IMG/VR virus record: IMGVR_UViG_3300033141_002127
Span: 1 to 29,052 of that record
DNA from: a virus
Reading direction: 5' to 3' (one strand)
DNA: 29,052 nucleotides
Shown here: piece by piece, positions 1 through 29,052 of the stretch
How the letters are laid out: each line of letters opens with the position of its first letter
Position numbering within the stretch: position 1 is the first letter of the stretch
The notes under the pieces: generated by a model
Told to the model about the DNA's origin: nothing
Databases searched by the model: none
What the model saw: the letters and a program-made list of their open reading frames with translations, nothing else
Made by a program: the position numbers and the translations under genes

Positions 1-160
1 TCCCTAATTCACAAGGATAGTTCCAGTCTTTAGTAGTTCGGATAACAACACATTCATCATAAGCTCGAAGCCTGTCCCTATTCAGAAGCCACAAAACAAG
101 CATCAAAATAAACGCCAAAATCAAAAGAAGAAACTCTAATTTGTCGGCAGCCTTATTCAT
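1..160 (-). CDS. Small membrane protein, partial (C-terminus beyond window)
   Basis: The minus strand opens at an ATG at 160 and reads 53 codons without a stop to the window edge. Residues about 9-27 are a strongly hydrophobic run (LEFLLLILAFILMLVLWLL) followed by a basic NRDRLR segment, so this looks like a single-pass membrane protein with a cytoplasmic or periplasmic tail containing two Cys. No family is recognised. A near-consensus promoter ends 8 nt before the ATG and there is no Shine-Dalgarno sequence, so the mRNA is probably leaderless. It is one of only two minus-strand genes I can support, and it diverges from the packaging operon. It could belong to an early/host-takeover or a lysis-regulation set, but that is a guess. 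Confidence 0.6.
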   Translation of the reverse strand, partial: MNKAADKLEFLLLILAFILMLVLWLLNRDRLRAYDECVVIRTTKDWNYPCELG

Positions 161-168
161 ACAACCAT

Positions 169-197
169 ATCATACCACCATCATATTATCTTGTCAA
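169..197 (-). promoter_or_regulatory. Sigma70-like promoter for minus-strand gene at 160
   Basis: On the minus strand, TTGACA (192-197) is followed after exactly 17 nt by TATGAT (169-174). Only 8 nt separate the -10 box from the ATG at 160, so transcription should begin at or next to the start codon. Confidence 0.65.
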
Positions 198-259
198 GTA
201 CCAATTTTATCTCAGCCAGCCTCAAGCCCAAAAACCCCAAAATCAATAGTTCTTAAATA

Positions 260-330
260 GGTTAAATAAGTTAATTAAGGGTAATGAAGGGTAATTAAGG
301 GGTAGTTAAGGGGTAATTAAGGGTAATTAC
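260..330 (+). repeat. Seven tandem 10-11 bp iteron-like units, consensus GGGTAATTAAG
   Basis: Units begin at 260, 270, 280, 290, 300, 311 and 321. The inner ones read GGTAATGAAG, GGTAATTAAG, GGGTAGTTAAG and GGGTAATTAAG; the flanking ones are more degenerate. The period is close to one helical turn, so each unit presents the same DNA face. This suits cooperative binding by one protein (origin iterons, terminase small-subunit site or operator array). Confidence 0.7.
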
Positions 331-517
331 TCTCTATACGTCGCACAATATTTTTCTCTTGTTAAGCATATTAATAATATTGATTATATACTACTACATT
401 TTATTCCTTGTTCATGGGCAAATCAGAATATTAGAAACTTCATAATCTGGGAGGGGGGAGTATTTTGTTGAAGCGGGTATAAAGTAATTGGGGTGATTCT
501 CTCACAAAACTCTGCTA

Positions 518-546
518 TTGACAATGTATGTATACACAACTATAAT
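518..546 (+). promoter_or_regulatory. Consensus sigma70 promoter of the packaging operon
   Basis: TTGACA (518-523), 17-nt spacer and TATAAT (541-546) match the bacterial consensus perfectly. It lies 13 nt upstream of the ATG at 560. No other strong promoter is seen before 3871, so it probably drives the regulator, HNH, Phd-like and terminase genes. Confidence 0.8.
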
Positions 547-557
547 ATGTGTGTATA
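531..557. promoter_or_regulatory. Palindromic operator over the -10 box
   Basis: TATACACA (531-538) and its perfect reverse complement TGTGTATA (550-557) flank the -10 hexamer with 11 nt between them. A dimeric repressor bound here would block RNA polymerase. The first gene downstream encodes a ribbon-helix-helix protein, the obvious candidate autorepressor. Confidence 0.55.
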
Positions 558-559
558 TT

Positions 560-751
560 ATGAGAATAAATATATGGATACCAGATGAAGATTTGGAGTT
601 GATTGATGGGGCGAGGAAGGAGAAATCAAGGAGTGCTTTCTTAGTTGAATGTGCTTTGAAGATTATTGGTGGGATTTCTGTCAAAAAGGAGGGGGGTTTT
701 GAACTTTGCAAACATGGAGCAAGAAAGGGTTTGTGTAAGAAAGGCTGTTGA
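560..751 (+). CDS. Ribbon-helix-helix (CopG/Arc-type) transcriptional regulator
   Basis: This 63-residue protein has a short N-terminal beta strand (RINIWIPDEDLELID, about residues 2-16) followed by two helices with the SRSAFLVECALKI pattern typical of ribbon-helix-helix DNA-binding proteins, which act as dimers. The tail (CKHGARKGLCKKGC) has three Cys and a His and might bind metal, which is unusual for so small a regulator. The ATG at 560 is preferred over a TTG at 518 because that TTG is part of the -35 box. The stop overlaps the next start as TGATG, implying translational coupling. With the palindrome at its own promoter, autorepression is the likeliest regulation. Confidence 0.75.
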   Translation: MRINIWIPDEDLELIDGARKEKSRSAFLVECALKIIGGISVKKEGGFELCKHGARKGLCKKGC

Positions 752-990
752 TGAAGGTTAAAGAATGGCAGAAAGCAAAAAAACGGCTGATTAAAATTTA
801 CAAGGACAAAGGAATTACTTATTGTGAGGCTTGTGGCGGAAAATGGGGGCTGAGCTTTCATCATTTGGACAAGAGGAGTTCTGGAAAGGCCAAAAATACT
901 TTTAAGGATACTAGGCTTCTTTGCATTAAATGCCACGACAAGGCAGAATATAACAAGGAATTTAATGATAAACTAAGGGAGATGCGATGA
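751..990 (+). CDS. HNH endonuclease
   Basis: A 79-residue protein with a complete small HNH layout: a C25-x2-C28 zinc pair, the H37-H38 catalytic region (SFHHLDK), and C58-x2-C61-H62 closing the zinc site and active loop. HNH proteins encoded next to terminase genes are known to assist DNA cleavage during packaging in several phages, which fits its place two genes upstream of the large terminase. The ATG at 751 overlaps the previous stop (TGATG), and its own stop overlaps the next start (ATGA at 987). A solitary mobile HNH nuclease is the alternative, but the tight operon overlap favours a packaging role. Confidence 0.85.
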   Translation: MKVKEWQKAKKRLIKIYKDKGITYCEACGGKWGLSFHHLDKRSSGKAKNTFKDTRLLCIKCHDKAEYNKEFNDKLREMR

Positions 991-1463
991 AATATAAAAA
1001 GGTTGGCATTTCTGTTGTTAAAAAGAACTTTACTAAGTTTTGCAACATGGTCTATGGACAGAAACCCGCCCCAGGAAGGAAGAAAAAGAAACCCCAACCC
1101 ATTCTTATTACCCGTTTTGGCAAGCCATTTATTCTAATGACCCGCTATGACGATGATTATACAATCTTGGAAGATGTCAAGGCGGGCAAAATTACCTGGG
1201 AGGACTTCAAAAACGAGATAATTGAAAGGGGTTATCGGGATGTTTTGGAGGGGAGAGTCAAAGTAAGACCCGCTGATGTTATTGGTGCTGAGAAGGTGCA
1301 AACAGAAAAGGATAGATTGAGATTGGATGCGGCGGGATTTATGCTAGAGGCGGCGAGGTATTTTTCTGGACATCTTTATTTATGTCCAAATTGTGGACAC
1401 AAAATGCTTCCCGACATAGAAGATGAAGAAAAACCTAAAGAACTTAGCCCTGGCTCCAGTTGA
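987..1463 (+). CDS. Phd/YefM-like N-terminus with C-terminal Cys motif; possible small terminase
   Basis: This 158-residue protein is not confidently assigned. Its N-terminal half (GISVVKKNFTKFCNMV, then ILITRFGKPFILMTRYDD) follows the pattern of Phd/YefM antitoxins: a helix ahead of a beta strand carrying an xILITRxGKPxxxL core. A lysine-rich insert (residues about 31-37) interrupts it. The C-terminal part is helical, then has a CPNCGH knuckle (C-x2-C) and an acidic tail. No toxin partner is visible. Position immediately before, and overlapping by 41 nt, the large terminase suggests a DNA-binding packaging protein (small terminase) built on this fold. The function is inference. Confidence 0.5.
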   Translation: MKYKKVGISVVKKNFTKFCNMVYGQKPAPGRKKKKPQPILITRFGKPFILMTRYDDDYTILEDVKAGKITWEDFKNEIIERGYRDVLEGRVKVRPADVIGAEKVQTEKDRLRLDAAGFMLEAARYFSGHLYLCPNCGHKMLPDIEDEEKPKELSPGSS

Positions 1464-3867
1464 TGCTGCTGCTTTCAGTGAATATTTCTTGGGCATTGAA
1501 TTGTCTGAGAAGCAAAAGGCGTGGGTGGAGAAATCTAATAAGCTTGTTAATATCTTAAAGTCTGGTAATCAATTCGGTAAAGGATTGTGGGAAGAAGAAA
1601 GGGTTCTTACTCCAGAAGGATGGAAGAAGGCTAAGGAAATTAAAAGGGGGGATATTTTATATTCTGTTGATGGTAATGAAACAACGGTGGTGGGAGTTTT
1701 TCCACAAGGGATACAGCAAACCTATAGACTCACCTTTTCTGATGGTTCAACTATTATTGCTGATGGCAGCCACCTTTGGTTCTCCCAACAAAGATTTAAT
1801 CGTAAAGCAAGAATTTTCTCGACAGAAGAATTATATGAAAGATATAAAAAGCACAAGACCACCAAAGCTCGTATAACAATTCCTTCCTGTTCTCCTATAA
1901 AATTTAGGACAAGAAAAGTTCCTATTTCTCCGTATCTTTTGGGTCTAATTTTGGGAGATGGCGGAATAACGTGCGGGAGTGTTAGGTTTTCAACAAAGGA
2001 CAAAGAACTTCTTAAAGGATTCGATTATAAGAAAATTAGTGGAGAGAATTGTGATTATCGTATATATGGGTTAGCCGACAAGTTAAAACAACTTGGTTTA
2101 TTAGGTAAAAATTCCCACTCAAAGTTTATTCCCGAAGATTATTTGTTTAATTGTGTAGAAAATAGACTCGCCCTTCTTCGAGGTCTTATGGACACTGATG
2201 GATGGATTGGCGAAAATGGAACAATTGAATACTATACTGTTTCAGATAGGTTAAAAGACGGGGTTGTTTTTCTCGTTCAGTCTTTGGGTGGTTATACAAA
2301 AACCAAAAAGAAAAAAACTAGTTACGGATATGTTTGGGTTGTGAGAATAAAAATCAAAATAAATCCGTTTAATTTGGCGAGGAAAGCAAACCGCTTTTAT
2401 ATTACTGAAAATACCTATAACAGAGTGCTTTACTCTGTAGAAGAAATAGATAAGAGAAAAACGATTTGCTTTTCAGTTGACCACCCCAGCCGCTTATATG
2501 TTGTTAAAGATTTTCTTGTTACACACAATACAACTGCGACAGCAATTAAACACATTTATCACGCCATGACAAAGCCGAAACTGAGGCGAATGGGTCTTGA
2601 TGCGAGCGGTTGGCTAAGGACAGAGTATCCAACTCTCAATTTCGGCAAAACTTACGAGGTATCTAAAGCGGTTTTCCACACGATTATCGATATTGTTAAT
2701 GGCGATTATATTATTCACAACCCTGAAACTGGCGATACGACAACCAATGAAAGCAAGATTAAAGAGGCGATTAGGGAAGTGAAGGAAAATCCCCTGCCTT
2801 ATATCAGGTGGTGGAACAATTCTCTTACTCTTATTCGGTCTTACGACGATTTGGGAACTTCTTTCAAAATGAAAAAGATTGCCTATATTTCTGGAGATGA
2901 GGTTGGGGATATTCCAGAGCTTATTCTTTTTGTCAACGCTACGCTTTTACCCCGCCTTGTTTTCTTTCAGGGAACCTTAGACCTTGTTGGGACTCCGCAA
3001 GAACCCAATGAGTATCAGGAAATTGTTGAATTGGCCAGAAAGGGGAACCCAGACTATTTTCTGATGGGCGGGACAATGTATGACAATCCCCATCTTGACC
3101 CCGCTTACATTAAAAAGATTGAATCTGTGGCTGACCCAGACCTAAAAAGGCGAATGGTTTATGGAGAATTCGTTGAGTCGGGAGACAGGTTTTTCCCTTT
3201 AGCAGATATTATGAACGCTTTTCGCTGGTCAGCGACTTACAACAAAGAAACACATTTTGCTGAAGAACCCAAAAAGGAGGGGAAGTATGTCCTTTCCTAC
3301 GACCCCGCCGCTTCCAACGACAATGTTGCCATTGGAGTAATCCGCTATGATGAAAAGCCGCTGAAATTAGTTTACAAAAGGCTGTTCAAAGGAAATGCAG
3401 TACCTCTCTCTATGCAGTATGAAATGGTGAGGGAAATTTATGGCAAATACAAGGGGATTAAGGCGAATATTAAATTCATTTATGACTCAGGCAGTCTTGG
3501 CGGGAAAAATGTTGGTCAGCAATTAAGAGACTTGCGGGGACTTGGGTTCCCAGGAAAAGGTAAAAGTTATCCTGATGCCAGAGCAGAAGCTCTTTCTAAG
3601 TTGAAGGCGTATTTTGAAGAAGGACGGCAAGTAAAAATTATTGATGGAAAAGAAGTAGACTCTGTGTCTGACTGGGGAATTCTGGTTTTTCCCCAAGACA
3701 GAGAACTAAGGCTGGAACTTGAGGGTTACAAGCTGGATGACAAAAAGATTAGAAACGACCAGGTGATGATGCTGGCGATGGCGGTTTGGTATATTGACAA
3801 GCTAATTCCCCGCCAGCGTTTTAAGGCGGCAGTTGACTGGGATGTCTATACAACCTTTCGTCGTTAA
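1423..3867 (+). CDS. terL: Terminase large subunit, interrupted by an intein
   Basis: The ATPase-nuclease motor packages phage DNA into the prohead. The 814-residue precursor becomes about 498 residues once residues 54-369 are excised, a normal size for the family. The Walker A motif is split: residues 48-53 (GNQFGK) precede the intein and T370-T371 follow it, giving GNQFGKTT after splicing. Walker B is IAYISGDE with D492-E493. The C-terminal RNase H-like nuclease shows D627 (SYDPAAS), D688 (IYDSGS) and D779 (RNDQVMM). Because the intein sits inside the ATP-binding loop, unspliced protein should be inactive. The gene ends just before a putative late promoter, so it belongs to the upstream operon. 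Confidence 0.93.
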   Translation: MKKNLKNLALAPVDAAAFSEYFLGIELSEKQKAWVEKSNKLVNILKSGNQFGKGLWEEERVLTPEGWKKAKEIKRGDILYSVDGNETTVVGVFPQGIQQTYRLTFSDGSTIIADGSHLWFSQQRFNRKARIFSTEELYERYKKHKTTKARITIPSCSPIKFRTRKVPISPYLLGLILGDGGITCGSVRFSTKDKELLKGFDYKKISGENCDYRIYGLADKLKQLGLLGKNSHSKFIPEDYLFNCVENRLALLRGLMDTDGWIGENGTIEYYTVSDRLKDGVVFLVQSLGGYTKTKKKKTSYGYVWVVRIKIKINPFNLARKANRFYITENTYNRVLYSVEEIDKRKTICFSVDHPSRLYVVKDFLVTHNTTATAIKHIYHAMTKPKLRRMGLDASGWLRTEYPTLNFGKTYEVSKAVFHTIIDIVNGDYIIHNPETGDTTTNESKIKEAIREVKENPLPYIRWWNNSLTLIRSYDDLGTSFKMKKIAYISGDEVGDIPELILFVNATLLPRLVFFQGTLDLVGTPQEPNEYQEIVELARKGNPDYFLMGGTMYDNPHLDPAYIKKIESVADPDLKRRMVYGEFVESGDRFFPLADIMNAFRWSATYNKETHFAEEPKKEGKYVLSYDPAASNDNVAIGVIRYDEKPLKLVYKRLFKGNAVPLSMQYEMVREIYGKYKGIKANIKFIYDSGSLGGKNVGQQLRDLRGLGFPGKGKSYPDARAEALSKLKAYFEEGRQVKIIDGKEVDSVSDWGILVFPQDRELRLELEGYKLDDKKIRNDQVMMLAMAVWYIDKLIPRQRFKAAVDWDVYTTFRR
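1582..2529 (+). mobile_element. Intein with LAGLIDADG homing endonuclease in terL Walker A
   Basis: A 316-residue intein lies between K53 and T370. Splicing block A is a VLTPEGWKKAKEIKRGD segment, block B is ADGSHLW (H117), and the C-terminus is FLVTHN with the usual penultimate His and terminal Asn, followed by Thr as the +1 residue. Two LAGLIDADG motifs lie at 172-181 (LLGLILGDGG) and about 252-260 (LRGLMDTDG), so the homing endonuclease seems intact. The first residue is Gly rather than Cys or Ser. Trp119 sits at the B:12 position and Cys349 at F:4, which are hallmarks of class 3 inteins; the usual F:5 Thr is Phe. The Walker A loop is a classic intein insertion site in terminases and other ATPases. 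Confidence 0.92.
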
Positions 3868-3870
3868 TAG

Positions 3871-3907
3871 TTATCCAATTCTATAATTCTGGAGAAAATT
3901 TGAAAAT
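3871..3907 (+). promoter_or_regulatory. Putative late promoter, leaderless (copy 1)
   Basis: TTATCCAATTCT (3871-3882), then a 19-nt gap, then GAAAAT (3902-3907), then AGGCT and the ATG at 3913. The motif starts 42 nt before the ATG. There is no convincing Shine-Dalgarno at the usual distance. Confidence 0.6.
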
Positions 3908-3912
3908 AGGCT

Positions 3913-4452
3913 ATGTTTAAGAAACTTTGGGGTCGCTTTTATGACAAATTTCTCAAGCCTATTATTGAGGGGGAAACTATTGTGATTAAAAATCCAAAGG
4001 CAATCCCTACTCCAACGCCAACGCCCACGCCAACCCCCGAACCATTTTATGGGAGAAATCCAGAGGTGGTGGCTATGAGAAAATCTGGTTCTGAAAGATA
4101 TGCGAATTTTATAAAAAGGTTGAGGAAATTAAAGCCAACACGGCTTGAGGGCGACTTTTTGACGGATTTGGCGTTTGCTGAAAGCAGCTTGAATCCGAAT
4201 CTAACACACAGCGAAAGCACGGCTGGTGGTTTATATCAATTCACAAATCCGACTTGGCAGGACTATCTTGAAGCAAGTCGCTCGGCGGCACTCGCCCAGC
4301 ACAACAAGTTTGTACCAGAGCAGGCAACACAGGCCGCTTTATATGCATTGAGAAAGGGTATTAAGGGCCAGGGATTAAGAAAGTGGGAGGCATCTCGCTG
4401 GAATTGGGGAAGGTTTTATGAACCCGAAGAGTTAGAGGAGTTTTATTATTAA
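3913..4452 (+). CDS. Lytic transglycosylase / lysozyme-fold virion enzyme
   Basis: The 179-residue protein has a basic-hydrophobic N-terminus, a Pro-Thr repeat linker (residues 31-44) and a lysozyme-like domain from about residue 75. That domain contains the motif LAFAESSLNPN, with E90 the expected catalytic acid, followed by STAGGLYQFTNPTW, typical of SLT/goose-type transglycosylases. Such enzymes cleave the peptidoglycan glycan strand, and in phages they often ride in the virion to aid DNA entry. Its place between terminase and portal, under its own late promoter, fits a virion-associated role rather than the lysis endolysin, which lies at 27.9 kb. No signal peptide is obvious. The gene ends with TAAAATG, running directly into the portal gene. 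Confidence 0.8.
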   Translation: MFKKLWGRFYDKFLKPIIEGETIVIKNPKAIPTPTPTPTPTPEPFYGRNPEVVAMRKSGSERYANFIKRLRKLKPTRLEGDFLTDLAFAESSLNPNLTHSESTAGGLYQFTNPTWQDYLEASRSAALAQHNKFVPEQATQAALYALRKGIKGQGLRKWEASRWNWGRFYEPEELEEFYY

Positions 4453-4453
4453 A

Positions 4454-6262
4454 ATGGCAAGAAAGAAAATAGATTTATCAAAATCAAAATTAGTCCTAGA
4501 GAAATCAAAAAAGGTTCACGAAAAGTGGACAAAAAAGATTTCAGAGTATCTACGGATGCTTAAAAGTGAGCAGTCGGAAAGGGTAAAGATTAACGAAATC
4601 CGACAGGACTTCTTTTTGGGAAACCAGGAAAAGTACACCAACATAATCGGTCTCCAGAAAAAAGAGAAAAAGGGACACGCCAATGCCATTTTTAACTATG
4701 CGGGAAGAACCTGTATTAAGATTTATTATTCTCTAGCCAACAATCCTCCTGTGGTTAAAGTTCCAGGTTTACCCGTTGATTCAAAGAACGCTGAGAGAGA
4801 ATCAATTAGGGCACAGGGCGTAGAGGAGTTTCTGGATTATGTTTTTAACAGAAACAGGTTTTGGTTTTCCACCTACCCCAGGGCAGTGATGAATCAAATT
4901 GTAAATGCCGTCGCCGCCATCAAGGTTTATTATGACCCCGTCTCTAAGCAAATAAAAATAGTTCAGAAAGAGAATACAAATAACTTGTATGTTGGCTGGA
5001 AGGGGGACAACTCTAGCGAATACAGCTTTGTTATAGACCGAGAAAGAAGGAGCGTTGAGGCGGTTGAAAAAGAGTTTGGAATTAAAATTTATAAATCAGC
5101 CCTTACCTCCGATTTACTCGATAGAACGACTAGCCCTGGTAGCCACGAAGAGGGTTTTGAGTATGGAACGGGAGAAAAAACCTCAACCCAGGCAGGCATT
5201 ATTCCTACTGGCAAAACCGACCTTCCCAAAGTTTGGGTAACTGATTTTTGGGACGAGGAGAGAAATGTGATTTTGGTAAATGATGAGCCCGTTCAGTATG
5301 TGGAACATGAATGGGGTTTTAACCCCTGGGTTATTATTCCCAACATTCAAGTTCCTGGAAGACCCTGGGGATTGTCCGATATAGACTTCTTGATTGACCC
5401 CCAGATTGAATTTAATGAAACATCAAATGACACGAGAGACTTTATCAGGTCTGCGGTCAATCTTAAATATGTGGCGAGAAATATGCCCGATTTTGATGCT
5501 GAGTCTGTAAAGACTGGTTCTGGCCAAGTTATTTATGTTGATGGCGATGATGCCGATTTTCAGGCTTTGCCACAGCCCGTTAATACCTTTCCTTCTGACC
5601 TTTATCTTCAAAGAATCAAAAGGGCCATTCACGACCTAGGTATTCCAGAAGTAAGCTATGGAGGCGGAGCAAGTGATTCTGGTAGGGCCAAGGCCATTGA
5701 TTACCAGTCAATGGTTGATATTGTTGAGGACAAGAGAAGAAGCTGGAGAATGGGGCTTGAGGAAATAACAGAGCGTATCCAGAAACTTGGATATACTTAT
5801 TTCCCCAAAGACTTTTGGAAAAACCCCGATACTGGCAGGCTTGAGGTGAGGCCAATTGAGCTTGACTGGAGCGACATTATTCCTCTCACCAGTGCCGAGA
5901 GGGTAACCAACATCATCAATAAATACCAGGCTGGAATTATATCTCTAAAGTCTGCACTTTCAGAAGCTGGTTATAAAGATGTTGAGGCCGAGATTGAACA
6001 GCTAAAGAGGGAGGAATCTGACCCAGAACTTGCACCGCTAAGACACAGGGTTGTTCAACTAATCCCTGGAGTGAGGGAGGCAGCCCAGGAGCAGGCAACT
6101 GAGACCTCACCCCCTCAAGAACGGGCCACTCCTACGCTGACTCCTTCACAAAACCAGGGACAGACAAAACCCATGTCTTTGGCTGGAACGAGAACAGCCT
6201 TCACAACTCCTGAAGGTTTTATCCAAACAATGAGACAAAACCTAGAAGAGAAAGGACAGTAA
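4454..6262 (+). CDS. Portal protein
   Basis: This 602-residue protein is the likely portal, the dodecameric ring through which DNA enters the capsid. Supporting features are its length, its position just after the packaging genes and before scaffold and capsid, and a central region with the sequence pattern of podovirus-type portals. That region includes PWGLSDIDFLIDPQIEFNETSNDTRDFI (stem helices near residues 305-330), then VIYVDGDDADFQALPQP, then a long helix LYLQRIKRAIHDLGIP. An RGLMxxxx-like clip is not obvious. The C-terminal ~80 residues are Pro/Gln/Thr-rich and probably flexible. Start: the ATG follows the stop of the previous gene by one base (TAAAATG), without a Shine-Dalgarno. Confidence 0.85.
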   Translation: MARKKIDLSKSKLVLEKSKKVHEKWTKKISEYLRMLKSEQSERVKINEIRQDFFLGNQEKYTNIIGLQKKEKKGHANAIFNYAGRTCIKIYYSLANNPPVVKVPGLPVDSKNAERESIRAQGVEEFLDYVFNRNRFWFSTYPRAVMNQIVNAVAAIKVYYDPVSKQIKIVQKENTNNLYVGWKGDNSSEYSFVIDRERRSVEAVEKEFGIKIYKSALTSDLLDRTTSPGSHEEGFEYGTGEKTSTQAGIIPTGKTDLPKVWVTDFWDEERNVILVNDEPVQYVEHEWGFNPWVIIPNIQVPGRPWGLSDIDFLIDPQIEFNETSNDTRDFIRSAVNLKYVARNMPDFDAESVKTGSGQVIYVDGDDADFQALPQPVNTFPSDLYLQRIKRAIHDLGIPEVSYGGGASDSGRAKAIDYQSMVDIVEDKRRSWRMGLEEITERIQKLGYTYFPKDFWKNPDTGRLEVRPIELDWSDIIPLTSAERVTNIINKYQAGIISLKSALSEAGYKDVEAEIEQLKREESDPELAPLRHRVVQLIPGVREAAQEQATETSPPQERATPTLTPSQNQGQTKPMSLAGTRTAFTTPEGFIQTMRQNLEEKGQ

Positions 6263-6263
6263 A

Positions 6264-8711
6264 ATGGCGACAGCAAGAACATCAGCAAGAAAAACACAGG
6301 CGGAGCTCCAGAGGGAGAAATTCGCTGCTTTTTATAAATTCCAAAGGGGTAGAAGGATTCCTTCTTTGAGCAGCAAGGCCAGCTCTATCGCCGAAAAAAT
6401 CCAGAGAGCCGAAGATGTCGATATGATTAACCGCTACGAAGATGGCCTTGTTAGTAATGAGGAATTTCTTTCTTATCTGAAAGATGTTCTAAAAAGGCCA
6501 AGCCTTTCCCCCTCTGACAGAACAAAAGTTCTTGATACTATTCGGGACACGCAAGTTAAAATTCAAGTTGACGCATTAGAGGCAGCTTATACTGAGGCCC
6601 CAGACAGAAGTCTCGCCAAAGCAGAGGCGGCAAGAAAAATTGCCCAATTTTATGAAAGGCGGGCAGACGAGATGGTTCCTGGTACACCCGCTTATTCAAA
6701 TGCCATGCAACAAGCTGCCCGATGGAATGCTCAGGCTGAATCTATAACTACTGCTGTCGAGAAGGACTCTCGTGCACTATTGAGAGCACAAAGGGAGTTA
6801 GAAATTTCAGCAACAACAGATACTGATTCGGAAGCAACAGCGGCAAAGGCCGAAATGTTTTATGAATTAGCCCAAGAAGCGGCAGAAGATGGTGATGTTC
6901 TTGCGGCCCAGAAATATCAGAAGATGGGTAATGAGAAAATACAGCAGGCACAGGAACTTTATTTGAAAGAACAGAGAACCCAAGCCCTCAGGGACTTAAC
7001 CAATGTTGAAGTTCAGTGGCATGACGGAACAATATCTTTTGATGACGCTATGACTAGGTTGGCAGAGATAAATGGGCTTGCAGTAGAGCTTGGCGATGTC
7101 AACCTAATGGAATCTGTCAGAAATGTCGGGGACAGATTGGCAAAAGACCAAGCCAAAGGAGGATTAGAGAGGGGAATGGTTCAGGGCTTGCCAGTGGTTT
7201 ATGGAAGAAGCGGTAGTGGAACTGGTGGAGACATTCTTCTTTCAAGCGGCGAAACAGCGTGGGAGGCTGAAGACAACTATATAAAACAGATGAGAGAAGT
7301 TCAAGAAAAAGAATCAAAAGGAGAAATTGATGCTCAAACAGCAACCATTTTGAAAACGAAGTTGGTGGTAGATAGATACCAAAAATTAAAAGAGCTAGAA
7401 GCTGTGTTCAATGAAATAGCTGAAACCAATCCCAACGCCAAAGTTTCTTTTATGGGAACGAAAACCAAAGTTGGCAACGCCCTTAAAAAGATTGAATCCG
7501 AATTATATGGAGATGCTACCAATCCTTTTGGCGAGAGGTTGCCATATAGCCCCCTTCCCAAACTTGGCTTGGAACAGGTCTTGCAACTTAATCCAGAGCT
7601 GGCTCAAGCAATTTATGACCAATATGCCGATGTAGATATAGCTGATTTAGAGGAAGAAGCTATCAGCGAGTTAGCTGGTGTCATTGGTGGGGATTATGCA
7701 CCAGTTGTAGTGCAAGATGAAAAAACAGGGGAACAAAAGGTAATTCAAGTTCCCAAAGACGAGAGATTTAATCCGAACGAATATGTAAGAGATGCCTTTG
7801 GGTATTATTATCAAATTCTTCCTTCGGATGTTGTTCCTGGATTTGAAAGTGCCGAAGCGGCCCAGGCTTACCTGCAACAATGGTTTGGGGGAAGGGGGCA
7901 AGTTGTAATGGTTGATGCTAGTGGGAAACCAACCGAAGACAGAGGAGAAGCGGTTGCTTGGGGAGCATTTACTCCGCAATATATTAAAGATTCTGAGGGT
8001 GATATTTGGGCATTTGATGAAGAATGGCAACAGTTTATGCCAACCAATCCAGAGAAAGCACAAAAACTGATAATAGCACGAGAATCTGCTCCTGACCAAG
8101 TAGAGCCTGGAGTAATTTATACGACAGAGGCACTGGAGAGGCTTATTCCAGAGAGCGAAGAAGAAAGGCAAAGAATATTAGAATCTATTGAAGCAAGAGA
8201 AATAGAGAAAAGGGGGCTCGTAGATTACATAGAACCCCGACCTGAGGCTGGTAAAATTACCCCGTCAGAGGTAATTGCAGGAATGGCTGGCGGGGGAATC
8301 GTTAGCCCAGTTCAGCTAAGGCCAGAGTATATTACTGAGAAGGTTAAACCAGCTATCCAAGAGGTTGTTAAAAGGGTGGGGAAGCCAGTTGCAGAATTTG
8401 TTCAAAAATACGAAAAGCCAGTTGGGGTGGCAACGGGGATATTGAGCGGTGGCGTTTCAATAACTCCAGAACAGGTTGAACAATTCAAGCAAACTCTCAA
8501 ACCAGTTGTTGAAAGATATACACCAGGACTGACAAGCCGCAGGGCATTTGCCGAGAGTTTTAGACAAAATATCTTTACGCCAGGCCCAGGCGAAGGGTTA
8601 ATTGAAAGAAAGGTGAGGGAGGGAGTGGAAACCCTAAAAAGGAAAGGGAGGGATATACTTAGCAGATTAGCACCATCGTGGTTAAAACCCAAACTACCGT
8701 GGCAAAGATAA
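6264..8711 (+). CDS. Large virion-associated protein, unrecognised (815 aa)
   Basis: I do not recognise a family. The first ~330 residues are rich in Ala, Glu, Gln, Lys and Arg and look like long helices or coiled coils (for example the region rich in AKAEAARKIAQFYERRADEM near residues 118-140). The middle (about 480-620) is mixed alpha/beta with several Trp (WQQFMP, WFGGRG). The C-terminus is Pro- and Lys/Arg-rich and ends PSWLKPKLPWQR. There is no signal peptide. Size, composition and location between portal and scaffold match the ejected internal proteins or tail-knob components of short-tailed phages. It is coupled to both neighbours by TAAAATG junctions. Confidence 0.65.
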   Translation: MATARTSARKTQAELQREKFAAFYKFQRGRRIPSLSSKASSIAEKIQRAEDVDMINRYEDGLVSNEEFLSYLKDVLKRPSLSPSDRTKVLDTIRDTQVKIQVDALEAAYTEAPDRSLAKAEAARKIAQFYERRADEMVPGTPAYSNAMQQAARWNAQAESITTAVEKDSRALLRAQRELEISATTDTDSEATAAKAEMFYELAQEAAEDGDVLAAQKYQKMGNEKIQQAQELYLKEQRTQALRDLTNVEVQWHDGTISFDDAMTRLAEINGLAVELGDVNLMESVRNVGDRLAKDQAKGGLERGMVQGLPVVYGRSGSGTGGDILLSSGETAWEAEDNYIKQMREVQEKESKGEIDAQTATILKTKLVVDRYQKLKELEAVFNEIAETNPNAKVSFMGTKTKVGNALKKIESELYGDATNPFGERLPYSPLPKLGLEQVLQLNPELAQAIYDQYADVDIADLEEEAISELAGVIGGDYAPVVVQDEKTGEQKVIQVPKDERFNPNEYVRDAFGYYYQILPSDVVPGFESAEAAQAYLQQWFGGRGQVVMVDASGKPTEDRGEAVAWGAFTPQYIKDSEGDIWAFDEEWQQFMPTNPEKAQKLIIARESAPDQVEPGVIYTTEALERLIPESEEERQRILESIEAREIEKRGLVDYIEPRPEAGKITPSEVIAGMAGGGIVSPVQLRPEYITEKVKPAIQEVVKRVGKPVAEFVQKYEKPVGVATGILSGGVSITPEQVEQFKQTLKPVVERYTPGLTSRRAFAESFRQNIFTPGPGEGLIERKVREGVETLKRKGRDILSRLAPSWLKPKLPWQR

Positions 8712-8712
8712 A

Positions 8713-11073
8713 ATGGCAAACGGAATTACTTATGAAGAATACCTCAAGAAAAAGGGGTTTGAACCCCCGAAGCCTCGTTTCAAAAAACCACCCACAGTAG
8801 GGGAAACTGTTTTAAGGGGGCTTTCCTATTTAGACAAACCTCAACAATGGCTTCAGTCGAAATTGTCCCCCGTGCTTTTTGGAACCAAGACTTATAAAGC
8901 AGGCTTCCAGAAACTAGGCTTATCCCCGAAGGCGGCAGGGGCATTGGCTTTTGGAACAGAGCTTGTTCTTGACCCGCTGAACTTAATTCCCGCTGGGGCA
9001 TTTATGAAAGCGGGAAGGAGGGCCAAGCGATTATTGAAGTATATGCCCAAAACGGAAAAACTGGCAGATATTGCTAGATATAGGAAGGTTTTAACAAAGC
9101 CGTTAGTGGAAGCAGCAGAAGAAGTCCCCAAAATCAGTCGCTTTAGGAAAGCTGTTCGCAAAATTCCTGGAGTGGAATTACTTGCCCGCAGCCCTGTTTG
9201 GAGAACGACAAGGGGGTTGTTGGAAGCAACCACCCCTGGAAAAAGGTTGGCGAGGCACACAGATGAGTGGTTTAATAGAACCCAAAAAGCAACAGCTACC
9301 CTATTTAGACATCTTGATAGTGTTATTGGAAAGTATGATGATGATGTAATTGCAAAAGCCCTTGATTATCGTGAGGGATTGATTAAAAAAGCGACCCCAG
9401 AAGTTAAAGAGCTGGCGGGGAGACTAACTACAGTTTTTGATAATGTGGCAAAGGTTGCTGGAGATTTGGGAATTACGACTGGGAAGGGTATTCCTTATAG
9501 CTCTGTAAACCAATTAGTGCTTGGTGATGAATTCTTAGATATTGTGAACAAGATAAACCCAGAGACTTATGTTCCTCATGCAATAGACAGAGTTAAGCTG
9601 GCGGCCAATAAAGACGAGTTTATTAAATACATGGTTAAGACTGGGCAGATGAATAAAGAGGCGGCCACCGTTTTTGCAGACAAACTTATAAGGGGTGAGC
9701 CATTTTATAAAGCCGTTGGTGATTTTCTTCCAAAAGCAAGAAAGGCGGGCTGGCTAGAGAAGCCCAGACTTTTTGACTTGCCGCAATTTGTTCTAAGAAG
9801 AGACAAAAACCTTCTTTATGAATATGTTGAGAACACTACGAAAAGGTTGGCACAAACAGCGGTTTTTGGCAAAAACAACGAGAGGTTTGAAGAGCTGGCA
9901 AAGCTATTGCGAATAGCAGACCCAGACAGGGCTGATTCTATTCTCTTAGCTCTCAAAAGACAACTAAGGATTGCTCCGAGAGATATTGGGGTAGAAAAAG
10001 TCTCGTCTGTTATTAGAAGATTCCAGGGGTACACAAAACTATCAACTGCTGGTATTTCCAACCTTACTCAGTCAATCAATACTGCCACCAGAGTTGGCTT
10101 GGGACACACAGGAAGAGAGCTTGCCCTTGCTCTGGGAAAAGATAAAAATTCTATTGAGTTTGCAGAAACAGCGGGAGTTCTGCTTGAGAGTGCCCTTCGG
10201 GATATGTGGGATGAGGCGGCGGGTTATCACCTTGCCTCAAAATTCAAGAAAGGTAGTGGAGTTATAAATTGGGTAAGAAGAAATGTTGGGCGGATAACGG
10301 CACCAGGATTTGAGGCTGGTGAAAAATTAAACAGAAGAGTTGCTGCTAATGCGGGGAAAATGATGGCTCTCGAATCATTTGATAAGGCCCTACGGGGCAA
10401 TGCAGGGGCGATTAAAAACCTAGAGTATCTGGGGGTTGATGTTGCCTCTGCTCTTAAAAGAGGAAAATTGTCTCCAGATGATGTGATAAATGCTGCCAGG
10501 AAGATTGTTGAGGATACCCAGTTCCTTATAAATCCAATAGATTTACCCCCCGTCTGGTCAACTCCCTGGGGAAGGGTTGTTTTTCAGTTCAAAACCTTTG
10601 CTTTGAAACAGGCTAACTTCTGGGCAAGGTTGGTGCAAGATGCTTTCAGGGGGAATCCTTTGCCCCTCTTGACTTATCTTGTTTATGGTGGAAAAGCAGG
10701 ACAAATGTCAACCTTTATTAAGAATATTGTGAGGGGTGGAGAGTTTCCAGAAGAGCCAGGCAAGAGGTATCTCGAAGGTATAAGTGGTGTTGGTGGTGCT
10801 GGTATTCTTCAAGATATGATTGAGTCGGCACGCAGAGGAACATTTTCTGCATATAGTTTTATTGGTGGCCCAACAGCTGGTGATGTAGCCGAGCTAATGT
10901 CGGCGACAGGGGCGGTTACTAAGGGTAAATTCGAGCCACTTGGGAGAAAAGGTCTAAAAACAATTCCTCTTGTGGGAAGGAGGCTTCAGAAGGAATTGTT
11001 GCCAACAAAAACACAAAGAAAAAGAAAGTCAATTAAGTTTACCCCAGGTTCAACAATTCTTCCCAGATTTTGA
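8713..11073 (+). CDS. Large internal virion protein, LPD38-like C-terminus (786 aa)
   Basis: An N-terminal segment PKAAGALAFGTELVLDPLNLIPAG (about residues 74-97) has the look of a membrane-active helical hairpin and is common in giant phage virion proteins. A long helical region follows. Near residues 610-660, a stretch containing VVFQFKTFALKQANFWARLVQDAF and LPLLTYLVYGG resembles the large polyvalent protein-associated domain LPD38. Such proteins are packaged in the capsid and injected with the DNA, where they can form part of an entry channel. Located after another 815-residue protein and before scaffold, it fits an ejected core protein of a podovirus. The LPD38 assignment is by eye and needs a profile search. 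Confidence 0.65.
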   Translation: MANGITYEEYLKKKGFEPPKPRFKKPPTVGETVLRGLSYLDKPQQWLQSKLSPVLFGTKTYKAGFQKLGLSPKAAGALAFGTELVLDPLNLIPAGAFMKAGRRAKRLLKYMPKTEKLADIARYRKVLTKPLVEAAEEVPKISRFRKAVRKIPGVELLARSPVWRTTRGLLEATTPGKRLARHTDEWFNRTQKATATLFRHLDSVIGKYDDDVIAKALDYREGLIKKATPEVKELAGRLTTVFDNVAKVAGDLGITTGKGIPYSSVNQLVLGDEFLDIVNKINPETYVPHAIDRVKLAANKDEFIKYMVKTGQMNKEAATVFADKLIRGEPFYKAVGDFLPKARKAGWLEKPRLFDLPQFVLRRDKNLLYEYVENTTKRLAQTAVFGKNNERFEELAKLLRIADPDRADSILLALKRQLRIAPRDIGVEKVSSVIRRFQGYTKLSTAGISNLTQSINTATRVGLGHTGRELALALGKDKNSIEFAETAGVLLESALRDMWDEAAGYHLASKFKKGSGVINWVRRNVGRITAPGFEAGEKLNRRVAANAGKMMALESFDKALRGNAGAIKNLEYLGVDVASALKRGKLSPDDVINAARKIVEDTQFLINPIDLPPVWSTPWGRVVFQFKTFALKQANFWARLVQDAFRGNPLPLLTYLVYGGKAGQMSTFIKNIVRGGEFPEEPGKRYLEGISGVGGAGILQDMIESARRGTFSAYSFIGGPTAGDVAELMSATGAVTKGKFEPLGRKGLKTIPLVGRRLQKELLPTKTQRKRKSIKFTPGSTILPRF

Positions 11074-11109
11074 TTATCCAATGGATTAGGTGTCCATATT
11101 TTGGATATG
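11074..11109 (+). promoter_or_regulatory. Putative late promoter with leader (copy 2)
   Basis: TTATCCAATGG (11074-11084), with a weak -10 candidate GGATAT/GATATG near 11103-11109. Unlike most copies, the gene start lies 77 nt downstream and has a Shine-Dalgarno (AAGGGGGGTG), so this copy would make a ~35-nt leader. TATCCAA here also pairs with TTGGATA at 11101-11107. Confidence 0.45.
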
Positions 11110-11150
11110 CTTCTCGTAGGCACATTGCCATAGAAGGGGGGTGAAAACCC

Positions 11151-11855
11151 TTGAATCCCGAAGATGTAGGTACAGCTTCTACATCTGTTCCCCCTGCTGA
11201 TACCCAGACAGCAGCAAGTGAGGAGGGTGTCCAAACACCTGAATCCGCTGCCGAAGAAACCCAGGTGGAACAGCAAGAACAAGTAGAACCTGACTACAAG
11301 GCGCTTTACGAAGAAGAGCGTAGGCGCAGAGCAGGTCTTGATAGGAAACTATCACGACTGCAAAGGGGGCGAAAAGACACCGACGAGGAGGAGCTTTGGA
11401 CTGGCAATGAGGAGATTGACTCCACAGTCCTGCAACATCCTCTAACTCGAAAGGCTCTTGGTGAGTTGGCAAACCTGCAACTTAAAGAGGGTGTCAGAGA
11501 AGTCTTAAAAGACTTCAAGCACGTCCCTAAAGAAGTCAGGAAAGCCATACGAACCAATCCTAGAGGTTTCGCTTCAACTGCTCAGACAGTTGACGAAGCA
11601 ATAGAGGAGATTGAAAACTTCCTCCTGGAAAACTATGGCGTTGGTGCTACTGGAGAGGAACAGCCAGCAGGCAAAGAGTTCCCAGCAGCGAGCACAAATG
11701 CTTCAGTTGCTGAGTCTGAACGGGAAAAATCTCTGGATGAAATGTCAGCCAAGGAACTAGAGGCAGCTCTAGACCGAGGCGAGATTACCCTCCAGGATTT
11801 GGAACAGGAAATCAGACGACGCACAAAAGGAAAGGAGGTGAAAAAACTAAAATAG
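11151..11855 (+). CDS. Capsid scaffolding protein
   Basis: This 234-residue protein is very acidic at the N-terminus (Glu/Gln/Thr/Ser-rich, low complexity, residues 1-50). It has a charged coiled-coil segment (YKALYEEERRRRAGLDRKL) and ends in a lysine-rich tail (RRTKGKEVKKLK) that would bind the capsid protein. This composition, and the place directly upstream of the major capsid gene, is the classic scaffold pattern; no protease domain is seen. The start is TTG with the strong ribosome-binding site AAGGGGGGTG about 9 nt upstream. Confidence 0.8.
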   Translation: MNPEDVGTASTSVPPADTQTAASEEGVQTPESAAEETQVEQQEQVEPDYKALYEEERRRRAGLDRKLSRLQRGRKDTDEEELWTGNEEIDSTVLQHPLTRKALGELANLQLKEGVREVLKDFKHVPKEVRKAIRTNPRGFASTAQTVDEAIEEIENFLLENYGVGATGEEQPAGKEFPAASTNASVAESEREKSLDEMSAKELEAALDRGEITLQDLEQEIRRRTKGKEVKKLK

Positions 11856-11887
11856 ATATTAACTAAGGTTAGTGTCTATTGAAAAAC

Positions 11888-12841
11888 ATGGCAGTTATAA
11901 ATCTGGGTTCCCTGTCTGATATTGAAAAGACTTATTATCACAGGGAGGCTTTGGACTTCGCTAAACCCTCGTTGATTTATCAACAGTTTGGGCAGAAGGA
12001 CAGAGTTCCAGCTCGTGAGGGTAAGACAGCTCAGTGGATTAGGTTTTCTAAGCCGAGCTTGACATCTGGAACTGACTTCGCTGGGTCTGCGACCTATGTG
12101 AAGAACCAGACGGGTGCAGCTCCAACATGGACACCTGCAACTCCATCTGACACTACCATCACAGCTCAAATGGATGCTTTGTTTGGACAAGGTCATGAGT
12201 GGAATGAGGCAGTTCAATACACCGCCCTTGTTGACCTTCCAAAAGAGCTGAGGAAACTCAATGCCCAACACGCCGCTGAGGCTGTAGAGGTTGAGGTTCG
12301 AGATGTCATTAAGGCTGGCACAACTGTTGCTTACGCAAACAGTCGAGCGAGTAGGAGTGCGTTGGTTCCAACGGACTACATTGATATGAATGACATCTTT
12401 GATGCGGTTACTACACTCCGCAACAACGATGCTCCAACTATCAATGGTATGTACTCTGCTCTTACCAGCTACAATGTCATTTCCGAGCTGATGAAGGACT
12501 CTGCTTTCCAGTCGGCAATTCAATTCCAGAGAGACTACATCTTTACTGGAACGATTGCCGAGCTTTATGGAGTTAGGTTCCTATCTAGCTCTTTGGCTCC
12601 TTATGTTTCCAACGCTGGTTCGTCTGGCAGCGATACAGTTGAACAGACAATCATTGTTGGTCAAGGGGCTTATGGTGTTACCCACTGGTTGATGGGCGAC
12701 TACGACTTGATTTACACAAGTCCAGGTGGCCACGGAGATGAGTGGGCAACCAAGCACAAGCTCTCCTGGAAGATGTATCACAAAGCCGTGATACTCAACC
12801 AGAACTGGATGCTTAGGCTGGAGTCCGTGAGGCGAGCATAA
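11888..12841 (+). CDS. Major capsid protein, N4-gp56 family
   Basis: About 317 residues in the pattern of the N4-gp56 capsid family (HK97-like fold). It begins with a helix and the segment ALDFAKPSLIYQQFGQKDRVPAREGKTAQWIRFSKPS, where the basic/Gly GKTxxxxRF motif is typical. A MDALFGQGHEW/YTALVDLP region and the conserved helix LNAQHAAEAVEVEVRDVIKAGTTVAYAN follow, then the ELYGVRFLSSSLAP motif near residue 235. It follows the scaffold gene as expected. The start is uncertain: ATG 11888 gives a typical MAV N-terminus, while an in-frame TTG at 11879 lies about 9 nt after AAGG. A weak hairpin follows the stop. Confidence 0.9.
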   Translation: MAVINLGSLSDIEKTYYHREALDFAKPSLIYQQFGQKDRVPAREGKTAQWIRFSKPSLTSGTDFAGSATYVKNQTGAAPTWTPATPSDTTITAQMDALFGQGHEWNEAVQYTALVDLPKELRKLNAQHAAEAVEVEVRDVIKAGTTVAYANSRASRSALVPTDYIDMNDIFDAVTTLRNNDAPTINGMYSALTSYNVISELMKDSAFQSAIQFQRDYIFTGTIAELYGVRFLSSSLAPYVSNAGSSGSDTVEQTIIVGQGAYGVTHWLMGDYDLIYTSPGGHGDEWATKHKLSWKMYHKAVILNQNWMLRLESVRRA

Positions 12842-12851
12842 TCAACAGATA

Positions 12852-12880
12852 GTTGACGGGAGTGTCTAAACGACTCTCTG
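12852..12880 (+). terminator. Weak hairpin after the capsid gene
   Basis: GGGAGT and ACTCTC can pair (6 bp with one G-U) around a 9-nt loop shortly after the capsid stop. There is no T-run, so it is at best a transcript-stabilising or attenuating hairpin. Confidence 0.25.
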
Positions 12881-12910
12881 TTATGACTCACAGTTTAGCG
12901 AAGGTTAGGG

Positions 12911-12940
12911 TTGACTGCGAAAGTGGAAACCCGCAATAAT
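12911..12940 (+). promoter_or_regulatory. Sigma70-like leaderless promoter
   Basis: TTGACT (12911-12916), 18-nt spacer, AATAAT (12935-12940), then five bases AAACT and the ATG at 12946. Spacing from -10 to ATG matches the TTATCCAAT-type promoters, but the -35 box is sigma70-like. Confidence 0.5.
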
Positions 12941-12945
12941 AAACT

Positions 12946-13107
12946 ATGATACCTTACTCTGGCAGAATAATTCCTTCACGCTGTCCTCTTTGTAAGAAGT
13001 CCTATACTCCCATTATCATGGTTAATCTGAAAGGAAAAAAACAGTTAATGTGTATAGATTGTTTTAGGAAACAAAATGCACAGCAAGAAAACCCTCAAAA
13101 ATCCTAG
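12946..13107 (+). CDS. Small zinc-ribbon protein (53 aa)
   Basis: An ATG-initiated 53-codon frame fills most of the gap between capsid and the next gene. It encodes two Cys pairs, C13-x2-C16 (CPLC) and C36-x2-C39 (CIDC), spaced as in a four-Cys zinc ribbon, with a lysine-rich loop between them. The C-terminal tail is Gln/Asn-rich and overlaps the start of the next gene by 32 nt. There is no Shine-Dalgarno; the leaderless promoter just upstream supports expression. The function is unknown; a small regulator or virion cofactor is possible. Confidence 0.6.
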   Translation: MIPYSGRIIPSRCPLCKKSYTPIIMVNLKGKKQLMCIDCFRKQNAQQENPQKS

Positions 13108-13261
13108 AAAATACATTCTTCCCTACAAGGCCAAATTCCCAGTGCCGATTAGCATCATTGTTAATGGCAAAAAGGCTTTTTTTCCTGCCAACAGAACTGT
13201 GGAACTAAACCAATCTGAATTCGAAGCGATACTAAATTCTGCTTATGGAGAATATTTATGA
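13076..13261 (+). CDS. Small capsid-adjacent protein, possible decoration domain (61 aa)
   Basis: A basic N-terminus (HSKKTLKNPRKY) leads into a compact domain, PISIIVNGKKAFFPANRTVELNQSEFEAILNSAYGEYL. Small proteins with an NGKxxFxPxNxxVELxxxEFxxIL pattern are common next to phage capsid genes and are usually annotated as hypothetical structural proteins. The same pattern appears, diverged, at the N-terminus of the glycosyltransferase at 14560. A possible GGAAA-type ribosome-binding site lies upstream (TTTTAGGAAAC). It overlaps both neighbours, and its stop overlaps the next ATG (ATGA). The virion role is inferred. Confidence 0.65.
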   Translation: MHSKKTLKNPRKYILPYKAKFPVPISIIVNGKKAFFPANRTVELNQSEFEAILNSAYGEYL

Positions 13262-14325
13262 AGAAATTAAGTATAAACTATTATGGGAGTTTCCAGTGGG
13301 GAGATGGCTATGGAACTTCTAATATGCATTGGGCAAAGTATTTGGAAAGGGCGGGGGTCAAAATCTACCCCTTTTTTACTTTTGAGGGAAGGGAGAGATA
13401 TTGGGTTGAGGGCAATCCAGAAGAAATAATTATCCTTAATAGGCCGTTTGAGAAAAAGAAGATAGGGGTTATTGAAACCCCCCCAGAATTCTTTGCCTCT
13501 AATATCTCCGACATCAAAATTGGCAGCACGATGGCTGAGACAACAGAGATAGATAAGTTTTGGGTTGACCAATGCAATCAAATGGATTATCTAGTTTTGC
13601 CAAGCACTTTTCAAAAAGAGGTTTTTAGCAAATGCGGTGTGAGAGTGCCAATTAAAGTAATTCCCTTTGGGACAGAATTTGGTTATTTTAAGCCAAAAGT
13701 TAGGCCAAAAAGGAAAGTTTTTACTTTTGGCAGTCTCGGCTTCTTTATGCCAACAAGGGATGAAAACGACAGGAAGGGCTTTTGGAAACTAATTCAAGCC
13801 TTTATTAGTGAGTTTGAGCCGAATGAGCCAGTTCGACTGCTGATTAAGTCTTCAAGCGAGGAGTCCAAGTTCTTTGTTAATTGGAAAGACCCCAGAATAG
13901 AAGTTAGAACTGATATTGTTTCAAGAGAGAAGTTGGCCGAAGTTTATTACGAAATGGATTGTTTTGTTTTGCCAACTAGAGGAGAAGGCGTAGGACAACC
14001 CCCCAGAGAAGCGATGGCAACGGGAATTCCAGCAATAATGACCAACTGGTCATCTCTTGCCGACATTTGTAATGAGGAAATTTGCTATCCATTAAATGAC
14101 TATAAGCTGGTTCGCAGAACGGGGTTTAATAGACAGCCAGGACTTTGGGCCGATGTTAATGTCCGAGAGTTAATGTACTGGATGAGATATGTTTACGAGC
14201 ATCAGGAGGAGGCTAGACAAAAAGGAAAAAGGTCGTCAAAATGGATTAGAGAGCATTTCTCTTGGGAAAATTCTGCCAAGAAAATGAGAGAGTTTTTGGA
14301 GGAATTAAATGGAAAAGTGCGTTAA
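13258..14325 (+). CDS. GT4-type (GT-B fold) glycosyltransferase
   Basis: This 355-residue enzyme should transfer a sugar from a nucleotide-activated donor. The N-terminal half has the Rossmann-like layout of GT-B enzymes (MKKLSINYYGSF, then NMHWAKYLERAGVKI). The C-terminal half has the donor-binding domain opening VFTFGSLGFFMPTRDENDRKGFWKLIQAF. The signature E-x7-E motif is E243 to E251 in LPTRGEGVGQPPREAMATGIP, diagnostic of the GT4 group. The acceptor is unknown. It is the first gene of the accessory glycan block, overlaps the previous gene as ATGA and has a GGAG ribosome-binding site. Its likely substrates are host surface glycans or virion proteins. Confidence 0.88.
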   Translation: MKKLSINYYGSFQWGDGYGTSNMHWAKYLERAGVKIYPFFTFEGRERYWVEGNPEEIIILNRPFEKKKIGVIETPPEFFASNISDIKIGSTMAETTEIDKFWVDQCNQMDYLVLPSTFQKEVFSKCGVRVPIKVIPFGTEFGYFKPKVRPKRKVFTFGSLGFFMPTRDENDRKGFWKLIQAFISEFEPNEPVRLLIKSSSEESKFFVNWKDPRIEVRTDIVSREKLAEVYYEMDCFVLPTRGEGVGQPPREAMATGIPAIMTNWSSLADICNEEICYPLNDYKLVRRTGFNRQPGLWADVNVRELMYWMRYVYEHQEEARQKGKRSSKWIREHFSWENSAKKMREFLEELNGKVR

Positions 14326-14572
14326 TTGCGGGGCGGCAAACCCAATGTTTGTTCACCGCCCAACAGGAAATTTATTTTGTTCTGATTGCTGGAACCACAT
14401 GCACCGATGTATCAAGTGCAAAAGGGTTTCTTTGGAAGGAATAACTCTAAACAAGGAAAGGTATTGTTGGGATTGTTATTTGAAGGAGTGGGGAATACAA
14501 AGAAGGCGACCCAAAACAAGAAAAGATTTCAAGCTACTGGAAAAACTATCTAAACCTATATGGGAGCAATAG
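14309..14572 (+). CDS. Double zinc-ribbon protein (87 aa)
   Basis: Eight cysteines form two four-Cys sites: C4-x2-C7 with C24-x2-C27, and C34-x2-C37 with C53-x2-C56, a LIM-like tandem. The C-terminus is basic (RRRPKTRKDFK). It starts 17 nt inside the preceding glycosyltransferase frame with a good ribosome-binding site (GGAGG) and overlaps the next gene's start by 13 nt. It probably binds nucleic acid or another protein; the catalytic neighbours suggest it could be an adaptor. No specific family is recognised. Confidence 0.7.
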   Translation: MEKCVNCGAANPMFVHRPTGNLFCSDCWNHMHRCIKCKRVSLEGITLNKERYCWDCYLKEWGIQRRRPKTRKDFKLLEKLSKPIWEQ

Positions 14573-16563
14573 AAATCAAAAATACTGGAGACTTGCCCAT
14601 TGAGGCAACTGTCGGCAACAAAAGAGTTTTTATTCCTGTTGGGGAAACGGGGATTGTGGATGAAGATGTTTTTCAGGTTTTACAAGAGAGCGTTTATCAG
14701 GATAAGTTTGAATTGGTAACCAAGCTGGCAACGAAAACAGAGCCAATTGTTGAGGGGGAAGTTCCCATTGCTTTCATTTCCGAGTTTGCTTCTAACTACA
14801 GTGGTGGAAGATATCACACTTTAGAGGTCGCTTGTGCTATGTGCGAGGCAGGAATGGATGTCCATCTGTATTGCAACCAAGAACCGCCCTTTATAGAGGA
14901 TTTCGAGGCGTATAGATTGCCCAAAATTCATGTAACGAATATCCAACATTTGGATGTCAGGGCTGGTTTTTATGTTGGCTCTCCTGTTCATGGCAGTATT
15001 ATTGCCTGCAATCTGGCAAAGAAATATGGCCGCCCAGTTTATAGTTTGGTTTTTGACTCGCTTCCTTTGATGCAGGTTTACAAACCAGAGGCTTTGGATG
15101 CCAAAGAGGAATACTGGCAGGAGTTTGTTGACGCCATCAAGACAAGCGACGCTGTTTTGTTGGCCAACTCAGAGATAACAGCACAATCGGTTAGGGCGTG
15201 GCTCAAGACAGACAAGGTAGAAGTGTTTTATCCATCTGTTAATAATAGGGCCCTGTCTCAAGCTCAACCGCAATTAAGACAGAATTATGTTGTTTTTGTT
15301 TCTCGAATTGTGAAACACAAAAACATTGAACACATGCTTGATGCCATTAAAGACCTGGAAGACTGGTCGCTCCATATCGTTACTGATACTGGTAGCCAAA
15401 TCCTTGAAGACCTTATTGAAGAAAAAGAGCTGAAGCAGAAAGTAAAGATTTATGGGGGAATTAACGACTATGAGAAATTCAAACTTTTCAAACGAGCCAA
15501 GATAATGCTTAACCCATCCACCTTTGAGGGGGCTGGTATGTGGGCGCAGGAAGCGGAAGCGTGTGGATTAAAACTTGTCTGCTATGCCCTGCCGACAATA
15601 CCAGAAATGTATAAGGGAACCGAAGTTTATAAAGCCAGAATTGGCGATAAAGAAGACCTTAAAGATAAGTTGCTTCAGGCGGCAGCAAGCAGGGAAGTCC
15701 CCCAAGAAACAACCGATTTTTATTTAGACAACTATGCCGTAAGTCGTGCCAAGGAGCTTTTCAAAGAGCCTGTAAACATCGGAGTAATAATGATAGCACT
15801 AAATGAGCAGAAATTTATAGAACCAGCCCTTAGAGCGCTTCTGGTGAGCCCACACATTAAAAAAATTGCGGTTGTTGAGGGTGCGGTAGAGTTGTATGCT
15901 CACGCAGCCACAACTGAGGGTTTAAGCAGGGATAGCACATCCACAATTATTAAGAGAGTAATAACAAAGTATGACAAAGATGGCAAAATTATCTATGACC
16001 GTTATGGCTGGGCAAAAGACAAAGCTGAACTGAGGAACAGGTGTATTGACCTTCTTGGCACTCATGTTAATTGGCTGCTAAAAGTTGATGCCGACGAGGT
16101 TTATAAAAAGGAGGATTTGGATACTTTGGCCAAGATTATGCAATCTGATGCCGCAATAACCACAATTTATATGAAGCATCTTCACTTCTGGAAAAGAAAA
16201 GATTTGATAGCGGTTGGCGGGCAGTGGGATGCCAGGCTTCCGAGGTGCTTCAGGTTTAGGGACAAAACGCTTCGCTTCCGCCAACACAACCTGCCACCCG
16301 TGAACAGCAGGGGAGAGAACATTGAGGAGCTGGGCAAAAGGATTGATACTGATGAGGTTAAAATTTATCACTATGGATATATGAAGGACGAAAAAGATGT
16401 CCGAGCAAAGCTGGAGTTTTACAAAAAGAGAGACAAGCACCTGAAAGTCATTGATACTTTTAGCAACTGGAAACCAGGAAAGCCTACCCAGCCTACGCAT
16501 CAAGGGGGAACGGTTGAGAAGTTTAAGGGAAAACATCCCAAAGTAATGAGGGGGGTAATATAG
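14560..16563 (+). CDS. Two-domain glycosyltransferase (GT4 + GT2) with small N-terminal domain
   Basis: 667 residues in three parts. Residues 1-55 form a small domain resembling the 61-residue protein encoded at 13076. Residues about 65-400 are a GT-B enzyme of the GT4 group, with ISRIVKHKNIEHMLDAI-type donor-domain entry and E-x7-E as E323 to E331 (TFEGAGMWAQEAEACG). Residues about 404-620 are a GT2/GT-A domain beginning GVIMIALNEQKFIEPAL, with the metal-binding D510-A-D512 motif (LLKVDADEVY). One polypeptide could thus add two sugars in succession. The C-terminus is basic. It has no clear Shine-Dalgarno and overlaps the zinc protein by 13 nt, so coupling is likely. Confidence 0.87.
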   Translation: MGAIEIKNTGDLPIEATVGNKRVFIPVGETGIVDEDVFQVLQESVYQDKFELVTKLATKTEPIVEGEVPIAFISEFASNYSGGRYHTLEVACAMCEAGMDVHLYCNQEPPFIEDFEAYRLPKIHVTNIQHLDVRAGFYVGSPVHGSIIACNLAKKYGRPVYSLVFDSLPLMQVYKPEALDAKEEYWQEFVDAIKTSDAVLLANSEITAQSVRAWLKTDKVEVFYPSVNNRALSQAQPQLRQNYVVFVSRIVKHKNIEHMLDAIKDLEDWSLHIVTDTGSQILEDLIEEKELKQKVKIYGGINDYEKFKLFKRAKIMLNPSTFEGAGMWAQEAEACGLKLVCYALPTIPEMYKGTEVYKARIGDKEDLKDKLLQAAASREVPQETTDFYLDNYAVSRAKELFKEPVNIGVIMIALNEQKFIEPALRALLVSPHIKKIAVVEGAVELYAHAATTEGLSRDSTSTIIKRVITKYDKDGKIIYDRYGWAKDKAELRNRCIDLLGTHVNWLLKVDADEVYKKEDLDTLAKIMQSDAAITTIYMKHLHFWKRKDLIAVGGQWDARLPRCFRFRDKTLRFRQHNLPPVNSRGENIEELGKRIDTDEVKIYHYGYMKDEKDVRAKLEFYKKRDKHLKVIDTFSNWKPGKPTQPTHQGGTVEKFKGKHPKVMRGVI

Positions 16564-17103
16564 ATGGGCATAGAACTAAAAGGATTTGCGGGTAGAAGTG
16601 CTGTTTCAGATATTGAAAGGGAGGGGTTGTTGGAGATTATTCCAGAGAAAGGTTCTGTGATTGAAATCGGGACGCTTGATGGAACAACCGTTGCTTACTG
16701 GGCAACCAAGAGAAATAAGGCGGATTTTTTGAGCATAGACCCATTTAGGGCTGGAACTGGCACTGGCCCAGGTAATCCAGAAAATTGGATGAAGAACAAG
16801 AAGCCCAACATGTGGTTGTTTGTCGGCACATCTTGGGATTACATAACTTGGGCTGGTAGAAATCCAGAAAAAGTAGATATTGTTTTTGTTGATGGCGACC
16901 ACAGCGAAGGGGGTTGTTACAACGACTTGCTGGCGACCCACAAGCACTTGGTGAAAGAGGACGGGGTGATTGTTGCTCACGACTACGGCCGAGAGAAAAA
17001 CCACCTTTTGGCTGGTGTTACTAGAGCCGTTGATAAGTTTGTTAAAGAAACCGACTGGAAAATTAGCAAAATAGTTGGTTATATGGCTTTTCTGAAAAAA
17101 TGA
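16564..17103 (+). CDS. Class I SAM-dependent methyltransferase
   Basis: This 179-residue protein matches the Methyltransf_24 type often found in sugar and capsule gene clusters. Motif I is VIEIGTLDGTT (residues 32-42, with G36 and G40), the acidic residue at the end of strand 2 is D59 (LSIDPF), and strand 4 carries VDIVFVDGDHSEGG, the characteristic DGDH motif. The glycan context suggests methylation of a sugar or polyol, though protein or small-molecule targets are possible. The GGGGGGT ribosome-binding site lies just upstream. Its stop overlaps the next start (ATGA at 17100). Confidence 0.85.
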   Translation: MGIELKGFAGRSAVSDIEREGLLEIIPEKGSVIEIGTLDGTTVAYWATKRNKADFLSIDPFRAGTGTGPGNPENWMKNKKPNMWLFVGTSWDYITWAGRNPEKVDIVFVDGDHSEGGCYNDLLATHKHLVKEDGVIVAHDYGREKNHLLAGVTRAVDKFVKETDWKISKIVGYMAFLKK

Positions 17104-17867
17104 TTAAGTATGTAGTTTTCAGTCGCTTTAATCATATACATAGAACCCTGGATGACCCCAGAACTAAGCGTTGTTTGTTAAACCCCGATTGGTGGAAACA
17201 GCGAGTTGGACTATTTGAAAAATATACCCTCAAAAGCCTAAAACGACAGGCTTTCAAAGACTTTGAGATATGGACTCCGATTAGTCCCCATGCCCCCAAA
17301 GAAGGAGTAAAGTATTTGCTGGAGTCCGCCAAAAAGCATGGCTTTCACGCTTTCTATGATGTGGCTGATAACAAGACCAAGTTTAGTAAGCCCTATACAG
17401 AAGCTATTAAAAGATGCGGAGACGCTGATTGGCTGGTTCTTATTAACATTGACAGCGATGATATTTACAGAAGCGATGCGATTAGAAAAATTTCTCTTTA
17501 TAAGCCAAGGCCAGGATTAACTTTAATTTTTGAAGATGGCTTTATCTACGACCCACGAAATGATAGGCTGGCATATTACGAAATGAAGAATTCTCCACCG
17601 CCCTTTTTTGCGATATGTTATTCCAGAGAAGCCCTTAAAGATGAGGAGAGCTTTTTAGAATACGAAAAGGAATGGAAATTGGATGGTTTTCATTATGAAT
17701 TACTAAGGACAAAAAACCATAAGTTGATAGGTAGCGGTCATTATAGCTATATTGTTCATGGAACAAATACATCAACTGCCTGGCAGAGAGAGGAAACGGC
17801 TAGACATATTGTTTATGAGTTCAAAGACAAAGTAAAGGAAGATATAAAAGGATTTTTGGGTTTATGA
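17100..17867 (+). CDS. Putative rhamnosyltransferase-like glycosyltransferase
   Basis: A 255-residue protein in the pattern of the putative rhamnosyl transferase family (GT-A-like). The N-terminus reads KYVVFSRFNHIHR with an RVGLFEKYTLKSLKRQAFKDFEIW segment, and the metal-binding acidic cluster is INIDSDDIYR (D118, D120, D121). This layout is common in bacterial cell-surface glycan loci. It overlaps both neighbours by 4 nt (ATGA). It is the third glycosyltransferase gene in the block, so at least four GT domains occur together. The acceptor is unknown. Confidence 0.75.
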   Translation: MIKYVVFSRFNHIHRTLDDPRTKRCLLNPDWWKQRVGLFEKYTLKSLKRQAFKDFEIWTPISPHAPKEGVKYLLESAKKHGFHAFYDVADNKTKFSKPYTEAIKRCGDADWLVLINIDSDDIYRSDAIRKISLYKPRPGLTLIFEDGFIYDPRNDRLAYYEMKNSPPPFFAICYSREALKDEESFLEYEKEWKLDGFHYELLRTKNHKLIGSGHYSYIVHGTNTSTAWQREETARHIVYEFKDKVKEDIKGFLGL

Positions 17868-18571
17868 AAACTGTAGATTATTTCAAATACGATTGGGACA
17901 TTCTCTTTATCTTTGATGCCTGTCGGGTAGGCGCCTTTGAGAAATTGATGAAATCCAAAAAACTGAGGGGAAAAATGGAAGTTGTAAACAGCGGGGCGGT
18001 GGCTACTCCCTTTTGGTATGCCCTTCATTGGGCTGAGCCAAGAAAAGTTCATTTAGTTTCTTCTAATCCCCACCCTTTTATAAAGACGAGCAGGTTTGCC
18101 CACAAGAACTTTTTGAGTGCTACTAGGGCTTGGAAAAGCGATAGGGTTGACCCTAGACACACCCTAGATGTTTTTTGGAAGAAATACACGGAAGGCAAAT
18201 GGCTGGTTCATATTATGCCACCACACCTTCCTTACATCGGAGAAAAAGGGGCTAAGTTCATGGAAAAATTTGAGGGCGAGCAACGAAAGACTGGCGTTTC
18301 TTTTTATAGGGGAATTGAGACTTATGGTAGGGAAAATGGGTGGGAGGAGTTGAAAGGATATTATCAAGAGTCTTTAGAAAAAGCTTTTGATATTGTAAAG
18401 CCCGACCTTGACAAAATGCGGGCAAAAGGGTTAAAGGTAATTATTACCTCTGACCACTCGGAGCTAATAGGTGAACAAAATATCTATGACCACAACGACA
18501 AAAGAGGAGAGGGATTGCGGGAGCTATTAACCACAGTTCCCTTATTGAAATATGAAGGAACGGATAGTTAA
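17864..18571 (+). CDS. Alkaline-phosphatase/sulfatase superfamily protein
   Basis: The 235-residue protein starts with ILFIFDACRVGAFEK (D18, C20, R21), the first metal/nucleophile strand seen in compact sulfatase-like proteins. Near the C-terminus it has IITSDHSELIGEQ (D197, H198, E200), the second metal-site motif of the superfamily. MPPHLPYIG is a further typical segment. Possible reactions are phosphate or sulfate ester cleavage, or phospho-substituent transfer. It is shorter than classical sulfatases (400-500 residues), and Cys20 might be the modifiable or direct nucleophile; this is speculative. It lies between a glycosyltransferase and a sulfate-activation-like gene, which makes glycan phosphate/sulfate chemistry a sensible guess. 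Confidence 0.7.
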   Translation: MKTVDYFKYDWDILFIFDACRVGAFEKLMKSKKLRGKMEVVNSGAVATPFWYALHWAEPRKVHLVSSNPHPFIKTSRFAHKNFLSATRAWKSDRVDPRHTLDVFWKKYTEGKWLVHIMPPHLPYIGEKGAKFMEKFEGEQRKTGVSFYRGIETYGRENGWEELKGYYQESLEKAFDIVKPDLDKMRAKGLKVIITSDHSELIGEQNIYDHNDKRGEGLRELLTTVPLLKYEGTDS

Positions 18572-19160
18572 AAACATTATCGAGAGTGCTTTCAAGTTAG
18601 CCAAAAACCCTATTGTTTTCTGGACAGGGGGAAAGGACTCAACCTTGATGTTGTGGTTTATTCTTCAGGTAGTTAAACCTAGCGACTTCATCGTTGTTTT
18701 TTTGGACTCTGGTCGTGAGTTTGCTGATATTCGTCGGTTTATTTGGGAATGTCGTTTTGAGTGGGGGCTCAATCTAAAGCTGTTCTATTATAGAGCTACT
18801 ACTGCCAAGACCGCCAAAGAAAACAAGGTTAGGGCAGTAAAAAAAGCAATCAAGGAACTAAAAGCCGATTATGCCTTCATTGGTATTCGGTGGGATGAAC
18901 ACAAAACCAGAAGCAAGGAAACCTTTTTCAGTCCGAGAAAAGACCATGTCAGGGTTCATCCTATTCTTCACCTAACCGAGAAGGATATTTGGAGAATTAC
19001 CAAAAAGAACAAAATTCCCTATTGTATATTGTACGACAAAGGCTATCGTTCTTTGGGCGAGGAATCCTTTACCAAGAAGGGTGGTCAAGGTGAGAGGTCG
19101 GGTAGGGACGCAGACAAGGAAAAAGACATGGCGAGGCTTCGAGCTTTGGGCTATTTCTAA
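18552..19160 (+). CDS. PAPS reductase / CysD-like ATP pyrophosphatase
   Basis: A 202-residue N-type ATP pyrophosphatase. The PP-loop is WTGGKDST (residues 24-31; the usual SGGKDS has Thr for Ser), followed by IVVFLDSGREF. A GIRWDEHKTRSKE segment and HPILHLTEKDIWRI are typical of PAPS reductases and CysD. The C-terminus, GERSGRDADKEKDMARLRALGYF, closely resembles the CysD end (gER.GR.iD......K..GYF), while the ECGLH-type catalytic Cys of PAPS reductase is not seen. CysD adenylates sulfate to APS. Phage homologues are common, and their roles are debated (sulfur metabolism, DNA or tRNA modification). It overlaps the preceding gene by 20 nt. Confidence 0.8.
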   Translation: MKERIVKNIIESAFKLAKNPIVFWTGGKDSTLMLWFILQVVKPSDFIVVFLDSGREFADIRRFIWECRFEWGLNLKLFYYRATTAKTAKENKVRAVKKAIKELKADYAFIGIRWDEHKTRSKETFFSPRKDHVRVHPILHLTEKDIWRITKKNKIPYCILYDKGYRSLGEESFTKKGGQGERSGRDADKEKDMARLRALGYF

Positions 19161-19197
19161 TTATCCAATGGTAATTAGTTTTGGGGAGGGGTAAAAA
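19161..19197 (+). promoter_or_regulatory. Putative late promoter, leaderless (copy 3)
   Basis: TTATCCAATGG (19161-19171), -10-like TAAAAA (19192-19197), six bases CAAAGT, ATG at 19204. The motif starts 43 nt before the ATG. A GGGGAGGGG run lies between, which could also act as a ribosome-binding site if transcription starts further upstream. Confidence 0.6.
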
Positions 19198-19203
19198 CAA
19201 AGT

Positions 19204-19764
19204 ATGCCGAAAGCAAAAGTTGGTGTTAGACATAATGTCTCCTATCGGCTTAAGGGCAAGAATGGAGAGATAAAACCGCTTTTCCAAGAAAATGGATTGG
19301 GAAGGCTTCTGTTGAAGTTTGGGCTGCAACCACCTCAAATACCCCACTTGTTTGGAACTTTTGTCAAAGTAAAAAAGGTGTCGAATCTGGTAACCAATGC
19401 TGGTAAGGCAGGAGTAGCCGCCAGGATTATTGACAACACCACAGAAGCCGCCTTTGATTATATTGCTATTGGAACTGGTACAACTGCGGCAGCCGCAGGC
19501 GATACCGCTTTAGAGTCCGAAATCTCTAGCGGTGGTGGGGAAAGAGCCCAAGATGCCTCTCCTTCAAGAACCACAACAGATGTTACCAACGATACGGCCG
19601 TTATTGATGTAACATTTAATTTCACTTCTTCTTTTGCGGTAACAGAGTCTGGATTGTTTAATGCCGCAAGCAGTGGAACCCTTCTGGCAAGGCAGGTGTT
19701 TTCTGCAATAAACGTTGCCAGCGGGGACAGCCTTACTATAACCTGGGAAATTGATGTGGACTAA
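19204..19764 (+). CDS. Tail/virion structural protein (186 aa)
   Basis: The N-terminal 60 residues are basic and mixed. The rest is Ala/Thr/Ser-rich beta-type sequence with YIAIGTGTTAAAAGDTALESEI, then ERAQDASPSRTTTDV and VTESGLFNAASSGTLLARQVF, ending SLTITWEIDVD. This GTGxTxxxxxDTAL(x)xEI ... TESGLF pattern recurs in phage tail-fibre-associated and baseplate-like proteins. It probably forms part of the tail or fibre base. It is the first gene after the glycan block and has its own putative late promoter. Confidence 0.65.
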   Translation: MPKAKVGVRHNVSYRLKGKNGEIKPLFQENGLGRLLLKFGLQPPQIPHLFGTFVKVKKVSNLVTNAGKAGVAARIIDNTTEAAFDYIAIGTGTTAAAAGDTALESEISSGGGERAQDASPSRTTTDVTNDTAVIDVTFNFTSSFAVTESGLFNAASSGTLLARQVFSAINVASGDSLTITWEIDVD

Positions 19765-19779
19765 TACTTGACGCCCAGC

Positions 19780-19816
19780 TTATCCAATTCTTTTTAGGTA
19801 TTGAACTTCTGATAAT
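19780..19816 (+). promoter_or_regulatory. Putative late promoter, leaderless (copy 4)
   Basis: TTATCCAATTCT (19780-19791), 19-nt gap, GATAAT (19811-19816), six bases TGTGGT, ATG at 19823. No Shine-Dalgarno is seen. This is one of the best -10 matches in the set. Confidence 0.65.
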
Positions 19817-19822
19817 TGTGGT

Positions 19823-20884
19823 ATGGCATATATTCTTTTTGATGATTTTAATGACAACTCAATAGATACCAGCAAGTGGGATGAGACAGACCCCAATGGA
19901 AGGATTGCAGAAACGTCTCAGCAGATTGAAGTCAGCAATCCCCATACGACCCAGATTTCAAGTTTTGTTGATTATTTGAAGTCTGACATTTCTATTTCTT
20001 CGGGTGTTGCGGTAGTTCAAGGATATCTTACTTGGACAACAGACTCTGGTCAGGAGGCTATAGGGGGTATTTATCTTTATGTAGATAATGATAACTATGC
20101 AGGAATCACTTCTCGTGATAATGAGGGTGGGGGGCATTTGCGAATTAGCATCAAAAAAGGGGGGGGTCTTGTTTACAATGTTGACACTGGACTTCCAACT
20201 AAAGGGAAGGATGTAAAAATTGTTTATGATATGAATGCCAATGAAATTAGCTTCTGGTATTGGAATGGAAGTTCTTGGGCTCAGATGGGAACCACACAAA
20301 CCCAGAACCTCGGTAGTCCAGTATATTATGTAATTACTGCTGGAGACAACACATACTTTAATGGTGCCAATCCAATCATAGTTGATAATGCTTATTTTTC
20401 AAGCGGAGACTATTCAACACGATACCCGCCAGCCCATTATTATAAAACTTTTACCGATAACGCTACTCTTGTGAGTTCTTTTACCAGAGCCTGGACATTA
20501 TCAAGGGCTTATTCAGAGGCGATTTCATTGGCGGATTCTATTACTAAAGGAGTTGGCAAAACCCTTGGCGAGGCGATTTCGCTTGTGGACAGCCTTGAAA
20601 AAGCAGTCGGCAAACTGGCAACAGAAATAATTTCTTTAATAGATTCATTAACCAAAAGGCAGAATATAAAAAGGGTGTTTTCTGATGCTCTGTCTTTGGT
20701 TGATACTTTCAAAAAAGGTTGGCGCAAAATCTTGACAGAGAGCCTCAGCATAAAAGATATGACTTGGCAAAATCGGGTTCGGGCAGCAGTTTCTTGGTTC
20801 AAGAAAACAATTTCTTCTTCTACTTGGACAAAAGATACTCCCACATCCACATCTTGGACACAGAAACGAGGTAGAGGAGAATAG
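19823..20884 (+). CDS. LamG-like tail protein with helical repeats (353 aa)
   Basis: Residues 1-195 form a jelly-roll carbohydrate-binding-type domain: ILFDDFNDNSIDTSKWDE is a common opening of LamG/concanavalin-like domains, followed by IGGIYLYVDNDNYAGI and ISFWYWNGSSW. Residues about 226-317 carry five imperfect repeats of 17-19 residues with the core EAISLxDSxxKxxxK (AISLADSITK, AISLVDSLEK, IISLIDSLTK, ALSLVDTFKK, SLSIKD), likely a helical or beta-stack shaft. The C-terminus is Trp/Thr/Ser-rich. A role in glycan binding or as a tail appendage is inferred. The coding sequence includes an A6G8 homopolymer run at 20153-20166. Confidence 0.7.
   Translation: MAYILFDDFNDNSIDTSKWDETDPNGRIAETSQQIEVSNPHTTQISSFVDYLKSDISISSGVAVVQGYLTWTTDSGQEAIGGIYLYVDNDNYAGITSRDNEGGGHLRISIKKGGGLVYNVDTGLPTKGKDVKIVYDMNANEISFWYWNGSSWAQMGTTQTQNLGSPVYYVITAGDNTYFNGANPIIVDNAYFSSGDYSTRYPPAHYYKTFTDNATLVSSFTRAWTLSRAYSEAISLADSITKGVGKTLGEAISLVDSLEKAVGKLATEIISLIDSLTKRQNIKRVFSDALSLVDTFKKGWRKILTESLSIKDMTWQNRVRAAVSWFKKTISSSTWTKDTPTSTSWTQKRGRGE
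20508..20775 (+). repeat. Five coding repeats, core EAISLxDSxxK
   Basis: Imperfect units of about 51-57 nt within the LamG-like tail protein encode the repeated segment EAISL-x-DS-xx-K. The DNA has diverged while the protein pattern holds, so the repeats are old or under selection for structure. Confidence 0.6.
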
Positions 20885-20885
20885 G

Positions 20886-20922
20886 TTATCCAATTCTTAT
20901 TTAGCCCCGATTGGACAAAAAT
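20886..20922 (+). promoter_or_regulatory. Putative late promoter, leaderless (copy 5)
   Basis: TTATCCAATTCT (20886-20897), AAAAAT (20917-20922), six bases TAAGCT, ATG at 20929; motif-to-ATG distance 43 nt. TCCAAT and ATTGGA form an inverted repeat here with a 15-nt loop. Confidence 0.6.
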
Positions 20923-20928
20923 TAAGCT

Positions 20929-21543
20929 ATGACATTAAGTGAAATACGCACCGAGGTTAGAAGATTGCTTTATGAAGCAAGTGCTGATTTGTGGACAGAT
21001 GCCGACCTAAATGCCTATATTAACGCTGAAATCAGGCTTCTTCCTACAAAGGGAATTTATGCTGAAGAACTTTGGACAACTTCTAAGGTTAAGAATCAGC
21101 AAGATTATACTCTCCCAACCAATACAGTTAAGATTGAAAGATTGGAAGAAAACTTGGGAACTGACTCAGACCCCAACTGGAGAGATATGGCTGGCTGGGA
21201 TTTGTATGCTGGTGCTTTGTGGCTAGAAATTCCCCCAACCGACACCAGAACAATGAGGGCATGGATTAAAAAGAAGTTCTCAACTCTTAGCGACAACAAC
21301 GATGAAAGCGATGTCCCAGAAGAGAAATTAGATATTGTCATTTATGGAGCAGCCATTAGAGCCTACCAAGCACTCATTGGTTATATGGTTGACCAGAAAA
21401 ACTACGATGCGATTGTCAAGCCCGATGGTATCTCAATGGGGCAAGTAAGAGCTTGGATTGCTGAATTGAGAGACCAAAGAAGAGAAATTTTGAGGGAGGT
21501 TCGTGGAATTCCCAGACCACGAATGATAGACCTTGTTGGATAA
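20929..21543 (+). CDS. Head-tail adaptor protein
   Basis: A 204-residue, mostly helical protein opening TLSEIRTEVRRLLYEASADLWTDADLNAYINAEI, the standard start of phage adaptor proteins that dock beneath the portal (P22 gp4 / lambda-gpFII-like connectors). The LWTDADLNAYIN motif is the key recognition feature. The mid-region has the beta segment DYTLPTNTVKIERLEENLG, and a long C-terminal helix (VRAWIAELRDQRREILREVRG) would contact the portal. It lies downstream of capsid and glycan genes, later than usual but still within the structural module. It couples to the next gene through TAAAATG. Confidence 0.75.
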   Translation: MTLSEIRTEVRRLLYEASADLWTDADLNAYINAEIRLLPTKGIYAEELWTTSKVKNQQDYTLPTNTVKIERLEENLGTDSDPNWRDMAGWDLYAGALWLEIPPTDTRTMRAWIKKKFSTLSDNNDESDVPEEKLDIVIYGAAIRAYQALIGYMVDQKNYDAIVKPDGISMGQVRAWIAELRDQRREILREVRGIPRPRMIDLVG

Positions 21544-21544
21544 A

Positions 21545-22372
21545 ATGGCAGGAGAGCACGATTACTATGGACAAGAGGTCTTGAGCCTGTCTTTTGATGA
21601 AATAGGAAAATCTCTTAGAACCTCCAGTTTTTTGATTGAGGTGCAAAGGGGCAATGTTTCTGGGGTAAAAATAGTCCACAAATTTGGAACTTCTAGCGTT
21701 GGAACAACCCTTCAACCAGTTACACTTTCTGGGACATATAAAACACCCACTTCGGCGACAGCCCTAGAGTTTGTTTCAGATAATACAAATGACACTTCGG
21801 ATGGAGCTGGGGCCAGAGAAATTACTATTATTGGTCTTGACAACAACTGGAAAGAGGTTGTCCAAACAATAGAAACAAGCGGTACTGCTCCAGTGGCGTT
21901 GCCGACCGACCTGACTCGTTTGTATTGCTGGTATGTGTCAAAAAGTGGAACCTACGCTGATGGAACCAATTTTTCTCACGCTGGAACTTTGACTATAAGG
22001 GAAGCTGGCGGAGGAGATGTGTGGAGCACAATTAACACCACCCCCGCCCCCCTTGGTCAATCACAAATTGGTGTTTATACAATTCCTGCTGGGAAAAGCG
22101 GTTTTATCTTAACCCAAGATGTGTATGTTGACTCAAACAAGGTGGTTGATTTCATCCTTTTTCAAAGGCCAAGTGCCGATACTGTTTCTGCTCCCTATTC
22201 GCCAATGAGGGTAGTAAATAAATTTATTGGCGTATCTGGGTGGGCAAAGTTCGATTTTAATGCCCCCATTGATGCTTTTGTTGGCCCCTGCGATATTGGT
22301 TATTTGGCAAAAACTGGGACTGGGACAGCAGATATAACAGTCAATTTTGAAATTTTGTTGGTTGATGACTAG
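21545..22372 (+). CDS. Virion structural protein, beta-rich (275 aa)
   Basis: A beta-rich protein with the pattern VHKFGTSSVGTTLQPV...GTYKTPTSATALEFVSDNTNDTSDGAGAREITIIGLDNNWKEV, then AGTLTIREAGGG and GVYTIPAGKSGFILT. This arrangement is widespread in short-tailed and cyanophage-type virions, where it is annotated only as a structural protein; the exact place in the particle is unknown. The ATG at 21545, in the TAAAATGGC junction, is chosen over an in-frame TTG at 21533. The C-terminal ~60 residues look like a compact beta domain. Confidence 0.75.
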   Translation: MAGEHDYYGQEVLSLSFDEIGKSLRTSSFLIEVQRGNVSGVKIVHKFGTSSVGTTLQPVTLSGTYKTPTSATALEFVSDNTNDTSDGAGAREITIIGLDNNWKEVVQTIETSGTAPVALPTDLTRLYCWYVSKSGTYADGTNFSHAGTLTIREAGGGDVWSTINTTPAPLGQSQIGVYTIPAGKSGFILTQDVYVDSNKVVDFILFQRPSADTVSAPYSPMRVVNKFIGVSGWAKFDFNAPIDAFVGPCDIGYLAKTGTGTADITVNFEILLVDD

Positions 22373-22373
22373 A

Positions 22374-22409
22374 TTATCCAATTCTAGTTTGGGCTAGTTT
22401 GTAAATAAT
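22374..22409 (+). promoter_or_regulatory. Putative late promoter, leaderless (copy 6)
   Basis: TTATCCAATTCT (22374-22385), AATAAT (22404-22409), six bases TAAGAT, ATG at 22416; motif-to-ATG distance 42 nt. It begins one base after the preceding stop codon. Confidence 0.65.
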
Positions 22410-22415
22410 TAAGAT

Positions 22416-22706
22416 ATGAAGATACGGCTGAATATAGAGTTGTCTGACTTAATGCCCCGTGGTATTGGCAAACCACCAGTTAATCCCAAAAATGCTTTAT
22501 TGATGAAAAAGCCCGATGAGTCAGAGTATGTTAAATATACTGTTAAGAAGGGCGATACGGTTCAAAGTATTGCTGAGAAGTTTGACCTAGACCCCTATGA
22601 CCTAGCCAGATTTATTATGGAGAAAGAAGGGAAAGAAACTCTTTATGAGGGGCAAGAAATTGAATTGCCATTATTATCCAATGGTACTAAGTCTAAAAAA
22701 AGTTAA
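22416..22706 (+). CDS. LysM-domain protein (96 aa)
   Basis: Residues about 40-87 form one LysM domain: KYTVKKGDTVQSIAEKF, then LYEGQEIELPLL at its end. LysM binds N-acetylglucosamine-containing polymers such as peptidoglycan and chitin. In phages it appears in tail-tip or baseplate proteins and in lysins; without a catalytic domain here, a structural role in tail attachment to the cell wall is likely. No signal peptide is visible. The last part of this gene contains another copy of the late-promoter motif at 22674. Confidence 0.85.
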   Translation: MKIRLNIELSDLMPRGIGKPPVNPKNALLMKKPDESEYVKYTVKKGDTVQSIAEKFDLDPYDLARFIMEKEGKETLYEGQEIELPLLSNGTKSKKS

Positions 22707-22709
22707 AAT
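22674..22709 (+). promoter_or_regulatory. Putative late promoter inside the LysM gene (copy 7)
   Basis: TTATCCAATGG (22674-22684), TAAAAT (22704-22709), six bases CAAAAT, ATG at 22716; motif-to-ATG distance 42 nt. The motif lies within coding sequence (residues LLSNG), yet the geometry matches the intergenic copies exactly, which argues for function. Confidence 0.6.
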
Positions 22710-22715
22710 CAAAAT

Positions 22716-23450
22716 ATGGCGATTGTAAATCCTGAAACAACTAGGGGTGGAGCTGGTGTTGGCACCCTTCTTCGCAAAACAAGAGAGGAAGAAGAGGAGC
22801 GCTTAGCACGGATTGGCCGACCACAAGCAGCTCCAGCAAGTCCTCTGCGACAGCTTGTTAGAACCACTCTTTTAGGACAACTTCCGAGGGGGGTAGCCCC
22901 TGTTTTGAGGGTTAGACCAGAGCCTGAAGTGGTTGCTCCAGCCGCACCCGCAAGAGGGGTTACACCAGAGGCTCCAGCCGCACCACCAGGACAAGGTATT
23001 ATTGCCAGAGAACCAACCTTTGCCCGCCCGCCAGCGATGGGGGCAGGGTATGCTACAACTGGTGTTTCCATGGCTGCACCAAGAGCTGTAGAGAGGGGCG
23101 CGGCCGCCCAAGCAGCGCCACCCGCAACGACACAGCCAGGAGGGAGGGTTATGGGGGCACGAGCTAGAACACCAGCGCCAACAACCATTGGTTCAAGATT
23201 CCAAGTTGGAACGCCAGTGGGCTATGCTGCTGAAGTAAAAACCCCAGTTCCCAAGACATCTCCAGAGTTTGAGGCATCCCAAACTCTCATGCAGGACATC
23301 TTGGGAGGAATTGGCAAATACGGAACGCTAGTAACAAGTGCTTTAGGGCTGCCACAGCTTTACCCAGGCGGAATTTTTGCCGAACTTCAAAGAAGGATGG
23401 CTCCATTCAAGAAAATAAGAAGGTGGATACCAGGCTACCCTGGGGCTTAG
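22716..23450 (+). CDS. Ala/Pro-rich structural protein, unrecognised (244 aa)
   Basis: The N-terminal ~170 residues are low-complexity and rich in Ala, Pro, Gly and Arg (for example VAPAAPARGVTPEAPAAPPG), so probably disordered. The C-terminal ~70 residues look folded, with SPEFEASQTLMQDILGGIGKYGTLVTSALGLPQLYPGGIFAELQRRM, which has a hydrophobic helix. The family is unknown. GC content is visibly higher than in its neighbours, in line with the Ala/Pro/Gly codons. Its last four bases overlap a minus-strand small gene. It is probably a minor virion or tail component. Confidence 0.6.
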   Translation: MAIVNPETTRGGAGVGTLLRKTREEEEERLARIGRPQAAPASPLRQLVRTTLLGQLPRGVAPVLRVRPEPEVVAPAAPARGVTPEAPAAPPGQGIIAREPTFARPPAMGAGYATTGVSMAAPRAVERGAAAQAAPPATTQPGGRVMGARARTPAPTTIGSRFQVGTPVGYAAEVKTPVPKTSPEFEASQTLMQDILGGIGKYGTLVTSALGLPQLYPGGIFAELQRRMAPFKKIRRWIPGYPGA

Positions 23451-23560
23451 GCGTAAGGAAGGAATAAGGCATCAACTCCACAAAGAGTTTTTTGGGCAAG
23501 TAGTAAGGCCAGGAGTAAAATCAGGGCGATTAACCCCAAGAGATATAATAGATACTTCAT
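23447..23560 (-). CDS. Small hydrophobic membrane peptide (37 aa)
   Basis: On the minus strand, ATG at 23560 opens a 37-residue frame ending TAA at 23447-23449, overlapping the end of the convergent plus-strand gene. It begins MKYLLYLLGLIALILLLALLLAQK, a single strongly hydrophobic helix, then LCGVDALFLPYA. The product would be a membrane peptide like small holins, toxins or phage membrane modulators. A sigma70-like promoter (TTGACT-17-TATCAT) ends 9 nt before the ATG, so the mRNA is probably leaderless. Expression is supported by the promoter but not proven, and the frame is short enough to arise by chance. Confidence 0.5.
   Translation of the reverse strand: MKYLLYLLGLIALILLLALLLAQKTLCGVDALFLPYA
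23474..23493 (+). terminator. Weak rho-independent terminator candidate
   Basis: A 5-bp stem (AACTC / GAGTT) with a 6-nt loop is followed by a T run just downstream of the stop at 23450. It lies within the minus-strand small gene, so the shape could be coincidental. Confidence 0.3.
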
Positions 23561-23569
23561 ACTACTGGT

Positions 23570-23598
23570 ATGATACACCACAGTTCTTCAAAAGTCAA
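23570..23598 (-). promoter_or_regulatory. Sigma70-like leaderless promoter for minus-strand peptide
   Basis: On the minus strand, TTGACT (23593-23598), 17-nt spacer, TATCAT (23570-23575), then nine bases and the ATG at 23560. Its -35 box sits back to back with the plus-strand late motif starting at 23602. Confidence 0.55.
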
Positions 23599-23601
23599 GT
23601 A

Positions 23602-23638
23602 TTATCCAATTCTATCGGGTAGGCGGTTTTGCCACAAT
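23602..23638 (+). promoter_or_regulatory. Putative late promoter with leader (copy 8)
   Basis: TTATCCAATTCT (23602-23613), -10-like CACAAT (23633-23638). No start codon occurs at the usual 42-43 nt. Instead AGAGAGG at 23652-23658 could serve as ribosome-binding site for the small tail gene, as in copy 2. Confidence 0.5.
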
Positions 23639-23668
23639 CTGCTTATTAGAAAGAGAGGTTGATATACC

Positions 23669-23950
23669 ATCGGTTACCAAACTTTTGCACACACACCCAA
23701 GTCTTTAATCAAGGCAGAGGATATTGGTTCTGGACAAATAGAGGTTAAGCATTTGTCGCCAGCTCTTTATACGGAAATAAGGAAAATTCCTTTACACACC
23801 CATTCTGGTTTGGGGTCAAGACAAATAAATTTGGGTAATTTAACGGGGGCTTTTACGTCTGATGGGTTTTTGATTTATTCGCCCAACGGCAAACTTTGGC
23901 AAGTAACAGTTGATAATAGTGGGAATTTGCAGACGACGGAGATAACTTAA
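23669..23950 (+). CDS. Small tail-fibre-type protein, start uncertain (~93 aa)
   Basis: The open frame begins after a TGA at 23660. It reads IGYQTFAHTPKSLIKAEDIGSGQIEVKHLSP, then a ALYTEIRKIPLHTHSGLGSRQINLGNLTGAF segment and ends in LIYSPNGKLWQVTVDNSGNLQTTEI. The IGSGQIxxxHLSP and HTHSGxGSRQI pieces are typical of phage tail-fibre connectors. No ATG, GTG or TTG lies in frame before the TTG at 23753, which would cut off the conserved N-terminal part. The frame therefore probably starts at a rare ATC (23669), about 10 nt after AGAGAGG, or is reached by an unusual event. It couples to the next gene by TAAAATG. Confidence 0.6.
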   Translation: MGYQTFAHTPKSLIKAEDIGSGQIEVKHLSPALYTEIRKIPLHTHSGLGSRQINLGNLTGAFTSDGFLIYSPNGKLWQVTVDNSGNLQTTEIT

Positions 23951-23951
23951 A

Positions 23952-26900
23952 ATGAGCATCGTAGACCTAGAGGGGAAATATCATTGTAAAATAGATGGCA
24001 ACGGCTTTATTATTGCCCACACTAGGGCGGGTAGGTTTTTGTATGAGAAAAAACCCGCACCCGCTTTTGTTAATAAATTTGGTTCTGGAGACAGCTCATA
24101 CAGGGATTCAACTTTCTGGCAATTCTGGGCACAACTTAACTGGAGGAACGGTGCCAAGCAAGAAAGATTTGATGACACATCCAAATTCTGGAAGTCCGAA
24201 AATGTGGATGTTACTCAGGTAGAGAGAATCAAGTTGTCTCGTGCCCTGGCTTCTGTTGGTCAAGTAGTGGCTGGTGCAAAGGCAACCGCCTCAGTTGCTT
24301 GGAGGGGCACTCAAAGTTGGTGGGACAACAATTATAATTATCGGAAGCAACTAACTATTACTGCACCAAGCGGTAGTCAAATTCCATCAGGCTATCCTAT
24401 TGTCGTTACCGAAGATACTAACGCCCTAGAAACAGCAGGAAAACTAAGGTCTGACAGAAAGGATTGGAGAATTGTTTACTGGAATGGGACGAGCTGGGTT
24501 GATTTAACAAGGCACTATATTACTGCTACCAGAACAATCTTTGCCACCCAAGCAGCCATTCCTGCTGGCTCAACCACAACCGACTATTATCTTTACTATG
24601 GCTATGCAAGTGAATCTACCTCTAAGCAACCCTCAAGCGATGACGAGTGGAACGAGATTTATGTTCCTGAAGATATTGGTAATCCATTGATTTTGGCTCA
24701 CGCCAAAGAGGGCTCAGGAACCTCGGTGGAGAACACGGCTACTGGCAAAACAAACAATGGCTCACTTAATTCGGTTAGTTGGACTTCTTCAAATACAAAG
24801 TTTGGATATGCACTAGATATTCCAGGCTCAAGCATTGACCACATCACTTTTCCCTACGCTTCGGGAATGGATGTGGATGACTTTACCTTTGAGTGCTTCT
24901 TGAAATCTGACAGCTCAAGTCCCAATGGAGTATTGGCCAGACAAGAACTGAAGTGGCAAGTGGGGTTTGGTGACGGCGGGAAGATTGGGGTTACCCTCTG
25001 GGGAGCAACGGGCTCTATTACGAGAACGACAACAAACAAGGTTGTCAATGATACAAACTGGCATCATATTGCTATTGCCTTTGATGGGAGCTGGATAGTC
25101 AAGGTTTACAAAGATGGTTCTTTGTTTCAAAGCCTAGATTTTTCTGGCGACCATGGGCAGACATTCATTCGCTCAAGGAGTTCTGATTTAGTAGTTGGGT
25201 ATAGCTTCAATGGCAAAATAAGCAATATAAGGTTTATGGGTGATGAGGTTATTTCTTACCCCTATGCCTTCTCGGACTCGGTTTCGGTATCAGCAGGAAC
25301 AGAGGAAGAAACTCAGCCACCCGCTTCTTCATTTGAGGTTTTTACGGGCTTTGACAACGGGAAAATTTATAAGTGGGATGGCGGAACTAGTTGGTCAGAG
25401 GAGTTTGATTGTCGAAGATTGACTTGGCATGAAAGCGGCGGAGATGCCAACAAGATTATTGGAGATAGCGGTGGAACAGAATATGCTCATGCTCAGTCTT
25501 TTCAATTATCAGAAGCTCAAACAATTAAGGCAGTAGAAGTTTATCTCAAGAAAAATGCGGGCACACCAGGCGATATAACAGTTAGAATTGAAACAGACAA
25601 CGCTGGCGTTCCCTCTGGCACACTGGCTGATGCCAACGCTACCACTACCATCTCTGCTTTTACTAGCACTAGTTATGCTTGGAAGGAAGCAATCTTTTCT
25701 TCTTCCTTTTCACTAAGTGCTTCTACTACTTATTGGCTGGTTTTGAAGACAGCGGCTGCCGCTAACGACAATAATTATACCTGGAGAGTGGATGCCTCAT
25801 CCCCATCTTATACAGACGGCAATATGGCAAGCTCATCAAATGGCGGTTCTAGCTGGTCAGCACAATCTGGTTGGGATGCTTATTTCAGAATTTTATCTCA
25901 AGACACCAAGATTTATTGCTCTCTTGTTTCTTCAATTGGAGGAACACAAAAGGCGTGGTGGGGGGTGGGAGACATAGAAAATGAAACCGATGGAGATGCA
26001 AGACTTTATTCCTATGATGGCACTAATTGGGCTTTGGAAAAAACTTTTACTAACGGGACAAGCTCAGCGGTTACATCTCTTGCAGAGTATAATGACAAAA
26101 TCTATGCGGCAACTGCACCGCAGGCTTATATTCTTTCAAGTTCTGATGCAAGTACTTGGACACAATCAACCCAAATTAGGGTGCCCCAGAACCCTGGCTT
26201 TGTTTGGGTAATGACTGAATATAATCAGCGATTGTATGTTGGCGGGGGTTCGCCAGAGTTTCTACCAGACGAAAAATACAACGGCTTTGTTTATTACCAC
26301 GATGGTATTAGTTGGGAGAGCCTTTATCCTTTTGACCACACAGTGATTACTGCAATGGGCTTCTACGACGCCTTCCTTTTCATTGGCACTTATCATGGCC
26401 AAGTTTACATCTTTGACACCGCAACGCTTGACCCGCTAATTACTTTCCGAGATGACTATGATTATCAGGTTCAGATTACCGACTTTATATTCTTTGATGA
26501 CAAGATGTATATTGCTCTCGCCCCACAAGATGGGACTGGCGATACTAATTCGGCACTGTGGTTATTTGAAAGGCACGGGATTTCGGCAGTCAACGCTATT
26601 CCTTCTGGCCTTTCAGTAACTGGGCTTTATCACTTTGTTCAGGCGAACAATACCCTTTTGGTCGGGGCAGACAATGGATATGTGTTTATGGTTGACAAAG
26701 ACAATTATGAGGCGAGTGGTTGGCTACAGACTTCCTACTTTGATGCCATTTTGCCTTCAATAGACAAGCTATACAACGAATTAAAAATTCAGCATGACCC
26801 CTTACCCACGGGAACAACGATTACTGTTTATTACAGATTTAAGGAAGATGATAGCTGGACAACGCTGGGGACGATAGATACTCCTAATACAACCGAAACA

Positions 26901-27305
26901 ACGCTTAGTTTTCCTACGGGGATTGTTTCCAAGAAAATTAGTTTCAAGTATGAGCTGGCAACAACCGATACATCCAAAACCCCTGTTGTTAGAGAAACGG
27001 TTCTGAAGTACACCCTTAATCCAGACAGGAAGTGGCAGTGGAACTTGAGAATTCTAGTTAAAGGAACAACCGCCAAAGATAAGATTATTCTTCTTGACAA
27101 GACACAAGATTCAAGAACCGCATCGAGTATTAGAAGTCAGATTGAGGGTTCTCAAAATTCAAACCAGCTTATCCAATTCATTGACATTGATGGGCAATCT
27201 TATACTGTATTATTCCACGCTCTGGATGAGCAGAGTTGGGTAATTAACAACGATTCGTCGGACTTGAACGAAAATACAGTTGCTGTTACGCTGATAGAGG
27301 CGTAA
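23952..27305 (+). CDS. Large multidomain tail/receptor-binding protein (1117 aa)
   Basis: Domains in order: an N-terminal virion-anchoring part (1-115); a DUF2341-like domain (about 120-210) with WWDNNYNYRKQLTI and DYYLYYGYAS; a LamG/concanavalin-like domain (about 235-440) with DVDDFTFECFLKSD and NWHHIAIAFDG; and a region with DITVRIETDNAGVPSGTL and TTYWLVLKTA (about 520-620), a choice-of-anchor-type beta domain. Next comes a beta-propeller-like stretch (about 655-920) with repeated YNDKIYAAT, YNQRLYVGG, DAFLFIGTY and FDDKMYIAL blades. The C-terminal beta domain (about 930-1117) is found in other phage tail proteins. This is the likeliest carbohydrate-receptor-binding protein in the window. 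Confidence 0.8.
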   Translation: MSIVDLEGKYHCKIDGNGFIIAHTRAGRFLYEKKPAPAFVNKFGSGDSSYRDSTFWQFWAQLNWRNGAKQERFDDTSKFWKSENVDVTQVERIKLSRALASVGQVVAGAKATASVAWRGTQSWWDNNYNYRKQLTITAPSGSQIPSGYPIVVTEDTNALETAGKLRSDRKDWRIVYWNGTSWVDLTRHYITATRTIFATQAAIPAGSTTTDYYLYYGYASESTSKQPSSDDEWNEIYVPEDIGNPLILAHAKEGSGTSVENTATGKTNNGSLNSVSWTSSNTKFGYALDIPGSSIDHITFPYASGMDVDDFTFECFLKSDSSSPNGVLARQELKWQVGFGDGGKIGVTLWGATGSITRTTTNKVVNDTNWHHIAIAFDGSWIVKVYKDGSLFQSLDFSGDHGQTFIRSRSSDLVVGYSFNGKISNIRFMGDEVISYPYAFSDSVSVSAGTEEETQPPASSFEVFTGFDNGKIYKWDGGTSWSEEFDCRRLTWHESGGDANKIIGDSGGTEYAHAQSFQLSEAQTIKAVEVYLKKNAGTPGDITVRIETDNAGVPSGTLADANATTTISAFTSTSYAWKEAIFSSSFSLSASTTYWLVLKTAAAANDNNYTWRVDASSPSYTDGNMASSSNGGSSWSAQSGWDAYFRILSQDTKIYCSLVSSIGGTQKAWWGVGDIENETDGDARLYSYDGTNWALEKTFTNGTSSAVTSLAEYNDKIYAATAPQAYILSSSDASTWTQSTQIRVPQNPGFVWVMTEYNQRLYVGGGSPEFLPDEKYNGFVYYHDGISWESLYPFDHTVITAMGFYDAFLFIGTYHGQVYIFDTATLDPLITFRDDYDYQVQITDFIFFDDKMYIALAPQDGTGDTNSALWLFERHGISAVNAIPSGLSVTGLYHFVQANNTLLVGADNGYVFMVDKDNYEASGWLQTSYFDAILPSIDKLYNELKIQHDPLPTGTTITVYYRFKEDDSWTTLGTIDTPNTTETTLSFPTGIVSKKISFKYELATTDTSKTPVVRETVLKYTLNPDRKWQWNLRILVKGTTAKDKIILLDKTQDSRTASSIRSQIEGSQNSNQLIQFIDIDGQSYTVLFHALDEQSWVINNDSSDLNENTVAVTLIEA

Positions 27306-27321
27306 GTAGGAGGTGATAGAT

Positions 27322-27528
27322 GTGCCAAAAGTAAAAAGATATCCTGGTCAAACGAAGCCTAAGATTGGTGGAGCTAGAGAGTTGAATAAACCAACTGCTC
27401 CTGAAAATACTAAGGCTGGAAAGACTATGAGAAGACTCCATGACCAGGGTGGAGTTCACAAGCCAGTTTCAAAAAAGCAACCTGAAGGTTCAAGGAAAGT
27501 TCGGATTCCTGCCGCAAAAAGGTTTTAA
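27322..27528 (+). CDS. Small basic protein (68 aa)
   Basis: Strongly basic and Pro/Lys/Arg-rich (MPKVKRYPGQTKPKIGG start; KKQPEGSRKVRIPAAKRF end), probably largely unfolded or nucleic-acid-binding. The GTG at 27322 is preferred because GGAGGT (27309-27314) lies 7 nt upstream; an earlier GTG at 27313 overlaps that site. No family is recognised. It is the first of three small genes preceding the lysis cassette. Confidence 0.6.
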   Translation: MPKVKRYPGQTKPKIGGARELNKPTAPENTKAGKTMRRLHDQGGVHKPVSKKQPEGSRKVRIPAAKRF

Positions 27529-27539
27529 GGAGGTGGAAA

Positions 27540-27689
27540 ATGCCAGAAGAACTTGAAGCAAAACTTTGGGTAATTGCTCGACGCAAATTTCCCAACAACA
27601 AAGAAAGACAACAGAGATATGTGTATGGGACTCTTCGTAAGGTGGGCTGGAGACCCAGTCGGGAGAAAAAAGGGAGACACAAGAAATGA
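27540..27689 (+). CDS. Small basic protein (49 aa)
   Basis: An ATG at 27540 with AAGGAGGTG about 5 nt upstream opens a 49-residue frame, MPEELEAKLWVIARRKFPNN followed by KERQQRYVYGTLRKVGWRPSRE and a basic tail. Lys/Arg-rich with an amphipathic helical start. The ribosome-binding site is the best in the window. Its stop overlaps the next start (ATGA). Function unknown; similar short KFPNxKERxQRYVYGTL sequences are, as far as I recall, common hypothetical phage genes near the lysis module. Confidence 0.65.
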   Translation: MPEELEAKLWVIARRKFPNNKERQQRYVYGTLRKVGWRPSREKKGRHKK

Positions 27690-27865
27690 GTAAACCAGTG
27701 GTGCCCAAAAACTGGCATGAAATTACAAACGAGGAAGCCTATCGTCTTTCTATGGCCGAATTTAAGGGGGCAACCCTTGAGGCACTACAGTCCCTAGACC
27801 GACGGGTCGCTTCATTGGAAGACTACAACCAGAACACAAGGCTGTTTTTTTGGTATAAATCTTAG
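27686..27865 (+). CDS. Small protein (59 aa)
   Basis: Starts at an ATG overlapping the preceding stop (ATGA) and codes for MSKPVVPKNWHEITNEEAYR, a helix LEALQSLDRRVASLEDYNQN that could form a short coiled coil, and an aromatic end LFFWYKS. No family is recognised. Translational coupling to the preceding gene is likely because there is no separate ribosome-binding site. A spanin- or holin-regulator role is possible only by position. Confidence 0.55.
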   Translation: MSKPVVPKNWHEITNEEAYRLSMAEFKGATLEALQSLDRRVASLEDYNQNTRLFFWYKS

Positions 27866-27871
27866 GAGCAA

Positions 27872-28786
27872 ATGAAATTGCCAATACCGCCCTTAGGACA
27901 GAAAGACGCTCGTTGGGGACGCAAGCGGTTAGGTAATAGTACATCAACAATTTCAAGTGCGGGGTGTTTGTTGGTGTGCCATACAATGATGCTCAATTAT
28001 TATGGCCACGAGTTCACACCAGACACACTAAATGCAGTTTACAAAGAAAAAGGGGTTTACGACCAAGGAAATTTAATTAACTTTTATGCAGCCGCCAAAG
28101 TGTTCGGAGACTTAACGGCTGATGAGTTTTATAATTGTTATGACATACCTTGTGATTTATCAAAAATTGACGATTACCTTGCGAAAAGGATGCCAGTTAT
28201 TGCCCTTGTTGACTTTGATTTAATTCCGTCAACGGGGGTTCAGACACATTTTGTTCTGATAATTGGCCGAGAAGAAGATGGGGCTTACTATTGTAATGAC
28301 CCCTGGACAGGAGAAACTTATTATTTTCATGCTAAATATGGCGACCCGAAAAAATTTATTTACGGACTTAGGCTTTATTCGGGGACTCCGAAAGAGGGGG
28401 AGGCTCTTGATGACAAGGTATCCGATTTACAGGACAAACTTAAAGCTTGTAATGAGGCGGTGGCGGCTAAGTCCCTTGAGGTTAACACTCTTAGGGATGA
28501 ACTTGAAACTCAAGAACGGGATAACAAGAATTTGGCAGACCAGCTTGTTGCGGCAAGAAGTGAGAGAGATAAGGAGGCTTGGGCAAAAGAACAGCTTGAA
28601 GCAAAAAACAAAACTCTTTTGGAAGAAGTGGAAAAACTAAAAAGAGAAAAGAAGGAGTTGAAAGTGAGAATAGATGTTTTGAAAAAATCAATCTTTGAAG
28701 GACTGACTAAGTGGGAGGCTTTGGCCTTAACCATTGGTAAGTTCCTCAAAAGAAAGGAAAAGGGGGGTGAGAACATAGATGGGTGA
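27872..28786 (+). CDS. Endolysin with C39-type cysteine peptidase domain
   Basis: Residues 1-175 follow the Peptidase_C39_2 pattern: PPLGQKDARWGRKRLG opening, TISSAGCLLVCHTMMLNYYG with C32 the likely nucleophile, THFVLIIG with H126, and a NDPW motif at 142-145 supplying the Asn/Asp. Such domains cut the peptide part of peptidoglycan. Residues about 183-275 are a long coiled coil (KVSDLQDKLKACNEAV, EEVEKLKREKKELK), which may multimerise the enzyme or bind the wall. There is no signal peptide, so release would rely on a holin, and a holin-like gene follows. GGAG lies just upstream. It overlaps the next gene by 8 nt. Confidence 0.85.
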   Translation: MKLPIPPLGQKDARWGRKRLGNSTSTISSAGCLLVCHTMMLNYYGHEFTPDTLNAVYKEKGVYDQGNLINFYAAAKVFGDLTADEFYNCYDIPCDLSKIDDYLAKRMPVIALVDFDLIPSTGVQTHFVLIIGREEDGAYYCNDPWTGETYYFHAKYGDPKKFIYGLRLYSGTPKEGEALDDKVSDLQDKLKACNEAVAAKSLEVNTLRDELETQERDNKNLADQLVAARSERDKEAWAKEQLEAKNKTLLEEVEKLKREKKELKVRIDVLKKSIFEGLTKWEALALTIGKFLKRKEKGGENIDG

Positions 28787-28982
28787 TTATCTAAAAGCGG
28801 CAAAAGAGGGCTTAGAATTTGTCTGGGAGCTTCTCCGTGGCAAAAAAACCTATATTGCCGCAGTTGCGGGTTTAATCTATGGATTTATTCAGAGCGATAC
28901 TGAAGTGATTATTATCTCTCTTGGTTTGCTTGGCTTGAGACACGGAATTGCTAGTGAAATAGCTAGGTTAGTCAAGAAATAA
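28779..28982 (+). CDS. Holin-like small membrane protein (67 aa)
   Basis: A 67-residue protein with an amphipathic, charged N-terminus (KAAKEGLEFVWELLRGKK), a hydrophobic segment TYIAAVAGLIYGFI, a second segment VIIISLGLLGL, and a basic tail (RHGIASEIARLVKK). Two short membrane helices and a basic C-terminus directly after the endolysin gene are the pattern of a class II-type holin, which makes the membrane lesion that frees the endolysin. GGGGGGT lies upstream. Its stop overlaps the next start (TAATG). Confidence 0.65.
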   Translation: MGDYLKAAKEGLEFVWELLRGKKTYIAAVAGLIYGFIQSDTEVIIISLGLLGLRHGIASEIARLVKK

Positions 28983-29052
28983 TGCTGAAAGCTGCCCTGA
29001 TACTTGTTCTAGGAAACATTATCTGGTGGCTTTTGGTTAAAAACTGGGACTC
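28982..29052 (+). CDS. Small membrane protein, partial (5' end only)
   Basis: An ATG overlapping the preceding stop (TAATG) opens a frame that runs off the window after 23 codons: MLKAALILVLGNIIWWLLVK then NWD. It is a hydrophobic N-terminal signal-anchor or membrane helix with aromatic interface residues. Given the holin-like gene before it, it could be a second holin component or a spanin; the rest of the gene is needed. Confidence 0.5.
   Translation, partial: MLKAALILVLGNIIWWLLVKNWD

Follow-up and report, generated by a model that had tools for sequence, protein, structure and literature searches.

A glycan gene cassette of changing content behind the capsid gene in a phage lineage with a link to Patescibacteria

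What is a block of glycan genes doing among the structural genes of a phage? The question is raised by a virus record of 29,052 bp (IMG/VR record IMGVR_UViG_3300033141_002127, here called the window), which is probably a genome fragment (29 kb, compared with 41-45 kb in the longest relatives). A first-pass annotation had described positions 13258-19160 as a co-directional, overlapping block between capsid and tail genes, with three glycosyltransferase (GT) genes carrying four GT domains, a methyltransferase gene, an alkaline-phosphatase-fold protein and a CysD/PAPS-reductase-like gene. Seven touching or overlapping plus-strand open reading frames bear out this description, and each of the named gene types was recovered by profile matches to the protein or its homologues. 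The extent of the block has to be revised: a zinc-ribbon gene at 14309-14572 had been overlooked, the gene for a small protein, S1, had been omitted, and the unit begins at 13076. The post-capsid block comprises eight genes on the plus strand, from 13076 to 19160, which abut or overlap by 4-20 nt. With its flanks, it reads as follows:

11879..12841, + strand: major capsid protein (MCP), upstream flank; phrog_1357 major head protein, E 9e-39
13076..13261, + strand: S1, 61-aa small protein, in all GT4-bearing relatives inspected
13258..14325, + strand: core GT4 glycosyltransferase; Pfam PF13692/PF00534, GT1/GT4 family, E 7e-11
14309..14572, + strand: zinc-ribbon protein, 87 aa, with CxxC pairs
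14560..16563, + strand: GT4-GT2 fusion; Pfam GT4 4e-21, GT2 4e-5
16564..17103, + strand: SAM methyltransferase, Methyltransf_24 type; Pfam PF13578, 1e-11
17100..17867, + strand: GT2-like / putative rhamnosyltransferase; Pfam Rhamno_transf PF11316, 1e-8; DSD motif at D118
17864..18571, + strand: alkaline-phosphatase-superfamily enzyme; homologues match PF00884/PF08665; invariant ligand set
18552..19160, + strand: PP-loop protein, CysD/PAPS reductase/FAD synthase group; PAPS_reduct PF01507, 7e-32
19204..19764, + strand: phrog_5417 virion-type protein, downstream flank; phrog_5417, 3e-24

The location between capsid and tail genes holds in outline. Upstream is a major head protein; downstream is a member of phrog_5417, a family of unknown function, which also has weaker matches to tail-fibre/virion PHROGs and whose homologues come after the cassette or the empty site in relatives (53-58% identity in L017 and L026). 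Promoter and terminator scans gave results at chance level.

Other genes of the window have features of their own. In the large terminase gene (TerL, 1423-3867) the Walker A region is broken by an intein-like insert (GNQFGK ... LVTHN TTATAIKH), the first residues of which are G/L rather than Cys/Ser and the W/C/T positions of which we take to fit a class 3 intein; the TerL of relative L004 is uninterrupted (GNRWGKTMSEAIKH). In the late gene run, 23952-27305 encodes a protein of 1117 aa with a Laminin_G_3/ConA-like domain. Near the end of the window, 27872-28786 encodes a Peptidase_C39_2 domain and, behind it, a charged tail resembling a coiled coil, and adjoins the gene of a 67-aa protein at the window's end.

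A catalytic-type signature is kept in all four GT domains of the block: EX7E motifs at E243 (E243/E251) in 13258 and at E323 in 14560, and motifs of the DxD type in 14560 (D510) and 17100 (D118). The GT1/GT4 profile match and the EX7E motif together place the core enzyme among the GT4 glycosyltransferases. Orthologues of the core GT4 behind the MCP of relatives are 36-68% identical to 13258, and the EX7E motif is invariant in all ten that were aligned. The GT4-GT2 fusion has a syntenic orthologue in L002 (40%), and the Methyltransf_24-type family of 16564 recurs in the cassettes of L012, L014 and L020. Two relatives differ around the start of the core GT4. In L004 S1 and GT4 are separated by an HNH-type gene of opposite orientation (11236-11811, minus strand), and the annotated start of GT4 is truncated compared with relatives. 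In L015 there is an in-frame TGA near the start (11690-11740, NWYG*GWMNALSGYG); this gene may start at an internal Met or may be disrupted.

The other enzymes bear on what kind of glycan might be made, which had been anticipated to be methylated, phosphorylated or sulfated. The 17864 protein itself has no significant Pfam hit, but its homologues match Sulfatase/PglZ (PF00884/PF08665), and in an alignment of these proteins D18, T48, H116, H121, D197, H198 and H210 are invariant. We take these residues to be metal ligands and the candidate nucleophile. Conserved ligands and a candidate nucleophile, Thr48, place the enzyme in the alkaline phosphatase superfamily. Formylglycine sulfatases have a CxPxR nucleophile motif; this motif is absent from 17864, where Thr occupies the invariant candidate nucleophile position. 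Homologues adjoin GT or polysaccharide genes on haloarchaeal plasmids and in one Patescibacteria genome, whereas no close relatives were found in scans of viral and genome contigs, nor among phages. The AF2 model made from the single sequence was unusable (pLDDT 44). Since the homologues lie beside glycan genes, the ligand-type residues are invariant and the candidate nucleophile is Thr, phospho-transfer or hydrolysis is likelier than desulfation, and phosphate chemistry is plausible for this enzyme.

Sulfation fares worse. The 18552 protein has matches among CysD, PAPS reductase and FAD synthase sequences, and its C-terminal part is also FAD synthase-like. PAPS reductases (CysH) have a C-terminal ECGLH cysteine motif; the C-terminal region of 18552 is without cysteine and ends GERSGRDADKEKDMARLRALGYF. 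A search of 12 other genomes or records did not find the gene, and neither the cassette nor the scanned proteins of the window, itself probably a fragment, yielded a CysN, an APS kinase or a sulfotransferase. On these grounds sulfation is unsupported, and a sulfated glycan was rejected, the partner genes being absent. Of the earlier suggestion, glycan building and modification find support, with phosphate plausible, and sulfation does not.

S1 is predicted to fold as beta-beta-beta-beta-alpha (AF2 pLDDT 83). It is present in every GT4-bearing relative inspected and absent at the empty site of L026, and for all 15 phages in the GT tree its subtype (with or without an internal insert, assigned by eye from alignments and translations) agrees with the GT clade, L021 having only a shorter insert. 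S1 is a component of the cassette, linked to the core GT4. The N-terminus of the 14560 fusion (about 60 aa) resembles S1: its first 60 residues match the S1 profile with hhalign E 1.6e-5 and probability 79% over 36 columns, compared with E 0.001 for the best non-S1 match in a random-piece control of 294 pieces, the case for homology resting on short alignments. Foldseek gave no significant match for S1 (best E 0.05), several DUF7443 phage proteins being among the weak hits. A test for a link between S1 and the small domain that some cassettes have at their far end gave no support. The zinc-ribbon protein is 51% identical to its L002 orthologue (window 14309-14572), and zinc-ribbon-type proteins adjoin GT4/S1 also in L004 (12827), L008 (657), L014 (10999), L015 (10944) and L017 (12269); several of these recurring proteins have a TPFWK..G..P motif in common.

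Whether relatives carry or lack the block at the same site was the comparison that the first-pass annotation had proposed. Relatives were recruited by capsid-based scans of IMG/VR and GTDB genomes, giving 16 distinct relatives after duplicate contigs were merged, with capsid identities of 39-86% over the matched segment (L005, a 24% hit, was excluded). S1 and an orthologous GT4 are found directly behind the MCP in 15 of the 16, counting L023, the contig of which holds only the start of GT4, and L029, which holds part of it. In most relatives further glycan genes follow before the downstream virion genes and, as far as the contigs reach, in a set differing from that of the window: a GDP-mannose 4,6-dehydratase-type gene (L002); RmlD, a DegT aminotransferase and a GT2-GT4 fusion (L004, L006, L017); methyltransferases, GTs, DegT and a cupin (L012); or GT8-like and GT2-like genes and a methyltransferase (L021). 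The longest run, of about 15 kb, is in G005/L014; with L064 1-8467 (G005 30000-38466) this cassette amounts to roughly a third of a 44-kb record, and several of its GT2-like and methyltransferase-like genes are related to one another. The sixteenth relative, L026, has an empty site, where the MCP is followed by a 95-aa ORF and then by the 19204 homologue (53%); its whole 41-kb record has no match to the core GT profile, PF00534 or PF00535. Against a virion role, the MCP is conserved in this phage without a cassette, and assembly therefore does not depend on the glycan. In 12 virus records, the GT-family matches lie in the cassette region behind the MCP. Splitting of the block by unrelated genes, which had been named as a sign against it, was not seen; the interruptions seen are HNH homing-endonuclease-like genes, in L004 and L053. 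Remotely related in its capsid, Bacillus phage Pascal has small hypothetical genes behind the MCP, then tail genes, and no annotated GT.

The core GT and S1, directly behind the MCP, share their inheritance, but do not always share it with the MCP itself. The capsid tree divides into one clade (99/99) with the window, L002, L004, L017, L008, L014 and L015 and a second (100/99) with nine others; the GT tree groups the window with L002, L004, L017, L006, L027 and L029 in one clade and places the other eight in a second (both 100/100). The two trees conflict with strong support; therefore, the cassette has moved between phages. A block kept at one spot with changing contents points to viruses that put a sugar coat on their own particles, and on balance virion proteins are probably glycosylated by this modular cassette, the enzymes of which are soluble.

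The near-absence of membrane components points in the same direction. In a Kyte-Doolittle scan, two of 80 cassette proteins (both borderline) showed membrane-like segments, compared with 33 of the 49 proteins from a glycan region on a Candidatus Collierbacteria contig; none of the 80 was recognised as a flippase, a polymerase or a priming transferase, and no Pfam hit was to a flippase. Together with the position behind the MCP, this favours soluble glycosylation of virion proteins over the building of a surface polysaccharide, although membrane parts could be borrowed from the host.

That contig also provides the link to a host. The lineage has podovirus-type portal and capsid genes, and one member, with 65% capsid identity, is in a Patescibacteria contig: the Collierbacteria MAG contig, of 124,693 bp, which was the only GTDB match of the capsid profile scan. 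It carries genes that, from their sequence, we take to be rpoB and rpoC (about 4.5-11.6 kb), and from about 92 kb on, where GC goes up, phage-like genes follow. The phage region has no recognised integrase next to it and may be integrated or an assembly chimera. The large late protein of the window (23952-27305) has no match in this MAG. A profile search of 380 genomes of the same phylum gave three further remote capsid matches, two of which (L053 and L054) have GT genes a few genes behind the MCP; in L053 (3207-9127) these are GT2, methyltransferase-like, epimerase-like, DUF2334 deacetylase-like and GT4 genes. We infer that the window's own host belongs to the Patescibacteria.

Could the enzymes act on the host instead? 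The glycans of an infected, possibly lysogenic, cell might be altered to block superinfection or to aid attachment of the episymbiotic host to its partner. Some members do look temperate (G005 has an integrase, and in G001 the phage region is joined to rpoB/rpoC), soluble GTs could act on lipid-linked or surface glycans through the host's membrane machinery, and the large glycan region of the host contig could supply the membrane parts. In groundwater Patescibacteriota phages, moreover, O-antigen nucleotide-sugar genes have been read as aids to host adhesion (PMC12911398). Against this, the cassettes bring no recognisable flippase, polymerase or priming transferase of their own, the block sits at one fixed site in the virion gene run and not in a lysogeny region, and the core GT and S1 are co-inherited directly behind the MCP. 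Host-surface remodelling is the main rival, though a rather unlikely one. The first-pass annotation had taken the late-region location to favour virion decoration or late surface remodelling; this argument is strengthened by the 15 of 16 relatives that keep GT4 there, and the near-absence of membrane components favours virions.

A less probable explanation, and a doubtful one, is that the gap behind the MCP merely tolerates insertion and has collected loosely selected glycan genes without one common target. Such a hotspot for cargo would fit contents that vary strongly (up to the 15 kb of G005), HNH genes in the gap and a cassette that can be missing altogether, but it sits poorly with a GT4 orthologue and linked S1 in 15 of 16 relatives, an EX7E motif invariant in ten, genes that are intact and overlapping, and recognised contents that are almost only glycan functions. 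Phage GTs that glycosylate modified DNA bases exist, but a role in sugaring the phage DNA, as in T4-like phages, is very improbable given that the cassette has no base-modifying partner, that nucleotide-sugar aminotransferases, dehydratases and O-methyltransferases point to an oligosaccharide, and that the genes lie in the virion gene run.

How might virion glycosylation proceed? We infer late expression, a virion target, an order of steps and a role for S1 as adaptor or acceptor. The soluble enzymes most likely work in the cytoplasm, late in infection. The core GT4, aided by S1 and the zinc-ribbon protein, would start or direct the addition of glycan to an abundant virion protein, the acceptor being perhaps the capsid or S1 itself. 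The GT4-GT2 fusion, docked via its S1-like N-terminal domain, and the GT2 of 17100 would then extend the chain, which the methyltransferase may decorate with O-methyl groups and the alkaline-phosphatase-superfamily enzyme by transfer or removal of phosphate or a phospho-alcohol. A bolder version is offered tentatively: the site may be a swappable capsid "serotype" locus of Patescibacteria phages, comparable to bacterial O-antigen loci, with S1, bound to the virion, serving a family of soluble GTs as acceptor or adaptor and with close phages wearing chemically different glycans.

Sugar-transfer genes that are phage-borne and exchangeable are also found in the gtr serotype-conversion cassettes of temperate phages, which encode the membrane proteins GtrA, GtrB and Gtr(type); the present cassettes differ in having no membrane flippase/transferase and no multi-membrane protein (two borderline cases in 80). 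Arthrobacter phage KellEzio, an unrelated phage, likewise has a GT4-type gene among head and tail genes (gp28, 24% identical to 13258), but this is a single GT with different neighbours. In mycobacteriophages Che8, Corndog and Myrna, phage GTs add sugar to capsid and tail-tube proteins (Freeman et al. 2023, as cited in PMC12363180). The window shares with the Che8/Corndog type a phage-encoded GT with an intact catalytic motif; it differs in that several genes form a cassette, methyltransferases among them and nucleotide-sugar enzymes too in relatives, and in that this cassette occupies one fixed site behind the MCP, is exchanged between phages and is linked to small S1. The groundwater Patescibacteriota phages have rmlD-type genes, interpreted as host-metabolism genes, and ConA-like domains, both counted as auxiliary metabolic genes (PMC12911398); here the nucleotide-sugar genes lie between the MCP and virion genes, and the large late protein 23952-27305 carries the ConA-like domain. 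Thus, virion glycosylation and nucleotide-sugar genes in Patescibacteria phages have both been reported already. What is new, as far as found in a partial coverage of the literature, is a fixed, swappable post-capsid glycan locus linked to a small partner protein. Nucleotide-sugar genes in phages of ultra-small groundwater bacteria have been understood as a benefit to the host, but the position of this locus behind the capsid gene allows another reading, in which the phage adds sugar to its own particle and exchanges the set of sugars. If true, virion glycosylation extends past the actinophage examples found, to phages of uncultured symbiotic bacteria.
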